Positions 1-64,000 of a DNA stretch of 64,000 nucleotides are shown here, in pieces (position 1 is the stretch's first letter; the number at the start of each line of letters is the position of its first letter). The notes beneath the pieces were generated by a model that saw nothing but the letters and a program-made list of their open reading frames with translations, was not told where the DNA came from and ran no database searches. Made by a program: the position numbers and the translations under genes. Source of the stretch: Desertivirga arenae (GTDB taxonomy: Bacteria > Bacteroidota > Bacteroidia > Sphingobacteriales > Sphingobacteriaceae); contig NZ_JAFEWE010000001.1 in the NCBI RefSeq assembly GCF_017355785.1, forward strand, positions 868,001 through 932,000, in the 5' to 3' direction.

Positions 1-1067
1 TGGAAACGGCGATCTAACGCTCCGTCTTTCTCGATATACTGACGGTACTCATCTAATGTAGTAGCACCAATGCACTGGATCTCTCCACGAGCTAAAGCTG
101 GCTTAAACATGTTAGATGCATCAAGGGAACCAGAGGCGCCACCAGCACCTACAATAGTATGGATCTCATCGATGAATAAAATCACATCGGGAGATTTCTC
201 CAGCTCGTTCATTACAGCTTTCATTCTTTCTTCGAATTGACCGCGGTATTTTGTACCGGCAACCAACGAAGCAAGGTCAAGCGTAACAACGCGTTTATTA
301 AACAGAACTCTTGATACCTTACGTTGAACAATACGAAGTGCAAGACCTTCAGCAATAGCTGACTTACCAACACCCGGTTCACCAATAAGGATCGGATTGT
401 TCTTTTTACGACGTGATAAGATTTGAGAAACACGCTCAATTTCTTTCTCACGACCAACGATCGGATCAAGCTTTCCTTCTTCAGCAGCTTTCGTCAAATC
501 ACGACCGAAGTTGTCGAGAACCGGAGTTTTAGATTTGATATCAGAAACCTTTTTAGGCTGACTGAAAGAAGACTCCTCCTCACGGAAATCGTCGTCTCCA
601 GCAGCGGAACCAGGCATTTCATCTCTGAAACCTTCTTTATTCTGTTCTACTTCTGCTTTAAATACATCGTAATTTACGTTGTACTGTAATAGGATCTGTG
701 AGGCGATGTTATCGTCATCACGTAAGATTGAAAGCAGTAAATGCTCTGTGCCAATCACATCGCTCTTAAAGATTTTGGCTTCAAGATATGTAATTTTAAG
801 AACCTTTTCTGCCTGCTTCGTTAGGGGAATGTTCCCCAGATTTGCTGTTGTGCCCGAAGTACCTTTTACAGCATCTTCAATAGAGCGACGCAAACGTACA
901 GTATCAACACCCAACGCTTTCAGTACTTTTATAGCCATTCCATCGCCTTCGCGAATAAGGCCAAGTAACAAATGTTCGGTGCCAATGTAATCATGTCCCA
1001 GCCGCAACGCTTCTTCCCTACTGTATGATATTACGTCTTTGACACGAGGTGAAAATTTAGCTTCCAT
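1..1067 (-). CDS. clpC: ATP-dependent Clp protease ATP-binding subunit ClpC (N-terminal part, cut by window edge)
   Basis: AAA+ unfoldase that feeds substrates to ClpP. The visible 355 residues hold the Clp N-domain double repeat (two copies of a GTEHLLL motif in the first ~110 residues), a linker, and the first AAA+ module with Walker A GEPGVGKS (about 229-236) and Walker B-like FIDEIH (about 295-303). The start is ATG at 1065-1067, giving [10 protein letters not shown], the usual ClpC beginning. The second AAA+ domain lies beyond position 1. It is transcribed divergently from ettA across a 189-bp gap. Assignment to ClpC rather than ClpB rests on the GTEHLLLGL repeats and the short spacing to D1. 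Confidence 0.93.
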
Positions 1068-1256
1068 TATAAAACCTTTCTGTGTGTTGAACGCCCTAAT
1101 CTATCAAAATGTTTCATAAATCAAAGGGCGATAAGTGTAAAAAATTTATCAACAATTAAGCCAAAGGACTATAGATGTATGATAATACTCTAATATAATA
1201 AAAATTGCTATGAAGTACGGTAAATCACGATATTTGGATCTCTTTTTCAAGCAAAA

Positions 1257-2939
1257 ATGGCAGACGAAAAAATAATCTTTTCGATGGCTGGTGTAAATAA
1301 GATTTACCCTCCACAGAAACAAGTACTTAAGAACATATATCTATCCTTTTTCTATGGCGCCAAGATTGGCGTTATAGGTTTAAACGGTTCAGGTAAATCT
1401 TCATTGCTTAAAATAATAGCAGGTTTAGATAAATCTTTTCAGGGAGAAGTAGTTTTCTCTCCCGGCTACAGCGTAGGATATTTAGCACAGGAGCCTGAAC
1501 TGGATCCTGAAAAAACAGTCCGGGAAGTTGTAGAGGAAGGAGTAGCTGAAATCACTTCTATCCTGAAGGAATATGAGGAAATCAACGAAAAGTTCGGTCT
1601 TCCTGAGGTGTATGAGAATCCAGACGAAATGGATAAACTTATGGCACGTCAGGGTGAACTTCAGGATAAAATTGATGCAACTGGAGCATGGGAACTAGAT
1701 TCCAAGCTTGAACGCGCTATGGATGCATTAAGGACACCTGATCCAGATGCTAAGATTGCCACTTTGTCAGGCGGTGAACGCAGACGAGTAGCATTATGTC
1801 GTTTACTCCTGCAAGAGCCCGACGTTCTTCTATTAGACGAGCCGACCAATCACCTGGACGCAGAATCGATCGATTGGCTGGAGCAACACTTGCAACACTA
1901 TAAAGGAACCGTAATCGCCGTTACACACGATCGTTATTTCCTGGACAATGTTGCAGGCTGGATACTCGAACTAGACCGAGGCGAAGGAATTCCATGGAAA
2001 GGCAATTACTCCTCGTGGCTTGATCAGAAGTCTAAGCGACTTGCTCAAGAGGAAAAAACAGAAAGCAAGCGTCAGAAAACTCTTGAAAGAGAGTTGGAAT
2101 GGGTACGTATGGCTCCCAAAGCCCGCCACGCTAAATCTAAAGCCCGTATTGCCAACTACGAAAAAATGGCTTCCGAGGAAGGACGCGAGAAAGAAGAAAA
2201 ACTGGAGCTATTTATCCCTCCCGGTCCACGCTTAGGAAATATCGTTATTGAAGCTCAGAATGTAACCAAAGCTTACGGAGATAAAGTCCTATTTGAAAAC
2301 CTAAGCTTCACTCTTCCTCCAAACGGTATTGTTGGAATTATCGGTCCTAACGGTGCGGGTAAAACTACATTGTTCCGTTTGATCACGGGGCAAGAAACTC
2401 CTGACAACGGAACCTTCCGGGTTGGTGAAACAGTAGAACTGGGGTATGTTGATCAGATGCATAACGATCTTGATCCTGAAAAGTCAGTTTGGGAAAATAT
2501 AACAGGAGGAAATGAGTCTATCCTTTTAGGAAACCGCCCAATTAACTCCAGAGCCTATGTGTCTAAATTCAATTTCAACGGAGCTGATCAGCAGAAAAAA
2601 GTAGGTGTACTTTCGGGAGGAGAAAGGAACCGGGCCCATCTTGCCATTACCCTTAAAAAAGGATCGAATGTCCTTCTTCTGGATGAGCCCACCAATGATA
2701 TCGACGTGAATACCTTACGGGCATTAGAGGAAGGCTTGGAAAATTTTGCAGGCTGTGCAGTGATCATTTCCCACGACCGGTGGTTCCTTGACAGGATCTG
2801 CACCCACATACTTGCATTTGAAGGCGAATCACAGGTATACTTCTTCGAGGGTAATTACAGTGATTATGAAGAGAACAAGAAAAAGAGATTAGGCGATTCA
2901 GGTCCAAAGCGGATCAAGTACAAGAAACTCATCGCTTAG
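1257..2939 (+). CDS. ettA: ABC-F protein EttA (energy-dependent translational throttle)
   Basis: Soluble ABC-F ATPase of 560 residues that binds the ribosomal E site and gates the first steps of elongation according to ATP/ADP (known for E. coli EttA, 555 residues). It has no membrane segments. ABC1 has Walker A GLNGSGKSS (41-49), signature LSGGERRRVA and Walker B LLLDEPTNHLD. A charged linker follows (about 255-320). ABC2 has Walker A GPNGAGKTT (about 363-371), signature LSGGERNRA and LLLDEPTNDID. The N-terminus (MADEKIIFSM) fits EttA rather than Uup or YheS. A terminator follows the gene. Confidence 0.93.
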   Translation: MADEKIIFSMAGVNKIYPPQKQVLKNIYLSFFYGAKIGVIGLNGSGKSSLLKIIAGLDKSFQGEVVFSPGYSVGYLAQEPELDPEKTVREVVEEGVAEITSILKEYEEINEKFGLPEVYENPDEMDKLMARQGELQDKIDATGAWELDSKLERAMDALRTPDPDAKIATLSGGERRRVALCRLLLQEPDVLLLDEPTNHLDAESIDWLEQHLQHYKGTVIAVTHDRYFLDNVAGWILELDRGEGIPWKGNYSSWLDQKSKRLAQEEKTESKRQKTLERELEWVRMAPKARHAKSKARIANYEKMASEEGREKEEKLELFIPPGPRLGNIVIEAQNVTKAYGDKVLFENLSFTLPPNGIVGIIGPNGAGKTTLFRLITGQETPDNGTFRVGETVELGYVDQMHNDLDPEKSVWENITGGNESILLGNRPINSRAYVSKFNFNGADQQKKVGVLSGGERNRAHLAITLKKGSNVLLLDEPTNDIDVNTLRALEEGLENFAGCAVIISHDRWFLDRICTHILAFEGESQVYFFEGNYSDYEENKKKRLGDSGPKRIKYKKLIA

Positions 2940-2959
2940 AATGTAATTAATATCAAATC

Positions 2960-2998
2960 AAAGCCCCGCATTTCTCATGGATAGCGGGGCTTTGTCGC
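2960..2998 (+). terminator. Intrinsic terminator after ettA
   Basis: A perfect 10-bp stem (AAAGCCCCGC 2960-2969 with GCGGGGCTTT 2984-2993) around a 14-nt loop, followed by a T-containing tail. It lies 20 bp after the ettA stop. Confidence 0.85.
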
Positions 2999-3068
2999 TT
3001 TTAGACGTGATTGGGGTCATTTTTATTGCGTGTAATTGCTGGTATTTTTATTCAATAAAACCAGTATT

Positions 3069-3893
3069 ATGCAAACCATTATAGTAGCTACCGACTTTTC
3101 CGAAAGCTCAGAGGTAGCATTAAAATACGCCTCATTCATTGCAAAATTTACAAGAGCAAAAATCACTCTTCTAAATTACTACCAGTTCAGCATTCATGTT
3201 TTAAATGCCAGGGTTAGTCCTACGGCTATGAGCAAATTGGTCAAGAACAATCAGGAACATTTAGAAAGCTATGCAGAGGCAGCATCCTACAGATACGAAG
3301 TTCCTCTCAACTGCAGCACACTTACCTCTCTGTCTGAGGACAGCTTAGCTGAGTTTGCGGAAAAGCAGAATGCCAGCATGATCATTATGGGAAGGAAGAA
3401 AGATTACAGTGCTTATCTGTCGACGGAAAATGTATCCAACACAATCATTGCTAATTCAACTATACCTGTACTGATCGTTCCTGAAGGAGTAATCTTCAGC
3501 TTCCCTGAGAAAATCCTCTACGCTTGCGACTACCATTCTATTCCACTGATGAAGAATCTGGCAGGCTTAAAAGAATTAGCTACAGCCTTTGAATCAGAAC
3601 TTCAAATACTTCACATATGCAAAAACCAGGTAGAATCTGATGAAGAGTTTATTACAAGAACAGCAACTCTCGAATTGTTAGAAAATTCTATCAGTACCCT
3701 AAACCATACGTATAAGGATATAGAAGCTAAAAGTATTATTGCCGGACTTGAAAAAGGAATATGTGATTTCAAAGCTGATCTACTAGTGATGTCACCTCAT
3801 AAGTACGGTTTCTGGAATTCACTATTCCACAAAAGCAAAACTCTTGAAATGGCATTCAAGACACGAATACCTCTGCTTGCTATTCCAGGCTAA
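3069..3893 (+). CDS. Universal stress protein, tandem UspA domains
   Basis: A 274-residue cytoplasmic protein with two UspA-like folds. The first begins MQTIIVATDFSESSEVALKYA and ends with the strand IPVLIVPEG. The second starts near residue 147 (KILYACDY) and ends with IPLLAIPG. The usual ATP-binding motif G-x2-G-x9-G(S/T) is not obvious in either half, so nucleotide binding is uncertain. I chose the ATG at 3069 because the 11 extra residues from 3036 (TTG/ATG-poor stretch) precede the canonical first beta-strand. Monocistronic, with a terminator on each side. Confidence 0.85.
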   Translation: MQTIIVATDFSESSEVALKYASFIAKFTRAKITLLNYYQFSIHVLNARVSPTAMSKLVKNNQEHLESYAEAASYRYEVPLNCSTLTSLSEDSLAEFAEKQNASMIIMGRKKDYSAYLSTENVSNTIIANSTIPVLIVPEGVIFSFPEKILYACDYHSIPLMKNLAGLKELATAFESELQILHICKNQVESDEEFITRTATLELLENSISTLNHTYKDIEAKSIIAGLEKGICDFKADLLVMSPHKYGFWNSLFHKSKTLEMAFKTRIPLLAIPG

Positions 3894-3909
3894 GAACTAA
3901 CACCTTTTG

Positions 3910-3946
3910 AAATGCTGTATTTAGAGTATAAGTACAGCATTTTTTT
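3910..3946 (+). terminator. Intrinsic terminator after the universal stress protein gene
   Basis: Stem AAATGCTGTA (3910-3919) with TACAGCATTT (3933-3942), continuing into a T run. Confidence 0.85.
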
Positions 3947-4068
3947 AAAATATCAGCTATTATCAGATACATCCTGCTCACCTGATCCTTCTGTAGGGGA
4001 CTATTCCTTGTCACAAAACTATTATAAAAAACCTGAACACAATTAACCACCCTTGCTGTTGAATTTAA

Positions 4069-4299
4069 ATGCATATCCTATTTAAACGACACGGACAGAA
4101 ACGCCTGTTTAAACGCTTCGAAAGCATTGAGGCCTTAAACGCAGAAATCAAACTCGGTCACAACGAGAAGTTTCCCGGCAACAACCAGTTTCATTATGAT
4201 ATTGTGGCTAATGAAGTCAACATTCTGAACAACAGACTTAATGAGCTGGAGTGCAGAGAACAACTGGACGTTTCAGGCTGCCTACAACGCGCCCGTTAA
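4069..4299 (+). CDS. Hypothetical small protein, 76 aa
   Basis: I do not recognise this ORF. It begins MHILFKRHGQKRLFKRF, is basic at the N-terminus and mixed-charge afterwards, and has no signal peptide or membrane segment. It lies between a terminator and a long non-coding stretch, with no clear promoter or operon partner. Codon choice looks coding-like, but an ORF of this length could occur by chance. Confidence 0.35.
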   Translation: MHILFKRHGQKRLFKRFESIEALNAEIKLGHNEKFPGNNQFHYDIVANEVNILNNRLNELECREQLDVSGCLQRAR

Positions 4300-4349
4300 G
4301 AACAATATCCGAATTTTGTTAGCCTCAAGTTAAGCAAATCTTCTAGTCT

Positions 4350-4382
4350 GGTTCGGGTTTGGTTCGGGTAAAGTTCGGAACC
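4350..4382. repeat. Three imperfect 11-bp tandem units (GGTTCGGGTTT-like)
   Basis: Units at 4350-4360 (GGTTCGGGTTT), 4361-4371 (GGTTCGGGTAA) and 4372-4382 (AGTTCGGAACC). Seen directly in the sequence; function unknown. Confidence 0.75.
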
Positions 4383-4482
4383 ACGGCTTACAGTAGGCCA
4401 TTCACAGGCACCACGCCTTAGGTTATGCCTGAGCTATGGGCGAAGCATGTACGGCTTAGTTAGGAATGAAATACGAAGAAAT

Positions 4483-4537
4483 ATCGCTATAAGGTCGCTA
4501 TAACATCGCTGTAAGGTCGCTATAAGGTCACTGTAAA
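4483..4537. repeat. Five 11-bp tandem units (GTCGCTATAAG-like)
   Basis: Units at 4483, 4494, 4505, 4516 and 4527, each 11 bp, consensus RTCGCTATAAG with few changes. They share the 11-bp period of the array at 4350-4382, though not its sequence. Confidence 0.85.
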
Positions 4538-4675
4538 TAGAAAGAGAAAAGTCAAAAGAGGAAAGGAAAAGGAATAGGGGGTATCTTTCAAACTAAGGTA
4601 CAAAAAAATCCGGTCAATAGCTACGTAATAAAAAGGAGCCAAAAGCGGTATAACAGATAACCAGGGCCCTTAAAT

Positions 4676-4705
4676 CCAAAAAAAGCCCTGCTGATAACAG
4701 GGCTT
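4676..4705 (-). terminator. Intrinsic terminator of the DUF2795 gene
   Basis: Read on the minus strand, stem AAGCCCTG/CAGGGCTT (4683-4690 with 4698-4705) is followed by a T run (A tract 4676-4682 on the plus strand). It lies 75 bp after the stop of the minus-strand gene. Confidence 0.8.
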
Positions 4706-4779
4706 GTGTAAAATTAAGCAATGGAATTTTGCCTCGAGGCATTCAATTCATTATGCCGTTTCGAGCGAAGGCTCAATTT

Positions 4780-5001
4780 CTAATATTCGTCTTCGTTGAA
4801 GAAGAAGTCATCTTTAGTTGGATAGTCAGGCCAAATCTCTTCGATATTTTCATAAGGCTCACCATCATCTTCAAGGGCCTGTAAGTTTTCAATCACTTCA
4901 ACAGGTGCGCCTGAACGGATAGCATAGTCTATCAACTCGTCTTTTGTAGCAGGCCATGGAGCGTCTTCCAGATGCGATGCCAATTCTAGTGTCCAATACA
5001 T
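4780..5001 (-). CDS. DUF2795 domain-containing protein, 73 aa
   Basis: Small acidic cytoplasmic protein beginning MYWTLELASHLEDAPWPA and ending with the acidic tail FFFNEDEY. The pattern W-P-A-T-K-x-E-L-I-D-Y-A-x-R-x-G matches a DUF2795-type helical domain that is highly conserved as a stand-alone gene in Bacteroidota. Function unknown. It has its own promoter-like -7 box at 5038-5045 and its own terminator, so it is probably monocistronic. Confidence 0.85.
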   Translation of the reverse strand: MYWTLELASHLEDAPWPATKDELIDYAIRSGAPVEVIENLQALEDDGEPYENIEEIWPDYPTKDDFFFNEDEY

Positions 5002-5037
5002 ATTACTTACTTAGGGTTTAGCTTCAAAAATTTGTCG

Positions 5038-5045
5038 CAAAAGTA
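5038..5045 (-). promoter_or_regulatory. -7 box of the DUF2795 gene
   Basis: CAAAAGTA on the plus strand, which is TACTTTTG (TAnnTTTG) on the minus strand. It lies 36 nt upstream of the start codon. No TTG at the expected -33 spacing. Confidence 0.45.
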
Positions 5046-5085
5046 TAATAAAAAATATAAGAATTTAAAATAATTTTTTTAAGTT

Positions 5086-5634
5086 TTAAAATCGTGGTAG
5101 CCAGACATTTTCTTCGCTTCCTGCATCTAAAGACACCTTCCTGCTTAAAACGAATAAGTAGTCACTTAAACGATTCAAGTATACCATCACAATTTCATTA
5201 ACATAACTCTCCTCCGCCAAATGCACCACTAACCGCTCCGCCCTTCTACAGATACAGCGGGCAACATGGCAAAAAGAAGCAGCCTTACCTCCTCCCGGCA
5301 GAATAAAATGCCTTAGTTCAGGAAGCAGAACTTCCATCCTATCCATCTCCTGCTCGAGCATTAAGATATCCTCCTCCTTTAAATCAGGCAATTTCATCCT
5401 TGATTTCTCAGGATCCGAAGCCAAAACAGAACCTATTGTAAACAACCTGTCCTGCACCTCTTTCAACACTGATTTATGGTGAAGGTCGATTTCGTACTCC
5501 CGTATCAAACCGATATACGAATTCAGTTCGTCAATTGTTCCATAACTTTCAATCCTCAGATGATATTTGGGAACCCGCACACCACCAATCAAAGACGTTT
5601 GTCCCTTATCGCCTGTCTTAGTATATATCTTCAT
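5086..5634 (-). CDS. Cob(I)yrinic acid a,c-diamide adenosyltransferase, PduO type
   Basis: Transfers adenosyl from ATP to cob(I)alamin to make coenzyme B12. The 182-residue length fits the PduO/MMAB family. The N-terminal ATP loop TKTGDKGQTSLIGG is at about residues 5-18, and the conserved CRRAERLVV helix with the substrate-contact Arg/Glu is near residue 130. An all-alpha pattern follows, with a late LNRLSDYLFVLSR motif. Stand-alone; no other cobalamin genes are nearby, which suits salvage use for B12-dependent enzymes elsewhere. Confidence 0.93.
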   Translation of the reverse strand: MKIYTKTGDKGQTSLIGGVRVPKYHLRIESYGTIDELNSYIGLIREYEIDLHHKSVLKEVQDRLFTIGSVLASDPEKSRMKLPDLKEEDILMLEQEMDRMEVLLPELRHFILPGGGKAASFCHVARCICRRAERLVVHLAEESYVNEIVMVYLNRLSDYLFVLSRKVSLDAGSEENVWLPRF

Positions 5635-5715
5635 GAAATAGCTTAAGATTTGAAAGTCTCATTTATAAAGCAAAGCATCATACCTTTATCGACTTTAATC
5701 GATCAGGGCAGCAAA

Positions 5716-6138
5716 TTAAACTTTTTCAGTTTTATATCTTTCCCTTGATTCAAAGATTTTTGTCATATTTTCTGAGGCCCATTCGGATAAGTGAATAAGC
5801 TGAGAGAGCAGGCTTCTTCCCAAGTCGGTTAGCTGGTATTCTACTCTCGGTGGAATTTCAGCAAAAACTTGCCTGCTTACCAATCCATCCTCCTCAAGGC
5901 TTCTTAAAGTAACCGTCAACATGCGCTGAGAAATTCCGTGTATCCCTTTCATTAATTCACTAAATCGCAGCTTTTCTGATTTACCCAGCAGAATGATCGT
6001 ATGGATAGACCATTTATCACTGATACGATCTAAAACATTCGTAATTGGACACTGCATTGTCTTGAATTTGTCAGGAAAATGACCTTTTACAACTTCCGGA
6101 CTCGCCTTAGCTCGTGTTTTGCCAATAGTTACTTCCAT
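5716..6138 (-). CDS. HxlR-family winged-helix transcriptional regulator
   Basis: A 140-residue MarR-like DNA-binding protein. It has the family hallmark CPITNVLDRISDKWS, with Cys30 at the position used for redox or electrophile sensing in HxlR members such as YodB. The recognition helix is around HGISQRMLTVTLRSLEEDGLV and the wing follows (PPRVEYQLTDLG). It is divergent from a nitroreductase-family gene, with promoters and repeats in the 94-bp gap, so autoregulation and control of the neighbour are likely. The Cys role here is inferred from family knowledge. Confidence 0.9.
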   Translation of the reverse strand: MEVTIGKTRAKASPEVVKGHFPDKFKTMQCPITNVLDRISDKWSIHTIILLGKSEKLRFSELMKGIHGISQRMLTVTLRSLEEDGLVSRQVFAEIPPRVEYQLTDLGRSLLSQLIHLSEWASENMTKIFESRERYKTEKV

Positions 6139-6140
6139 AT

Positions 6141-6213
6141 AACTAAGTATTAAAATAGTGCCTTATTGTTTGGAACTAAGTTACTAAATATTTTTGAGTT
6201 ATCAAAAGTAACT
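6141..6213. promoter_or_regulatory. Candidate HxlR operator sites in the divergent intergenic region
   Basis: AACTAAGT occurs at 6141-6148 and again at 6174-6181, 33 bp apart, which is about three helical turns. An inverted repeat AGTTACT (6179-6185) / AGTAACT (6207-6213) brackets the -7 boxes of both divergent genes. The repeats are seen; binding by the neighbouring HxlR protein is inferred. Confidence 0.5.
6166..6196 (+). promoter_or_regulatory. Promoter of the nitroreductase gene (-33/-7)
   Basis: TTG at 6166-6168, 20-bp spacer, TATTTTTG at 6189-6196: a full match to the Bacteroidetes consensus. The divergent HxlR gene has TACTTTTG on the minus strand at 6203-6210. Confidence 0.7.
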
Positions 6214-6232
6214 ATTAAACAGAACACGAGAA

Positions 6233-6883
6233 ATGGACATTTTATCAATATTAAACTGGCGTTATGCAACTAAACGCATGAACGGACAAGAGATTCCGGA
6301 AGAAAAACTAGAGCGTATTTTAGAGAGCGTAAGACTTTCAGCATCATCCATCGGCATGCAACCGTATAATGTGTTGGTTATTAAAGACAAAGAACTGCGT
6401 GAAAAAATTAAGGCAGTTGCTAATAACCAAGCGCAAATCACAGAAAGTTCTCACCTTTTAGTTTTTGCCGCCTGGGACAATATCACTCCCCAACGGGTAG
6501 ATGAGTTTGTAAACAGAATTGCAGAAGTTAGAAAAGTTTCAGTAGACTCATTAGCTACCATGAGAGCATATGGAGAAAATTTTCTAAATAATTCAGCAGA
6601 ACAAAATTTCAACTGGGCTGCACGACAATCTTATATCGCCTTAGGAACAGCTTTGGTTGCTGCCGGATCAGAACAAGTAGATGCCACACCGATGGAGGGC
6701 TTTAACGCACAAGCACTTGACGAATTACTAGGTTTAGAAGCATTAGGATTAAAAAGCGTAAGCTTACTTCCATTAGGTTACAGAGATCCGGAAAATGACT
6801 GGTTGCTTAACCTTCCAAAGGTAAGAACAGCTAAAGAGAAATTATTTATTTCCGATGAAGAGCTTGAGTCGAAAGTAGCGTAG
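6233..6883 (+). CDS. NAD(P)H-dependent oxidoreductase, nitroreductase family (NfsB/YdgI-like)
   Basis: FMN-dependent flavoenzyme of 216 residues, expected to reduce nitroaromatics or quinones with NAD(P)H. The N-terminal RYATKRMNG...RLSASSIGMQPYNVLVI supplies the FMN-phosphate and ring contacts typical of the family. The central NWAARQSYIALGTALVAA and C-terminal LLPLGYRDPENDWL (G-Y-R) motifs match the NfsB branch. It is divergent from an HxlR regulator, a pairing common for electrophile-response enzymes. A terminator follows. The true substrate cannot be told from sequence. Confidence 0.9.
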   Translation: MDILSILNWRYATKRMNGQEIPEEKLERILESVRLSASSIGMQPYNVLVIKDKELREKIKAVANNQAQITESSHLLVFAAWDNITPQRVDEFVNRIAEVRKVSVDSLATMRAYGENFLNNSAEQNFNWAARQSYIALGTALVAAGSEQVDATPMEGFNAQALDELLGLEALGLKSVSLLPLGYRDPENDWLLNLPKVRTAKEKLFISDEELESKVA

Positions 6884-6903
6884 GGATTAAAGAAGATATT
6901 TTT

Positions 6904-6927
6904 AAACGGGGCTTTGTGGCCCCGTTT
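6904..6927. terminator. Bidirectional terminator between the nitroreductase gene and proS
   Basis: Perfect 9-bp stem AAACGGGGC (6904-6912) / GCCCCGTTT (6919-6927), loop 6 nt, T-rich on the plus side. It sits between convergent genes. Confidence 0.85.
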
Positions 6928-6940
6928 TCATTTATACTTT

Positions 6941-8413
6941 TTAATAAGCTCTTGCAAATAGCACCCTTTGAGTAGAAGGTTTGCCAGAATAGATACAAAC
7001 GCCCTCTTCCTGCTTGTTATTTAGAGGAATGCAACGTATTGTTGCTTTCGTTTCTTCCTTAATTTTTTGTTCTGTCTCAGGAGTACCATCCCAATGAGCA
7101 GCTACAAAACCAGCTTTTGAATCTAATACCTGCTTAAACTCTTCGTAGGAATTCACCTCAGTAGTGCTCTCCTCGCGGAACTTCAGGGCCTTTTGATAAA
7201 TATTGGTTTGGATTTCCTCAAGAAGATCCTCAATCCTTTCCGCCAAACCGTCCCTGTTAACCGTTTCCTTTGTCCTAGTATCGCGACGAGCCAGTTCTAC
7301 CGTTCCGTTTTCAAGGTCCCGACCCCCGATTGCCACACGAACAGGGACTCCCTTAAGTTCGTATTCTGCAAATTTGAACCCAGGTCTTTGTGTTTCCCGG
7401 TCGTCGTATTTTACAGATATACCCTTTTGTTTTAAGGCTTGCGATAATTGATCCGCTACCCCTGAGATCTTTGCAAATTCCTCGTCTCCTTTGTAAATAG
7501 GCACGATCACCACTTGAATAGGTGCCAGTTTTGGAGGAAGTACGAGTCCCTGGTCATCAGAGTGAGCCATGATCAAGGCACCCATTAAGCGAGTTGAAAC
7601 ACCCCAGGAAGTAGCCCAAACAAAGTCTTGTTTCCCCTCCTTGTTGGTAAACTTTACGTCGAATGCTTTTGCAAAATTCTGACCAAGGAAATGGGAAGTA
7701 CCGGCCTGAAGTGCTTTTCCATCCTGCATTAATGCTTCGATGCAATACGTTTCTACAGCACCCGCAAAACGTTCGTTTGGCGTTTTAACTCCTTTCACTA
7801 CAGGAACAGCTAAAAAATTCTCAGCGAAATCAGCATATACATCCAGCATTCTTTCTGCTTCCTCTATAGCCTCTTCAGAAGTTGCGTGTGCAGTATGCCC
7901 TTCCTGCCAAAGAAATTCGGCAGTTCTTAGGAATAACCTGGTGCGCATCTCCCAACGTACAACGTTAGCCCATTGATTAACGAGAATAGGAAGATCGCGA
8001 TAGGATTGGATCCAGCCTTTATACGTATTCCAAATGATTGTTTCAGAGGTTGGACGAACGATCAGTTCTTCCTCTAGTTTAGCTTCTTCGTCTACAATAA
8101 TGTTTCCATTACCATCGTTCTTTAAACGGTAGTGAGTAACAACTGCACACTCAGTAGCAAAACCTTCAACGTGAGATGCTTCCTTAGAGAAAAATGATTT
8201 GGGAATAAAAAGTGGAAAGTAAGCATTGGAATGTCCGGTATCTTTAAACATTTTGTCTAAAGCAGCCTGCATTTTTTCCCAGATAGAATATCCATAGGGC
8301 TTGATAACCATACAGCCTCTTACAGCAGAATGTTCTGCAAGGTCGGCCTTTGTCACCAGTTCGTTATACCACTGTGAATAGTCTTCATTTTTACTTGTAA
8401 TTCCCTTACTCAT
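6941..8413 (-). CDS. proS: Proline--tRNA ligase, archaeal/eukaryotic-type (ProS type 3)
   Basis: Class II aminoacyl-tRNA synthetase of 490 residues that charges tRNA-Pro. It has the class II motif 2 region ([25 protein letters not shown]) and motif 3 ([24 protein letters not shown]), an anticodon-binding domain (about 290-395), and the C-terminal zinc-type domain ending in the diagnostic aromatic ...FARAY terminus. The editing INS domain of bacterial-type ProS is absent, as expected for this shorter type. A -7 box lies at 8466-8473. Confidence 0.96.
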
Positions 8414-8465
8414 AATATGTTTTGAAATGATTTTTTTTGTAACTTTAACACAAATATCGGAGGCG

Positions 8466-8473
8466 CAAAGTTA
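8466..8473 (-). promoter_or_regulatory. -7 box of proS
   Basis: CAAAGTTA on the plus strand reads TAACTTTG (TAnnTTTG) on the minus strand, 52 nt upstream of the proS ATG. No clear TTG at -33. Confidence 0.4.
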
Positions 8474-8574
8474 TAAAACTAACCGAGGTATTTATATTAA
8501 TTGATGCAACCATTTCTCACCAGGTTTCGTCATGCTGAGGGGGATTTGCAGAGAGAGTTCAAACACACACAACA

Positions 8575-9504
8575 ATGAAAAAATTACTATTACCCGTTTT
8601 CGCAATCTCAGCATTATTGCTGGGATCCTGCTCTACACAAAAAATTGCCCAGCAACAGAGCAATGAGGATGATGTGTATTTTACAGAAGCAAAGGCGAAA
8701 GAAGTAACTTTTGCAGTCAGAGAAGAACGCAGAGAGGAGAAGAGCTATCGCACGGACGAGCAGTTGTACGGCGGCGGCAACTACGCGGATGACCGTTACG
8801 ATAATAGTTACTATGATGACTACAATTATGACTACGGCTATGCATCACGTCTAAACCGCTTCTACGGTCGTTCTCCATGGAGGTCAAATTACTATGACAG
8901 CTGGTACGCTTATTCTTATAATCCATGGTATACTTACCGTTATGATCCATTCTTTTATGATCCATGGTACTATCGGGGAGGAATATCCCTTTCATTAGGA
9001 TTCGGTGCTTATCCACGTTGGGGTGGCTACGGATACTATGACAATTTTTACATGGGATATTACGGAGCTCCATACGCTAGCAACTATTGGGGGCCTTACT
9101 CCTACTATAATGTATACCCTGGGTATGTATATAACAGAAGGTCCAATCCTAATTATGGCCCAAGGCCAACAAGAGGAGGTTCGGATGTGTACCGCTCTTC
9201 AGGAAGAGGAACGATAATAACTGGAGGTCAACCAAGAAGTTCAACTAATGGAAACGGCAGAACCAGTAGTTCTGGCGAAGAACCTAGCTACAGAAGACCG
9301 AGACCTTCTGGTCCGGATTATAATACTCAAAGAGAAAGACAGCCTTCCACCAGTTCAACCAGGGAGACTCAACCACAAACCCGTACTGAAAGACCAGCAC
9401 CGGTTGAACGCTCAGCTCCGGCACCTTCCAGCTATGGCGGCGGAAATAGCAGCAGCGGTGGTGGAAATAATTCAGGTTCACGTCCTTCGAGAGGAGGCAA
9501 CTAA
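8575..9504 (+). CDS. Tyr/Gly/Ser-rich low-complexity lipoprotein
   Basis: No recognised family. A lipoprotein signal peptide is clear (MKKLLLPVFAISALLLGSC, Cys19), followed by a Ser/Gln start typical of surface or outer-membrane anchoring. About residues 55-195 are extremely Tyr-rich with repeated D-Y, W-Y and P-W-Y motifs. The remaining C-terminal ~110 residues are Arg/Ser/Pro/Gly-rich and disordered-looking, ending in Gly/Ser runs. It is 12 bp upstream of a FadL-like outer-membrane gene, so the two are probably co-transcribed. The composition suggests an extended envelope-surface or matrix protein, which is inference. Confidence 0.8.
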   Translation: MKKLLLPVFAISALLLGSCSTQKIAQQQSNEDDVYFTEAKAKEVTFAVREERREEKSYRTDEQLYGGGNYADDRYDNSYYDDYNYDYGYASRLNRFYGRSPWRSNYYDSWYAYSYNPWYTYRYDPFFYDPWYYRGGISLSLGFGAYPRWGGYGYYDNFYMGYYGAPYASNYWGPYSYYNVYPGYVYNRRSNPNYGPRPTRGGSDVYRSSGRGTIITGGQPRSSTNGNGRTSSSGEEPSYRRPRPSGPDYNTQRERQPSTSSTRETQPQTRTERPAPVERSAPAPSSYGGGNSSSGGGNNSGSRPSRGGN

Positions 9505-9515
9505 GTATTAAAACA

Positions 9516-11021
9516 ATGAAACACACATATATTATTTTATTGATCGCCTTGCTGGCGATTAAAGGGGAAAGTTATGCGCAGGGTTATGCGACGGATGCCT
9601 TAAGATTTTCGCAATACGAGTTTGGGTCGACAGCCAGGATTAAGGCATTGGGAAATGCACAAACTGCAATGGGTGGCGATCTGAGTTCTATCAGTGGTAA
9701 TCCAGCTGGATTGGGTTTATATACTAAATCAGAGTTCGCCTTTACTCCTGAATTAATGAATTATAATACAACCAGTAGGTATTTCAATCAAAGCACTGAT
9801 GCTAGTCGCGGACAAGTAGGCATTAGCAATGTGGGTGCAGTATTTGCCATAAAGCTAAATAAGGTCAAAGGACAGGACCTTAAAAAAGGAGCGCTAGCCT
9901 TAAACTTTGGTATCGGGTATAGTAAAACCTCGAATTTTGGCAATAAGATCATGTTTTCGGGGGTAAATAATCAGAACTCAATTGCTAATTTTTATGCCGA
10001 TCTGGGAAACAACAGTAAGGGCACTAATCTGGCTGCAGGTAGTATCCCTGATGCAGCTTATGAAAGTCAACTTATAAATTATAATAACACCTACACTGCT
10101 ATAACCAATCCAAATCCTACTCAAGAAGAAACGATCATCAGAAAGGGTTCACAATCAGAATTTAATCTGGCTGCAGGTTTAAATGTTGGAAACAAAGTAT
10201 ATTTCGGAGCTGCAGTTGGAATACTAGGAATCAATTATTCATCTGATAATACTTTTACTGAAAGTGGCACTTTATCTTACGCTGATCCACGTGGAAATTA
10301 TCAGGAAAACTATTCAAATAATTATTATCAACGTTTTGAATCTAAAGGAACAGGAGTTAACGCAAAATTCGGTATGATCTTCAGACCGAGCAAGTTCTTG
10401 CGTTTAGGAGCTAACATTCAATCTCCTAACTGGTATACGATAGATGATAACTATTCTGAAAGTATTCGTACGCGTTTAACTAACAATCCTTACTTCACAG
10501 ATCAGGAAGTTAAATCGCAAAATCAGCAATTTGAGACGTACACTTACAACCTTCGTACTCCAGCTAAGTTCAGTCTGGGAGCCGCCCTTTTATCCGGAAA
10601 GATTGGTTTTATTACCGGTGATGTTGAATTTGTTGATTATAGCAGTATGGAACTTAGTGAACCTGATAGCTATAATTCCGGTGATGTTGCTGAAGATAAC
10701 AGATTCATAGTTAACAACTACAAAAACGCTGTAAACTATAAGGTAGGAGCCGAAGTAAAGGCAGGCCCACAGTTCATGCTAAGAGCAGGTTATGGAGTGA
10801 CTGGCTCTCCGATGGAAAATTCAGTTCAAGATCTGGAAATCAAGACGTATTCTTTTGGGGGTGGTTACCGGGCCGGTAATTTAAGCCTTGACGTTGCTTT
10901 TATCAACAACACTCGCAATTCATCTTTATCTCCATACTTGTTAGACAGTGGCGTTAATCCTGTTGCTACATCTAAAAACGTTAAAAACGGAGTATTTATA
11001 ACCATAGCTACTCGCTTCTAA
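9516..11021 (+). CDS. Outer-membrane transport protein, OmpP1/FadL/TodX-like
   Basis: A 501-residue predicted outer-membrane beta-barrel. Sec signal peptide cleaved after about SYAQ (residue 21). The mature N-terminus includes G-S-T-A-R-I-K-A-L-G-N-A-Q-T-A-M-G-G-D followed by NPAGLGLYTKSE, the NPA motif of the FadL hatch region. The rest alternates amphipathic strands and ends in Phe (TIATRF), as barrels do. Family members import hydrophobic compounds; in Sphingobacteriaceae such proteins are often labelled hemin receptor. The ligand is unknown. A terminator follows. Confidence 0.75.
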   Translation: MKHTYIILLIALLAIKGESYAQGYATDALRFSQYEFGSTARIKALGNAQTAMGGDLSSISGNPAGLGLYTKSEFAFTPELMNYNTTSRYFNQSTDASRGQVGISNVGAVFAIKLNKVKGQDLKKGALALNFGIGYSKTSNFGNKIMFSGVNNQNSIANFYADLGNNSKGTNLAAGSIPDAAYESQLINYNNTYTAITNPNPTQEETIIRKGSQSEFNLAAGLNVGNKVYFGAAVGILGINYSSDNTFTESGTLSYADPRGNYQENYSNNYYQRFESKGTGVNAKFGMIFRPSKFLRLGANIQSPNWYTIDDNYSESIRTRLTNNPYFTDQEVKSQNQQFETYTYNLRTPAKFSLGAALLSGKIGFITGDVEFVDYSSMELSEPDSYNSGDVAEDNRFIVNNYKNAVNYKVGAEVKAGPQFMLRAGYGVTGSPMENSVQDLEIKTYSFGGGYRAGNLSLDVAFINNTRNSSLSPYLLDSGVNPVATSKNVKNGVFITIATRF

Positions 11022-11026
11022 TATTC

Positions 11027-11065
11027 AACAGTGGCCGCAGCTTCCTCTGCAGCCACTGTTTTTAA
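11027..11065 (+). terminator. Terminator after the FadL-like gene
   Basis: Stem AACAGTGGC (11027-11035) / GCCACTGTT (11052-11060), with an inner GCAG/CTGC pairing and a T tail. Confidence 0.8.
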
Positions 11066-11118
11066 ATAACCATTACTTCCTCTATCACATTTCCCTTCAC
11101 ATTTCCCCTTTCATATTT

Positions 11119-11126
11119 TACCTTTG
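11119..11126 (+). promoter_or_regulatory. -7 box of the SDR gene
   Basis: TACCTTTG, 15 nt before the ATG at 11142. It overlaps the in-frame TTG codon at 11124, which argues against that upstream start. Confidence 0.5.
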
Positions 11127-11141
11127 AGCTCTAGTATTGAT

Positions 11142-11957
11142 ATGAGCTTAAAAAACAAAACTGTTATTATTACAGGTGCATCTTCAGGTATTGGCCGGGC
11201 TTGCGCTGAAGAATTTGCAAAACAGGGAGCCAACCTTGTTCTGGGTGCCCGCCAGTTTGTTACTCTTTGTGAAATAGCACAGAAAATAGAAAAAGACTTT
11301 GGGGTAAAAGCGATTGCTGTTCAGTGCGATGTATCCAAAGAAGAGGATTGCGAACATCTAATTAAACAAGCAGAATTAACCTTTAACAGGATTGATGTCT
11401 TAATTAATAACGCTGGGATCAGTATGCGAGCTCTGTTCAAAGACCTTGATCTGGTAGTGATTAAGAACCTGATGGATATTAATTTCTGGGGTACTGTGTA
11501 CTGTACAAAATTTGCCATGCCTCAATTATTAAAGAACCAGGGATCAGTAGTGGGAGTATCCTCTATTGCGGGATATCGGGGATTACCGGGCCGTACCGGT
11601 TATTCAGCATCTAAGTTTGCTATGAATGGATTCTTAGAAGCTTTGCGGGTTGAAAATTTGAAAACAGGACTTCATGTAATGATCGCGGCACCAGGGTTTA
11701 CGGCTTCCAATATCAGGAATACCGCCTTGGCGAAAGATGGCAGCTCACAAGGAGAAACGAGTATGGATGAAGGCAAAATGATGACAGCTGAGGAAGTGGC
11801 AGCAATTATCGTTGATGGAGTGGTTAAACGCAAAAGGACCCTAATAATGACAGGCCAGGGGAAACTGGCGGTTTTAATGAATAAACTTATACCAGCCTGG
11901 GTTGACAAAAAAGTATTCGAACTGTTTGCAAAGGAAAGAGATCCACTTATCAAATAA
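11142..11957 (+). CDS. Short-chain dehydrogenase/reductase (SDR family oxidoreductase)
   Basis: Classical SDR of 271 residues from the ATG at 11142. The Rossmann motif TGASSGIG is at about residues 11-18, NNAG near 90, catalytic Ser in GVSSIAGYRG and YSASK (Tyr-x3-Lys) about residues 155-159. The substrate loop does not identify a substrate. The C-terminal region (RKRTLIMTGQGKLAVLMNKLIP) resembles SDRs related to 3-ketosphinganine or acylglycerone reductases. It sits 25 bp before pssA, hinting at lipid metabolism; that link is inference. Confidence 0.88.
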   Translation: MSLKNKTVIITGASSGIGRACAEEFAKQGANLVLGARQFVTLCEIAQKIEKDFGVKAIAVQCDVSKEEDCEHLIKQAELTFNRIDVLINNAGISMRALFKDLDLVVIKNLMDINFWGTVYCTKFAMPQLLKNQGSVVGVSSIAGYRGLPGRTGYSASKFAMNGFLEALRVENLKTGLHVMIAAPGFTASNIRNTALAKDGSSQGETSMDEGKMMTAEEVAAIIVDGVVKRKRTLIMTGQGKLAVLMNKLIPAWVDKKVFELFAKERDPLIK

Positions 11958-11982
11958 AAATGCTTATCTAAAAACAATAAAA

Positions 11983-12516
11983 ATGGCCAGTAACAACTCC
12001 ATAACCCGTTTTGTCCGCCTTCCGGATCTTATTTCCCTTGGAAATGGAGTACTTGGCATCCTATCCATCATCTGCAGTATTCATCATTACACAGATCTTG
12101 CTGTTCTGGCTATCGTTCTAGCTGGAGTTCTTGATTTTCTTGACGGGCGCATTGCAAGACGAATGGGTTTGGCCTCTCCTTTTGGGGTTCAGCTTGATTC
12201 TCTATGTGATATTTGCTCTTTCATTGTTGCTCCGGCAATTTTTGCCTATACAATGGACAGCATTGATGTTACCATCAGGATTGCGCTGGTAATTATTTAT
12301 CTGATTGCCGGATTGCTACGACTTGCACGCTTTAATATTACAGGCACCCTTGATAATGGGAAATATTTTGAAGGAATGCCGGTTCCTTTTAGTATTGCAA
12401 TTGTATGCAGTTACTTTCTGTTCACTTACTTCGGCCTGCCCCTCCTTATTTGGATGGCACTATATTTTATTCATGCATTCCTGATGGTTTCGACTTTGAA
12501 AATCAGGAAGCTTTAA
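11983..12516 (+). CDS. pssA: CDP-alcohol phosphatidyltransferase, probably phosphatidylserine synthase
   Basis: A 177-residue integral membrane enzyme that joins a CDP-diacylglycerol to an alcohol, most likely serine. The catalytic signature D-G-x2-A-R-x8-G-x3-D-x3-D is complete (DGRIARRMGLASPFGVQLD, then D of SLCD), at about residues 54-76. Around it are five to six hydrophobic helices. The N-terminal LPDLISLGNGVLGILSI resembles type II PssA. The start is ATG at 11983; the upstream in-frame extension overlaps the SDR gene and is not homologous. The last 4 bp overlap the convergent yitT-like gene. Confidence 0.85.
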   Translation: MASNNSITRFVRLPDLISLGNGVLGILSIICSIHHYTDLAVLAIVLAGVLDFLDGRIARRMGLASPFGVQLDSLCDICSFIVAPAIFAYTMDSIDVTIRIALVIIYLIAGLLRLARFNITGTLDNGKYFEGMPVPFSIAIVCSYFLFTYFGLPLLIWMALYFIHAFLMVSTLKIRKL

Positions 12517-13397
12517 TGTAAGGGCCTTCTCTTGATAATTCCCCCATTCGTTTCGGTAATTACGTTCATCACCATAAAAGCTTTACGATCTATAGCTGCG
12601 ACCACCTCCTTTACTTTCGTAACTTCAAGCCGGGTAACTACAGTGAACACAATATCAATGTCCTTATCGGCGTGCATATTTCCTCCAAAGCCCCGTTCTC
12701 CTTTATAGATCGTTACGCCGCGACCAAGATTATATATAATAGCCTCCCGGATCTCTTTACTTCTTGAGGAAATGATAGTGACTCCCGTATACTCTTCTAT
12801 TCCCTGAATAATAAAGTCGACAGTTTTAGAAGCAGCCAAATAGGTTAGGATCGAGTATAGGGCCGCTTCGATACCAAGAATGAAAGCGGCAATAATAAAG
12901 ATCACTACATTTATGATCAGGATGATGTCCCCGATAGAAAAAACGCTTTTCCGGTTTATATAAACCGCCATTATTTCGGTGCCATCTAGAACGCAGCCCC
13001 CTCTCATGGCCATTCCGATCCCTGCTCCCAGGAAAAAGCCTCCGAAAATTGCGGTAAGAAGCTTATCGTTCGTGATGATCGGGAAATCCAGAAAGAAAAT
13101 AACCAGAGCCAGGCCGGAGACTGCTGCAAGGGTATACAAAGAGAAACTTCTCCCTATTTGTTTAGCCCCCATGTAGATGAACGGAGCGTTAAATACCAAT
13201 AAACAGACGGAAACTGGAATATTAGTTGTGTGATTAACCAGCAGGGATATGCCAGTTACCCCCCCATCAATAAATCCGTTTGGCACCAGAAAGCCCTTTA
13301 AGCCAAATGCGGCAAGAAAAACTCCGGCAACAACAAACAGGGCCTTTCCCAGCTTTTGACGGAAGGATAAAATATATTTGGTTCGCCTACTTTTCAT
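12513..13397 (-). CDS. YitT family membrane protein (DUF161 + DUF2179)
   Basis: A 294-residue inner-membrane protein. Five to six hydrophobic segments span about residues 15-200, with the family motif FLVPNGFIDGGVTGISLL and a later GGCVLDGTEIMA repeat of the DUF161 half. The C-terminal ~85 residues form the soluble DUF2179 domain (ITIYKGERGFGG...VTRLEVTKVKEVVAAIDRKAF). Biochemical role unknown. Convergent overlap of 4 bp with pssA leaves no room for a separate terminator. Confidence 0.9.
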   Translation of the reverse strand: MKSRRTKYILSFRQKLGKALFVVAGVFLAAFGLKGFLVPNGFIDGGVTGISLLVNHTTNIPVSVCLLVFNAPFIYMGAKQIGRSFSLYTLAAVSGLALVIFFLDFPIITNDKLLTAIFGGFFLGAGIGMAMRGGCVLDGTEIMAVYINRKSVFSIGDIILIINVVIFIIAAFILGIEAALYSILTYLAASKTVDFIIQGIEEYTGVTIISSRSKEIREAIIYNLGRGVTIYKGERGFGGNMHADKDIDIVFTVVTRLEVTKVKEVVAAIDRKAFMVMNVITETNGGIIKRRPLH

Positions 13398-13530
13398 ATC
13401 TGGTTAAAAATAATAAAAAGGAATATGGAGGCAAGGACAAATTCTTTTTTCCAGTTCCAAAATATTCCCCTTATTTTGTAAGAATGCCAACGATAGCGTT
13501 TAATTTTTAAAATATTTCTACTCCTATAAT

Positions 13531-14475
13531 ATGAAGATAAAAAAAGCAGTAATTACTGCGGCTGCTCGGGGCGAACGCCTTTACCCTGTTGCTGACACGA
13601 TACAAAAAGCAATGCTTCCTGTTATTGATGTTGATGGTTTACATAAGCCAGTTATCCAAATCATTGCAGAAGAGGCCTTTGCCAGTGGAATTGAAGAAAT
13701 TTGCATTGTCTGTGCACCAGGAGATGGAGAGCGGTACAAAGCAGCCTTCAAATCCTTAAGGGACAATCTGGTAAAATCCTTCCAGAATGCCGATTGGGCA
13801 AACCAGGAAGCACAGAAAATTGACCATTTAGTAAACAACCTCCATTTTGCTGAGCAGGCAGAAGCTAAGGGTTACGGACATGCGGTGCTTTGCGCGGCAG
13901 AATTTACAGGAGATGATCCTTTCCTTCTGCTTCTGGGAGACTACCTTTACATCTCTGAGCTGGCACAAAAGCGCTGTGCTGCACAACTGATCGATCTTGC
14001 AACCCAGGAGAATTGTTCTGTATCTGCAGTAAATCCAACCCCTGAACATCTTATCGGACGTTACGGAACTTTAACCGGTAAACAGTTGAGCAATCAGCAC
14101 GGCGTTTACAAAATCGATAAGATCATAGAGAAACCGTCCCTAAGCCTTGCAGAGCTAGAGTTGCAAACTCCAGGCCTGCGTATTGGATATTACTTATGCT
14201 TTTTCGGAATGCATGTGTTCACGCCTTCTGTAATGAAAATGCTTGAGCAACAAGTGCAAGGCGGTGCAGAAAATATTATGCTGACCCCTACCCTTCAGGA
14301 ACTAGCAGAATCAGAGAAATATCTTGCGCTTGAAGTTAAAGGGTCGCGCTATGACTTGAGTCGCAAACATGGTCTGTTGCAAGCTCAACTTGCACTAGGA
14401 CTTGCGGGTGAAGCAAAAAGCGAAACTCTGGGAACGCTCGTTGAACTACTTGCCGAAGCTAATTCCAGAAAATAA
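13531..14475 (+). CDS. GalU-like nucleotidyltransferase (UTP--glucose-1-phosphate uridylyltransferase family)
   Basis: A 314-residue single-domain sugar-nucleotide pyrophosphorylase. The N-terminal nucleotide loop is ITAAARGERLYP, followed by K-A-M-L-P-V-I-D. The metal/sugar region reads LLLLGDYLY and the sugar loop includes IGRYGTL and KIIEKP. C-terminal DLSRKHGLLQAQLALGL matches the GalU end. The usual G-x-G-T-R loop is changed to A-A-R-G-E-R, so substrate preference may differ from housekeeping GalU. It is directly upstream of, and coupled to, a much larger protein that also carries a nucleotidyltransferase domain, so the pair probably act in one sugar-activation pathway. Confidence 0.85.
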   Translation: MKIKKAVITAAARGERLYPVADTIQKAMLPVIDVDGLHKPVIQIIAEEAFASGIEEICIVCAPGDGERYKAAFKSLRDNLVKSFQNADWANQEAQKIDHLVNNLHFAEQAEAKGYGHAVLCAAEFTGDDPFLLLLGDYLYISELAQKRCAAQLIDLATQENCSVSAVNPTPEHLIGRYGTLTGKQLSNQHGVYKIDKIIEKPSLSLAELELQTPGLRIGYYLCFFGMHVFTPSVMKMLEQQVQGGAENIMLTPTLQELAESEKYLALEVKGSRYDLSRKHGLLQAQLALGLAGEAKSETLGTLVELLAEANSRK

Positions 14476-14480
14476 GGAGG
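14474..14480 (+). promoter_or_regulatory. Strong Shine-Dalgarno site before the fusion gene
   Basis: AAGGAGG overlaps the stop region of the upstream gene. Perfect SD sites are uncommon in Bacteroidota. Its spacing is 1 nt to the ATG at 14482 and 4 nt to the ATG at 14485, so the second ATG may be the real start. Confidence 0.6.
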
Positions 14481-14481
14481 T

Positions 14482-17400
14482 ATGATGAATGTTTTTGTAG
14501 AAACAATTACCTCTGCAGAGCCGGAGAAACGCAACCGCTCCTTCTTTGAACTTGCTTCCAAATTCTCTTCAAGAGAACTTTTAAACGAGCTTATTCAACT
14601 GGAGAAATTTAGAAAGTCGACCGATAACCTTTACGATAAAGTGAGGGCGATCTTATTTTTAAATGCGGGCTTTCGCTATTTCTTAACAGAGGCAAAAGAT
14701 ATCCCGGAGACGGGAAAAATCCCCTACAGGGGTTTTGAAGATCTTTTGGGCAGGCGATTTGAAGAAGCCATTTCAGTCTTCTTGAATGATTTAAGCACGA
14801 ACGGCCCTAATGCTGCTTTATTCAGCGGATTAGCTGAATGCTATCATCATCTCTCGTTCCAGATCTTAGCCGATCAGGTGCGTAAAAGCGTTCGTTCCAG
14901 TAAGGGAAATCAATGGATGTTCCGCGCTGGAAACAAGGATGAACACCCTATATCCATACATCCTCAACTCCTTCAGAGAAAAGATAATTCTTTGTTCTAT
15001 CCGATCCTTCATGAGCAGACTTCAGTAAGGATGGATTTGACCCATAGTGGCTGGTCGGATATATTCTTCCTGGGAATGGACTATCCTGAAGGAGCACGTG
15101 TGATCAACGTCTCTATTGATCTCGGCGTATATGGTCGTGATAAAGATATCCGACCGCCGTTGAACTCGTATTTCAGAGTAATTCCAGAACCTGTTTTAAG
15201 GGTTACAAGCATCGACCTGGGTACCACGAAAGATATCACAGATCTTGACGATCTTTTTAATTTCGGAAATGATTATTTGAGTCTGGTTAAAGCAGGTATA
15301 ATTGCTTCAGGTCTAATCCCACCGTCTTTCGAGGGAACTAATCAATCACTTCCAGCTGTGCTGGCAAGAATTGCCGGACAGGGAATGGGAATTGAACTGG
15401 TAACACGGGTGAATGACATACCTAAGGGCTCGCGATTTGCCGTATCCACCAATTTGCTGGGATCTATCATTAGTTTGCTTATGCGGGCAACGGGGCAGAC
15501 GGAGAATTTAACCGGGGGACTAAACGAACAGGAAAGAAGACTTGTTGCTTCCAGAGCAATTTTGGGCGAATGGCTAGGCGGTTCTGGAGGCGGATGGCAG
15601 GATTCCGGAGGCGTATGGCCAGGGATCAAAGCGATACAAGGAGAATTTGCTCAGCCTGGTGATCCGGAGTTTGGTGTCTCAAAAGGAACATTATTACCGA
15701 GGCATAAAGTACTGACAGGCGAGGACGTCCATCCTGATTTCTTCCAGAAACTGACGGGCTCTTTGGTGCTAATGCATGGAGGTATGGCTTCTAATGTCGG
15801 ACCTATCCTTGAAATGGTGACTCAAAAGTACCTTTTAAGAGGGCAACGTGAAACGGCAGCAAGACAGCAAACCAATCAAATCTTCGAAAATATATTGGGA
15901 GCTATCAAAGAAGGCGATGTGAGAAAGCTTGCAGAAAATACAGATAAAAACTTTGCAGGCCCTATCAAGACCATTATTCCCTGGGCTTCTACTCATTATA
16001 CTGAGGAATTGATCCGCAAAGCAAAGCAACAGCTTGGGGCTGACTATTACGGCTTCCTTATGCTGGGAGGAATGTCTGGGGGAGGAATGGGAATGTTTGT
16101 AAATCCCGATAAATATGAGCTATACAAACAGCAATTGCTGGAGACCCTATTAAGCACTAAAAAAGCTCTTTCATCATCACTTCCTTTTGCTATGGACCCA
16201 GTTGTTTACAATTGGGATATTAATCATAAAGGGACAGTAGCAGACATGCTGGAGGGCAATGACGCGGTGATGCCTGAGCAGTATTATGCCATTCAGGTGT
16301 CAGACCTTGTGCGAAAGGAGCCATCTTCCATTTCATACATCAGAAGGGCTGAGATCGATTACTTTACCACCCATTGCGAGCAAAATAATATGGCCTATCC
16401 ATTGCTGCGCACCATTGTTAGTAACCTATTTAAGGTATCAGATCCTTCTTCTCAGGGGAACCGGGATGCAGAGAATGAGAAAGCGAACCGCATTAAGAAG
16501 GAAAATGGATTTGACTTTATTCAACATGAAGAGATCCGGGAGGAATTGCAGAAAGGCAGGATCGGTCTTTCAAGGAACCGCCTTCCTGCTGAAACTCTGA
16601 TAGAAGATGTAAAAGCAGAAGAAATTCAGAAGCTTGAAAAAATACAGTCAGTTGAAAGCGGGGAAAAGGCGATCCGGAGTGGAGAAGTTGGGGTAATAAG
16701 CTTAGCCGCTGGAGTTGGAAGTCGCTGGACAAAGGGTGCCGGTGTAATAAAGGCGATAAATCCTTTTGTAGAAATTAAAGGCATTCACAGAAGCTTCCTT
16801 GAGATCCACCTGGCTAAAACCAGGAAGGCCGCAGAAAAGTGGCAGGCAAGAATCCCTCATGTGGTGGCGACCAGCTATCTTACCCATTCTGCTATTGAAT
16901 TAAAGTTAAAGGAGACCCGGAACTTTGGTTATGATGGTCCCGTTTATCTTTCTGAAGGCAGGTCTATTGGCCAGCGGTTCGTACCCATGGAGCGCGACCT
17001 ACGCTTTATGTGGGAGGAGATGCCTCAGGAAACCCTGGATGAAAACAAGCAGAAGGTACGTGATTCAGTTCGGCAAAGTATGATCAACTGGGCTAAATCG
17101 AAAGGTGAAGGGACTGATTATGTAGATAATATCGCAGCACAGCGCTTCTCACCTTTGGGTCACTGGTACGAAGTTTCCAATTTGTTAAGGAATGGAACGC
17201 TGGCCCGCTTGATTCAAGAGCAACCTCAAATTCAAACGCTTATGCTTCATAATATTGATACCCTTGGCGCAGATATCGACCCTGCCGCCCTGGAGTATCA
17301 CTTGAAAAGTGGCAATGTTCTAACTTTTGAGGTAATTCCGAGACGACTGGAAGATCGCGGAGGAGGTTTAGCAAGGATCAACGGAAACTTGCGATTACTC

Positions 17401-17817
17401 GAAGGGCTAGCTCAGCCCCGGGAAGAGGACGAATTAAATCTTAGCTATTATAATTCAAACACCACGTGGATTCAGATCGATCCCCTACTTAAGCTGTTTG
17501 GCTTAACAAGAGAAGATCTTGCTAAAGGAGATGAAGCGAGACTAGCTAAAGCCGTGAGGAGTGTTGCACACCGCATCCCAACCTACGTTACTATTAAAGA
17601 TGTAAAGTATCGTTGGGGACACGCGCAGGAAGATATATATCCGGTTGCCCAAATTGAGAAATTGTGGACCGATATGACTGCTCTTCCTGACCTTAAATGT
17701 GGTTATCTTGCCGTTCCCAGAAGTCGCGGACAACAGATGAAGGACCCTGCACAGCTGGATAGTTGGGTGACCGACGGAAGTAAAGACTATATTATTGGTC
17801 TCGGCCAGTTTGAATAG
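14482..17817 (+). CDS. GHMP-kinase-like / UDPGP-type nucleotidyltransferase fusion protein, 1111 aa
   Basis: Large cytoplasmic fusion. Residues 1-180 are helical with no known family. About 180-610 resemble the fucokinase branch of GHMP kinases: motif 1-like HSGWSDIFFLG...GARVINVSIDLG (about 187-215), GGSGGGWQDSGG (about 366-377), and motif 3-like GGMSGGGMGMF (about 529-539). The phosphate loop expected as G-S-G-L-G-T-S-S reads GSRFAVSTN, so ATP binding is doubtful. About 735-1080 form a nucleotidyltransferase with LAAGVGSRW (about 740-748) and a KAINPF...IKG motif. Domain order is the reverse of bifunctional FKP, where the pyrophosphorylase comes first. It is 6 bp after a GalU-like gene with a strong SD. 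Databases may call it a uridylyltransferase; the substrate is unknown. Confidence 0.75.
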   Translation: MMNVFVETITSAEPEKRNRSFFELASKFSSRELLNELIQLEKFRKSTDNLYDKVRAILFLNAGFRYFLTEAKDIPETGKIPYRGFEDLLGRRFEEAISVFLNDLSTNGPNAALFSGLAECYHHLSFQILADQVRKSVRSSKGNQWMFRAGNKDEHPISIHPQLLQRKDNSLFYPILHEQTSVRMDLTHSGWSDIFFLGMDYPEGARVINVSIDLGVYGRDKDIRPPLNSYFRVIPEPVLRVTSIDLGTTKDITDLDDLFNFGNDYLSLVKAGIIASGLIPPSFEGTNQSLPAVLARIAGQGMGIELVTRVNDIPKGSRFAVSTNLLGSIISLLMRATGQTENLTGGLNEQERRLVASRAILGEWLGGSGGGWQDSGGVWPGIKAIQGEFAQPGDPEFGVSKGTLLPRHKVLTGEDVHPDFFQKLTGSLVLMHGGMASNVGPILEMVTQKYLLRGQRETAARQQTNQIFENILGAIKEGDVRKLAENTDKNFAGPIKTIIPWASTHYTEELIRKAKQQLGADYYGFLMLGGMSGGGMGMFVNPDKYELYKQQLLETLLSTKKALSSSLPFAMDPVVYNWDINHKGTVADMLEGNDAVMPEQYYAIQVSDLVRKEPSSISYIRRAEIDYFTTHCEQNNMAYPLLRTIVSNLFKVSDPSSQGNRDAENEKANRIKKENGFDFIQHEEIREELQKGRIGLSRNRLPAETLIEDVKAEEIQKLEKIQSVESGEKAIRSGEVGVISLAAGVGSRWTKGAGVIKAINPFVEIKGIHRSFLEIHLAKTRKAAEKWQARIPHVVATSYLTHSAIELKLKETRNFGYDGPVYLSEGRSIGQRFVPMERDLRFMWEEMPQETLDENKQKVRDSVRQSMINWAKSKGEGTDYVDNIAAQRFSPLGHWYEVSNLLRNGTLARLIQEQPQIQTLMLHNIDTLGADIDPAALEYHLKSGNVLTFEVIPRRLEDRGGGLARINGNLRLLEGLAQPREEDELNLSYYNSNTTWIQIDPLLKLFGLTREDLAKGDEARLAKAVRSVAHRIPTYVTIKDVKYRWGHAQEDIYPVAQIEKLWTDMTALPDLKCGYLAVPRSRGQQMKDPAQLDSWVTDGSKDYIIGLGQFE

Positions 17818-17833
17818 TAAATACACTATTTTT

Positions 17834-17863
17834 AAGTGGCCGGGGAGATCCGGCCACTTTCTC
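17834..17863 (+). terminator. Terminator after the fusion gene
   Basis: Perfect 10-bp stem AAGTGGCCGG (17834-17843) / CCGGCCACTT (17850-17859) with a 6-nt loop and a short, weak T tail. Confidence 0.7.
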
Positions 17864-17980
17864 AATGACCTTCCTATACTCTACATATCAGAATAAATCC
17901 TAATACCTTTCCGGAGTATTTATTGTCACAAACCATTTAAGTAAAATCCTGTATTACATAAACATCTTTAACTCCTTGAA

Positions 17981-18625
17981 ATGATAAAAATAGTACTGGT
18001 AGAAGATCACAAAATTGTACGAAATGGCCTTAAAACAATGCTTGAGCAGGAAGATGATTTCTCCATCACCGGAGAAGCCGGCAATGGGGCAGAAGCTATT
18101 TCCTTACTTCAGGCAGGAACGAAGGCGGACATTGTTTTGACGGATGTGAACATGCCAGATATGGATGGCATAACCCTGGCTGGTACTCTCAAGCGAGATT
18201 ATCCGGATATAAAGGTTATGATACTTTCAATGATGGATAATGAAAAATATGTTTTTCGAGCATTCGAGGCCGGAATAAGTGGCTATCTTTTAAAGAGCAC
18301 CGGACTTGAAGAAATGATTTTTTCGATACGGCACATAAATAACGGAAATCAAGTGATCTGTGCTGATCTTGGTATTCGAATGCTCAAAAAAGCTTCGCGG
18401 GCAGCAATTCTGAATGAAGATGCAGAAGCTGCACATCTTCTTACTTCAAGAGAACTTGAGATACTTGCTCTAATTTCTGAAGGATATACTAACAACGAGA
18501 TCGCAGAAAAAACATTTACAAGCCGCCGTACAGTTGAGGGACACCGTCAAAGCTTAATAGATAAGTTTGGAGTAAAGAATACGGCTCAATTAATTAAGCA
18601 TGCCTGCAAGACCGGAATTTTGTGA
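17981..18625 (+). CDS. LuxR/NarL-type response regulator (orphan)
   Basis: A 214-residue two-component response regulator. The receiver domain (1-120) has acidic pocket E8/D9, phospho-acceptor Asp55 (VLTDVNMPDMDG), and switch residues S/K (ILSMMD, LLKST). The C-terminal LuxR helix-turn-helix (about 145-210) contains LTSRELEILALISEGYTNNEIA and the recognition helix SRRTVEGHRQ. No histidine kinase is encoded nearby, so its partner must be elsewhere. Targets cannot be deduced. Confidence 0.92.
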   Translation: MIKIVLVEDHKIVRNGLKTMLEQEDDFSITGEAGNGAEAISLLQAGTKADIVLTDVNMPDMDGITLAGTLKRDYPDIKVMILSMMDNEKYVFRAFEAGISGYLLKSTGLEEMIFSIRHINNGNQVICADLGIRMLKKASRAAILNEDAEAAHLLTSRELEILALISEGYTNNEIAEKTFTSRRTVEGHRQSLIDKFGVKNTAQLIKHACKTGIL

Positions 18626-18660
18626 AACAATATTCCGAGAAGTATAAGCTATACTCTTTG

Positions 18661-19209
18661 TTAGCTAGCCATAAAGGCTTCAACCATCCCCTGCTCTTCC
18701 GGCATCTCTCTTCTTGAAATTATCCTTGCCGGGTTTCCAGCGACAACACAGTTCGGAGGAACGCTTTTTATCACTACAGAGCCTGCTCCTATAACAACAT
18801 TATCTCCGATGGTGATCGGACCGATAATAACAGAATGACAACCTACGTCTACATTATTACCAATCACCGGACAAGCACTATGACTTCCATCAGCAAGCGT
18901 TTTAATCCCTATGGTTGTGGTATGTCTAAGGGTACAATTTTTCCCAATTCGTGTAGCGGGGTGCAATATAAGACCCTGACCATGATAAAGAGCCAGACCT
19001 TCTCCAACCTCTATATAGGGTGGCATATTTATCCCCATTACAAAATCTGTAATAAAGCGGTATAGCTTGAGGTAGGGAAAAAAAAGGTATCGCAAAGCCT
19101 TATTCTTAAAAATAAAGTTTGCTAAACGGAAAAAAGGCATTACCAATCGGCCTTTCTGACTATCCTTATTACTTTTCCAATCCTGGAAGATAAATGAAAA
19201 AAGGTTCAT
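18661..19209 (-). CDS. Serine O-acetyltransferase-like hexapeptide acyltransferase
   Basis: A 182-residue left-handed beta-helix acyltransferase. After a helical N-terminus (about 1-70) come hexapeptide repeats with IGKNCTLRHTTTIG, CPVIGNNVDVGCHSVIIG and IGDNVVIGAGSVV, closing with VVAGNPARII. The catalytic His is expected in YHGQGLILHP or LRH. It is shorter than biosynthetic CysE and resembles the SAT-like enzymes found in cell-surface polysaccharide loci. No cysteine or polysaccharide genes flank it, so the acceptor is uncertain. Confidence 0.82.
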   Translation of the reverse strand: MNLFSFIFQDWKSNKDSQKGRLVMPFFRLANFIFKNKALRYLFFPYLKLYRFITDFVMGINMPPYIEVGEGLALYHGQGLILHPATRIGKNCTLRHTTTIGIKTLADGSHSACPVIGNNVDVGCHSVIIGPITIGDNVVIGAGSVVIKSVPPNCVVAGNPARIISRREMPEEQGMVEAFMAS

Positions 19210-19434
19210 GCGGTTGTTTTGTGAATGTGATTAAAGGATACTTAAACTTCAAAAAAACATTAACTCATCTATTTGAACTTCAGATAATTCAAAATATATG
19301 CCAGCTAAGTTGTGCCTATAGTGCTGCCTTTAAAAATCTTATCCTACATCAATATTAATTCTTACCCTTAGTCAATGTCTACCATAGAAAGGCGGCCTAA
19401 ATTTGTCGGTATAGAAAAACAAAAAAATAAAGCA

Positions 19435-20367
19435 ATGGAAAATCAAATATTAGGACTACATCATATCACAGCAATTGCAGGAGATGCAAAACGCAACTAC
19501 GATTTTTACACAAAAGTGTTAGGCTTAAGACTTGTTAAAAAAACAGTCAACTTTGACGATCCTCACACCTACCATTTCTACTATGGTGACCAAGTTGGAA
19601 CGCCCGGAACCATACTAACCTTTTTTCCCTGGGGAAACATTCAAACAGGCAGAAGAGGAACACGCCAGGCTACAGAAATAGGTTACTCTGTTCCTCAAAA
19701 TAGTTTGGACTTTTGGTTAAAACGTTTGGATGCAAACAACGTAACATATAATAAAATTTCAGAAAAATTCGGAGAACGATACCTTACTTTTTTAGATCCT
19801 GATGGCCTTAAGTTTGAGTTGATCGAGTCTAAAACCCCAGACAACAGATTACCATGGGAAACATCAGAAGTTAAGGCAGAACATGCAACACGGGGATTTC
19901 ACAACGTAACGATCACTACAAGCAAACTACAACCTACTGCAGACGTTCTTACCAAATTGTTCGGCTATACGTTACTTGAAAGCCATGTTAACAGGTATCG
20001 ATTTGCTACTAACACTGTGGAGAATGCGAACATTATAGACGTGGTTGAAGTTCCAGGCGAAGGTGTAGGACATGTGGCAGGAGGATCAGTGCACCATGTT
20101 GCTTTCAGGGTAAAGGATGATAAGATCTTGATGGAATTAAGGAACAAGATCGTTGAAGCCGGACTACACGTTACAGAGAAAGTTGACCGTAACTATTTCT
20201 ACTCCTTATACTTCCGCGAACCAGGCGGTGTGTTATTTGAAATAGCTACAGACAATCCAGGCTTTTCAGTAGATGAAACAATTGAAGAATTAGGTTCAGG
20301 ATTGAAGCTGCCTGCACAATACGAAGGCCGCCGCAACGAAATCCTTACTTATTTACCACAGCTATAA
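19435..20367 (+). CDS. Ring-cleaving dioxygenase, VOC/glyoxalase family (MhqO-like)
   Basis: A 310-residue protein with two VOC modules. Metal ligands are expected in LGLHHITAIAGD (N-terminal His), FHNVTI, VHHVAFRV and FREPGGVLFEIATDNPGF (Glu). The sequence matches the MhqO/LinE-like group that degrades quinone or hydroquinone adducts. I chose ATG at 19435 because MENQILGLHHIT is the normal family start; 20 extra residues from 19375 look unrelated. The HxlR/nitroreductase locus 13 kb away suggests the strain handles quinone stress, but shared regulation is not shown. Confidence 0.85.
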   Translation: MENQILGLHHITAIAGDAKRNYDFYTKVLGLRLVKKTVNFDDPHTYHFYYGDQVGTPGTILTFFPWGNIQTGRRGTRQATEIGYSVPQNSLDFWLKRLDANNVTYNKISEKFGERYLTFLDPDGLKFELIESKTPDNRLPWETSEVKAEHATRGFHNVTITTSKLQPTADVLTKLFGYTLLESHVNRYRFATNTVENANIIDVVEVPGEGVGHVAGGSVHHVAFRVKDDKILMELRNKIVEAGLHVTEKVDRNYFYSLYFREPGGVLFEIATDNPGFSVDETIEELGSGLKLPAQYEGRRNEILTYLPQL

Positions 20368-20396
20368 TCAGTAAGCTATATATTAATATCAGCACC

Positions 20397-20696
20397 ATGA
20401 AATACGAGGAAATTGAATTGATAGATAACAAGCCCGCTCATAATTTCGAGTTATGGGTAGAGGGGAAGAAAGCCTTCATCGACTATAAACAGAGAGGAGA
20501 TAAAGTTTATGTTCTTCATACAGAAGTACCAGAGGAACTTGAAGGCAAAGGTATTGCTGCAGCGCTTGTTGAAAAAGTATTAAGGTATCTTGACGAGAAC
20601 CAATACCGGCTGGTACCACTTTGTTCATACACTCAACTGTTCCTACAGCGCCATCCGGAATGGTACAGGTTGGTTGACGATGGGGATATGGCATAA
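20397..20696 (+). CDS. Small GNAT-fold N-acetyltransferase (NATD1/YidJ-like)
   Basis: A 99-residue single-domain protein with the short GNAT core: FELWVEGKKAFIDY, then VLHTEVPEELEGKGIAAALVEKVL (the acetyl-CoA pyrophosphate loop, about residues 44-62), and LVPLCSYTQLFLQRHPEWYRLV. This family acetylates unknown substrates. It is 29 bp after the VOC dioxygenase gene and followed by a terminator, so the two are probably one transcript. Confidence 0.85.
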   Translation: MKYEEIELIDNKPAHNFELWVEGKKAFIDYKQRGDKVYVLHTEVPEELEGKGIAAALVEKVLRYLDENQYRLVPLCSYTQLFLQRHPEWYRLVDDGDMA

Positions 20697-20704
20697 GGAA
20701 AAGA

Positions 20705-20736
20705 AACCTGCAGCTCTCAAGCTGCAGGTTTTTTCT
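20705..20736 (+). terminator. Terminator after the GNAT gene
   Basis: Perfect 10-bp stem AACCTGCAGC (20705-20714) / GCTGCAGGTT (20721-20730) then TTTTTCTT. The stop codon of the convergent Crp-type gene lies in the loop. Confidence 0.88.
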
Positions 20737-21307
20737 TAAACATCTTTGATTTGATCCTGCTTAATGATTCGGGTGTGATACCAAGATAGGAGGCGATCTG
20801 TGTTTGGGGTACTCGTTGCACAATAGCCGGATACTTTTTAACAAACTCGAGATAGCGCTCTTCCGCTGATTTCGCTATTGAAGAATAAAACCTGTTTTCC
20901 AGCACCGCATAAGACTTTTGAATCATCATACGGAATACACGTTCCAGGCCTGGGACTTCCTCAAATAATTTTTCCTTGTTTGCATAATCTATTACCAGGA
21001 GTTCACTATCTTCCAGAGCCTCGATGAACAAGTTGGAGGGCTTTTGTTCTGAAAAACTTCCAATGTCGCTTATCCACCAGTCCTCTACAGCAAACTGGAG
21101 TATTACTTCGTCCCCTTTATCATCTATGTAGTACTTTTTCAGGCATCCTTTAACGATATAAGCTTCAAAATTACATACTTCTCCCTGCGAAAGGAGAAAA
21201 CCTCGTTTTCTTACAATCCTTTTCCTGATGTAAGAGTGAAGCAGTTCAAACTCACCCTCAGATATGAACGTGTTTCTGGATAGGTGTTTGTCAATTTCGG
21301 AGTACAT
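20717..21307 (-). CDS. Crp/Fnr-family transcriptional regulator
   Basis: A 196-residue regulator with an N-terminal cyclic-nucleotide-binding-like beta-roll (about 20-120) and a C-terminal winged helix (QTQIASYLGITPESLSRIKSKM, about 168-190). The phosphate cassette of true cAMP binders (R-x-A-S/T) is absent, as in most Bacteroidota members, so the ligand is unknown. It converges on the dioxygenase/GNAT pair and might act on unlinked genes. Confidence 0.88.
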   Translation of the reverse strand: MYSEIDKHLSRNTFISEGEFELLHSYIRKRIVRKRGFLLSQGEVCNFEAYIVKGCLKKYYIDDKGDEVILQFAVEDWWISDIGSFSEQKPSNLFIEALEDSELLVIDYANKEKLFEEVPGLERVFRMMIQKSYAVLENRFYSSIAKSAEERYLEFVKKYPAIVQRVPQTQIASYLGITPESLSRIKSKMFKKKPAA

Positions 21308-21374
21308 GAAACAATTTTAAGAAAAAGAGGGGAATTTTCTAGAAGGATACTGGCAAAAATAAAGGTACCGGCAA

Positions 21375-21401
21375 ATAAAAAAGGCGGCCGGTGGCCGCCT
21401 T
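21375..21401 (-). terminator. Terminator of the PAP2-like membrane protein gene
   Basis: Stem AAGGCGGCC (21381-21389) / GGCCGCCTT (21393-21401) with a 3-nt loop. On the minus strand a T run follows (21375-21380). Located 21 bp past the stop. Confidence 0.85.
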
Positions 21402-21421
21402 ATATTTTCCATCTCAGGATA

Positions 21422-22087
21422 TTATTTTATCCAGAGATTCACCGGATACTTCACAAATCTCTTCGCAATAACATAGCAGATATAGGCAAAGAATGGAGCA
21501 CAAACTACGTCTATAGTAAAGTGTACATGCTGAATAAGAACAAGGATGCCCATTGCTATTGTTCCAAACAAAGCCATGGCTTTTTCTGACCTTCCTCTTA
21601 AGCAGAGATAAAACAAGAACTGAGTAGCGGTATGACCGGAAAAAAACAGGTCCTTTGTAACATAACTTTTCCCATAGAAATGATTACTAATAGGATCGAC
21701 AATGGGTATCAAATCATGAGGAGGATCAAAAGGGATTAACGCAATGGTGAAGAACCGCACAACATTCATAATAATGAACCCGTACATAAATAACAGAAAC
21801 AATTCGGGTCTCTGTAGTGTCCGCGTTATGGTTAATACCCCCATTAGCCATGTGACAATAAAAATAGGCATAGACACGTCTATGGCCGGCAGCATATGGA
21901 GAATGGCATCATGCTGATCGTATCCATTTCTAGCTTGAATAAACTGATAGAAAAGTGGGAAGATAGGCAATAGTGTAGCAAACAAACCTGCTCCTAGTAA
22001 AAACTTCTGTTTAAACTGCGAATCCTGCCATGCTAATTCCCACCTGCTCAACGACGCACTGATAATTTTTACTCTATTGTTGTTCAT
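21422..22087 (-). CDS. PAP2-like integral membrane phosphatase (sphingomyelin-synthase-type C-terminal domain)
   Basis: A 221-residue membrane protein with about six hydrophobic segments. The C-terminal half has FSGHTATQFLF and, about 30 residues later, HVHFTIDVVCAP, matching the C2 (S-G-H-T) and C3 (H-x3-D) motifs of PAP2_C lipid phosphatases and sphingomyelin synthases. Sphingobacteriaceae make sphingolipids, so a role in sphingolipid head-group chemistry is possible but is inference. A -7 box lies at 22131-22138. Confidence 0.75.
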   Translation of the reverse strand: MNNNRVKIISASLSRWELAWQDSQFKQKFLLGAGLFATLLPIFPLFYQFIQARNGYDQHDAILHMLPAIDVSMPIFIVTWLMGVLTITRTLQRPELFLLFMYGFIIMNVVRFFTIALIPFDPPHDLIPIVDPISNHFYGKSYVTKDLFFSGHTATQFLFYLCLRGRSEKAMALFGTIAMGILVLIQHVHFTIDVVCAPFFAYICYVIAKRFVKYPVNLWIK

Positions 22088-22130
22088 TTACAGAAATATA
22101 ACTATTAGTTCACAATAAGTTAAGGCGGTG

Positions 22131-22138
22131 CAAATATA
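22131..22138 (-). promoter_or_regulatory. -7 box of the PAP2-like gene
   Basis: CAAATATA on the plus strand is TATATTTG on the minus strand, 43 nt upstream of the start. No TTG at -33. Confidence 0.4.
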
Positions 22139-22280
22139 GGGCATTCCTGACTTTTTTCAGCTTTTGTTAAAAACATTCCTAAACATTTACAACTATTTAA
22201 CGTTTCTCCTGATCTGTAGTACCTCACGGAAGAATTTCTATATCAATTCTTTATCTTTCGTTTAAATCCCCGAATAAGAT

Positions 22281-22288
22281 TATTTTTG
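22281..22288 (+). promoter_or_regulatory. -7 box of mazG
   Basis: TATTTTTG, 16 nt before the ATG at 22305. No exact TTG at -33. Confidence 0.45.
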
Positions 22289-22304
22289 CATAAAGAATAT
22301 ATTA

Positions 22305-23111
22305 ATGCCTCAAAATATCGCTCCGGGTAAAGCTTCTACTCCCGCCACTGCTTTCGAACGCCTTCTACAAATCATGGACACATTGAGAGAGCAATGCCCA
22401 TGGGATAAGAAACAAACGATGGAGACCTTGAGACACTTAACCATCGAAGAGACTTACGAACTATCTGACGCTATACTTGAAGGGGATCTACAGGAGGTTA
22501 AAAAAGAGCTGGGTGATATTATGCTTCATCTAGTTTTCTATGCCCGGATTGGTTCAGAAGGAAATCATTTCAACGTTACGGATGTGCTTAATGGCATTTG
22601 CGATAAGCTAATTACACGCCATCCACATATTTACGGGGATGTTGAGGTTAATAACGAACAGGATGTTAAACGAAACTGGGAGCAACTGAAGTTAAAGGAA
22701 GGTAATAAATCGGTTCTGGGAGGGGTACCTGTTTCTCTGCCTGCTTTGGTAAAAGCCTCAAGGATACAGGAAAAAGCACGGGGAGTAGGTTTTGATTGGG
22801 AAGAGAAAAGCCAGGTTTGGGAGAAAGTTGAGGAGGAATTGCAGGAATTTAAAAACGAATTCAATGTTGCGGAGCTCAATTCTATTGATAAGGAAAAAGC
22901 AGAATCTGAATTTGGGGATGTACTTTTCTCTTTGATCAACTTCGCCAGATTTATCGATATAAACCCAGAGAACGCTTTGGAAAAAACCAATAAAAAATTT
23001 ATTAAACGATTTCAGTATCTTGAAACGAAAGCGCAGGAGGCGGGTAAAGCGTTAAAGGATATGACACTAGCCGAAATGGACATTTACTGGAATGAAGCAA
23101 AAAAGTTATAA
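22305..23111 (+). CDS. mazG: Nucleoside triphosphate pyrophosphohydrolase MazG
   Basis: A 268-residue all-alpha NTP pyrophosphohydrolase that hydrolyses (d)NTPs to monophosphates and pyrophosphate, a house-cleaning role. Two MazG repeats are visible. The first has CPWDKKQTMETLRHLTIEETYELSDAI with E-E-x2-E and a later ELGDIMLHLVF. The second has EKVEEELQEFKNEF and ESEFGDVLFSLINFARF. It starts at the ATG after a good -7 box. The ECF sigma factor gene follows after 78 bp. Confidence 0.95.
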   Translation: MPQNIAPGKASTPATAFERLLQIMDTLREQCPWDKKQTMETLRHLTIEETYELSDAILEGDLQEVKKELGDIMLHLVFYARIGSEGNHFNVTDVLNGICDKLITRHPHIYGDVEVNNEQDVKRNWEQLKLKEGNKSVLGGVPVSLPALVKASRIQEKARGVGFDWEEKSQVWEKVEEELQEFKNEFNVAELNSIDKEKAESEFGDVLFSLINFARFIDINPENALEKTNKKFIKRFQYLETKAQEAGKALKDMTLAEMDIYWNEAKKL

Positions 23112-23189
23112 TTTTTTTCATACCACTGTTACGTTTGGATTCTTCTCCCCGTAAAGGACTAAAACAATAAATTAAACTCAAATTAATCA

Positions 23190-23753
23190 ATGTTTAAAAA
23201 AGCCCCCCTTTCTGAGGCCGAACTGGTACAGAAATGTAAAGCAGGCGAATTAAAATACCAGGAGAAGCTGTACAAGCATTTCTATGGTTATGCCATGGGG
23301 GTTAGCTTGCGTTATCTTAACGAGCGTGATGATGCATTGGAGGTAGTAAACGACTCTTTTATTAAAGTATTCAAGGCAATACAATTTTATAACGAGACGC
23401 AGCCTTTCAAAGCCTGGTTACGAAGGATTGTGGTGAATACGGCTATTGACCTGAGAAGGAAGAACCTGAAATTTCAGAACAATGTAGACATTGAAGAAGC
23501 TGTATATGTTGGAAGACAGGCTGAAGCTGTTGAACAGTTATCCGCTAAAGACATATTGAAGCTTCTGGAGGCATTACCTGAAGTGCAGAAAACCGTTTTC
23601 AACCTTTATGAAATAGATGGATATAGTCACGATGAGATAGGCGATATGCTTAACATTCCTGTAAGTACATCTCGCGTGTACTTAAGCAGGGCAAAGGAAA
23701 AATTAAGAAATTACTTGAACCAACAGGAGAAGAGTTATGCACGATCAGTTTGA
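23190..23753 (+). CDS. ECF-type RNA polymerase sigma factor
   Basis: A 187-residue sigma-70 family factor. Region 2 spans about 10-95 (YGYAMGVSLRYLNERDDALEVVNDSFIKVFKAI and PFKAWLRRIVVNTAIDLRR). Region 4 spans about 110-170 (LPEVQKTVFNLYEIDGYSHDEIGDMLNIPVSTSRVYLSRAKEKL). The 3' end overlaps the next gene by 17 bp, implying translational coupling. That neighbour looks like its membrane-bound partner. Confidence 0.93.
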   Translation: MFKKAPLSEAELVQKCKAGELKYQEKLYKHFYGYAMGVSLRYLNERDDALEVVNDSFIKVFKAIQFYNETQPFKAWLRRIVVNTAIDLRRKNLKFQNNVDIEEAVYVGRQAEAVEQLSAKDILKLLEALPEVQKTVFNLYEIDGYSHDEIGDMLNIPVSTSRVYLSRAKEKLRNYLNQQEKSYARSV

Positions 23754-25137
23754 CGATAAGTTGAGCGAAAGGATCAGAGACGTGTTCGAGAATTTTGAGG
23801 ATGGGTCTGCTGATCATGGCTGGAAGGAATTGCGGAAGCGGTTTCCGGGAGAAAGGGAGAGAAAAATTATCCCCATGTGGTGGTGGCAATCAGCCGCAGT
23901 GGCATTAATAGCTTTGGGCACCTGGGCATACTTTAATGGAAATGGAGATAAGACTTATTTGGCCGAGGGATCGAAAACTAAGCCTAAAATAGAAAGTCAC
24001 ACAAAAAATGGAGCTTCTTCAGGTACAGATACGCCAAGTGATCCACAAAGGGGATCTGAAAGTTTAACAACGCCCCTTGCAGCAACAAGGCCTTCCCTAT
24101 CTAATAGTTCCGGACAGGACGCTACTCGTACGTATTCCCATTTCAGATCTCGTAGAAAAACTACAAAAAAGAATTATCAACCAGAGAACCAGCAAGCCAG
24201 GTATTCAAGTAATCCGGTTAACGCTACGACGGTTGAAGATCTGGCTATAGTAGCGAAGGAAGAGCAACGGGTGATCAGTGGAAATGCTACTGAAAGTCCT
24301 GATTCAGCAAAAGTCCTGGCCAGAAATTCCAGTGTTAATGCCCTTGAGAAGATGGTAGTTGCGGATATGCTGCAAAAACAGAAAGTAAAAAGAGCACCGG
24401 CCCCTGTTACTCAACTAGCAAATATAAGTGAGGATAAGATAGAGCCGGCTTCACCCACAAAAAAATCTAAAAAAGTAAGCATTGGAGTTTCCGCTGGCAG
24501 TTATATGAGCTACGCAAAAGGGAGCGAAGGATCTGTTAATACAGGTGTAGGACTTCTTTCAGAGATCGCAGTGTCTAAAAAACTTAAAATATCTACAGGA
24601 ATATCGTTAGCGCAGAACACCCTCAAGTTCTCCACATCAATTCCTCAAGCTGCCAACGCGAGTTTTGTGGCAGCCTTACCTCAGGACGATGCTGTGGCTA
24701 TAGATAAAAGCGGCTTTGGTTTTAATACCGGGGTTCCAGTTAGTTATAGCTTAAGCAAATACAATGCTTCTTTGTTGGGCTTAGACTTACCAGTGAATCT
24801 CAAATACTCCTTACTGAAACAGAAGAGGGAGTTGTACATTTCGGCAGGCCTAAGTTCAAACTTCTTTATTGAAGAGAACTATAGCTATTCTTACCAGGTA
24901 AACGCGGGTAGTACCAGCAGTACAAAACAGGAAGACGATAATGCAGGCAAAAGCAAATTTGAGAATTTTGATCTGGCCCGGATGCTAAATATTTCTGTCG
25001 GTTTAGAACAACCTTTAACCAAGCAAAGCAGGCTATCATTTGAACCTTTCCTAAAGTATCCTTTAGGAGGACAGGGAGCCCGCGATATACGTTTTGGGTC
25101 TGTTGGTATGAACCTCAAGCTTAACCTAAACAAATAA
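23737..25137 (+). CDS. Predicted transenvelope protein: anti-sigma-like N-terminus, TM helix, C-terminal outer-membrane beta-barrel
   Basis: A 466-residue protein with three parts. Residues 1-45 are hydrophilic and cytoplasmic-like, with a helical D-x-W-x-E-L-R-K-R motif. Residues about 47-66 form a single membrane helix (MWWWQSAAVALIALGTWAYF). About 67-245 are Ser/Thr/Lys-rich and disordered, and about 246-466 look like an 8-10 strand barrel starting KVSIGVSAGSY. There is no cleavable signal peptide. Overlap with the sigma gene suggests an anti-sigma role. One chain bridging both membranes is inferred; cleavage between the parts is also possible. Confidence 0.7.
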   Translation: MHDQFDDKLSERIRDVFENFEDGSADHGWKELRKRFPGERERKIIPMWWWQSAAVALIALGTWAYFNGNGDKTYLAEGSKTKPKIESHTKNGASSGTDTPSDPQRGSESLTTPLAATRPSLSNSSGQDATRTYSHFRSRRKTTKKNYQPENQQARYSSNPVNATTVEDLAIVAKEEQRVISGNATESPDSAKVLARNSSVNALEKMVVADMLQKQKVKRAPAPVTQLANISEDKIEPASPTKKSKKVSIGVSAGSYMSYAKGSEGSVNTGVGLLSEIAVSKKLKISTGISLAQNTLKFSTSIPQAANASFVAALPQDDAVAIDKSGFGFNTGVPVSYSLSKYNASLLGLDLPVNLKYSLLKQKRELYISAGLSSNFFIEENYSYSYQVNAGSTSSTKQEDDNAGKSKFENFDLARMLNISVGLEQPLTKQSRLSFEPFLKYPLGGQGARDIRFGSVGMNLKLNLNK

Positions 25138-25189
25138 AAAAATACAGGGAATACAATCTAAGGCTTCAAATTCAAGCCAGATATAGTCA

Positions 25190-25226
25190 AAAAGCCTTAA
25201 GCATCAACACTTAAGGCTTTTTATTT
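25190..25226 (+). terminator. Terminator after the sigma/beta-barrel operon
   Basis: Perfect 12-bp stem AAAAGCCTTAAG (25190-25201) / CTTAAGGCTTTT (25210-25221) with a T-rich tail. Confidence 0.88.
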
Positions 25227-25281
25227 TCACACATCTTCTATTAGTCTCACCCCCCTCTAGCAACTAATTGTTAAAAAACTC

Positions 25282-25311
25282 TTGTTTTGGTTAAAGTTTA
25301 ATTTAACTTTG
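25282..25311 (+). promoter_or_regulatory. Promoter of the 147-aa lipoprotein gene
   Basis: TTG (25282-25284), 19-bp spacer, TAACTTTG (25304-25311): full consensus. The leader to the GTG start is about 80 nt. Confidence 0.7.
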
Positions 25312-25395
25312 TAACCATAATACGCACTAGTAAGCGATTTTCATCGTTAACTACTTATCAATTTATTGTTTTTTAGACACCTAATCTAAACCCGT

Positions 25396-25839
25396 GTGAA
25401 TAAAAAGTTATTTTTCTCCGTCATTGCAGGTACTATTATCTTGAGTTCCTGTGAAAAAGAAGATTTAAGCTCATTGAAGCAATCTCCGATCAACACCAGT
25501 TTTTCCAGTCAAGTCGACGAAAAAGTTTATTTACTTTCAGAGGCTGGGTCAATTACGTTTGCCATAACCTCTATCTCAGATAACAGGTGCACTGCGCATG
25601 ATTTCTGTACAGACCCGGGTGACTGTTCCGTTAGAATAAAGGTGTCAAATCTTGATAACTCGACCGCCGAGAGTATTTTGACCATTGACAATTCGAGTGA
25701 GCACCAAACGCATGAGGTTCACCTTAAGCTGGGTAAGAAGACTTATTCGGTATACTTGAATAATGTTAACCCTAAGCCATTCTTGAAAAGTTTAACCACT
25801 GCAAAAGAAGCTGAATTCCTTGTTCAAGAAGGTAAATAG
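25396..25839 (+). CDS. Hypothetical lipoprotein, 147 aa
   Basis: Not assigned to a family. The start is GTG at 25396. A lipoprotein signal peptide is clear (MNKKLFFSVIAGTIILSSC, Cys19), followed by acidic residues. The mature part has three Cys (DNRCTAHDFCTDPGDCSVRI, about residues 70-90) that could form disulfides, then a beta-rich C-terminus. It has a well-formed promoter of its own and ends 2 bp from the convergent permease gene, so no separate terminator is visible. Confidence 0.75.
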   Translation: MNKKLFFSVIAGTIILSSCEKEDLSSLKQSPINTSFSSQVDEKVYLLSEAGSITFAITSISDNRCTAHDFCTDPGDCSVRIKVSNLDNSTAESILTIDNSSEHQTHEVHLKLGKKTYSVYLNNVNPKPFLKSLTTAKEAEFLVQEGK

Positions 25840-25841
25840 TA

Positions 25842-27068
25842 TTATTTAAAGCTTATTGTCTTTACCGGAGAGATCCTGGTAACCAGCATAGAAGGTATTA
25901 ATAATACAACCAGACACACGGCTAGTGTGCTGACGTTGAGAATTAGGATATCTGCTATGCTGAACTCCACCGGTACGAATTGCATGTAATAGGAACTTTG
26001 ATCAAGCTCAAAAAAATGTGTCAGATTTTGGAAGAGGCCTAAACCAATTCCTACAAGGTTACCTAACAGAAGTCCAAATCCGATCAGGAATGCGGCATTG
26101 TTCAAGAATATTTTTTGCACCTGCCAATTAGTACTTCCCAGAGCTTTAAGGATCCCTATCATATTCGTTCTTTCAAGGATAATGATCATGAGCGCAGATA
26201 TCATATTAATTACAGCAACTGCCATCATTAATATAAGTATAACTTCAGTATTTACATCTAACAAAGACAACCACTGGAATATTGTCTGATACCATTCCTT
26301 GATGGTATAGGTCCTTACATTATAAGACATAAATCCGCCTACGTCATTATTGATCTTATCCAGTTTGTCAAAATCATTTACCCTAAGTTCAAAGCCCCCC
26401 ACCTCGTCCTTTTTCCATTTATTCAGCCTTCTGATCTCTGAAAGATCACCTATAATATAAGTTTTATCTACCTCTTCAACTCCCAGGTCGTAAATACCCA
26501 CTATCTTAAACTTTCTTTTAAGCAACGATTGCTGCACGAAATACATCAGAAAATCGTCCCCGAGTTTAACCTTTAATCTATTTGCGAGGAATCTTGAGAT
26601 AATAATTTGCTTCCTGGATTTAACACTGTCTGTATAATCAATCACCTTGCCTGCCACTAACACTCGTTTGAAGTAGGTCCAGTCGTAAGTTTTATCTACC
26701 CCCTTCAATATTACACCTTCCACCTCCTCGTTCGTATTTATGATCCCAGTCTTGATGGCGTAGGGCTGGATATGGGCCACACCTGGCAACTGGCTAATCT
26801 TTAACAAAGTATCTTTGGATATTGCAAAAGGAGAATTCTCATAAGAATTATTGAGGTCGTACTTCATGGCAATAATATCTCCCGAGAAGCCACGCATTTT
26901 GTCGCGGATCTCTGATTTAAAGCCTTTCACTACCGCAACTGATAAAATCATTACGGCCAGGCTTAACATTATCCCTATTATTGCAATACGTACGCTTAAT
27001 TTAGAAAACGTTCGTTTAGAGTTAAAGGTAATTCTACGGGCAATAAAAGCTGGCAGGTTCAAAAGCAA
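25842..27068 (-). CDS. FtsX-like ABC permease, LolC/LolE type
   Basis: A 408-residue permease. It has an N-terminal membrane helix (about 25-48: IAIIGIMLSLAVMILSVAVVKGF), a large periplasmic MacB-like domain (about 50-265), and three C-terminal helices with the FtsX core (ERTNMIGILKALGSTNWQVQKIFLNNA...LLLGNLVGIGLG). In Gram-negatives this fold extracts lipoproteins from the inner membrane with LolD. No ATPase or LolB is adjacent, as is usual in Bacteroidota. The second ABC subunit must come from elsewhere. Confidence 0.85.
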   Translation of the reverse strand: MLLNLPAFIARRITFNSKRTFSKLSVRIAIIGIMLSLAVMILSVAVVKGFKSEIRDKMRGFSGDIIAMKYDLNNSYENSPFAISKDTLLKISQLPGVAHIQPYAIKTGIINTNEEVEGVILKGVDKTYDWTYFKRVLVAGKVIDYTDSVKSRKQIIISRFLANRLKVKLGDDFLMYFVQQSLLKRKFKIVGIYDLGVEEVDKTYIIGDLSEIRRLNKWKKDEVGGFELRVNDFDKLDKINNDVGGFMSYNVRTYTIKEWYQTIFQWLSLLDVNTEVILILMMAVAVINMISALMIIILERTNMIGILKALGSTNWQVQKIFLNNAAFLIGFGLLLGNLVGIGLGLFQNLTHFFELDQSSYYMQFVPVEFSIADILILNVSTLAVCLVVLLIPSMLVTRISPVKTISFK

Positions 27069-27171
27069 TGATGTTTATGTAAAGCAAAGATGCAAATTTT
27101 AAATTTGTTGATATAAAACCCGCAATACGCATAAATGTTGTCGATATTAAAATATGACAAATACAGTTAGA

Positions 27172-28431
27172 ATGAAAAGATATCTTCTGCAATTAGTGGC
27201 GCTGTCACTGCTTCCAATTTTCCTTTCCTGCACGAAGAAAGTAAAGAAGCCAAATACCTCTGTTATTATAAACAAACAGATGGAGAGCAAGGAGAGTTCC
27301 GTAACCTCTGTCACAACCGGAGCTGCACAAACCGCCCTATACCTGCCTTTACTGAAAGGTAAAAGAGTTGGAATGGTGGTTAATCAGACCTCTTTAATAG
27401 CTGGAAGTCATAGCATTGATAAACTAAAGGCACTAGGAATTACTATCGTTAAGGCCTTTGGACCTGAGCATGGATTCAGAGGACAAGCCAGTGCAGGTGC
27501 AAAAGTACAAAGCGGGACAGATCCTCAAACAGGGATCAGTGTTGTTTCGCTGTACGGCTCTCATTACAAACCGACAAAAGAGGATGTCTCGGGACTAGAC
27601 ATCATGGTTTTTGATATTCAGGATGTTGGAGCTCGTTTTTATACCTATATATCGACCCTTCATTATGTTATGGAGGCTTGTGCTGAGAATGGTATTCCAT
27701 TAATTGTCCTTGACAGGCCTAACCCGAATGGATTTTATATAGATGGGCCAATACTGGAGACAAAGTACGCCTCCTTTATCGGAATGCATCCAGTTCCTAT
27801 AGTTCATGGCATGACCATCGGTGAATATGCAAAGATGATAAATGGTGAAGGATGGTTAAAAAATAAGGTCAGATGCAATTTGAAAGTGATCCAGATGAAA
27901 GGGTATAAGCATTCTATGCCATATACTCTTCCGGTGAAACCTTCTCCCAACCTTAATACCCAACAGTCTATTCTTCTTTATCCTTCCCTTTGTCTATTTG
28001 AAGGAACGATTATCAGCCAGGGAAGAGGAACGTACTTCCCATTCCAGGTATTGGGCGCACCGGAGTTGGTTGGAAAATATACGTTTAGTTTTAAGCCTGT
28101 AAGTATCCCTGGTATGAGTGAAAGTCCGTTGCATCAAAACCAAAGCTGCTATGGCCTGGATCTACGAAATTTCGACACAGGCATCTTTCAAAAGACTGGA
28201 AAACTTAATTTACAATGGCTTATTGAGCTATACAAAGCGTATCCTGACAAGGAAAAGTTCTTTGATTTTAAGCAAAGTAAACAGATGAATAATTTTGACA
28301 AGTTGGCTGGAACTCAAGCCCTGAGAAATCAGATCATTGCCGGAAAGACAGAATCTGAAATCAGAAAGAGCTGGGAACCAGGATTAATACAGTTTAAAGA
28401 GAAGCGGAAAAAATATTTGTTATATCAATAA
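27172..28431 (+). CDS. DUF1343 protein, NamZ-type exo-beta-N-acetylmuramidase
   Basis: Lipoprotein of about 419 residues (signal MKRYLLQLVALSLLPIFLSC). DUF1343 members such as NamZ release terminal MurNAc from peptidoglycan fragments, a muropeptide recycling step. Family motifs are LLKGKRVGMVVNQTS, AFGPEHGFRG, SLYGSHYKPT and DIQDVGARFYTYISTL, then VLDRPNPNG and SQGRGTYFPFQVLGAP. Glu in the PEHGFR motif is the likely catalytic region. An alternative ATG lies 18 bp upstream (27154). Enzymatic activity is from family knowledge. Confidence 0.87.
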   Translation: MKRYLLQLVALSLLPIFLSCTKKVKKPNTSVIINKQMESKESSVTSVTTGAAQTALYLPLLKGKRVGMVVNQTSLIAGSHSIDKLKALGITIVKAFGPEHGFRGQASAGAKVQSGTDPQTGISVVSLYGSHYKPTKEDVSGLDIMVFDIQDVGARFYTYISTLHYVMEACAENGIPLIVLDRPNPNGFYIDGPILETKYASFIGMHPVPIVHGMTIGEYAKMINGEGWLKNKVRCNLKVIQMKGYKHSMPYTLPVKPSPNLNTQQSILLYPSLCLFEGTIISQGRGTYFPFQVLGAPELVGKYTFSFKPVSIPGMSESPLHQNQSCYGLDLRNFDTGIFQKTGKLNLQWLIELYKAYPDKEKFFDFKQSKQMNNFDKLAGTQALRNQIIAGKTESEIRKSWEPGLIQFKEKRKKYLLYQ

Positions 28432-28464
28432 TCAGATAGCTATATCCGACTGACATTGACTTCT

Positions 28465-28472
28465 TATTTTTG
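28465..28472 (+). promoter_or_regulatory. -7 box directly upstream of fmt
   Basis: TATTTTTG ends 8 nt before the fmt ATG, so a transcript from it would have almost no leader. Confidence 0.45.
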
Positions 28473-28480
28473 AGGAATTT

Positions 28481-29395
28481 ATGAGAATAATATTTATGGG
28501 AACTCCTGACTTTGCCGTTGCCTCTCTTGATGCATTGGTACAAGCAGGATTTGACATTGTTGCTGTAGTAACCGCACCTGATAAACCTGCGGGAAGAGGT
28601 CAGAAACTGAGTGAGTCTGCTGTAAAAAAATACGCAGTAGAACATCAATTACCAGTATTACAACCTGATAAACTTAAAAATCCGGACTTCATTGAACAAC
28701 TAAAAAGCTACGGTGCAGACCTGCAGATTGTGGTAGCCTTCCGTATGCTTCCTGAAATAGTGTGGAATATGCCTCCTAAAGGGACCATCAATCTACATGC
28801 TTCCTTGTTGCCGGAATACCGGGGAGCTGCACCGATAAATTGGGCAATTATAAACGGTGAAAAACAAAGCGGAGTTTCTACCTTTTTCTTACAGCATGAA
28901 ATAGATACTGGGAACATTATATTTTCGGAAGCAGTTGATATTGAACCTGACGACACCGCAGGAGATCTTCATGATAAGCTAATGGTGAAAGGTGCGGAAT
29001 TACTTGTTAATACTGTGAAAGCCGTTGAGAGGGGTGAATACACAGAAACACCTCAGAAGGAAGTTACTTCAACTACTCCCACTCACGCCCCAAAGCTATT
29101 TAAGGAAGATTGCCTTATCAACTGGAACCAACCCGTTCAGAAGGTTTATAATCTTATCAGAGGATTAAGTCCCTACCCTACTGCGTATACCTACATCAAT
29201 GAAAAAACGCTGAAAATATTTGCAGCAGACATTCTTGAAAAAGAACCAGGGATACAGCCTTCAGGGTTTCTGAGTGATGGTAAAACCTATTTAAACTTTG
29301 CCTGTGCTGATGGATTTATTTCTGTAAAAGACGTTCAGGTAGAAGGAAAAAAGCGAATGAGTGTAGAGGAATTTTTAAGGGGATTCAGGATTTAA
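28481..29395 (+). CDS. fmt: Methionyl-tRNA formyltransferase
   Basis: Formylates Met-tRNAi with 10-formyl-THF. At 304 residues it has the normal length. The N-terminal Rossmann half begins MRIIFMGTPDFAVASLDAL. The catalytic region has INLHASLLPEYRGAAPINWAIINGE with Asn/His and the downstream D of EIDTGNII. The C-terminal OB-like domain starts near residue 205. It is preceded by a -7 box and followed by a shared terminator facing the E1 gene. Confidence 0.96.
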   Translation: MRIIFMGTPDFAVASLDALVQAGFDIVAVVTAPDKPAGRGQKLSESAVKKYAVEHQLPVLQPDKLKNPDFIEQLKSYGADLQIVVAFRMLPEIVWNMPPKGTINLHASLLPEYRGAAPINWAIINGEKQSGVSTFFLQHEIDTGNIIFSEAVDIEPDDTAGDLHDKLMVKGAELLVNTVKAVERGEYTETPQKEVTSTTPTHAPKLFKEDCLINWNQPVQKVYNLIRGLSPYPTAYTYINEKTLKIFAADILEKEPGIQPSGFLSDGKTYLNFACADGFISVKDVQVEGKKRMSVEEFLRGFRI

Positions 29396-29433
29396 GTACT
29401 CTAGCATTCAAGTCCTAAGATTCAAAACACATA

Positions 29434-29468
29434 AAAAAGGGTTACTTCTTGATAAAGTAACCCTTTTT
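29434..29468. terminator. Bidirectional terminator between fmt and the fused E1 gene
   Basis: Perfect 14-bp stem AAAAAGGGTTACTT (29434-29447) / AAGTAACCCTTTTT (29455-29468), A-rich and T-rich on its flanks, between convergent genes. Confidence 0.9.
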
Positions 29469-29483
29469 CATATTATTCAAATA

Positions 29484-31901
29484 CTATTTGTAGAGTAAGG
29501 GAAACTTTGAAGGATTTGTTTCGTGCATCATTTCGAGTACTAATTCAATTACATCATCCGTTGAGGGCTTACTAAAGTAATCTCCATCGGATCCGTAAGG
29601 TGGCCTGTGCTCTTTAGCCGAAAGCGTGCGCGGGGCACTGTCCAGGGAATAATAACCTTTCTGCTTTTCAATTACTTGCTGTAGTATAAAGGCCGAAGCT
29701 CCGCCCGGAACGTCCTCATCTACAACCAGAAGCTTATTCGTCTTCCTTAAGGAATCCACACAAACATTATTCAGATCAAAGGGGTGAAGGGTTTGGGGAT
29801 CTACGATCTCAACAGAAACTCCTGCTTTTTCGAGTTCTTCTACAGCCTCTTCAACCACTCTTAAGGTTGATCCATACGATATAATGGTAATATCAGAGCC
29901 TTCCTTCACCACTTCAGCATGGCCAAGCGGTACTGTAAATTCTCCGACATTAGAAGGCAGCTTTTCCTTCAGACGATACCCATTCAAACACTCAATTACG
30001 ATAGCAGGCTCGTCTGCTCTAAGTAAGGTATTGTACATACCAGCCGCTTGAGTCATATTGCGAGGTACACAAACGTGAATACCTCTCATAATCCCTAATA
30101 TCATAGACATAGGAGAACCTGAATGCCAGATGCCTTCCAAACGGTGACCACGGGTTCTTATAATAACCGGGGACTTCTGTCCTCCTTTGGTTCTGTAACT
30201 TAAACTTGCCAGATCATCACTTACCACATTGATGCAGTAAAGCAGATAATCCAAATATTGAATTTCCGCTATCGGCTTCAACCCTCTCAATGAAAGTCCT
30301 ATACCCTGCCCAATAATTGTGCTTTCTCTGATGCCGGAATCTACAACCCTTAAATGCCCATATTTAGCCTGAAGGCCTGCAAAGCCTTGATTAACATCAC
30401 CAATGCTACCTACATCTTCACCAAAGGCAATGATCCTTGGATCTCTTGCTATGTTTTCATCAAAGCAGGCATTAAGTATTTCCCTGCCATCTATCAGCTT
30501 TACATCCTCGGCGTACTCTGCAGGGATCACAGGGATAGTGAAGGGAGAATTTACAGATCCAGTAAACAGCTTTGAATTATACCGTTCCCGGTTAAGCGCT
30601 AATTCCCTTTCATACCATTGCAATAACTCGTTTCTTTCATGCGAATTAACCTGTGCAGTGATACGAACAGCCTTCCTTACCGCAGAGGAAGTTTCGCGTC
30701 TTCCAGCGTCGGACTGGGACCGGAGCTCAGAAGCTAAACGATCTACCTCCGGGTGCTGCAATGCCTCCAAAAGAGCAATTGCTTCTTCTTTCTCGGCCTT
30801 TAATGTATTTAGAACTTCTGCCCAAGCTTCTTTTTGACATTCCCTTACATACGCTTTAGCAGTGTTCTCCATTTCTGTAAGCTCCTCATCGGTAGCAATG
30901 GCCGACTCTAAAACCCACTTGCGCATTTGGACGAGGCAATCGTATTCTGCTTCCCAATCCAGACGTTCTTTTGTTTTATACCGTTCGTGAGAACCCGAAG
31001 TAGAATGCCCCAAAGGCTGGGTCATTTCGTGAACGTGTATCATGGAGGGGATATGATTCTCCCGGCTTATAGTTGCTGCCCGTTCATAAGTCTCACAGAG
31101 CCCAGGATAATCCCATCCTCTTACCTTAAAAATCTCGAAGCCCTCTCCTTTTTCATCCCTCTGAAACCCTTTAAGAATTTCAGAAATATCCATCTTAGTA
31201 GTCTGTAATTCGGAGGGGACTGAAATAGCATAGGCATCGTCCCATACAGAAATCACCATAGGTACCTGAAGGACACCTGCTGCATTTATTGCTTCAAAGA
31301 AAACGCCCTCGGAGGTAGAGCCATTGCCTACAGTTCCAAAAGCGACTTCGTTTCCTTCTATGGAAAAGTCTGACAGGTATTTAAGATCCGGATTTTGACG
31401 ATATAATTTAGAAGCCCATGCTAATCCAACCAGCCTGGACATTTGACCACCTGTAGTAGAAATATCAGAAGAAGTATTTTTCTGCTCCATCTGATTTTTC
31501 CAGGTACCATCCTCTTTAAGGATCCGGGTAGCAAAATGAGAATTCATTTGTCTGCCACCAGAAAAGGGATCGAAATTGACATCAGTATTACCATACAACT
31601 GAGAGAAGAACTCGGTTATGGTGGCCATACCTGCTGCAAACATGAAAGTTTGGTCCCGGTAATACCCCGCGCGCCAGTCGCCTTTTTTAAAAGCTTTGGC
31701 CATTGCAACCTGAGCTACTTCTTTGCCATCTCCAAAAATGCCAAACTTCGCTTTCCCCGTTAATACTTCTTTTCTGCCTAAAATGCTTGCCTGGCGACTC
31801 TCGTAACAGATGCGATAGTCATTAAGGACGATCTTTTTGAATTCCTCAAAACTTAGTTCAGAAATATCAAACTGATTAGTAACATGTTTTATCGATGACA
31901 T
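29484..31901 (-). CDS. Branched-chain 2-oxoacid dehydrogenase E1, fused alpha-beta
   Basis: An 805-residue thiamine diphosphate enzyme that decarboxylates branched 2-oxoacids and passes the acyl group to E2. The alpha half is N-terminal, with the TPP motif FGTVGNGSTSEGVFFEAINAAG...ISVWDDAYAIS. The beta half starts near residue 470 (DGREILNACFDENIARDPRIIAFGEDVG) and ends with the transketolase C-domain (LLVVDEDVPGGAS). I chose ATG at 31901, not the TTG at 31922, because a -7 box (31920-31927) overlaps the longer start. E2/E3 are not nearby. Confidence 0.92.
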   Translation of the reverse strand: MSSIKHVTNQFDISELSFEEFKKIVLNDYRICYESRQASILGRKEVLTGKAKFGIFGDGKEVAQVAMAKAFKKGDWRAGYYRDQTFMFAAGMATITEFFSQLYGNTDVNFDPFSGGRQMNSHFATRILKEDGTWKNQMEQKNTSSDISTTGGQMSRLVGLAWASKLYRQNPDLKYLSDFSIEGNEVAFGTVGNGSTSEGVFFEAINAAGVLQVPMVISVWDDAYAISVPSELQTTKMDISEILKGFQRDEKGEGFEIFKVRGWDYPGLCETYERAATISRENHIPSMIHVHEMTQPLGHSTSGSHERYKTKERLDWEAEYDCLVQMRKWVLESAIATDEELTEMENTAKAYVRECQKEAWAEVLNTLKAEKEEAIALLEALQHPEVDRLASELRSQSDAGRRETSSAVRKAVRITAQVNSHERNELLQWYERELALNRERYNSKLFTGSVNSPFTIPVIPAEYAEDVKLIDGREILNACFDENIARDPRIIAFGEDVGSIGDVNQGFAGLQAKYGHLRVVDSGIRESTIIGQGIGLSLRGLKPIAEIQYLDYLLYCINVVSDDLASLSYRTKGGQKSPVIIRTRGHRLEGIWHSGSPMSMILGIMRGIHVCVPRNMTQAAGMYNTLLRADEPAIVIECLNGYRLKEKLPSNVGEFTVPLGHAEVVKEGSDITIISYGSTLRVVEEAVEELEKAGVSVEIVDPQTLHPFDLNNVCVDSLRKTNKLLVVDEDVPGGASAFILQQVIEKQKGYYSLDSAPRTLSAKEHRPPYGSDGDYFSKPSTDDVIELVLEMMHETNPSKFPLLYK

Positions 31902-31919
31902 ACGTGCTGAGTCAATCTT

Positions 31920-31927
31920 CAAAAATA
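31920..31927 (-). promoter_or_regulatory. -7 box of the fused E1 gene
   Basis: CAAAAATA on the plus strand is TATTTTTG on the minus strand, 18 nt upstream of the ATG at 31901. Confidence 0.5.
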
Positions 31928-32007
31928 ATAAAATCTAAACGCAATGAAACTCTATAATTTCAGATGCGTATATTGCACAGTAATAATTAAACAAAAGCAA
32001 ATACCTT

Positions 32008-32015
32008 TATATTTG
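32008..32015 (+). promoter_or_regulatory. -7 box of the DUF1573 gene
   Basis: TATATTTG, 84 nt upstream of the ATG at 32100. The leader contains an ACATCAA/TTGATGT inverted repeat. No TTG at -33. Confidence 0.4.
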
Positions 32016-32099
32016 CATATAGTAAAACATCAATTTGCACACACACGATTAAACTATTTGCTTTTGATGTATTCTAATAACTGAAAACAACAATTTAAA

Positions 32100-32489
32100 A
32101 TGAAAAAGCTATTAACTTTTTGCGCTGTTATCCTTGCTATCGCTTTCACTGCAATGCGTGCAGATGTACAGGGAGAATTTAAGTTTGAGAAAGAGACTCA
32201 GGACTTCGGTAAAATTACTCAAGGCAAACCAGTGAGTTATGATTTCAAATTTACTAACGTAGGAGATCAGCCAATTATTCTTACAGAAGTACAACCTACT
32301 TGTGGTTGTACGGTTGCTAAGTTTACAAGTACACCTGTTAAGAAAGGCGAAGTAGGAACGATCTCTATTACTTATAACGCTGCGGCCATGGGGCCATTCA
32401 GTAAAGCCATCACTGTAAAGTCTAACGCGAAAACTTCAGTTAAGTACATTTACATTAAAGGAGAGGTAGTAAGCGAGAACTCGAAATAA
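32100..32489 (+). CDS. Secreted DUF1573 domain protein, 129 aa
   Basis: Signal peptide (MKKLLTFCAVILAIAFTAMRA) followed by one Ig-like DUF1573 domain: F-x-F-E-x-E-T-Q-D-F-G-K-I-T-Q-G, YDFKFTNVGDQP and PTCGCTVAKF, with the conserved CGC pair. Expected to be periplasmic or surface-located. The exact function is unknown. A longer lipoprotein paralogue lies at 45811-46257 in the nusB run. Confidence 0.88.
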   Translation: MKKLLTFCAVILAIAFTAMRADVQGEFKFEKETQDFGKITQGKPVSYDFKFTNVGDQPIILTEVQPTCGCTVAKFTSTPVKKGEVGTISITYNAAAMGPFSKAITVKSNAKTSVKYIYIKGEVVSENSK

Positions 32490-32511
32490 AAATAAAACGC
32501 TAAAAAAACTT

Positions 32512-32541
32512 AAACCTCTCTGGAACCAGAGAGGTTTTTTT
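32512..32541 (+). terminator. Terminator after DUF1573
   Basis: Perfect 9-bp stem AAACCTCTC (32512-32520) / GAGAGGTTT (32529-32537) and a T run. The T run merges into the TATTTTTG box (32541-32548) just ahead of the aminotransferase. Confidence 0.88.
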
Positions 32542-32554
32542 ATTTTTGCAGACT

Positions 32555-33784
32555 ATGCCACAAATTTCAAATAAGGGGAAGCTAATGCCAGCATCTCCTA
32601 TAAGAAAGCTAACCCCATACGCTGAGAGAGCGAAAGAGCAGGGAAAAAAGGTGTACCATTTGAATATTGGACAGCCCGATATAGAAACACCGGAGGTTAT
32701 GCTTAATGCTATTAAACATATTGACTTTAAGGTTTGGGCCTATACTCAGTCTGAAGGAACTCTATCATACCGTAAAAAACTTGTCGAGTATTATAACAGG
32801 GCAGATTATAATGTAACTGTAGATGACATTCTGGTAACCAGCGGAGCGTCTGAAGCGATAGTGATCGCTATGCAAACCTGTCTGGATTCGGAAGATGAAG
32901 TAATTATTCCGGAGCCCTTCTACGCTAACTACAATGCTTTTGCCTGGATGAGTAATGTTACTGTAAAGCCTGTGCTTTCTGTAATTGAAAATGGTTTTGC
33001 AATGCCTCCCATCAAGGAATTTGAAAAGCTGATCACAGACAAGACCAAAGCGATCTTTATTTGCAACCCCAATAATCCTACAGGGTATCTTTACTCCTAC
33101 GAGGAAATGGTTGAGCTGAAAAACCTTTGCCTGAAATACGATCTATATCTTTTTGCAGATGAAGCCTACCGGGAGTTTTGCTATGATGGCAATAAGTTTC
33201 TGTCTCCGATGCATTTGGATGGCTTAGATGAGCATGTTATTATTTTTGATAGTATATCTAAACGTTACAGTGCTTGTGGCGCCCGTTTAGGATGTTTTAT
33301 CACAAAAAATAAAAAGGTAATTGAAACGGCATTAAAATTTGCCCAGGCACGCTTAAGTCCTGGTATGGTTGCCCAAATTGCAGGAGAAGCTGCAGTAGAT
33401 ACTCCACAGTCTTATTTTGATAAGGTGAACAAGGAGTATACCGAGCGAAGGAATATGCTGGTAGAGTCGCTTAATAAAATGGAAGGCGTATTTTGCCCAA
33501 ACCCAGGAGGGGCGTTCTACGTAGTAGCAAAATTCCCTGTAGACGACGCAGAAGACTTCTGTCAGTGGATGCTGGAAGAGTTTTCTTATGACAATCAGAC
33601 AGTAATGATGGCTCCTGCGGCAGGATTTTACAGTTCTCCGGGAGTTGGTAAAGACCAAATCCGTTTGGCATACGTTTTGAATAAAGAAGATTTAGCTAAT
33701 GCAATGATCTGTCTGGAAAAAGCTTTAAAAGAATATCCGGGGAGAACAGAAGTTGGCAATTTAGAGTTAGCGGTTAGCAAATAA
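32555..33784 (+). CDS. Pyridoxal-phosphate-dependent aminotransferase, class I/II (aspartate aminotransferase-like)
   Basis: A 409-residue fold-type I PLP enzyme. Motifs: HLNIGQPDIETP, TSGASEAI (cofactor phosphate loop), NPNNPTGYLYS, DEAYREF, and SISKRYSACGARLGCF with the PLP lysine (SISK). The Arg that binds substrate carboxylate is in the C-terminal IRLAY. Substrate range, aspartate or aromatic, is not settled by sequence. The ATG at 32555 gives MPQISNKGKL; the TTG three codons earlier lies in a -7-like box. Confidence 0.92.
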   Translation: MPQISNKGKLMPASPIRKLTPYAERAKEQGKKVYHLNIGQPDIETPEVMLNAIKHIDFKVWAYTQSEGTLSYRKKLVEYYNRADYNVTVDDILVTSGASEAIVIAMQTCLDSEDEVIIPEPFYANYNAFAWMSNVTVKPVLSVIENGFAMPPIKEFEKLITDKTKAIFICNPNNPTGYLYSYEEMVELKNLCLKYDLYLFADEAYREFCYDGNKFLSPMHLDGLDEHVIIFDSISKRYSACGARLGCFITKNKKVIETALKFAQARLSPGMVAQIAGEAAVDTPQSYFDKVNKEYTERRNMLVESLNKMEGVFCPNPGGAFYVVAKFPVDDAEDFCQWMLEEFSYDNQTVMMAPAAGFYSSPGVGKDQIRLAYVLNKEDLANAMICLEKALKEYPGRTEVGNLELAVSK

Positions 33785-33813
33785 TAGCGTATACTTGCAA
33801 ACTCGAACACACT

Positions 33814-34208
33814 GGGGTCGACCGGAATTGACAGGATGGATGATAAGTGTGTAAGCATGCAGCGGATGAGGGTTCATCGCTATAATCAGTATCCTCAAAC
33901 AACAAAAGGCGAAAATACATACGCTCTTGCTGCTTAATCTTAACCGAGTTAAGATTAGCCTTTGTTACGCTTTAGAAGCGTAAGCGAGATGTTTCCCGGG
34001 AGCCAAGTCTGGCGGCACCCGAACCGGAAGCACGGAAAAGCCGGAATAAGGATAAAAGAGCTTCGATTTTATCCCGACAATTTAAGAAGCTAAGGATTAA
34101 GCAGGCTGTTTGTGGCCAACTTAATCTCGAAAACCAATCACAAAATAAGCATGTAGAAAGCGCATCTGGTCCCATGTTTGGACGAGGGTTCGAATCCCTC
34201 CGGCTCCA
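33814..34208 (+). ncRNA. ssrA: Transfer-messenger RNA (tmRNA)
   Basis: A 395-nt tmRNA that rescues stalled ribosomes. The 5' end GGGGTCG (33814-33820) pairs with CGGCTCC (34201-34207) to form the acceptor stem with two G-U pairs, and the T-loop is GGGTTCGAATCCC. The tag reading frame is GGC at 33908 then GAA..., giving GENTYALAA with TAA at 33935-33937. The 3' CCA is not encoded. A TATACTTG box (one mismatch) sits at 33790-33797, and a terminator follows. Confidence 0.95.
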
Positions 34209-34213
34209 CTCTT

Positions 34214-34250
34214 AAAGGCCTTTCAACTATTTGGAAGGCCTTTTCTTTTA
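34214..34250 (+). terminator. Terminator after tmRNA
   Basis: Stem AAAGGCCTT (34214-34222) / AAGGCCTTT (34235-34243) with a T-rich tail (34240-34249). Confidence 0.85.
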
Positions 34251-34253
34251 CCC

Positions 34254-34349
34254 CTATCCAAACAACCATATGGATAAAACAAAGAGCGTTATAAATAACG
34301 CGAACAGTACGCCGGCAACTCTTAAGAGCTTCTTGATATCTTCTCCCAT
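34254..34349 (-). CDS. Single-pass membrane microprotein, 31 aa
   Basis: A minus-strand ORF with ATG at 34347-34349 and TAG at 34254-34256. The product is MGEDIKKLLRVAGV followed by a hydrophobic run (LFALFITLFVLSIWLFG). It has a short charged N-terminus, then one membrane helix to the C-terminus. Support comes from a TAGTTTTG box on the minus strand at 34358-34365, just upstream of the ATG. Function unknown. The gene lies antisense-adjacent to the tmRNA terminator. Confidence 0.55.
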   Translation of the reverse strand: MGEDIKKLLRVAGVLFALFITLFVLSIWLFG

Positions 34350-34357
34350 TTAGGCTG

Positions 34358-34365
34358 CAAAACTA
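34358..34365 (-). promoter_or_regulatory. -7 box of the 31-aa microprotein gene
   Basis: CAAAACTA on the plus strand is TAGTTTTG on the minus strand, ending 8 nt before the ATG. Confidence 0.45.
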
Positions 34366-34443
34366 GAAATAAAACCAGGTGGATGTTACTTAATTTTTTG
34401 ATTAGGGGATATTAGCTTTTCTTTGCGCAAAATTATAAGAGGA

Positions 34444-35925
34444 ATGCTCTTGTTCAGAAGAAATATTTTTTTGTTTTTAATATTGCTTTGTTTTCAGGCA
34501 AAAGCAAGCTTCGATTTTAATCCTCAATGTTTAAAGGCATACAAGGAAATCTATGCCTTACGATTAAATAACGCGCGTAATCTTATTGAGACAGAGAAGA
34601 AAAAGAACCCTCAGAATGCTATCCCCTACTTGCTTGATAACTATGTAGATTATTTCACTATCATTACTACTGAAAATAAAGCCGAGTTTGAGAAGTTAAA
34701 AAATAGCAAGTCCTCAAGATTAAACCGGATCGAGAAGGACGATAAGACTTCACCTTACTATCTTTTTGCGCAGGCCGAAATACATATGCAATGGGCCTTA
34801 ACCTATGGCTATTTCCAGGAGTATCTTTCATCATCGATGGAACTGAAAAAAGCTTATTCGCTGCTTCAGGAAAACGGAAAGAAATTTCCTTCATTTCTAC
34901 CTAATCAGAAGAACATCGGAATGTTGAATGCGGTTCTTGGGGCATTACCTTCAGGGCTAAAGAAAACTATATCCGTATTTGGGATGCGCGGAAATACAGA
35001 GACTGGTGTTAAAATGTTAGAAAACCTGGTCAGAACCTTACCAAACTCAGCCTATTCTCACTTTTATGATGATGCGGTCTTTTGCCTTGCCTACGTGCAA
35101 AGCGGTATATTAAATGATCGCAATGCTTTTCCAAAAATCGTAGCTAACGTGCAAAGGATAGACTCTTCCAGCTTGCTCAAAAGTTATATATTAAGCTATA
35201 GTGCTATTCGAACTGGCCGTACAAACGAAGCTATAAGAGTGCTGGAATCCAGACCCAAAGGAGCAGAATATCAGCCCTATTCCTATTTGGATTATCTTGC
35301 AGGAACAGCTCATCTTCGTAAACTCGATCTCAGTTCATTCAACTATTTTACGACCTACCTACGTTCCTACCGGGGTATTAATTATATCAAAGACACCTAT
35401 TTGAACCTGGCCTGGATATCACTTCTTAAAGGGAACACAGCAGGCTATAAAGAATATATTCAACTTGTAAAAACTAAAGGATATACTTTTCATGAGAAAG
35501 ATAAGCAGGCGCTACAGGAGGCTAATGATCCAATGCCCCATGCCGACCTTTTGAAGGCAAGACTATTATTTGACGGTGGTTTTTATGATAGAGCTTTAAA
35601 CGAATTGAAGGATAAGAAAGCCGGAGATTTTAACCTGTTAAGAGACAAGATTGAATTCTGTTACAGGTTGGGCAGGATTTACGACGAAACGGGACGCGAA
35701 GATCTAGCTATAAAATTCTACCAATTTGCTGTAGACATCGGAAAAAAAGAAAGATATTATTTTGCTTCAAATGCTGCTTATCGGATTGGAAGTATTTATG
35801 CGCAGAAAAAAAACTATCAGAAAGCCCGGGATTACTACAGCCAGGCGATAGACATGGAAGATCATGATTACGAACGCAGTGTAGAGGCAAAAGCGAAAGA
35901 GGCACTAAGTAGGCTTAATGATTAA
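34444..35925 (+). CDS. Secreted/periplasmic tetratricopeptide-repeat protein
   Basis: A 493-residue protein with a Sec signal peptide (MLLFRRNIFLFLILLCFQAKA) starting at ATG 34444; the TTG at 34423 gives an unlikely longer N-terminus. The body is helical, with TPR-like units clearest near the C-terminus (LAIKFYQFAVDIGKK..., KNYQKARDYYSQAIDME...). Such proteins usually act as scaffolds. No partner is suggested by neighbours. It is convergent with the Asp-rich/basic gene pair across a large hairpin. Confidence 0.8.
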   Translation: MLLFRRNIFLFLILLCFQAKASFDFNPQCLKAYKEIYALRLNNARNLIETEKKKNPQNAIPYLLDNYVDYFTIITTENKAEFEKLKNSKSSRLNRIEKDDKTSPYYLFAQAEIHMQWALTYGYFQEYLSSSMELKKAYSLLQENGKKFPSFLPNQKNIGMLNAVLGALPSGLKKTISVFGMRGNTETGVKMLENLVRTLPNSAYSHFYDDAVFCLAYVQSGILNDRNAFPKIVANVQRIDSSSLLKSYILSYSAIRTGRTNEAIRVLESRPKGAEYQPYSYLDYLAGTAHLRKLDLSSFNYFTTYLRSYRGINYIKDTYLNLAWISLLKGNTAGYKEYIQLVKTKGYTFHEKDKQALQEANDPMPHADLLKARLLFDGGFYDRALNELKDKKAGDFNLLRDKIEFCYRLGRIYDETGREDLAIKFYQFAVDIGKKERYYFASNAAYRIGSIYAQKKNYQKARDYYSQAIDMEDHDYERSVEAKAKEALSRLND

Positions 35926-35938
35926 TTCAAAAACAAAG

Positions 35939-36016
35939 AAGAGGCTATCTTAAAAGCCGGATATGTCATCATGAACAGTATAAAACAAACTGTTCCAACT
36001 TTTAAGACAGCCTCTT
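35939..36016. repeat. 78-bp nested inverted repeat between convergent genes
   Basis: Outer arms at 35939-35956 and 35999-36016 are complementary at 17 of 18 positions (AAGAGGCTATCTTAAAAG against CTTTTAAGACAGCCTCTT). An inner stem GAACAGT/ACTGTTC (35974-35980 with 35990-35996) lies in the loop. It may serve as a bidirectional terminator for the TPR gene and the 59-aa gene, although no clear U tract follows it. Alternatively it could be a small IS-end or MITE remnant. No transposase is present. Confidence 0.8.
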
Positions 36017-36018
36017 AC

Positions 36019-36198
36019 CTACCTTCCGGTATTATTTCTATTGCCGAGATTATGATCTTTTGCAGTGGAGTTAAAATCACTCCTGCGATCGATCTTCTTC
36101 TTCAAATTGTTCCTTTTAGGAGGATTGATCAACCTCTCGGAAGGAATGTTGGAAGGAGTCTGGCCTGTATGATTATGCCTGTCTTTCTCGTCTTCCAT
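36019..36198 (-). CDS. Small basic protein, 59 aa, coupled to the Asp-rich protein
   Basis: A minus-strand ORF from ATG 36196-36198 to TAG 36019-36021. The product begins MEDEKDRHNHTGQTPSNIP and has a basic centre (PPKRNNLKKKIDRR). It is net positive by my count (13 Lys/Arg against 8 Asp/Glu), with no signal peptide, no membrane segment and an Asn/Arg-rich tail. Its start is 2 nt after the stop of the Asp-rich gene, so they are likely translated from one mRNA. No family recognised. Confidence 0.5.
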   Translation of the reverse strand: MEDEKDRHNHTGQTPSNIPSERLINPPKRNNLKKKIDRRSDFNSTAKDHNLGNRNNTGR

Positions 36199-36200
36199 TT

Positions 36201-36782
36201 TTAAAGATCTCTAGGTGAAATAGTACCTGGCTCGTGATCTATAATCCGGCTTGTAGAACGATCAGGAGCATCAATATTTACAGATCTGTTTAAACCTGCA
36301 GTAGTCGAAGGTTCATCGTCGTCGTCCAGATCATCATCATCCAGATCATCGTCACCTTCAAAATCATCATCGTCGTCGTCGGCCAAAAGATCGTCATCGT
36401 CCTCGTCAACTTCTACTGAATCTATTTCGTCAAGATCATCATCGTCGTCATCATCATCAAGAAGATCATCATCTTCTCCAATGGCATTTATTTTATGAAG
36501 GTCAACAACATCTTCGTCATCATCATCCAATACCTCATCGTCGTCTAATAAGACATCGTCATCATCATCCAACAGGTCATCGTCCTCATCCGGATTAACC
36601 ATATACGCATCATCGATATCGTCTTCGTCCAGATCATCGCCGATTGGGGTAACTTCGGTGTTTTCTCCCAAATCGTCATTTTCCGGACCAACTTCATCGT
36701 CATCTTCCGGGTCAACCGTAAAAACATCTTCTCTTAAGTATTCATCTTGAACAGTTAAAAGTTCATTAGAAATTAGTGTCAT
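36201..36782 (-). CDS. Asp-rich acidic repeat protein, 193 aa
   Basis: About 70 of 193 residues are Asp, in runs of up to eight, interrupted by Leu/Val/Glu. A short N-terminal segment (MTLISNELLTVQDEYLRED) and a C-terminal ~35 residues (STTAGLNRSVNIDAPDRS...) have ordinary composition. There is no signal peptide. The coding DNA is a run of GAT/GAC codons (TCATCG-like on the plus strand), a pattern prone to slippage. Possible roles, all inferred, are cation binding, nucleic-acid mimicry, or acting as a chaperone for a basic partner. The 59-aa basic protein follows immediately. Confidence 0.75.
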   Translation of the reverse strand: MTLISNELLTVQDEYLREDVFTVDPEDDDEVGPENDDLGENTEVTPIGDDLDEDDIDDAYMVNPDEDDDLLDDDDDVLLDDDEVLDDDDEDVVDLHKINAIGEDDDLLDDDDDDDDLDEIDSVEVDEDDDDLLADDDDDDFEGDDDLDDDDLDDDDEPSTTAGLNRSVNIDAPDRSTSRIIDHEPGTISPRDL

Positions 36783-36893
36783 AGGTAATTAGCTTAAGGT
36801 TGTTATCTAGGTAATAAACAGTTGGCCTTACCCTGTTTGTTTTGACTAAATAGAAAATAAGTTTGAAGGGTAGGAAAAGAAAAGGGTGGGTAA

Positions 36894-38033
36894 TTATAAA
36901 AGGGAATCCATGGCAGTCTTCAGCTTAGTCACAGTATAATCAATCTCTTCCTTTGTATTTAATTTACTGAAAGAGAACCTGATAGCAGGCCGATTAGGAT
37001 GCACTCCGATTCCTTCTAAAACGTGCGAGCCAATGTTTGTTCCCGAACTACAGGCGCTTCCTCCAGAACAGGAAATACCTGCAATATCCATGTTAAATAA
37101 TAGCATGTCTGCCATGTCCATCTCAGGGAACGAAACGTTCAGTACAGTATAAAGACTTTTTTCGGGATGGGTATCTCCATTAAAGCTGACTCCTTCAATC
37201 TCCTTTTCCAACTGCTCTATCATATACGATTTAAGTCCCTGGATATACTGCTGATGTTCGTCTAAATGAGAATATGCAATCTCAAGTGCTTTTGCTAAAC
37301 CTGCAATACCATACAAGTTTTCCGTTCCCCCGCGCATATTACGCTCCTGAGAACCTCCGTATATAAGAGGATTAATCTTTATTGCAGGATTTATATAAAG
37401 AAAGCCTGTTCCTTTAGGGCCGTGAAACTTATGACCGGCACAAGTAATAAAATGAACTTTAAGGTCCTGAAGATTGTGCCGATAATGTCCCATGGTCTGA
37501 ACAGTATCACAATGGAAAATAGCATTGTACCGGGCACATATTTCTCCTACTCCCTTCAGGTCTGTCAAGGTTCCTATTTCGTTATTCGCTTCCATTAACG
37601 AAACCAGACTTCTGGGATTAGCCTGAAGTAATTCCTCCAGATGCTCCAAGTTGATATGCCCTTGTTGGTCTACTCTTACATAACTAAGCCGGATATCTCC
37701 AGCTTTCTCCAATGCTTCCAGAGTATGCAGAACTGCATGGTGCTCTATCTTTGAGGTAATGGCATGCTCTAACTTATAGTCAGCTACAGCAGAACGAATA
37801 GCCATATTATCGGCTTCCGTTCCGCCAGAGGTGAAGAAAATCTCAGCAGGCGAAGCCTTTAGAAGTCCCGCCACTGTTTTCCTTGCTTTCTCAACAACAG
37901 TCCTTGCCTCGCGTCCATGTGCATGGATCGAAGATGGATTACCGTAATAGGTTTCCATCACCCTGTACATTTCCTTCATAACTTCAGGGTCAATAGGGGT
38001 GGTAGCAGCGTTGTCGAGATATATTTTTTGCAT
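36894..38033 (-). CDS. Cysteine desulfurase (NifS/IscS-like)
   Basis: A 379-residue PLP enzyme that moves sulfur from cysteine to Fe-S cluster or tRNA thiolation pathways. It begins MQKIYLDNAATTPIDPEV. The PLP region has TSGGTEADNMAI, a His of CDTVQTMGH, and the Schiff-base lysine in CAGHKFHGPKGTGF. The catalytic Cys loop is SGGSACSSGTNIGSHVL, near residue 325. Its start codon is 8 bp from a 180-bp tetranucleotide array that would form its leader or separate it from its promoter. Confidence 0.92.
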   Translation of the reverse strand: MQKIYLDNAATTPIDPEVMKEMYRVMETYYGNPSSIHAHGREARTVVEKARKTVAGLLKASPAEIFFTSGGTEADNMAIRSAVADYKLEHAITSKIEHHAVLHTLEALEKAGDIRLSYVRVDQQGHINLEHLEELLQANPRSLVSLMEANNEIGTLTDLKGVGEICARYNAIFHCDTVQTMGHYRHNLQDLKVHFITCAGHKFHGPKGTGFLYINPAIKINPLIYGGSQERNMRGGTENLYGIAGLAKALEIAYSHLDEHQQYIQGLKSYMIEQLEKEIEGVSFNGDTHPEKSLYTVLNVSFPEMDMADMLLFNMDIAGISCSGGSACSSGTNIGSHVLEGIGVHPNRPAIRFSFSKLNTKEEIDYTVTKLKTAMDSLL

Positions 38034-38041
38034 GCGTTATT

Positions 38042-38221
38042 TAATGAGTGAATGAATGGATGAGAGAATGAATGAATGAGTGGATGAGAGAATGAGTGAA
38101 TGAATGAATGAGTGAATGAGTGAATGAGTGAATGAGTGGATGAGAGAATGAATGGATGAGTGAATGAGTGAATGAATGGATGAGTGAATGAGTGAATGAA
38201 TGGATGAGTGAATGAACGGAT
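38042..38221. repeat. 180-bp tetranucleotide array (GAAT/GAGT/GGAT/GAGA)
   Basis: Forty-five consecutive 4-bp units, almost all GAAT, GAGT, GGAT or GAGA, with higher-order groupings such as GAATGAATGGATGAGT. The array fills the gap between the four-helix-bundle gene stop (38227) and the cysteine desulfurase start (38033). Read on the minus strand the array contains no stop codon in any frame. Shorter TTCATTCATT copies lie at the other end of the four-helix-bundle gene (38613-38690). Confidence 0.95.
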
Positions 38222-38226
38222 GCCTG

Positions 38227-38616
38227 CTAATGATCGCGTCTTTTTATATTTTCAGAAGCGGATTTTCGTGCTTTTGCTACTACTGCAAGTATCTGTCTTG
38301 CTTCTTCCATCAATGGTTTCATACATATTTCACTTACAATCCCTGACTCGACCATAACCTCCATCCAAAATAAAGTTTCATCTGCCTCTTCCACGACTAT
38401 ACTAATTTTCGAAAAGAATTCAGCTTGAGATCTTCCTCTACAGGCGGCTCTGTAATTTGCTCCCACAGAAGAAGAGCATCTCAACAACTGCTTTCCTAAT
38501 ATTCTTGCCTCGTCTGATTTAGGAAGATTTTTGAAAAGTAAAATATTATCGATGACAAACTTCTTAGTCCTTCTCTTAAACTTCTCAATAAACTCAACTT
38601 TGTCTGGTTCATTCAT
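38227..38616 (-). CDS. Four-helix-bundle protein (S23/IVP family), 129 aa
   Basis: A helical protein with the family signatures FKRRTKKFVIDNILLFKNLPKSDEARILGKQLLRCSSSVGANYRAACRGRSQAEF and VEEADETLFWMEVM. The family was first seen in 23S rRNA intervening sequences and is scattered in Bacteroidota genomes, often variably present. Function unknown. It sits between glmM and a cysteine desulfurase gene with simple repeats at both ends, which suggests an acquired cassette. Confidence 0.88.
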   Translation of the reverse strand: MNEPDKVEFIEKFKRRTKKFVIDNILLFKNLPKSDEARILGKQLLRCSSSVGANYRAACRGRSQAEFFSKISIVVEEADETLFWMEVMVESGIVSEICMKPLMEEARQILAVVAKARKSASENIKRRDH

Positions 38617-38705
38617 TTTATAAATTTACCAGCCTTGTTCAATTGATTAAATGACTTTAGGCAGTTTTAGTAATTCTTTCATTCATTAAATCCTTCCTTC
38701 TATCC

Positions 38706-40097
38706 TTACTCGCTCAGCTGTAATATTTCTTTGATATCAGAAATAATCTTGTTAGCCAGATTGTTAGCAACAGTCTCTGAATTTCCTTCTGAATAGATCC
38801 TTATTATCGGTTCAGTATTAGATCTGCGAAGATGGACCCATTCCTTATCGAATTCTATCTTCAAGCCGTCTATGGTTGAATAGGGTTGTTTTTGATATTT
38901 CTCTTCAACTTTCTTCAGCAATCCGTCGATATCCATCTCGGGAGTAAGGGTTATTTTATTCTTAGAGATAAAATAGCTTGGGTAAGTACCTCTTAAAGCA
39001 GAAATAGACTTTCCAAATTTAGCCAAATGAGTAAGGAACAATGCAATTCCAACTAAAGCATCACGGCCATAATGAAGTTCAGGATAAATGACACCGCCAT
39101 TTCCTTCGCCACCAATAACCGCATTCGTTTCTTTCATCTTGTTTACCACATTCACCTCCCCGACTGCAGCAGCATTATAACTTCCGCCATTCTTCTCGGT
39201 TACATCCCTCAAGGCACGGGTTGATGATAAATTTGAAACGGTATTACCCGGTGTATTTTGAAGGATATAATCAGCTACAGCAACCAGCGTATACTCTTCA
39301 CCAAACATAGATCCATCTTCTGATACAAAGCATAGCCGGTCAACATCAGGGTCTACTGCGATTCCTAAATGAGCTCTTTTTGCCACCACTTCCTGCGACA
39401 AAGCAACAAGGTTTTCTGGAAGAGGCTCCGGATTATGTGGAAAATGTCCATCAGGTTCACAATAAAGTTCATAAATCGTTTCTACACCCAGAGCCTTAAG
39501 TAGTGCCGGCACAAAAATACCTCCCGTTGAATTAACACAATCGATCGCTATTTTGAACTTAGCTTTCCTGATTGCTTCAACATCCACCAAAGGAAGTGCA
39601 AGGATCTTATCGATATGTTTTTGAAGATAGCTAGTATCTGTTGTGACTTTACCTAGTTGATTAACATCCGAAAAAGCAATATCAGTTTGTTCTGCAAGTT
39701 CCAAAACTTCCTTTCCTGAATCGTCATTAATAAACTCTCCTTTTTCATTCAAAAGCTTAAGGGCATTCCATTGTTTAGGATTATGACTAGCAGTAATAAT
39801 GATCCCGCCTGCGGCATTTTCATCCGGCACTGCAATCTCAACAGTTGGAGTGGTAGACAAACCAAGGTCTATTACGTCTATACCAATACTTTGCAAGGCG
39901 CCGACGACAAGATTACGCACCATTTCTCCTGAAATACGGGCATCCCTACCTATAACAATTTTGTTCTTGCCTGATTGGGCAGTTACCAATTTCCCAAAAG
40001 CTACCGTATATTTTAATATATCAACGGGAGTAAGTCCGTTACCTGCCTGCCCGCCAATAATTCCTCTTATACCTGAAATAGATTTTATTAAAGTCAC
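38706..40097 (-). CDS. glmM: Phosphoglucosamine mutase
   Basis: A 463-residue alpha-D-phosphohexomutase that interconverts glucosamine-6-P and glucosamine-1-P for cell-wall and LPS precursors. The phosphoserine loop is ITASHNPKQWNALKL (about residues 101-115), the metal loop DPDVDRLCF, the sugar loop GEGNGGVIYPELHYGRDALVG and the phosphate loop RRSNTEPIIRIY. The start is GTG at 40095-40097 (MTLIKSISGIRGI), supported by a full promoter 20 nt upstream. In Bacteroidota similar enzymes may also handle mannose or glucose. Confidence 0.88.
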   Translation of the reverse strand: MTLIKSISGIRGIIGGQAGNGLTPVDILKYTVAFGKLVTAQSGKNKIVIGRDARISGEMVRNLVVGALQSIGIDVIDLGLSTTPTVEIAVPDENAAGGIIITASHNPKQWNALKLLNEKGEFINDDSGKEVLELAEQTDIAFSDVNQLGKVTTDTSYLQKHIDKILALPLVDVEAIRKAKFKIAIDCVNSTGGIFVPALLKALGVETIYELYCEPDGHFPHNPEPLPENLVALSQEVVAKRAHLGIAVDPDVDRLCFVSEDGSMFGEEYTLVAVADYILQNTPGNTVSNLSSTRALRDVTEKNGGSYNAAAVGEVNVVNKMKETNAVIGGEGNGGVIYPELHYGRDALVGIALFLTHLAKFGKSISALRGTYPSYFISKNKITLTPEMDIDGLLKKVEEKYQKQPYSTIDGLKIEFDKEWVHLRRSNTEPIIRIYSEGNSETVANNLANKIISDIKEILQLSE

Positions 40098-40116
40098 GTC
40101 AAAGATTTTATGAGCC

Positions 40117-40147
40117 CAAAAATAAGAATAAAAGCCAAGAGCCCCAA
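40117..40147 (-). promoter_or_regulatory. Promoter of glmM (-33/-7)
   Basis: On the minus strand: TTG (plus-strand CAA 40145-40147), 20-bp spacer, TATTTTTG (plus-strand CAAAAATA 40117-40124). Full consensus. Confidence 0.7.
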
Positions 40148-40262
40148 TGTGAGCGATCTAAAAGGCCGGGCAAAGATGAAAAATGGGACAAATTACATTC
40201 AGATTATCTGTAATGGAGCAAATTTTTACAAACCCTGTAAAATTTAAAGACAAAATTTTATC

Positions 40263-40270
40263 TAAGTTTG
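40263..40270 (+). promoter_or_regulatory. -7 box of the methyltransferase-PAP2-ZIP operon
   Basis: TAAGTTTG, 19 nt before the ATG at 40290. No TTG at -33. Confidence 0.45.
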
Positions 40271-40289
40271 TACGCTTATAAATACTCTT

Positions 40290-41027
40290 ATGCCCATTAA
40301 ATGGTATCAAAACTGGTTCAGTTCTCCCTATTACCACATTTTATATCATCAGAGAAACGACGAAGAAGCTGAGCTTTTTATTGACAGTCTTTGTGCTTTA
40401 CTTAAGCCGGCTCATGGTTGTAAGATGCTGGATATTGCCTGTGGAAGGGGAAGACACTCGGTATATCTGAGCAGAAAAGGATACGACGTTACGGGTATAG
40501 ACCTCTCTTATAGCAATATAAAGTTCGCGAAACAGTTTGAGAATGAAAAGCTTCATTTCTATCAGCATGACATGAGGCATCTGCTTTTCATCAACTATTT
40601 CGACATCACATTAAATATGTTCACAAGCTTCGGCTATTTCGAAAGTGAGCGGGATCATGTGAATGCCTTAAAATCTTTCCGCAAGTCATTAAAGTCTGAT
40701 GGAGTCCTTGTTCTTGATTATTTCAATACTGAAAAGATCATTAAGAATTTGGCAAGACAAGAAGTGAAACATGTGGAGGGGATTGATTTTCATTTATCTA
40801 AAAAGGTAAATGAGGGAAAAATCATCAAAACGATATCGTTTGAACACAAAGACAAGGATTACCATTTCAAAGAGGAAGTTAAAGCATTCAGATTAGCTGA
40901 CTTCGAGAAGATGTTCCGGTTGAGCGGGTTCACTGTTGACAAGGTTTTCGGAGACTATCATCTTAATAGTTATGACCCAGTTAAATCAGATCGTTTAATT
41001 TTCATTTGCAGGAAAGCTGATGTTTGA
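40290..41027 (+). CDS. Class I SAM-dependent methyltransferase
   Basis: A 245-residue Rossmann-fold methyltransferase. Motif I is LDIACGRGRHSVYLSRKG (about residues 48-65), then VTGIDLS (motif II) and FDITLNMFTSFGYF (motif IV region). The C-terminal half includes a family-typical EVKAFRLADFEKMFRLSGF segment. Substrate unknown. It overlaps the next gene by 8 bp, and three genes in a row overlap, so they form one operon. Confidence 0.88.
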   Translation: MPIKWYQNWFSSPYYHILYHQRNDEEAELFIDSLCALLKPAHGCKMLDIACGRGRHSVYLSRKGYDVTGIDLSYSNIKFAKQFENEKLHFYQHDMRHLLFINYFDITLNMFTSFGYFESERDHVNALKSFRKSLKSDGVLVLDYFNTEKIIKNLARQEVKHVEGIDFHLSKKVNEGKIIKTISFEHKDKDYHFKEEVKAFRLADFEKMFRLSGFTVDKVFGDYHLNSYDPVKSDRLIFICRKADV

Positions 41028-41601
41028 ACAACTCATTCAATTTGACCACGAGCTTTTTACAGCAATAAATAGCGGACTTTCCAATGCCTTTTTTGATTGG
41101 TTAATGCCTATGTTAAGGAATCGCTATTTCTGGACTCCGATTTATGTATTTCTGATTATATTCCTTCTGAGAAATTATAAAAAGAGTGGTGCAATCTGTA
41201 TCCTTTTCCTTCTTCTAACCTTTGCCCTTGCTGATTTCACAAGTGCATCTGTTATTAAGCCTTCTTTTCAAAGGCTGAGGCCATGTAATGAAAGTGGTTT
41301 TAAAGAAGAAATTATTTCCAGGGTAGCCTGTGGTGCAGGATTTAGTTTTCCCTCCTCACATGCAAGTAATCACTTTGCCATTGCCATGTTCCTTTCTGTA
41401 GTATTTGCAAGGAGATGGAAATGGATCTGGCTTCTAACTTTTGTCTGGGCATTTAGCATCGCGTTTGCTCAAGTTTATGTTGGGGTTCACTTCCCACTTG
41501 ATGTTACTGCAGGAGCCCTGTTAGGATGCCTGATCGGCTACCTGACAGCAACTGGTTTTCTTACCCTTCTATCTGAGAAAAAATGGAATTCTGGCCTTTA
41601 A
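41020..41601 (+). CDS. PAP2-family membrane phosphatase
   Basis: A 193-residue inner-membrane protein with about five to six helices. All three phosphatase motifs are present: KPSFQRLRP (K-x6-R-P), FPSSHASNH (P-S-x-H) and YVGVHFPLDV (x-H-x3-D). Members dephosphorylate undecaprenyl pyrophosphate or lipid phosphates at the periplasmic face. The 193-residue size and phospholipid-phosphatase style fit BacA-independent UppP-type or PA phosphatases; which one is not clear. Overlaps both neighbours. Confidence 0.9.
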   Translation: MFEQLIQFDHELFTAINSGLSNAFFDWLMPMLRNRYFWTPIYVFLIIFLLRNYKKSGAICILFLLLTFALADFTSASVIKPSFQRLRPCNESGFKEEIISRVACGAGFSFPSSHASNHFAIAMFLSVVFARRWKWIWLLTFVWAFSIAFAQVYVGVHFPLDVTAGALLGCLIGYLTATGFLTLLSEKKWNSGL

Positions 41602-42296
41602 TAATCCTGTTTGGCAGTTGCTTTTTAGGAGGTATGTCCATTTTCTACTTTAAGCAAAGTAATGCAGCAACCTTAAAGCTTATACTGTCTTTTAGCGGCG
41701 CCTATCTTTTTGCAATTACGATACTTCATTTAATTCCCGAAGTATATGAAAATGCAAGTCACAGAATTGGTCTGTTTGTATTAGGTGGCTTCCTGTTTCA
41801 AATACTCCTTGAACAATTTTCTGAGGGAATAGAACACGGACATATCCATAAGCATAATCATGATCACCATGTCTTTCCATATGGTATTATGATTTCCCTG
41901 TGCCTACATGCATTTCTCGAAGGGATGCCCCTGGCTAAGGGTTATCAAAACGAACTATTGTTCGGTATTGCTTTACATCATATCCCTGCTGCCTTTGCCC
42001 TTGGGAGTGTCTTACTGCAAAATCACATAAATAAGACAAAGATTATTTACTTATTGATCCTGTTTTCACTGATGTCTCCCGCAGGTTACCTTTTAAGCAA
42101 TGCCTTAAGCAACGGCTCGATAGGAAACATTGAGCAATATTTTGACAGCATTATGGGTGTGGTTATAGGAATCTTTTTGCATATTTCTACCACTATTCTG
42201 TTTGAATCAAGTGTTGATCACCATTATAATGTAAGAAAGCTAATAGCAGTTTTGAGTGGAGTGGCTATAGCCCTTTTTAACTACCTGCTGCATTAG
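41583..42296 (+). CDS. ZIP-family divalent metal transporter
   Basis: A 237-residue membrane protein with seven to eight helices. The His-rich cytoplasmic loop is EHGHIHKHNHDHH (about residues 84-96). The metal-binding helices carry CLHAFLEGMPLA (H-x3-E-G) and LHHIPAAFALG (H-H-x-P-x2-F). This is the usual ZIP signature for zinc or iron import. The first 19 bp overlap the PAP2 gene and the last 4 bp overlap the convergent marR gene. Confidence 0.9.
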   Translation: MEFWPLIILFGSCFLGGMSIFYFKQSNAATLKLILSFSGAYLFAITILHLIPEVYENASHRIGLFVLGGFLFQILLEQFSEGIEHGHIHKHNHDHHVFPYGIMISLCLHAFLEGMPLAKGYQNELLFGIALHHIPAAFALGSVLLQNHINKTKIIYLLILFSLMSPAGYLLSNALSNGSIGNIEQYFDSIMGVVIGIFLHISTTILFESSVDHHYNVRKLIAVLSGVAIALFNYLLH

Positions 42297-42739
42297 CCCC
42301 GTAACTTATCCAGAAGCAGATTAAGATGTTTTACCTCGCTTTCAGAAAGATTAGCCCGTAAGATATCCTCAGGAGTTATTACAGGATCCAGCTTCTTTAG
42401 TATATCCAGACCTTCCGGAGATATTATAATATCAACTGCACGGCGATCTTTCTGATTCACAGAACGGGTAACAAGTCCCTTTTGAACTAAACGATCGACG
42501 ATACGAGAAGCATCGGACATTTTATCCAGCATGCGTTCCTTAAGCAAATTTATAGTAGCTGGCTTTGGGTGCTGGCCGCGGAGGATACGAAGAATATTAA
42601 ATTGCTGTAGCGTTATCTGATAATCATCTAATCGTTCTTTCAGTATTGACGTGATCCAGTTGTAGGAGTAAACTACATTTACAACTACTTTTTGATAGTC
42701 ACTCTCAAACTTCGATTGAATTTCCTTCTCAAGATCCAT
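42293..42739 (-). CDS. MarR-family transcriptional regulator
   Basis: A 148-residue winged-helix regulator. The DNA-binding core reads ITLQQFNILRILRG...LLKERMLDKMSDASRIVDRLVQKGLVTRSVNQKDRRAVDIIISPEG, with the D-x-R-x3 wing. I chose the ATG at 42739 (MDLEKEIQSKFESDY), since the 28 upstream codons belong to the overlapping DUF5522 frame. Ligand and targets unknown. It ends the eight-gene minus-strand run. Confidence 0.9.
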   Translation of the reverse strand: MDLEKEIQSKFESDYQKVVVNVVYSYNWITSILKERLDDYQITLQQFNILRILRGQHPKPATINLLKERMLDKMSDASRIVDRLVQKGLVTRSVNQKDRRAVDIIISPEGLDILKKLDPVITPEDILRANLSESEVKHLNLLLDKLRG

Positions 42740-42914
42740 GTATTTTAGGTGTGATAGTGTTATTATTTGATGGTTGTTTTTTCTTTTTTTGCGCTTGGTG
42801 CCAGGGGCAATGCATGCATCCATTTTTGCAGCAATAACCTCGTTTCAAATGATAGGTAGCAGTAAAAACAAGCAGACCGCTATCGTTCAAGTAATAGTCT
42901 TCGCCCTCTTTCAC
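42729..42914 (-). CDS. DUF5522 small Cys-rich protein, 61 aa
   Basis: Starts at GTG 42912-42914. It carries YYLNDSGLLVFTATYHLKRGYCCKNGCMHCPW, a compact domain with a C-C-x3-C-x2-C cluster that probably binds a metal, followed by a Lys-rich tail. DUF5522 proteins are common in Bacteroidota; the function is not known. Its start is 1 nt after the stop of the MBL gene and its end overlaps marR, so it is translationally coupled on both sides. Confidence 0.8.
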   Translation of the reverse strand: MKEGEDYYLNDSGLLVFTATYHLKRGYCCKNGCMHCPWHQAQKKKKQPSNNNTITPKIHGS

Positions 42915-42915
42915 C

Positions 42916-43857
42916 TTAATTCAATATTTTCACAGGTAAGCTTCCCGCAAAATAATCTTTTAGGAAAATTCCGTTACCATGTAGGGTCCATATTTCCTTC
43001 GGTTTAACTATATCAATGCTTTTTAGGATATCATCCCAGTCAGCATGGTCAGAGATATAGAGTTCCAAATCATTCTTTGCCTGCAATCTCTTCCAACCAG
43101 AAGCAAATACGCGAAGTACTCCCTTCGCTCTGAAATAGCTCTCAAATGTAAGAGGTGGCACAATATAAACAAATCCTTTTTCTGGTAATTTCATTAACTT
43201 TCTATCATAAGGCTTATAAACCCCGGGAGAAAAAGAAAAGTCCTCATAGATCTTTGTTATCCCTAACATAGAATGATGCAGAAAAATAGTTTTACCAGGA
43301 CAATGTTTATTGAGTAGACTTATTAATCGCTGGGTTTTACCTAATGCATAGGCTCCCAGTAAAATATTATGATCCGATGCATTTAATTTATGCATCTCAG
43401 CATCAATATCAGGATGTTTTATGTCTGGATTAGCAAAGGTTGTCTCGGTGATGAACACATCGGCTTCTACCAATTCAAGCGGTTCACAGGTAGGATCGTC
43501 TTGCAGTTTAAAATCTCCGGTGTACAGGTATTTTGATTCCTGATATTCCATCAATATCAACGCTGAGCCTAGTATATGACCTGCCGGATAAAAAGTGATC
43601 TTTATGCCGTTAAGCAAAAAAAATTGGTGGTAGGAATAGCTGGATATATTACGCCCTGCATTTTTCTTCAAACGAAGCCGCATGATAGCAGCAGTTGCAG
43701 GAGTACAATAGACGTTATTATTACCACTGCAGGCATGATCACCGTGAGCATGAGAAACAACAGCATGATCTACAGGTTGCGAAGGATCGAGATAAAAGTT
43801 GCCCGGCTTACAAAACAGTCCGTTAACAGTAAAAACAAGGAAATCAGGTATAATCAT
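42916..43857 (-). CDS. MBL-fold exonuclease-like protein (ligase-associated exonuclease family)
   Basis: A 313-residue metallo-beta-lactamase fold protein. The metal motif is HAHGDH (36-41), with later ligands in GHILGSAL, YTGDF and SDHADW and a C-terminal H of WTLHGNG. It resembles the DNA-ligase-associated exonuclease group and mRNA 3'-end processing factors. The usual partners (ATP-dependent ligase, helicase) are not in this window, so nuclease activity in that pathway is only inferred. It overlaps coaE by 4 bp. Confidence 0.78.
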   Translation of the reverse strand: MIIPDFLVFTVNGLFCKPGNFYLDPSQPVDHAVVSHAHGDHACSGNNNVYCTPATAAIMRLRLKKNAGRNISSYSYHQFFLLNGIKITFYPAGHILGSALILMEYQESKYLYTGDFKLQDDPTCEPLELVEADVFITETTFANPDIKHPDIDAEMHKLNASDHNILLGAYALGKTQRLISLLNKHCPGKTIFLHHSMLGITKIYEDFSFSPGVYKPYDRKLMKLPEKGFVYIVPPLTFESYFRAKGVLRVFASGWKRLQAKNDLELYISDHADWDDILKSIDIVKPKEIWTLHGNGIFLKDYFAGSLPVKILN

Positions 43858-44450
43858 TTGGTACTTTCCTCAAGAAAGCGTTGGTGTAATTTAATAATTT
43901 CAGGTAGCAGGAAATAAGTCTCGTTATTATTTAAAACGATATCGGCCAGCTTTTCTTTCTCCTCATCTGTCCACTGTCGCGCCATTCGCTTCCGTATTTC
44001 TTCTCCTGAGACATTGTCCCGTTGCATAACCCTTTTTAGCTTCAACTCAAGAGGAGATTTTACCAGGATTGTATAGCTGCAATCCTGATAAGAATTGCTT
44101 TCATACAGCAATGCGGCTTCTTTTAAAACGTAAGGCACGTTTTTCTGCTGCTCAGACCATAGATCAAAAGCCCTGAAGACTGCAGGATGCACAATAGAGT
44201 TTAACTTTTTAAGTTCCTTTTCGTCTCCAAATACTTTAGCAGCGAGGTAAGACCTGTTTAATTCGCCCGATTCAAAATATGCCTCATCTCCAAATAAGTC
44301 CTTTACGGCACTCACCAGAAGAGGGTCATTTTGCATAACAGACTTTGCTGCAATATCTGCATAGAATACCGGGATACCGAAGATCTCAAATACTTTGCAA
44401 ATGGTTGTTTTCCCGCTGCCTATTCCTCCAGTAATTCCAATTCTTAGCAT
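43854..44450 (-). CDS. coaE: Dephospho-CoA kinase
   Basis: Last step of CoA synthesis: phosphorylates dephospho-CoA with ATP. It has 198 residues with the P-loop GGIGSGKTT (about 8-16), then a CoA-domain D of YADIAAKSVM and H in IVHPAVF. The lid includes RVMQRDNVSGEEIRKRMARQW. It follows the ybbR-like gene directly, with no gap, and its last bases overlap the MBL gene by ATGA-type coupling. Confidence 0.95.
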   Translation of the reverse strand: MLRIGITGGIGSGKTTICKVFEIFGIPVFYADIAAKSVMQNDPLLVSAVKDLFGDEAYFESGELNRSYLAAKVFGDEKELKKLNSIVHPAVFRAFDLWSEQQKNVPYVLKEAALLYESNSYQDCSYTILVKSPLELKLKRVMQRDNVSGEEIRKRMARQWTDEEKEKLADIVLNNNETYFLLPEIIKLHQRFLEESTK

Positions 44451-45392
44451 CTACTTTTGTATAATAAAATCAACTACCTGAGGTTCTATTTTTACAAGCC
44501 TGGTATAAGCAGGAAACTTTTTGAAAACAACTGGAAGTTGTGGAAATCTATTCTTTTGCCAGCCTTCCAGATCCGCTACAGCTAAAAAAGAATCACGTTC
44601 GAGAGATCGATAATTTCTCAAAGAAGTTAGAAGAGTCACCTTCACTTTTTCGGGTAGCAGGCGCACCTCCTGGTTCTGATCATTCAACACTTTAACAGGA
44701 ATATCAAGAACCTTCTCTGTAAATACATCTACAGGAACCTTTATCTTAACCTGCTGAGGAATAACATCAACATTTGTTGCAGGTTTCTTTGTATTTACCT
44801 TACTGGCAATATTTGACTCCACCAAACCCATTGTAAAGATCTCAGTCTCCCAGAAATTAATTGATTTTACATCTTCAGCAGCTCCTGAAACTATCACCGA
44901 ATCGGGCGAAAAAGTTAAAGGGCCCGACATCCCAAATCCCTTTTCGAATGCAAGACGATAAAGAAGCTTAACCGGGACTTTCTTGGTCACCCTTTTGGAG
45001 AAATCAAAGAACAAGGTATCTGGTGAGGCCGAGATGAATTTCTTGCCATTACTTAGCTGTGAACTTATCCGCTCTTTCTGTTCTGATAATAAAACCAGCT
45101 GATTTTGATTCAAACGTTTTAAGCTTATATTGATTGGAGTCGAATCTGATCTTAGTCTTGAAAACAATAATTGCCAACCAGTACCTTCAATATTAAGAGT
45201 AATACTATCATCATTTAAGGGTCTGAAAGCTTTATGAAAGGGAGGATCTACATAGTTTATCCTTACATGAAGAGAATAAGGATACCGGTTAGAAAGGGTA
45301 AAAAACAACCAGCAGAAAATAGCGATAAGCATACTTGTAAAAAAGACGGTTAGCCTCCGTCGCTCAATCCTGCTAAGTTTAAATACCGGCAT
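44451..45392 (-). CDS. YbbR-domain membrane-anchored protein
   Basis: A 313-residue protein with one N-terminal transmembrane helix (about 13-33: LTVFFTSMLIAIFCWLFFTL) and an extracytoplasmic beta-rich body with two to three YbbR-like repeats (for example KKVPVKLLYRLAFEKGF and VKIKVPVDVFTEKVLDIPVKVLN). In Firmicutes YbbR (CdaR) regulates diadenylate cyclase; no cyclase is adjacent here, so that role is not assumed. The yajC-nusB side of the run is separated by a hairpin. Confidence 0.83.
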   Translation of the reverse strand: MPVFKLSRIERRRLTVFFTSMLIAIFCWLFFTLSNRYPYSLHVRINYVDPPFHKAFRPLNDDSITLNIEGTGWQLLFSRLRSDSTPINISLKRLNQNQLVLLSEQKERISSQLSNGKKFISASPDTLFFDFSKRVTKKVPVKLLYRLAFEKGFGMSGPLTFSPDSVIVSGAAEDVKSINFWETEIFTMGLVESNIASKVNTKKPATNVDVIPQQVKIKVPVDVFTEKVLDIPVKVLNDQNQEVRLLPEKVKVTLLTSLRNYRSLERDSFLAVADLEGWQKNRFPQLPVVFKKFPAYTRLVKIEPQVVDFIIQK

Positions 45393-45424
45393 ATAAGCAA
45401 ATTTACAATAGGCGGATGGGAATT

Positions 45425-45458
45425 AAAAATCAAATGCCATGCTAGTGCATGGCATTTG
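45425..45458 (-). terminator. Hairpin terminator between yajC and the ybbR-like gene
   Basis: Perfect 12-bp stem CAAATGCCATGC (45431-45442) / GCATGGCATTTG (45447-45458) with loop TAGT. On the minus strand it is followed by TTTTTAATT, the form of an intrinsic terminator inside what otherwise looks like one operon. Confidence 0.82.
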
Positions 45459-45477
45459 ATGCTATAGGAAATCTTCC

Positions 45478-45792
45478 TTATGCTTTAGCAGCAGGAGGAT
45501 TTAAACTTTTAGAAGAGTCTAGAGACACAGAAGCTTTGTCAAATCTGATCTTGGCACCACTTTCAACTTCCAGAACTATCGTAGCGTCGTTAATATCAAC
45601 GATCCTTCCATGAATACCTGCAGTTGTTACCACCTTATCACCCTTTTTAAGGGCTTCTACGAATTTCTTCTGCTCTTTTTGTTTATTCATCTGCGGACGA
45701 ATCATGAAGAAATAAAACACGATGATGATCAACACCATCGGAATCATTTGCATCATTCCACCTCCTACTTGTAATAAAATACTTGCTGTCAT
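45478..45792 (-). CDS. yajC: Preprotein translocase subunit YajC
   Basis: A 104-residue inner-membrane protein, part of the SecDF-YajC complex. One transmembrane helix (about 12-35: MIQMIPMVLIIIVFYFFMIRP, short form) is followed by the conserved RPQMNKQKEQKKFVEALKKGDKVVTTAGIHGRI. It follows a DUF1573 gene, 18 bp away, in the order nusB-DUF1573-yajC common in Bacteroidota. Confidence 0.95.
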   Translation of the reverse strand: MTASILLQVGGGMMQMIPMVLIIIVFYFFMIRPQMNKQKEQKKFVEALKKGDKVVTTAGIHGRIVDINDATIVLEVESGAKIRFDKASVSLDSSKSLNPPAAKA

Positions 45793-45810
45793 AATTTTTT
45801 TTATATCGTT

Positions 45811-46257
45811 TTATTTTTTTGCCTCCACTTCACCGATCAGGTACACCTCTGTGGCTGATGGAACTGCATTAGATGTAATAGTTACTACTTTATTCTGCAT
45901 CCCTGATTTGCCAGCACTGTTAAATACAACCTTTATTACACCTGTTCCTTTTGGTGGGATAGGCGCATGAGGGAATTCAGGTATGGTACAACCACAGCTT
46001 GCACTGGCATTGGAAATGATCAAAGGACTTTTCCCGGTGTTCTCGAACTTAAAATCGTAGGTAACTTTTTCTCCTTCCGCAATCTTACCGAAATCATAGC
46101 TATTCTTTGCGAATTTAATTACCGGAGCATCCTCCGGATTTTCAACACTAGCATTGCTGGTACTGTCGGTTGTTCCTTTAGCCTCTTTTTTGTTGTTATT
46201 ACATGCTGCAAGAAAAACAGAAACTGCTACCGTAGCAGTTAAAATAAAGTTTCTCAT
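45811..46257 (-). CDS. DUF1573 lipoprotein, 148 aa
   Basis: Lipoprotein signal (MRNFILTATVAVSVFLAAC, Cys19) with an Asn/Lys-rich linker, then one DUF1573 Ig-like domain: KNSYDFGKIAEGEKVTYDFKFENTGKSPL and ASCGCTIPEFP with the CGC pair, ending VYLIGEVEAKK. It lies 6 bp after nusB and 18 bp before yajC. Role unknown. Confidence 0.88.
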   Translation of the reverse strand: MRNFILTATVAVSVFLAACNNNKKEAKGTTDSTSNASVENPEDAPVIKFAKNSYDFGKIAEGEKVTYDFKFENTGKSPLIISNASASCGCTIPEFPHAPIPPKGTGVIKVVFNSAGKSGMQNKVVTITSNAVPSATEVYLIGEVEAKK

Positions 46258-46263
46258 ATATTG

Positions 46264-47211
46264 TTATTCAATTAATCCTCTTCCAGTTTTTCTGACCTTT
46301 CCTTCGGCCTTTAACTCTGCCAGAATTTTGTCTAAAATACCATTTATGAAAGAATTACTTTTAGGAGTACTAAATTCTTTTGCAATTTCGATGTACTCGT
46401 TCATTGTAACTTTCACTGGAATTGAAGGGAAATGCACGAGCTCGGTAAGCGCCATCTTCATTAATAATATATCGATAAGTGCAATACGATCGGCCTCCCA
46501 ATTCTTTGTTTTCTCGGTGATATAACCCTGAAATTTCTCATCGTAAGCAATCACCTTGCTAAATAGATTAACGATAAAATCCCGGTCTTCTGTCCAATCA
46601 GGGCTTATTTTTGCTAATTTATTTTCATTAGGAACTTCGCTTTGAAAATTACTAAAGGTCTTGGCGACCATTGCATCAAGAACCTCTTTATCTACCGGCC
46701 AATTGATAAATTTATCTTCGAAAACCTGATCAACAGAAGCTGTAATCTTAATGATCTTCTTGTAAATAAATTTGATAATTTCTTTCTCAGCTCTAAGCGA
46801 ATCATCTTCCGATGCAAGGTATGCTTCGTACTCCGGTTTGTCACGAAGGATATTATAGACAGTTTTAGAAACTTCCGGGTCGAAACTCCAGGATGCTCCG
46901 TACTTTTTCACTTCACGTTGATACTCAGAATTCTCACGTAAAGCCACCAGGAACTTATTTGAATGAAGCTTCGTATCAACATTCAGGTCTTCCTCAGAGG
47001 GAAGATAGCGGTTCTTTCTCTCATCCGCATCAATCAGCACATATTCGGCAGTATCCTGTAGTAAAGCCAGAAGCCAGATATACGTTTCATATACATCATC
47101 AACGCTTCCCAATAACTTTTTCTCAAAAGCCTTTACCTGTTTATCCTCCGATAGGTTATAAGCATACAGTGCTTGTAAAACCTTTACCCTTAACTGCCTT
47201 CTATTTAACAT
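46264..47211 (-). CDS. nusB: Transcription antitermination factor NusB, elongated form
   Basis: A 315-residue protein. The NusB core lies in the C-terminal half (about 165-300: NLFSKVIAYDEKFQGYITEKTKNWEADRIALIDILLMKMALTELVHF...IAKEFSTPKSNSFINGILDKI). The N-terminus starts MLNRRQLRVKVLQALYAYNL, matching the first NusB helix, so ~150 residues are inserted after helix 1. Most bacterial NusB proteins are about 140 residues; the long form is typical of Bacteroidota. NusB acts with NusE in rRNA antitermination. Confidence 0.92.
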   Translation of the reverse strand: MLNRRQLRVKVLQALYAYNLSEDKQVKAFEKKLLGSVDDVYETYIWLLALLQDTAEYVLIDADERKNRYLPSEEDLNVDTKLHSNKFLVALRENSEYQREVKKYGASWSFDPEVSKTVYNILRDKPEYEAYLASEDDSLRAEKEIIKFIYKKIIKITASVDQVFEDKFINWPVDKEVLDAMVAKTFSNFQSEVPNENKLAKISPDWTEDRDFIVNLFSKVIAYDEKFQGYITEKTKNWEADRIALIDILLMKMALTELVHFPSIPVKVTMNEYIEIAKEFSTPKSNSFINGILDKILAELKAEGKVRKTGRGLIE

Positions 47212-47313
47212 TTATAAGAACGATTTTTTATAATTTTTAATTAACAACAATCAGCTAAGCAAACCCTGCTTCACTGTATCCCTGCCAGCTTTGCTATAGT
47301 ATAATCCCTTTTC

Positions 47314-48405
47314 TTAGTAGGAACCTTTGATCTTTTTAATATCCGCAATCCTTTTCTCAGCAATAATCGATGCGGCCTTGCTGGTGGGAATATTTTCTTC
47401 TTTGGACTTCTTAAGAACCGAGCGGGTAGCCGCATAAATGTTTTCGGCTAACTGCATTGTCCTTTTACGGCTATAAGCTGATTGAAGCTCAGAATAACAA
47501 TTAATCATGCCGCCTGCATTAATAAGATAGTCAGGAGCGTAAAGGATCCCTTTTTCCAGGAGCATTTGACCATGCAGATCTTCATCTGACAACTGATTAT
47601 TAGCAGAGCCTGCTATTACAGCGCATTTCATCTTCTGTATGGTTTCAGTATTAATGATTCCGCCCAGGGCACATGGTGCAAAAACATCGAATTCAAGATC
47701 AAGGATGTTATTATTAGATACCGCAGTAGCGCCATATTTCTTAGCGACTTGCCTCAATCTATCCTCATTGATGTCGCTTACATACACCTGCACGTTTTCA
47801 TCCCTGAGCAAACGCACAAGATTTTCGCCTACGTGACCAATTCCTTGTACAGCTACAGAACGGCCTGCAAGCGAATCTGTACCAAAAACTTCTTTAACAC
47901 AAGCCTTAATACCCAGCAACACGCCTTTTGCGGCTACCGGCGTTGGATCTCCGCTTCCTCCCAGTGATTCAGGCAAGCCAGCCACATAAGAAGTTTCCAT
48001 ACGGATATACTCCATGTCTTTTGTGTCTGTTCCTAAATCTTCTGCTGTAATGAAAGAGCCGTTGAGGTTTTTTATAAAGCGACCATAGCGGCGCATGAGT
48101 GCTTCGCTCTTCCCTGTTCGATTATCGCCAATGATCACTGCCTGACCGCCACCTAAATTAAGTCCGCTTATTGCCGCTTTGTAAGTCATGGTACGCGAAA
48201 GTCTCAGAACATCTTTCAATGCTTCAGTTTCAGAGCGGTAAGCCCACATCCTTGTTCCTCCGAAGGCCGGACCCAAAGTAGTATCGTGAATTGCTATGAT
48301 TGCTTTTAGACCGGTGTCTTCATCACTGCAAAACACTACGTTTTGGTGAGAACATTTGCTAAGCTGGAAAAAAACAGAACTTTCTTCAAAAACCGTTGAC
48401 GACAT
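47314..48405 (-). CDS. Glu/Leu/Phe/Val dehydrogenase family protein (leucine-dehydrogenase-like), catalytic Lys replaced by Gln
   Basis: A 363-residue NAD-dependent amino-acid dehydrogenase. Substrate-binding Lys76 (MTYKAA) and TAEDLGTD are present. At residue 88 the usual catalytic Lys of GGGKAVI is Gln (GGGQAVI, codon CAG at 48142-48144). The Rossmann motif is GIGHVGENL (about residue 186). I chose the ATG at 48405 (MSSTVFEESS); 20 upstream residues include a hydrophobic run unlikely for this cytosolic enzyme. The normal reaction is oxidative deamination of Leu or Val. Activity of this variant is in doubt. Confidence 0.85.
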   Translation of the reverse strand: MSSTVFEESSVFFQLSKCSHQNVVFCSDEDTGLKAIIAIHDTTLGPAFGGTRMWAYRSETEALKDVLRLSRTMTYKAAISGLNLGGGQAVIIGDNRTGKSEALMRRYGRFIKNLNGSFITAEDLGTDTKDMEYIRMETSYVAGLPESLGGSGDPTPVAAKGVLLGIKACVKEVFGTDSLAGRSVAVQGIGHVGENLVRLLRDENVQVYVSDINEDRLRQVAKKYGATAVSNNNILDLEFDVFAPCALGGIINTETIQKMKCAVIAGSANNQLSDEDLHGQMLLEKGILYAPDYLINAGGMINCYSELQSAYSRKRTMQLAENIYAATRSVLKKSKEENIPTSKAASIIAEKRIADIKKIKGSY

Positions 48406-48428
48406 ATACGCGATTAGGGCTGAAGCCG

Positions 48429-48436
48429 CAAAAGTA
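48429..48436 (-). promoter_or_regulatory. -7 box of the GLFV dehydrogenase gene
   Basis: CAAAAGTA on the plus strand is TACTTTTG on the minus strand, 23 nt upstream of the ATG at 48405; this supports that start over the upstream one at 48465. Confidence 0.45.
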
Positions 48437-48480
48437 CAAAATAATACATAAGTATAACTAAACAATGTTATGATCTTAGT

Positions 48481-48488
48481 TAGTTTTG
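48481..48488 (+). promoter_or_regulatory. -7 box of the ABC exporter gene
   Basis: TAGTTTTG, 46 nt before the ATG at 48535. No TTG at -33. It shares a 129-bp divergent region with the GLFV dehydrogenase. Confidence 0.4.
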
Positions 48489-48534
48489 TGGCATCAGTAG
48501 TAGATCGGGAGAAGATTCAACACCTTATGTTAAC

Positions 48535-50328
48535 ATGAAAGAACTTGCGTACCTTAATAAATATTTCTACAAATATCGCTGGCGACTTGTACCAGGGATA
48601 TTCTTTGTTATTATATCCAATATCTTCGGGGTGTTACCTGCGCAGGTAATACGATTAGCATTTGATCTGGTTAACGAAAATATAAGCATATTCCGCCTCT
48701 TTAATGGATTTGAAAGGCAACAACTTATTTACCAGGTGTTCACTTCAAGCCTGCTGTTCTTTGGGGTCATCGTTCTTGTGTTAGCACTTCTGCGAGGGCT
48801 GTTTTTATTCTTTATGAGACAAACCATCATTCTCATGTCGCGACATATAGAGTACGACATGAAGAATGAGATCTACCAGCATTACCAGGAACTGTCGATG
48901 AGCTTTTTTCGCCGTAACAATACGGGGGACCTGATGAACCGGGTAACAGAGGACGTAAGCAGGGTAAGAATGTACGTAGGACCAGCAATAATGTATACTA
49001 TCAATACTATTGTGCTTTTTGTTCTGGCTATTGTGGCCATGGTGAATGTAAATCTCAAGCTCGCCTTTTTCAGTCTTCTCCCCCTTCCTATACTTGCTGT
49101 AACTATCTATTATGTTCATAGCATTATTAATGTGCGAAGTGAGCGTATACAGGAGCAGCTCTCCCGTCTTTCAGGTTTTGTTCAGGAGAACTTTTCAGGA
49201 ATTCGCGTGATAAAAGCTTATGGACGAGAAAAGGAGATCAGGAAGAACTTTGCTGAAGAAAGCGATCAATATAAAAACACCTCACTTGCACTAGTGCAGG
49301 TTCAGGCCCTTTTTTATCCTGCTATTCTTCTCCTGGTAGGGGTCAGCACTATTGTAACAGTTTATCTAGGCGGAATAGAGGTTATGAATGGCAGTATTAC
49401 CCCTGGAAACATAGCGGAATTCATCGTCTACCTGAACTTGTTAACTTTTCCAGTGATGTCATTAGGATGGGTAACCTCGCTGGTTCAGAGGGCTGCTGCT
49501 TCACAAAAGCGGATAAATGAATTTCTACAGACGAAGCCTGAAATTGCCTGGAACAAGGAAGAAGAGTTTGATGTGCAGGGAAAAATTAAATTTGAAAATG
49601 TAAGCTTCGTGTATCCCGATACAGGAATTAAAGCGGTTGATAATATTTCATTCGAAGTTAATCCAGGAGAATTTCTGGCGATCATTGGAAGAACGGGATC
49701 TGGGAAGTCGACTGTTGCCAATTTGCTTCTTAGAATGTACGACGCTACTTCTGGAGAGATCTTCATTGACGGAAATCCTCTGAAAGAATTAAATCTTACC
49801 TCTTTTAGAAGTCAGGTCGGTTTTGTTCCGCAGGAAGTATTCCTCTTCTCTGACACAATCAGTAACAATATTGCATTTGGTAAAACAGAAACGATCAGCG
49901 AAAAGGTTGAGAAGGCAGCCAAAGACGCTGCAGTATACCAAAACATCATTGAGTTTGAAAAAGGTTTTGAAACGTTGATTGGAGAACGGGGCATTACTTT
50001 ATCAGGAGGACAAAAACAAAGAGTTTCAATTGCCCGTGCCCTGATCAAAGACCCAAGAATTTTGGTTTTTGACGATTGCCTTTCGGCTATTGACACCCGT
50101 ACCGAAGAAGAAATTCTCAACAATCTTGGAAAAAATATGCAAGGCAAAACCACAGTTTTAATTGCACATAGGGTTTCTACAATAAAAAATGCCGATAAAA
50201 TCCTCGTTTTAGATCAGGGAAAGATAATAGAACAAGGAAATCATGAGGATTTGATGGATGCCAACGGTGTTTATAGGGATTTGTATGAAAAACAATTACT
50301 TGAGGAAGAGCAGGAAGACATTTCATAA
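48535..50328 (+). CDS. ABC exporter, fused permease-ATPase (MsbA/multidrug type)
   Basis: A 597-residue half-transporter. Six transmembrane helices span about residues 15-315. The ATPase has Walker A GRTGSGKS (about 385-392), Q-loop FVPQEVFLFSD, signature LSGGQKQR (about 489-496), Walker B RILVFDDCLSAID and H-loop IAHRVST. The D-E pair usual after Walker B reads D-D-C, with Asp in place of the catalytic Glu, a frequent degenerate form in heterodimeric exporters. No partner half-transporter is adjacent. The cargo may be lipids or drugs. Confidence 0.9.
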   Translation: MKELAYLNKYFYKYRWRLVPGIFFVIISNIFGVLPAQVIRLAFDLVNENISIFRLFNGFERQQLIYQVFTSSLLFFGVIVLVLALLRGLFLFFMRQTIILMSRHIEYDMKNEIYQHYQELSMSFFRRNNTGDLMNRVTEDVSRVRMYVGPAIMYTINTIVLFVLAIVAMVNVNLKLAFFSLLPLPILAVTIYYVHSIINVRSERIQEQLSRLSGFVQENFSGIRVIKAYGREKEIRKNFAEESDQYKNTSLALVQVQALFYPAILLLVGVSTIVTVYLGGIEVMNGSITPGNIAEFIVYLNLLTFPVMSLGWVTSLVQRAAASQKRINEFLQTKPEIAWNKEEEFDVQGKIKFENVSFVYPDTGIKAVDNISFEVNPGEFLAIIGRTGSGKSTVANLLLRMYDATSGEIFIDGNPLKELNLTSFRSQVGFVPQEVFLFSDTISNNIAFGKTETISEKVEKAAKDAAVYQNIIEFEKGFETLIGERGITLSGGQKQRVSIARALIKDPRILVFDDCLSAIDTRTEEEILNNLGKNMQGKTTVLIAHRVSTIKNADKILVLDQGKIIEQGNHEDLMDANGVYRDLYEKQLLEEEQEDIS

Positions 50329-50363
50329 ATGTTCAAACACGTAAAAACTTCATCAATAGTATT

Positions 50364-50394
50364 TTGAACTATAAAATTTTTTACTTTATATTTA
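50364..50394 (+). promoter_or_regulatory. Near-consensus promoter of the PUR-family gene
   Basis: TTG (50364-50366), 20-bp spacer, TATATTTA (50387-50394; the last base differs from TAnnTTTG). The leader to the ATG is about 20 nt. Confidence 0.5.
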
Positions 50395-50418
50395 CCGCAA
50401 GCAAACTTTAACGATAAC

Positions 50419-50745
50419 ATGGGAGATTTTGAAAACAAAGAGAGAGAAGAGGTTTTTTCAAAAAAAGTAAGAGCTGGTAAAAGGACCTATTTTTTTGATG
50501 TAAAGGCAACACGCTCTAACGACTATTACATCACTGTAACTGAAAGTAAAAAACGTCTTGAAGACGGCGTATTTGTTAAACATAAGATCTTTTTATACAA
50601 AGAAGATTTTGAGAAATTCAGCGAAGGATTAAAAGACACTGTTGAGTACATTAAAGCTCATCAGGAAGTAGTTGAAAAAAGATACGAATTCAGCGAAAAT
50701 GCTTTTGAAACCAAGTCTGAAGACGACTTCTCTTTCGATATATAA
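50419..50745 (+). CDS. PUR family DNA/RNA-binding protein (DUF3276), 108 aa
   Basis: A small Pur-alpha-type single-strand nucleic-acid binding protein. It has one PUR repeat: VFSKKVRAGKRTYFFDVKATRSNDYYITVTESKK and FVKHKIFLYKEDFEKFSEGL. The C-terminus is acidic. Bacteroidota and spirochaete members bind DNA or RNA as dimers. Direct role here unknown. It has its own promoter and terminator. Confidence 0.92.
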   Translation: MGDFENKEREEVFSKKVRAGKRTYFFDVKATRSNDYYITVTESKKRLEDGVFVKHKIFLYKEDFEKFSEGLKDTVEYIKAHQEVVEKRYEFSENAFETKSEDDFSFDI

Positions 50746-50771
50746 GTTAAACCTAAATATTTGAAGACCTT

Positions 50772-50809
50772 AACCATTTCGGCCAACCGGGATGGTTTTC
50801 TTTTTTTAA
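50772..50809 (+). terminator. Terminator after the PUR-family gene
   Basis: An 11-bp stem with two G-U pairs, AACCATTTCGG (50772-50782) / CCGGGATGGTT (50787-50797), then a T run. Confidence 0.8.
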
Positions 50810-50853
50810 GGAACCTTGACTTCATTTCTTTGTTAAGCTTAAAACTTTAACAA

Positions 50854-51747
50854 ATGGAATACCTGCCTTCTGAAAAAAACTTTCTGGGCTTGCCGGATGA
50901 ACGGCTTTATGCTTACGAAAGAAGTAAAGTTGTCATTCAACAAGCTCCTTATGAGTATACATCATCTTATCTCAGCGGCTCCCATAAAGGTCCGCAGGCT
51001 ATCATAAAAGCTTCTGCCTATGTAGAGTGTTATGATGAAGAACTGGATGAAGAGGTAGTTGAAAAGCTTGGTATAGCAACTCTTCCCGCTATATCTTTTA
51101 AAGATAAGACCGATGCAGACGCTGTTCTACTAATAGAACAGGAGACAGATAAACTTCTGAACGACGGGAAATTCGTGGTATCCTTAGGGGCAGAGCATAC
51201 CGTAACCCTGGGATTTGTTAAATCTTTCATAAAGAAGTATCCCGGATTAAGCATACTGCAAATAGATGCTCATTCTGATTTGAGGGATAGCTATAATGAT
51301 AACAGGTACTCCCATGCATCTGTTATGGCAAGAATCCATGAACTTGGATTAACTATTTGCCAGGCAGGGATAAGGGCACAGTGCCGCGAAGAAGCAGAAT
51401 TAATCAAAAGCTCTGAAAAGATCCATACATTCTATGCCCATCAGATCCGGGCCAATCCTCTTTGGATATCCGAAATTGTTGATTTTTTAGACAATGATGT
51501 TTATATCACCATAGACGCAGATGGTTTTGATCCCTCTATCATGCCAGGTGTGGGCACAGCAGAACCCAATGGCCTATTTTGGACAGAAACCTTAGAGCTT
51601 TTAAAGAAAGTATTCCGCGAACGTAATGTAGTTGGATTTGATGTGGTAGAGTGTGCTCCGATCAATGGCAGTATCTTATCAGAATACACCCTGGCTAAGC
51701 TGGTTTATAAACTGATCGGATACAAGTTTTCAGAGAAAACACGGTAA
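50854..51747 (+). CDS. speB: Agmatinase-like ureohydrolase (SpeB)
   Basis: A 297-residue arginase-superfamily enzyme; SpeB hydrolyses agmatine to putrescine and urea. Mn ligands: GAEHTVTLG (His), QIDAHSDLRD (D-x-H-x-D) and ITIDADGFDPS (D-x-D), with Glu in ECAPING. The length and the Gly-Pro-rich N-terminus fit SpeB. No arginine decarboxylase gene is adjacent, although SpeA often is in relatives, so guanidino-acid substrates other than agmatine are possible. Confidence 0.87.
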   Translation: MEYLPSEKNFLGLPDERLYAYERSKVVIQQAPYEYTSSYLSGSHKGPQAIIKASAYVECYDEELDEEVVEKLGIATLPAISFKDKTDADAVLLIEQETDKLLNDGKFVVSLGAEHTVTLGFVKSFIKKYPGLSILQIDAHSDLRDSYNDNRYSHASVMARIHELGLTICQAGIRAQCREEAELIKSSEKIHTFYAHQIRANPLWISEIVDFLDNDVYITIDADGFDPSIMPGVGTAEPNGLFWTETLELLKKVFRERNVVGFDVVECAPINGSILSEYTLAKLVYKLIGYKFSEKTR

Positions 51748-51781
51748 GTTAGCCCGGCCTCCCTTTAGCTAAATTAATTGC

Positions 51782-51789
51782 TATCTTTG
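51782..51789 (+). promoter_or_regulatory. -7 box upstream of ychF
   Basis: TATCTTTG, 138 nt before the ychF start. No TTG at -33. Confidence 0.45.
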
Positions 51790-51830
51790 CAGCCGAATTT
51801 TAATGGCTCTGATCAGATCATTAAGACTAA

Positions 51831-51871
51831 AGCCTGCTAGTTGGACGGTTACGAACGCTAGCTGAAGCAGG
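51831..51871 (+). promoter_or_regulatory. Possible structured leader of ychF
   Basis: In the 138-nt leader, CCTGCT (51833-51838) can pair with AGCAGG (51866-51871) and, alternatively, GCTAG (51836-51840) with CTAGC (51858-51862), around a small GTT-ACG-AAC hairpin. The pairing is read by eye; no known riboswitch class is recognised. Confidence 0.35.
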
Positions 51872-51927
51872 AGTAGTTTTATGTGCCGTTAGAATAAACG
51901 ACTTACATAAAAAATAACAGAATATTA

Positions 51928-53028
51928 ATGGCATTACAATGCGGAATTGTTGGCTTGCCCAACGTAGGAAAATCAACTCTTTTTAACTGTTTATCAAATG
52001 CGAAGGCTCAGGCTGCTAACTTCCCTTTTTGTACAATTGAACCTAATGTTGGGGTAATTACTGTACCTGACGAAAGGTTGAACAAGCTTGCAGAATTGGT
52101 AAATCCGCAAAGAGTAGTTCCTAATACCATTGAGATCGTTGACATCGCAGGATTGGTTAAAGGAGCAAGCAAAGGCGAAGGACTCGGTAATCAGTTTCTT
52201 GGAAACATCCGCACTACAAATGCCATTATACACGTATTACGCTGTTTTGATGACGGAAACGTAGTTCACGTAGATGGGTCTGTTGATCCTATCCGCGACA
52301 AAGAAATCATTGATACCGAGCTTCAGCTGAAAGACCTTGATACGGTAGACAAGCGCATTCAGAAAGTGGAAAAAATGGCGAGGACAGGTGGCGATAAGAA
52401 TGCTAAGAAGACATTTGAAATTTTAAGTATAGTAAAAGCACATCTTGAATCTGGAAAATCGGTAAGAACCGCTCCAATTAGTGAAGAGGATCAGGAATTC
52501 ATTTCCGACCTTAGCCTTCTTACCGTAAAGCCTGTACTGTATGTGTGTAACGTCGAGGAAGCCTCTGTAAATACAGGAAATGCATATGTTGAGCAGGTAA
52601 GAGAAGCGGTTAAAGAAGAAAATGCAGAGGTGCTGATCATTTCAGCAAAGATAGAATCAGAAATCGCTGAGCTTGAAAGCTACGAAGAAAGAGAAATGTT
52701 CCTGGCAGATCTGGGCTTGGAAGAGTCTGGCGTCGCAAAATTAATTCGCGCAGCTTATAGACTGCTTAACCTTGCAACTTACTTTACTGCAGGTGTTCAG
52801 GAAGTACGTGCATGGACAATTACCAATGGATTTACTGCTCCGCAAGCAGCAGGTGTAATTCACACAGATTTTGAAAAAGGCTTTATCCGTGCAGAGGTGA
52901 TCAAATATGCGGATTTTGTTAACTACGGTTCAGAAGCAGCGTGTAAAGAAGCTGGAAAGCTGAGCGTGGAGGGTAAGACCTATGTTGTGGAGGATGGGGA
53001 TATAATGCACTTTAGATTTAATGTGTAA
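51928..53028 (+). CDS. ychF: Redox-regulated ATPase YchF (Obg-like)
   Basis: A 366-residue translation-associated P-loop protein that prefers ATP. G1 is GLPNVGKST (about 8-16), then NFPFCTIEPNVG (switch I) and DIAGLVKGASKGEGLGNQFL (G3). The G4 position reads YVCNVEE rather than N-K-x-D, as in YchF. The C-terminal TGS domain ends MHFRFNV. Preceded by a 138-nt leader; a bidirectional terminator follows. Confidence 0.96.
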   Translation: MALQCGIVGLPNVGKSTLFNCLSNAKAQAANFPFCTIEPNVGVITVPDERLNKLAELVNPQRVVPNTIEIVDIAGLVKGASKGEGLGNQFLGNIRTTNAIIHVLRCFDDGNVVHVDGSVDPIRDKEIIDTELQLKDLDTVDKRIQKVEKMARTGGDKNAKKTFEILSIVKAHLESGKSVRTAPISEEDQEFISDLSLLTVKPVLYVCNVEEASVNTGNAYVEQVREAVKEENAEVLIISAKIESEIAELESYEEREMFLADLGLEESGVAKLIRAAYRLLNLATYFTAGVQEVRAWTITNGFTAPQAAGVIHTDFEKGFIRAEVIKYADFVNYGSEAACKEAGKLSVEGKTYVVEDGDIMHFRFNV

Positions 53029-53046
53029 GGTGGCTTACATCTAAAT

Positions 53047-53082
53047 AAAAAAGGCAATTTGAGAATTCAAATTGCCTTTTTT
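53047..53082. terminator. Bidirectional terminator between ychF and the small secreted protein gene
   Basis: Perfect 16-bp stem (53047-53062 with 53067-53082), core AAGGCAATTTGA/TCAAATTGCCTT, flanked by A and T runs, between convergent genes. Confidence 0.9.
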
Positions 53083-53107
53083 ATTTTCAAAGAATTTTGA
53101 GAATGAC

Positions 53108-53326
53108 TTATGCTTTTTGACTTCGGTTTCTAAGAACTGCAATACCAAAAGTTGCGGAGACTGCTATTAACCAAACTACATGATCGTCTAAAGGACCTCG
53201 TTCATCACAATTCAATTCCTCACATTCATCTGGCGGAACCCCTCCGAATCCCGGATCATCAAAGCCAGAACTCGAATCAATCGATAAGGCCAGGATCAAA
53301 CAAAACACTAAAAAAAATTTCTTCAT
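53108..53326 (-). CDS. Small secreted protein with C-terminal PLDDH-membrane tail, 72 aa
   Basis: From ATG 53326: signal peptide (MKKFFLVFCLILALSIDSSSG), then a 30-residue Asp/Pro/Cys segment (FDDPGFGGVPPDECEELNCDERG), then PLDDHVVWLIAVSATFGIAVL and the basic end RNRSQKA. The architecture (short motif, hydrophobic helix, positive tail) is that of sorting-signal tails such as the PID-CTERM type. It starts 7 bp after the stop of a giant T9SS cargo gene and is probably its operon partner. Function unknown. Confidence 0.65.
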   Translation of the reverse strand: MKKFFLVFCLILALSIDSSSGFDDPGFGGVPPDECEELNCDERGPLDDHVVWLIAVSATFGIAVLRNRSQKA

Positions 53327-53333
53327 AAACACC

Positions 53334-56300
53334 CTAATTCTTCAATACTTTATAATTACCAATAAGGGTATCTTCAGCAGTACGAACCTCTAAAATATAC
53401 ATCCCTTTATCTATTGATGACGCTACAAGCTCCCGACCTGCAGCCTGTATTATCTCCTTACCATTTAAATCAAAAAGGCGTAATCTCAAATCAGCCTTAC
53501 TTTCGACCGTTTCTATTTTGAATACTTCGGAAGATGGATTGGGATAAATATTCAAGGCTACCGGTGAAATCAATGAAAAATCGGCTGAAATAACATTACT
53601 ATAAGTGTAAAGACCATCGATATCTATGGACTTTAAACGATAGTAGTTTACGCCTGCTATTGGTGACTTATCAGTTGTAGTATAGTTCCTAGTTGTGGAG
53701 GAATTACCAGCAGCTTCGATCTTTCCAACAGTATAAAATTCCTTACCGTTCGCTGATTGTTGAATTTCATAATATTTGCTATTTAACTCACTAGATGTTG
53801 CCCACTGTAGAATTACACCTCCGGGGACCGCTTTACCTGTAAAAGTGGTAAGCTTTATTGGAAGGGTAGTAGCGGGAATGAACATTAATTTAAATCGATC
53901 GCCATAGGTGCTGCCTATTGTCTTGTCGATATCAAAAGAATACTGTTGATCTGTATTGAGATTGGTAACCGTTCCGTTATAATTATCCTTTAGGAAAACA
54001 GTAGTAGCATCCATTCCTTTCTGATCGGAGAGCTTAAGGGAATAATTTCCACTTTCCGTGGCTGTTGCATAAAGAGGTATTTCCTGTTGCTCAGATATCT
54101 TTGGAAGGTAATTTATTGCTAAATACTTACTGTCAGGCGTGACACTAGTTAAAGTTACTGGGCCCTCTCCCATATATGAAATGTCACTTTCATCTAGCGT
54201 TGGTAATGAGCCATCCTTGACTACTATTGTTGTTTCGTCTGTTGAATATTCATCTTTTGTCAACGCTATACTAACCTTGTTTATTGAGGATGAGTTTGTT
54301 TTCATGGAACTTCCCTTTTCGTTAGAGAATGAAATTAAAGGAGCGTCAAGAATACTCATAAGCCGTGTCGGGGGAGCAACATCAGGCACTTTCGCACTTT
54401 CTGAAAACGTAATAGAAGGATTCGCTTTATTGGCCTTCACAAAAAATCCTTGTCCCGGCAAAATAAATCTTGATCCGCCATTATTACTCACTGATGGCGT
54501 ATATACCGCAAAGAGCCCATTCTGCTTTTGAATCCATATAGTGGTTTCAAGCCCATCTTTCGTAATGCCTGAACTTTCCCAGTCAATTACTGAGGGATAA
54601 GGATTACCAATAAGATTGAAACCATTACTGCCAGCTTCTCCTGCGTTGTTTGTATAAGTAATACTTGGTGAAATACTTCCACTATTAATTATTCCATAGT
54701 AGTCCATTATTACATCTTCCGGAGTGCCATAGCTACCGCCAACCTTTACAAACTTATTTCCCTTAGAATTATCCTTCTTTCCTCGGAAATAGAAATAGAT
54801 CCCTTTACCCTGCGGGATAACTTCTATTGTTGCATTAGCAGGATATAAATACTGGTTTTGACTATTCTTCTGTGGTTCGTTATAGTACTTAATAGTACTA
54901 CCATTAGTTGGAGATGCATCAAAACCATTTACTTCACCTCCTGGGCCTGTTACATACATTGTACTTTTATATCCCGCAACTTTATATCCCTTTGACGGAC
55001 TACTTGCAGTGTAGACTGGCGAAGTTAAAGTGCGAAAGTTCCTATTAGAGATAGAGCTTCCAGTTAAAAAAGCCTGTACATGAACATTTCCTGAGACCTG
55101 AGCTCCATTTAACAGGGGTCCAATATTAGCATTAGTAGTTGCTGTTGCCTTAAGAGTTAAATTGCCATCAGATATTAGTTCGGAATTAGCACCAATCTGT
55201 AGATTACCAAACAATATAAGCTCATTTTCCAAAATGATATCTCTTGCCGCAGTCGCTCCGCCTACAATAAGCTTACTTAGACTGTTAGTACTACCAGGTG
55301 TTGTTTGATCAAAACGAAGATTAACATTTGTGGTGCCGGTAATTTCAAGTACACTTTTAGGGCTTCCAACAATTACTCCTGGACCGGAAATTGACGATAC
55401 TGTAAGCTTTTTATCATTCAAATAAATCTTCACATTATTTTCCAATACTAAATTTCTTACTTGAAGATCCGCATTGAGTGTGAGACTATTCGATGTAAGA
55501 GGTATAATTACATCTGTTGTACCATTAGGTACAGCACTACCGTTACAGGTTGACCAATTACTTGTAGTACCAGAGGCCCCATCGCTTGCACCCGTCCATT
55601 TAATTCCGCCAAGCGATGCGAGTACAGGAGTTCTCGTGGTAGTACATGAATTCTTCCCATTAATACTTGCTTGAGCATAGTAGGTTTTATCAGAAGACGT
55701 TAAAGCAGGAGTTTCCCAGGTTGTTCCCGACCCAACTTGGTTGCCGCCTGTAGCAGAATCCCACCATGTTACACTATATCCCGATGTTGCTGTTGCCTTT
55801 AATGTAGCTTTTGCATTCGAGCATGCGGTTCCGGGGGTTACAGAGGTTATACCATTTATATTCACACCAACGATAACCGGAGAACTTTTACAGTTGCCAT
55901 CCACTTTTGACACGTAGTACTCGTATGATCCACCTAAATTTGTATAAGGAACAGAACTTGCTGGAAGTGCTTCGTTTTTAACCACAAACTTTAAATTGTC
56001 GAAACAGAGTGAAGAGAAACTTGTACTCGTTAAACTTACTGTTCCACTAATTTCGGAAAGGGGTAAAACATTAGATGAGGCAATGTCTCCGAAGTGACCA
56101 GTTCCTGAAACAATACCAATCCCGTAAGTGCCAGCTTTATCAATGGTGTAATTGAAAATGTTTGTAATCTTTATGGCATCAGCAGCTGAAGTTTGGCTTG
56201 TAAGTGTAGAAGACTGAGCTAGCAGGGCTCCATCTCCATCATAAATTCCCAACCTTAAATCTGATACAGAACTATAGGGGCTTAAATAATAATCGAGCGA

Positions 56301-57230
56301 AGTTAGGGTAACGCCGGGGAGATAGGTTTTGAAATATACCTTTTTACCCCTATCATTAGTACTGCTGACATAAAAATTAGACTTAGGAATGGATCCATTC
56401 GAAATAACAGGACGGATTATACTCTCCCATAAAAGCGTTGAAGTTGAAAAAGTTGAAGAGGAAACACTAGTTCCCTGGCAAAAACTATAAGAACTAGATA
56501 AATCAGGAGAGGCTATTGAATTAACTATTACAGAAATTGTTGAAGTATTACTTTTGATACCATTTACAGTCTGTGACACATAGTAGTTATAGGTTCCTCC
56601 AACAGTAGTAACAGGTGTGGGTGCTACTGAAGAAGATAAAGTTCCGCTATACTGAATATTGCTGAATGCTCTGGTCCCCGAACTTGTTCCAGTAATATTC
56701 ATCAAAGTTGATGTAATTAGAGAATAATTATCCTGATAAGCGTTTACTCCATTTCCGGCTGAAATAGCGACCGCATAAGTACCAGCAGAAGGTAGTAAGT
56801 AATTAAACGTAATAGTAGCTCTATTACCCGTATTAACAGCTGTCACATCTTCGCTATTAACAGTTTTTAAGACATTCCCATTATTGTCATACAAAGAGTA
56901 TTTTAAGTTCGACCCAAAGCTTTGGTATGACGGGACATTAATATCTACTGATATTAATTTAACATTCGGAACAGATGTAGTAAAAAAGGTTTTATTACCT
57001 TCTCCGCACCATATTATGTTTGCAGACATTGCTGGGCCGACGGAAGATGCAACGGGACTTTCCCATAAGAGATTAGAACCAGTAGCGGTTAACGGAGACG
57101 CAGAAGCCCCTAGACAATAACTAATAGGACTTGTAACTTTGGGAGGTGAAACAGTTTGAGATGAAAGGTTCTCTATGCCTATACCCAGAATAAATAGGAA
57201 TACAAAAATCCTTTGAATTAATGAATCCAT
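53334..57230 (-). CDS. Large surface protein with Ig-like repeats and C-terminal T9SS sorting domain
   Basis: A 1298-residue exported protein. Sec signal at 1-25 (ends LSSQ). Two homologous modules (about 36-235 and 243-455) each start with S-Y-x-F/C-x-G...LLWES and end in a TYYV/YEYYVSK strand. An Ig-like segment (GYSVTWWDSATGG) and a beta-solenoid-like stretch (about 545-720) follow. The C-terminal ~75 residues match the type A T9SS signal: LNIYPNPSSEVFKIE, LRLFDLNGKEI and GMYILEVRT...KVLKN. It should be secreted by T9SS and anchored at the cell surface. It may be an adhesin; the ligand is unknown. Confidence 0.85.
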   Translation of the reverse strand: MDSLIQRIFVFLFILGIGIENLSSQTVSPPKVTSPISYCLGASASPLTATGSNLLWESPVASSVGPAMSANIIWCGEGNKTFFTTSVPNVKLISVDINVPSYQSFGSNLKYSLYDNNGNVLKTVNSEDVTAVNTGNRATITFNYLLPSAGTYAVAISAGNGVNAYQDNYSLITSTLMNITGTSSGTRAFSNIQYSGTLSSSVAPTPVTTVGGTYNYYVSQTVNGIKSNTSTISVIVNSIASPDLSSSYSFCQGTSVSSSTFSTSTLLWESIIRPVISNGSIPKSNFYVSSTNDRGKKVYFKTYLPGVTLTSLDYYLSPYSSVSDLRLGIYDGDGALLAQSSTLTSQTSAADAIKITNIFNYTIDKAGTYGIGIVSGTGHFGDIASSNVLPLSEISGTVSLTSTSFSSLCFDNLKFVVKNEALPASSVPYTNLGGSYEYYVSKVDGNCKSSPVIVGVNINGITSVTPGTACSNAKATLKATATSGYSVTWWDSATGGNQVGSGTTWETPALTSSDKTYYAQASINGKNSCTTTRTPVLASLGGIKWTGASDGASGTTSNWSTCNGSAVPNGTTDVIIPLTSNSLTLNADLQVRNLVLENNVKIYLNDKKLTVSSISGPGVIVGSPKSVLEITGTTNVNLRFDQTTPGSTNSLSKLIVGGATAARDIILENELILFGNLQIGANSELISDGNLTLKATATTNANIGPLLNGAQVSGNVHVQAFLTGSSISNRNFRTLTSPVYTASSPSKGYKVAGYKSTMYVTGPGGEVNGFDASPTNGSTIKYYNEPQKNSQNQYLYPANATIEVIPQGKGIYFYFRGKKDNSKGNKFVKVGGSYGTPEDVIMDYYGIINSGSISPSITYTNNAGEAGSNGFNLIGNPYPSVIDWESSGITKDGLETTIWIQKQNGLFAVYTPSVSNNGGSRFILPGQGFFVKANKANPSITFSESAKVPDVAPPTRLMSILDAPLISFSNEKGSSMKTNSSSINKVSIALTKDEYSTDETTIVVKDGSLPTLDESDISYMGEGPVTLTSVTPDSKYLAINYLPKISEQQEIPLYATATESGNYSLKLSDQKGMDATTVFLKDNYNGTVTNLNTDQQYSFDIDKTIGSTYGDRFKLMFIPATTLPIKLTTFTGKAVPGGVILQWATSSELNSKYYEIQQSANGKEFYTVGKIEAAGNSSTTRNYTTTDKSPIAGVNYYRLKSIDIDGLYTYSNVISADFSLISPVALNIYPNPSSEVFKIETVESKADLRLRLFDLNGKEIIQAAGRELVASSIDKGMYILEVRTAEDTLIGNYKVLKN

Positions 57231-57590
57231 GAGAGTTGCGTTAATGTTAAATGCGTTAAAAACTGGAAGCTAATAAGAGAGGCTTCCTTAATTACTCACC
57301 ATACTTATGCTACAAGGAATTTTCGACGAAGAGAAAACTAAATCGAAAAAGCTCATAAGCTTTAACATTAAAGACAAAAACCTAACCAGAAAAAATGTTG
57401 CAACATCATTTATATTCCTCACGTATAAAAGCCTGATGAAAAGAATTTTACTGTGAGATATTTTGTAGCTGGAGAGCATTGAAGCAAAATAACAGAGAGT
57501 TTTTTCCCCAACATCAACGGAAAAGAAACAACAAAAAGAGAAATTAAATACCCAGTGTGAAATTATATTGGATGCATGAGTTCAACCCCA

Positions 57591-57612
57591 CGTATTGGGA
57601 AATTCCAATACG
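57591..57612. repeat. 22-bp inverted repeat in a long intergenic region
   Basis: CGTATTGG, six-base centre GAAATT, CCAATACG: an 8-bp perfect palindrome arm. CCAATAC recurs once more at 57620-57626. Could be a regulator site; not tied to a known protein. Confidence 0.5.
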
Positions 57613-57724
57613 GAACCAGCCAATACTTTCTGGGGGATAGATGGGGATAAGGTTCAAGAAATTAAAGGGAAATTGTACCAGCAATCTAATTGTCCCGGTA
57701 TTAATATTTCCAGGAGTAGACTGA

Positions 57725-57755
57725 AAATAAAAAAGTCCCCAACTTGTGGAGACTT
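57725..57755 (-). terminator. Terminator of the pectate lyase gene
   Basis: Minus-strand stem AAGTCTCCA / TGGGGACTT (57733-57741 with 57747-57755, one mismatch) followed by a T run. Confidence 0.7.
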
Positions 57756-57798
57756 CTCATAATATTATACGGGAACAAATCGACAAAGAATAAGGGTT

Positions 57799-58854
57799 TT
57801 AGTTCAACCCGTTAGCCTTCTTCCATTTAGGAAAATCCTTCTGCAGAAGTTTAGCCGGCCATGTGCCATACCAGGCATATCCCATTCGCCTTTCATCGTC
57901 AATGTCTGCCAGCGCATATCGTACTACCGCATCGCGTCCTATAAAGATTGGTTTAAAGGTTTCTAACTCATAAAACCTTGCCCAGATGGTTGAGGCATCA
58001 TCTTTTACCACAATACGGTCTTTACCTTTAGTCATAGCCGGAGCCTCGATATCTTTTGTATTGTAACCTGCAATTTTAACCAGATCAAACCAAACTACAG
58101 CGCCCGTTATTGCATCCTTCACTTCATTTGAAGGATTAGGCATACGCATCAGGAATTGAACGATAGCAACCGACTCAGCACTGCTGAGAGATGCAGGTTC
58201 AAATGCTCTTGCTTTAGCAGGGGTTAAAGTATTTTGATCATACTGTGCAGCCCATGCCGTTAACTTACCTTTCGTTTTAATCTGTGTTTTAAGAATACAT
58301 TTTACACCATTATTAACAGCTTCTGCTGCCTTACTTGTAAAGCGGGCATCAACAACTTCAAAATCATTTGTTTTTTCAACAATATCCTGAAGAACGTTAA
58401 GCAAGTTAATCATCGCATTATCATTGTACGTGATCTGTCCTCTGTACAAATTTTTACGTGGGAAATACTGAGGCCAGCCTCCATTAGGATATTGTGCTTT
58501 GAGGATGTAATCAATTCCTTTTTCTGCCGCTTTCAGGTAAGCAGGGTTCTGGGTCTCCTTATAAGCTTTTACAAGGTATCTTATTTCGCGACTTGTAGCT
58601 TTGTTATCAAAAGTCCCGTCTTCATCGTTAATTCCACTTAATACCTCCTTTTTCTGCGCGTCGGTCAATACCCCCTCGTACACGACCTTTTTCTCGTGAA
58701 TCGCCTTTGGCCATCCCCCATAGCTACGTTGATAGATAAGCATATTCTCTGCTATTGGGTCAGTCTTAACCTGGGCAGAAACTGATGCAGCAGAAGAAAA
58801 ATAAAAAGCAAATACAATTAATAAATTACTAAAAATACGTGTACGTCTCATCAT
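57799..58854 (-). CDS. Pectate lyase, polysaccharide lyase family 10 (PelA-like)
   Basis: A 351-residue secreted enzyme that cleaves polygalacturonate by beta-elimination. Signal peptide about 1-27 (ends VSAQ). The family 10 (alpha/alpha)3-type features include YQRSYGGWPKAIH, a repeated YLKAAEKGIDYILKAQYPNGGWPQYFP, DNAMINLLNVLQDI, and the C-terminal RIVVKDDAS...FEPIFIGRDAVVRY-like stretch. No SusC/SusD or other polysaccharide genes are adjacent, so it stands outside a polysaccharide utilisation locus. The neighbouring M48 gene is unrelated. Confidence 0.88.
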   Translation of the reverse strand: MMRRTRIFSNLLIVFAFYFSSAASVSAQVKTDPIAENMLIYQRSYGGWPKAIHEKKVVYEGVLTDAQKKEVLSGINDEDGTFDNKATSREIRYLVKAYKETQNPAYLKAAEKGIDYILKAQYPNGGWPQYFPRKNLYRGQITYNDNAMINLLNVLQDIVEKTNDFEVVDARFTSKAAEAVNNGVKCILKTQIKTKGKLTAWAAQYDQNTLTPAKARAFEPASLSSAESVAIVQFLMRMPNPSNEVKDAITGAVVWFDLVKIAGYNTKDIEAPAMTKGKDRIVVKDDASTIWARFYELETFKPIFIGRDAVVRYALADIDDERRMGYAWYGTWPAKLLQKDFPKWKKANGLN

Positions 58855-58982
58855 ATGATCTGAGCTGTAAACGTAAGAAAAACAAGAAAGTTGCGATAGT
58901 TGAGATTTCTATTTTGAGAACATTCGGCGGGTACAAGAAGTATCTTAAACAAGAAAAGCTGCATTGCTGCAGCTTTCTCCAA

Positions 58983-59768
58983 TTAAGGCTTGTAATATTG
59001 TTTTGCCTCCGGTAATCGTTTCTGGATGTTTGCAATCCTTGTTTGATCACTAGGGTGAGTACTTAAAAATTCAGGTGGCGCACCGTTTCCTTCTTTAGAA
59101 GAAGCCATTCGCTGCCAAAAAGAAACTGCACTTTCAGGATTATATCCAGCCATAGCCATAAAGATCAAACCTAACCTATCTGCTTCTGATTCCTGATTTC
59201 TGCCATATTTTAACAAAGCTAGCTGACCTCCAAGACCGTAAAGCTGCGAAACAGTCTGAGAGCCTGTTGCTGCTCCAACAATACCTCCCAAAGCTTGAGC
59301 TCCTGCTGTTTGAGAATATCTTTCTTCGGAGTGACGAGCTATAGCATGAGCAATTTCATGGCCCATAACAGTTGCTAAACCTGCATCGGTTTGAGTAACA
59401 GGCAGGATTCCGGTATAAACCGCAACTTTCCCTCCAGGCATACACCAGGCATTGATCTCCTTGCTTTGAACTACATTGAACTCCCATTGGAAGTTATACT
59501 GGTTGGCCTGACCATTTTGCGAAAGGAATGTTTCTATAGCACGAGCGATTCTGTTCCCCACGGTCCTTACTCTCTGAACATCGCTACCACTGCTAACTAC
59601 TTTAGTTTTAGGATCAGAAAGGAACTGCCGGTAGGCTTGTGCAGCTTCCTGTTGAATCTGATCTGAATTTGCCAGATTTAATTGTCTACGTCCGGTGATT
59701 GGAACAGTAGAGCATGCTTCCATTATAACAAAGCACGCAAGTGTGCCTAAAATTTTTATCTTTCTCAT
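58983..59768 (-). CDS. M48-family metalloprotease lipoprotein
   Basis: A 261-residue zinc protease, resembling LoiP/BepA-type periplasmic proteases. Lipoprotein signal: MRKIKILGTLACFVIMEAC (Cys19). The zinc motif is HEIAH (His137, Glu138, His141), with the third ligand Glu in NQESEADRLGLIFMA. PITGRRQLNL near the N-terminus is typical. No membrane helices follow, so it is soluble and lipid-anchored. It may act in envelope protein quality control, inferred from the family. Confidence 0.92.
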   Translation of the reverse strand: MRKIKILGTLACFVIMEACSTVPITGRRQLNLANSDQIQQEAAQAYRQFLSDPKTKVVSSGSDVQRVRTVGNRIARAIETFLSQNGQANQYNFQWEFNVVQSKEINAWCMPGGKVAVYTGILPVTQTDAGLATVMGHEIAHAIARHSEERYSQTAGAQALGGIVGAATGSQTVSQLYGLGGQLALLKYGRNQESEADRLGLIFMAMAGYNPESAVSFWQRMASSKEGNGAPPEFLSTHPSDQTRIANIQKRLPEAKQYYKP

Positions 59769-59800
59769 AGAATGTGTTTTTGCAATTAACAGTTTACAGT

Positions 59801-60448
59801 TTATGCTGTTTTTTTTCGAAACAGATTTATCCTGTTTTCCTTGCCTTTAAGCAAACGCTCGATGTTTTTCTGATGAGTAACCAGAATCAATATACATATA
59901 CACATTCCATACAGCACTATTGAGCGCAGTGGCGAATGAAAAACAAATATTATACTTAAGGGGAATGCAAAACCCGCACTAATAGAGCTCAGAGAGACAT
60001 ATTTTGACACTAGTAACACCACAAGGAAAACTCCTATGCAGATCAGGGCTGCTTGCAAATGTACAGCCAGTATCATTCCGCAGAGGGTTGCAATACCTTT
60101 ACCTCCTCTAAAGCCGGCAAAAATGGGGAATAAATGGCCCATAACTGCAGTTATGCCAAGAGCGAGCTGATAATTTGTAAATTGAACAGAATGGAGGGGA
60201 CCTGTAACTGAAAGCCCGATAAAATAAACAAGATTTGTAGCGGTCCAACCTTTTACAATATCGATGACCATGACCGCAATTCCTGGCTTTTTTCCCAGAA
60301 CTCTAAAAGTGTTTGTGGCACCGGCATTTCCGCTTCCGTATTCGCGAACGTCTATTCCATAAAACGCCTGACCTATCCAAACCGCACTTGGAATTGATCC
60401 ACACAGATATGCCAGGATGAGTGCTCCTATCGAGTAAATTGATATCAT
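59801..60448 (-). CDS. plsY: Acyl-phosphate:glycerol-3-phosphate acyltransferase
   Basis: A 215-residue inner-membrane enzyme that makes lysophosphatidic acid from acyl-phosphate and G3P. It has five to six helices and the conserved loops CGSIPSAVWIGQ, GSGNAGATNTFRVLGKKPG and FAGFRGGKGIAT. The C-terminus is basic (KKTA). It lies 32 bp from the M48 gene. Confidence 0.95.
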   Translation of the reverse strand: MISIYSIGALILAYLCGSIPSAVWIGQAFYGIDVREYGSGNAGATNTFRVLGKKPGIAVMVIDIVKGWTATNLVYFIGLSVTGPLHSVQFTNYQLALGITAVMGHLFPIFAGFRGGKGIATLCGMILAVHLQAALICIGVFLVVLLVSKYVSLSSISAGFAFPLSIIFVFHSPLRSIVLYGMCICILILVTHQKNIERLLKGKENRINLFRKKTA

Positions 60449-60505
60449 TCAGCTTGCAAGTATACTAAAAAAAGAAAAGTCAAATTCAGGTAAGAATTTG
60501 AAAAA

Positions 60506-61360
60506 TTAACTTTTTAGGGCTTTTAAGCTCATATCCAAACTTTTAACAGAATGCGTTAGCGCTCCCATCGACACGTAATCTACCCCACATTGAGCGTATT
60601 GCAAAACATTTTGCTCTGTTATTCCTCCGGAAGCTTCTGTTACGAATTTTCCATCAACAAGCTTTACAGCTTGCCTTAAGGTTTCAAAATCAAAATTATC
60701 AAGCAGGATACGATCTACCTCGCCGCATTCTATTACTTCCTGAAGCTCCTTTAGGTTACGAACTTCTATCTCGATCTGTATATTTTTATTCTTCTCTTTG
60801 ATATAATTTTTTGCTGCAGTCAGTGCCTGCTTAATCCCGCCCGCATAATCCACATGATTATCCTTAATGAGGATCATATCATAAAGACCGAAACGGTGAT
60901 TAACACCTCCCCCAATTTTAACCGCAGCTTTTTCAAGGAAGCGCATGTTAGGAGTTGTTTTGCGGGTATCGAGCACCTTCGTATTTGTACCCTCAAGAGT
61001 TTTTGTAATACGTTGAGTAGTGGTGGCGATACCGCTCATCCGCTGCATGGTATTTAAAACAAGACGCTCGGCAGTCAGGATCGAGTATACTTTTCCTTTT
61101 ACTTTCAACGCGATATCTTTAGCCTTAACTTCAGCGCCGTCATTTATAAACACTTCAACTTCCAGGTCGGCATCTACCGCTTCAAAAATTGCCAACGCCA
61201 CTTCCACTCCAGCCAAAACACCTTCTTCCTTAATAATAAGCTGAGCCTCTCCTTCTTTTCCGTCTGGAATTGTTGATAATGAAGTATGATCACCGTCGCC
61301 GATATCCTCAAGCAGGGCGTCCTTTATAAATTTATCGAGTAAGTCTTTTTCGTTTTGCAT
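60506..61360 (-). CDS. nadC: Nicotinate-nucleotide pyrophosphorylase (carboxylating)
   Basis: A 284-residue quinolinate phosphoribosyltransferase in NAD synthesis. Motifs: EDIGDGDHTSLS, NTMQRMSGIATTT, DTRKTTPNMRFLEKAAVKIGGGVNHRFGLYDMILIKDNH (Arg/Lys contacts with quinolinate) and IEIEVRNLKE. The glycine-rich end SGGITEQNV binds the phosphate. No nadA or nadB is adjacent. Start at ATG 61360. Confidence 0.96.
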   Translation of the reverse strand: MQNEKDLLDKFIKDALLEDIGDGDHTSLSTIPDGKEGEAQLIIKEEGVLAGVEVALAIFEAVDADLEVEVFINDGAEVKAKDIALKVKGKVYSILTAERLVLNTMQRMSGIATTTQRITKTLEGTNTKVLDTRKTTPNMRFLEKAAVKIGGGVNHRFGLYDMILIKDNHVDYAGGIKQALTAAKNYIKEKNKNIQIEIEVRNLKELQEVIECGEVDRILLDNFDFETLRQAVKLVDGKFVTEASGGITEQNVLQYAQCGVDYVSMGALTHSVKSLDMSLKALKS

Positions 61361-61596
61361 ACCTGCGGCTAAAATAAATATTAGATATGAGATGTGAGAA
61401 CTTAGATTTGAGATGAAAACTCAACAAAGCCCTTCTGGTTTTGGGATTGTTGTTTTAGACTTAACTTCTTTAATCAAGCTGCAATACCTGCCCATTCAAT
61501 CGTAATTCGTAAACAGCGAAGCCTTCTTGAAGGCCGCTGAAAGAAAGACAATATCTGAAAACTCTACCATCGTAAGTTCTAATGATCTATATCATT

Positions 61597-61626
61597 TTGC
61601 ATCGCCATAATTCGAATGTATATTTG
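61597..61626 (+). promoter_or_regulatory. Full-consensus promoter of gpmI, nearly abutting the start
   Basis: TTG (61597-61599), 19-bp spacer, TATATTTG (61619-61626). The GTG start is at 61632, only 5 nt further, so the transcript would begin at or within the start codon. Confidence 0.7.
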
Positions 61627-61631
61627 CGATC

Positions 61632-63149
61632 GTGGAAAATAAAAAATTAGCACTCATCATTTTAGACGGATGGGGTTACGGCAAAGCCGATGGATCAAAC
61701 GCAATTGAAAACGCAAAAACCCCTTTCTTTCACAGCCTGATAAACACCTATCCCAATTCTAAGCTTGAAGCTTCAGGGATGGCTGTAGGATTACCTGAAG
61801 GGCAAATGGGTAATTCAGAAGTTGGTCATATGAACTTAGGCGCTGGCCGGGTAGTGTACCAGGAACTGGGGCGTATTCATAAAGCTACTGACGACGGTGA
61901 ATTAGTTTCCAACCCAACTTTAACAGAAGCGTTTGAGTACGCTAAAGCAGAAAACAAAAAAGTACACCTGATCGGACTGGTATCTAACGGAGGAGTCCAT
62001 TCACATATCAAACATATCTACGGACTTGTTGATGCTGCAAAAGCACACCAGGTTAGTAATGTATTTATCCATGCATTCCTTGATGGTCGTGATACTGATC
62101 CCAATTCAGGAAAAGGATTCGTTACAGATCTTCAAAATCAGATTAATGGAAATGCAGAGATTGCTTCTTTAATCGGCCGTTACTATGCAATGGATCGCGA
62201 TAATCGCTGGGAAAGAGTAAAATTAGCGTATGACCTGATGGTTAACGGAACTGGTACTGCTTCCACCGACCTGATCGCCTCGATCGACGCATCCTATGCA
62301 GAAGGTGTAACAGACGAATTTATCAAGCCTGTAGTTAAAGTAGGTGAAGATGGCCAGCCAGTAGCAAAAATTGAGACTGGAGACGTGGTTATCTGTTTCA
62401 ACTTCCGTACCGACCGTGGTCGCGAAATTACGGTTGCCCTTACTCAGAAAGAATTTCCTGAGCAGCAAATGACTCCCCTGGCTTTGCATTATGTAACAAT
62501 GACCACCTATGACGAATCATTTAAAGGAGTTAAGGTAGTTTTCAGAAAAGACGATCTAACAGAAACCTTAGGGGAAGTTCTTGAGAAGCACGGAAAAACT
62601 CAGGTTCGTATTGCCGAAACTGAAAAATATCCTCACGTGACCTTTTTCTTCTCAGGTGGCCGGGAAAAGGAATTTATTGGAGAAAAGCGCCTTTTAGTTC
62701 CATCACCTAAAGTAGCCACTTACGATCTTCAGCCAGAAATGAGCGCTGAAGGAATCAGAGACGCCATCTGTAAGGAGCTTGCAGAAGGAAAGCCCGACTT
62801 CGTTTGCCTTAATTTTGCCAACCCCGACATGGTAGGACATACAGGAGTTTTTGAGGCTGTAGTTAAAGCCGTAGAAACTGTAGATGCTTGCTTACAAAAG
62901 GTGGTTGAGACAGGTCTTCAACTTGGCTATTCATTTATAGTTCTTGCAGATCATGGCAATGCAGATTACATGATCAATGCTGACGGTTCGCCAAATACAG
63001 CGCACACTACCAACCTGGTACCTTGTATATTGATAGATAAAGATTACAAGCATATCAACAATGGTAAGCTGGGAGATATCGCTCCTACTGTTCTCCAAAT
63101 ATTAAATGTACCAATACCCGAGAAAATGACAGGCGACGTGCTTGTTTAA
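61632..63149 (+). CDS. gpmI: 2,3-bisphosphoglycerate-independent phosphoglycerate mutase
   Basis: A 505-residue dimetal enzyme of glycolysis that interconverts 3- and 2-phosphoglycerate. It starts at GTG 61632. Motifs: LIILDGWGYG (metal Asp), NSEVGHMNLGAG with phospho-acceptor Ser62, HAFLDGRDTDP, GRYYAMDRDNRW, and C-terminal NFANPDMVGHTG and LADHGNADYM (metal His/Asp). The position of DGWG excludes a much later start. A small lipoprotein gene follows after 3 bp. Confidence 0.96.
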   Translation: MENKKLALIILDGWGYGKADGSNAIENAKTPFFHSLINTYPNSKLEASGMAVGLPEGQMGNSEVGHMNLGAGRVVYQELGRIHKATDDGELVSNPTLTEAFEYAKAENKKVHLIGLVSNGGVHSHIKHIYGLVDAAKAHQVSNVFIHAFLDGRDTDPNSGKGFVTDLQNQINGNAEIASLIGRYYAMDRDNRWERVKLAYDLMVNGTGTASTDLIASIDASYAEGVTDEFIKPVVKVGEDGQPVAKIETGDVVICFNFRTDRGREITVALTQKEFPEQQMTPLALHYVTMTTYDESFKGVKVVFRKDDLTETLGEVLEKHGKTQVRIAETEKYPHVTFFFSGGREKEFIGEKRLLVPSPKVATYDLQPEMSAEGIRDAICKELAEGKPDFVCLNFANPDMVGHTGVFEAVVKAVETVDACLQKVVETGLQLGYSFIVLADHGNADYMINADGSPNTAHTTNLVPCILIDKDYKHINNGKLGDIAPTVLQILNVPIPEKMTGDVLV

Positions 63150-63152
63150 GGA

Positions 63153-63689
63153 ATGAGGTTAAAGTCAATACATATCATCAGCCTGCTTTTGCTACTAACG
63201 GGCTGTACGAATAAGCAAGAAGCTACTGAGGTCAAATCTTATTTTGACCTCAGTGGCTTTTTCTCTTCAGAGTCTGCGAGCTTACAGAACAAACATGCTA
63301 CAGTTATAAAGACAGTATTACAAAATGGCAGAGCAGAGCAAAAAACAATTGGTAACATAAACTGGGAGACAGAATTTGAGCTGTTCAGTAGCTCTGACAT
63401 TAATAAACCAGCATGGAACAAGAGTTATAGAGTACTTCACACTGCTCATGGCACTGAGTACATTGCCCTGGATAATAAACTTCGAACGAGAAGGATAAGG
63501 ATAGAAAAAGCTCAGCGAGGAAAAGCAAAGCATATCTATATCCGAAACGAAGTGAATAATATGCTCTATTCCACAACAGAAGAGCTTCATTATTATCCTG
63601 ATTCACTTTACGAGATCCGAAAGACGCAACATGTGATAATCCTGGGCAACAATACCTACAAAATATCAGGATTATTAAAAAATAAATAA
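63153..63689 (+). CDS. Hypothetical lipoprotein, 178 aa
   Basis: No family recognised. Lipoprotein signal MRLKSIHIISLLLLLTGC (Cys18), then an Asn/Lys start. The body is mixed alpha/beta with a basic middle (RTRRIRIEKAQRGKAKHIYIRNEVNN) and a Tyr-rich LHYYPDSLYEIRKTQ segment. It starts 4 bp after gpmI, so it probably shares that transcript. There is no visible link to glycolysis. Confidence 0.8.
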   Translation: MRLKSIHIISLLLLLTGCTNKQEATEVKSYFDLSGFFSSESASLQNKHATVIKTVLQNGRAEQKTIGNINWETEFELFSSSDINKPAWNKSYRVLHTAHGTEYIALDNKLRTRRIRIEKAQRGKAKHIYIRNEVNNMLYSTTEELHYYPDSLYEIRKTQHVIILGNNTYKISGLLKNK

Positions 63690-63740
63690 ACCTCCAATAA
63701 TTTTTTGCGTCTTACGTTCATAATCTGATTTAGTGCGATT

Positions 63741-64000
63741 ATGAGATATCTCCTGATAAGTATATTATCAATTTTAGTTACCAGCTTTTGTTCTGTTGCC
63801 ACACCTGCTGTAAAAACTCCCGTAAAGGGAAAAAAAACGAGCACTTCTAAAGCAAAAGAAAGCTTTACAAGCAAAACCCCTTTGCTTTCAGAAAAAACCA
63901 AAACAGTTGCGTCAGAAGACTTTAAGCAAGAATTCCTTTCCCGTATAAACAAACTAAGAGCTGAAGGTTGTAATTGTGGAGGAGACTACATGCCGCCGGT
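63741..64000 (+). CDS. CAP-domain secreted protein (3' end cut by window)
   Basis: ATG at 63741. A hydrophobic signal (MRYLLISILSILVTSFCS), then a Lys/Thr/Ser-rich linker (about 20-65), then FLSRINKLRAEGCNCGGDYMPPV, where the window ends. The I-N-K-L-R-A-x-G-C-N-C-G start of a CAP/SCP domain is typical of Bacteroidota homologues. The domain's catalytic-like His/Glu residues are beyond the edge. The lipobox is imperfect, so lipidation is doubtful. Confidence 0.65.
   Translation, partial: MRYLLISILSILVTSFCSVATPAVKTPVKGKKTSTSKAKESFTSKTPLLSEKTKTVASEDFKQEFLSRINKLRAEGCNCGGDYMPP

Follow-up and report, generated by a model that had tools for sequence, protein, structure and literature searches.

The analysed window, a 64,000-nucleotide stretch of the genome of Desertivirga arenae, was found to contain a gene (14482..17817, + strand) for a protein of 1111 amino acids that joins a GHMP sugar-kinase fold to a UDPGP-type nucleotidyltransferase. 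On balance, this protein is probably a bifunctional kinase/nucleotidylyltransferase of sugar salvage, accompanied by a GalF-like and probably regulatory partner. Both folds, the conserved catalytic residues, a conserved loop, the gene pair and the partner's departure from its motif were identified by computation. The open reading frame and the motifs quoted in an earlier sequence-only reading of this DNA were present.

The gene encodes, in order, a helical region, the GHMP kinase, a helical linker and the nucleotidyltransferase, as identified by profile, PDB, AlphaFold and Foldseek matches. The N-terminal region (residues 1-150; 14482..14931, +) is all-helical by the secondary structure of the model and has no Pfam match. 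It is followed by the GHMP sugar-kinase fold (residues about 175-590; 15004..16251, +; NCBIfam, PDB, AlphaFold and Foldseek) and the UDPGP/UGPase-type domain (residues about 735-1111; 16684..17814, +; Pfam, AlphaFold, Foldseek and alignment). Domain limits are our reading of the AlphaFold model, which was built from an alignment of 58 rows and gave a mean pLDDT of 87.8 and a pTM of 0.87, with confidence minima at residues 370-372, 653-658, 751-753 and 1043-1050, three of these four lying near active sites. The profile search that had been proposed gave a divided outcome: UDPGP was the only Pfam match in the fusion (E 2.9e-13; 49.8 bits, passing the gathering score of 22), while the Pfam GHMP models did not match the protein. 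No NCBIfam model scored above its cut-off on the fusion. The structure prediction and comparison with FKP that had likewise been proposed recovered both a GHMP kinase fold and a UGPase-type fold.

The kinase half was found to be nearest in fold to the fucokinase half of FKP, the L-fucokinase/GDP-fucose pyrophosphorylase of Bacteroides fragilis, which was its best solved match. The NCBIfam FKP model (NF009948) aligned with residues 177-543 (E 3.5e-18, 64.7 bits, not reaching the equivalog cut-off of 721) and the PDB FKP kinase with residues 178-389 (E 2.3e-9). Foldseek returned FKP kinase 9iip (E 2.5e-18, TMt 0.82; 9iit was also returned) and the heptokinase WcbL, 4usk (E 2.0e-13, TMt 0.83). 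The fucokinase-like GHMP module suggested for the middle region was thus confirmed at the level of fold, and the kinase half is predicted to belong to the GHMP superfamily. The fusion and FKP each combine a kinase with a nucleotidyltransferase in a single chain. The domain order is nevertheless reversed, as had been proposed, since the pyrophosphorylase of FKP occupies residues 1-496 and its kinase residues 519-949 (PMC11982464), whereas in the fusion the kinase comes first; the fusion also differs from FKP in its N-terminal helical region and its GalU-like partner gene.

The phosphate loop of the kinase half (KGSRFAVSTN, residues 315-324; 15424..15453, +) corresponds, by alignment and family columns, to AGSGLGTSS at FKP 712-720. 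Its alteration had been pointed out from the letters of this one gene, and was found to be a trait of the whole family: of the 131 distinct fusion proteins, counting that of the window, 130 carry GSR[LF]AVST (GSRLAVST in 90, GSRFAVST in 40), the remaining row being a plasmid copy from Hymenobacter volaticus in which the gene is split and the row lacks the loop part. The fusion family therefore does not possess the glycine-rich phosphate loop of GSGLG(T/S)SS type of the GHMP superfamily. A chance or isolated change was rejected as an explanation, the loop being common to so many distinct members. A divergent, split member outside the 131 (L150) also has GSRLAVST, and four FKP-like proteins from the same searches keep GSGLGTSS (L094, L151, L157) or GSGLGASS (L162). 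The counterparts of FKP G715 and G717 are Arg and Ala, respectively, in all 130 rows with letters, that of T718 is Val in an 81-row alignment, that of S720 is Thr in the family, and that of the sugar contact T602 is Ile (130/130). In FKP, phosphate is bound through backbone NH groups of the loop (PMC11982464), and the changes G715R, G717A and T718V fall at these contacts, which counts against a working kinase.

The residues that make up the FKP sugar site and catalytic centre were, on the other hand, found to be kept. Roles in these are described in PMC11982464 for R592, W599, D601, S719, E751, Q761 and D762, and none of the seven counterparts differs in any of the 130 rows (of 131) that have letters there. 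Three lie in the motif R183...W191-S-D193 (15028..15060, +; FKP R592, W599, D601) and three in E363...Q373-D374 (15568..15603, +; FKP E751, Q761 and the general base D762). The catalytic Asp and Glu (D374, E363) and the Mg-ligand Ser (S322) are thereby present. FKP base-pocket residues Asp644 and Ile669 align, in our reading of the alignment, with D245 and L268, both of which are invariant in 58 rows. As the sugar-site, catalytic and base-pocket residues of FKP are kept, this pattern argues that the kinase half would be functional and nucleotide-dependent, and its loop re-tuned. Loss of phosphorylation by the kinase half, as previously supposed, was not borne out by these residues.

Two further roles for the GHMP half were weighed against that of a kinase. 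Motif 3 of the kinase half reads GGMSGGGM, as against GAGGGG in FKP. This difference, together with the Arg and Ala that replace two loop glycines in every row with letters, would suit a pseudokinase sensor, in which the GHMP half would bind a sugar or a sugar phosphate, transfer no phosphate to it and control the UDPGP half. Such a sensor is unlikely, given that the seven FKP residues, the counterparts of D762 and S719 among them, have not changed, and that a site no longer used for catalysis should have drifted across such distances. Some GHMP-fold enzymes carry out non-kinase chemistry, and a loop and motif 3 that differ from those of FKP throughout the family could also reflect a GHMP half of this kind, supplying the UDPGP half with a different activated sugar; this is very improbable, all seven kinase residues and the base-pocket Asp having been retained. 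Ala900 of FKP belongs to its motif 3 (PMC11982464).

The C-terminal half matched many UAP and UGP structures with Foldseek, the best being 8yp3 (E 1.8e-14) and 2icy (E 7.4e-14). An FKP with its domains merely swapped was rejected on account of these matches. Because its nucleotidyltransferase is closest to UGP/UAP enzymes, a point of difference from FKP, the fusion is read here as a kinase and a nucleotidylyltransferase joined independently of FKP. A kinase/pyrophosphorylase fusion is also found in zebrafish DrGKUP, which is thought to serve a UDP-sugar; its pyrophosphorylase domain, however, comes first and is of the short bacterial type, its kinase is a glucuronokinase and its pyrophosphorylase activity is called putative (PMC3938481).

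Residue equivalents in the UDPGP half were obtained with hhalign (probability 99.9) to stand-alone UGPase-like proteins from the Planctomycetota genome sample, with further alignments agreeing for the central part. The nucleotide-binding loop LAAGVGSRWTKGAGVIKA (16702..16755, +) contains K757, the counterpart of AnUGP K135, in 131 of 131 proteins. Residue 747 is S or T in all 131 and residue 746 is G in 130, and G-x-G-[ST]-R is found in 130 of the 131. The phosphate and metal residues of AnUGP are K135, H228, D258 and K403 (PMC10470519); the first three have counterparts in 131/131 each, and K403 is represented by 128 Lys and 3 gaps. The N256 and E307 counterparts were present in 130 rows each, with one gap each. 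The fusion thus resembles eukaryotic UGPase (UGP, PF01704) in C-terminal fold and in the catalytic Lys, His, Asp and Lys, and differs from it in being joined to a kinase and in its GXG[ST]RW nucleotide loop. For the uridine-binding Gln, no invariant residue corresponding to AnUGP Gln198 was found at positions 819-835, a range within which the exact equivalent position is uncertain. The place of the sugar-site Asn331 is mostly Met (72/131), with Asn in 30. From its conserved residues the UDPGP half looks active, and in view of the columns around Gln198 and Asn331 its sugar and base may differ from those of UGPase.

The partner gene (13531..14475, +), identified from the ORF list and the galU profile, encodes a GalU-like protein of 314 amino acids and ends six bases upstream of the fusion. 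It matched galU (TIGR01099) with an E-value of 1.2e-44 and 152.9 bits, not reaching the equivalog cut-off of 326.8. The coupling of the two genes had been proposed from the window alone and holds across the family: in a six-frame profile search the partner was found directly upstream on the same strand at 122 of 127 testable distinct loci. The 131 distinct fusions divide into these 122 (eight of them from rows labelled partial, five, or other, three), 5 with no partner in at least 1500 upstream bases and 4 with too little upstream sequence. At the five loci without it the partner is not strictly needed. Identities of fusion and partner to the window's pair were found to covary (r 0.97, 69 pairs).

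Residues of the partner were counted in 116 rows with a partner of more than 250 residues. In the window's partner the nucleotide loop (13555..13620, +; family alignment) has ARGER where GXG(T/S)R would stand, and the T/S of this motif was found in none of the 116 partners. Two classes were distinguished. K+ partners (57/116), the window's included, have the loop Lys (56) or an Arg (1) in its place, and mostly keep R16 (55) and K26 (56 of the 57). K- partners (59/116) lack the loop Lys, K26, in an eight-residue gap and still adjoin the fusion; a K- partner model (pLDDT 95.9) has a fold like that of YngB and GalU. D137, E200, K201 and P202 are identical in 116/116, E200 and K201 corresponding to E201 and K202 of the GalU Glc-1-P site. 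The partner is therefore like GalU in its fold and its E-K sugar-phosphate site. On the fusion tree, K+ partners were found in most Bacteroidota rows, in Hydrogenedentota, Acidobacteriota, Fibrobacterota and Ignavibacteriota, in one Armatimonadota row and in a few Planctomycetota rows (the divergent L143 among them), and K- partners in Verrucomicrobiota, Chloroflexota, most rows of the Planctomycetota sample and four genomes of the window's phylum (L090-L093). The two classes cluster strongly: 8 and 6 changes of label were counted where shuffling gave about 43. The tree is a quick, midpoint-rooted one built without bootstrap, and does not give the direction of change.

GalF, an enzyme of very low activity, likewise departs from GXG(T/S)R, lacking its T and R, and in GalU changing T20 and R21 together lowers the Vmax by three orders (PMC4643126). 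That test of GalU covered only the double change, and the Arg is retained in most K+ partners. The partner differs from both GalU and GalF in adjoining a fusion, and its large class without the eight-residue stretch bearing the loop Lys is not reported for GalF in the part of PMC4643126 drawn on here. Because the T/S is missing from all 116 partners and the loop Lys from 59, the partner is, judged by its residues, hardly a second full enzyme, although the K+ partners, the window's included, could be active. The earlier suggestion of two activating enzymes in one pathway, in which the partner and the UDPGP half would both make NDP-sugars, perhaps different ones, is accordingly doubtful. It would be in keeping with the loop Lys or Arg of the 57 K+ partners and with the alignment of the window's partner to GalU and YngB almost end to end, and is opposed by the missing T/S throughout and by the absence of the Lys from 59 of the 116 partners, which still adjoin the fusion. 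As the partner departs from the motif while the UDPGP loop of the fusion keeps G-x-G-[ST]-R, the catalytic job is read here as belonging to the fusion, and the partner as binding or sensing, a reading that is weaker for K+ partners such as the window's.

At least 583 stretches encoding the fusion were found, showing the family to be more than chance. The best 80 of these were kept, so that the sample is tilted to close relatives, and members were also added from the window's own phylum, from Verrucomicrobiota (the phylum of L066) and from Planctomycetota (that of L057), these two being named from record titles. Removal of repeats left the 131 distinct proteins, of which the 130 other than the window's are 43-79% identical to it. 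Judged by record title, the named rows, many of them metagenome bins, span nine phyla (Bacteroidota, Hydrogenedentota, Planctomycetota, Verrucomicrobiota, Chloroflexota, Armatimonadota, Acidobacteriota, Fibrobacterota and Ignavibacteriota). Rows with two further labels, Pseudomonadota and Actinomycetota, fall among those of Bacteroidota, perhaps through mis-binning. The prevalence of the fusion is low and patchy across several bacterial phyla. The full gene was found in 7 of 296 genomes of the window's phylum, its own included (an eighth match was FKP-like), in 2 of 41 genomes in or near its family, its own included, and in neither of the two congeners examined. In the phyla of L066 and L057, 30 of 337 and 17 of 294 genomes, respectively, had a best piece above 600 bits, each count including the centre genome, which was picked for having the gene. 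Best-piece scores in these phylum samples were bimodal, above 600 or below 90 bits, with FKP-like proteins in the low group.

The surroundings of the pair were also compared. Among the 102 nearest flanking proteins (126 from a crude ORF picker less 24 removed by hand, about half of these being near copies and the others short or doubtful ORFs), Pfam gave no family more than four times at E 1e-5 (PGK reaching four), and the NCBIfam maximum was likewise four. As no flanking family recurs beyond this, the pair appears to travel alone and gives no clue to a pathway. A PADLOC search for anti-phage defence gave no match at E 0.01. With a view to whether the module might be the sole source of UDP-glucose, galU was sought in six genomes (the organism's own and five relatives), and no match above the cut-off was found. 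UDPGP matches in 13 genomes were limited to the module's own in the window's genome and in G004, which also carries the module, together with a weak match in G028 that fell short of the cut-off. The SDR and YitT genes of congener G001 match the window, and comparison of 8.1 kb on the module side with positions 8-24 kb of the window gave no match, so that no insertion scar or empty site was seen; congener G002 had no YitT match. A literature search found no publication on this fusion, most subscription journals and preprints lying outside its scope.

In the preferred reading, that of a bifunctional salvage enzyme, the GHMP half would phosphorylate a free sugar at C1 with a nucleotide, most likely ATP, and the UDPGP half would then couple the sugar-1-phosphate to a nucleotide, giving an NDP-sugar and pyrophosphate; the kinase step would come first and nucleotidyl transfer second. 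The loop G-S-R-[LF]-A-V-S-T would be re-tuned and not broken, with the Mg-ligand Ser retained, and its invariant Arg may assume contacts to the phosphates. The GalF-like partner would have largely or wholly lost nucleotidyl transfer of its own while keeping its sugar-phosphate site, its most likely role being to bind the fusion and to sense the sugar-1-phosphate or the NDP-sugar. The most speculative variant, rated the least probable of all, is that the donor of the Arg-loop kinase is not ATP; in the boldest form of this variant it would be pyrophosphate from its own UDPGP half, closing a cycle (sugar + NTP -> NDP-sugar + phosphate) whose product a retired GalU would sense.

The points of novelty are the phosphate loop, a fusion read as separate from that of FKP and the changed partner; a dead kinase is not one of them. 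The fusion represents a large, well-conserved and widely scattered enzyme family of which Pfam sees the UDPGP half only, and it could give access to unusual NDP-sugars for synthetic use. If the reading favoured here is true, the family would show that a kinase and a nucleotidylyltransferase can be fused by a separate route, that a phosphate loop can leave the GHMP signature while catalytic residues persist, and that a GalU-like partner can be kept within one operon in two states, with and without its loop lysine.

The open reading frame at window positions 11902-12516, encoding a phosphatidyltransferase-like protein, was found to lie between the SDR gene and the YitT gene. In congener G001, the matches to SDR and YitT are separated by about 140 bases, in contrast to the window, where this reading frame stands between them.

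Partners possessing the lysine of the nucleotide loop (in one case an arginine) were found to contain a stretch of approximately 24 residues (about residues 73-96 of the GalU-like partner in the window), which is missing from most partners in which this loop residue is deleted. For the fusion genes of loci L079, L142, L147, L148 and L149, no partner was found within at least 1500 bases upstream. In six genomes (G335, G428, G483, G352, G458 and G497), a separate FKP-like kinase match on another long open reading frame was present in addition to the module.

A copy of the pair was also identified on the Hymenobacter volaticus plasmid NZ_CP095065.1 (locus L095, 10001-13327). Its fusion is split into separate reading pieces, and no gene is entered for it in the annotation table.

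Within the fusion itself, the N-terminal helical region (window 14482-14931) contains a very conserved stretch, QVRxSVRxxxGNQWMFR. For the UDPGP half, stand-alone UGPase-like open reading frames of 377-513 aa (L152, L153, L155, L156 and L158) were identified in the sample from the phylum of L057 (Planctomycetota by record title), matching it with 72-91 bits; other UDPGP-like frames of this sample (L160, L161 and L163) gave 35-45 bits. These five stand-alone frames may be kin of the source of the UDPGP domain of the fusion.
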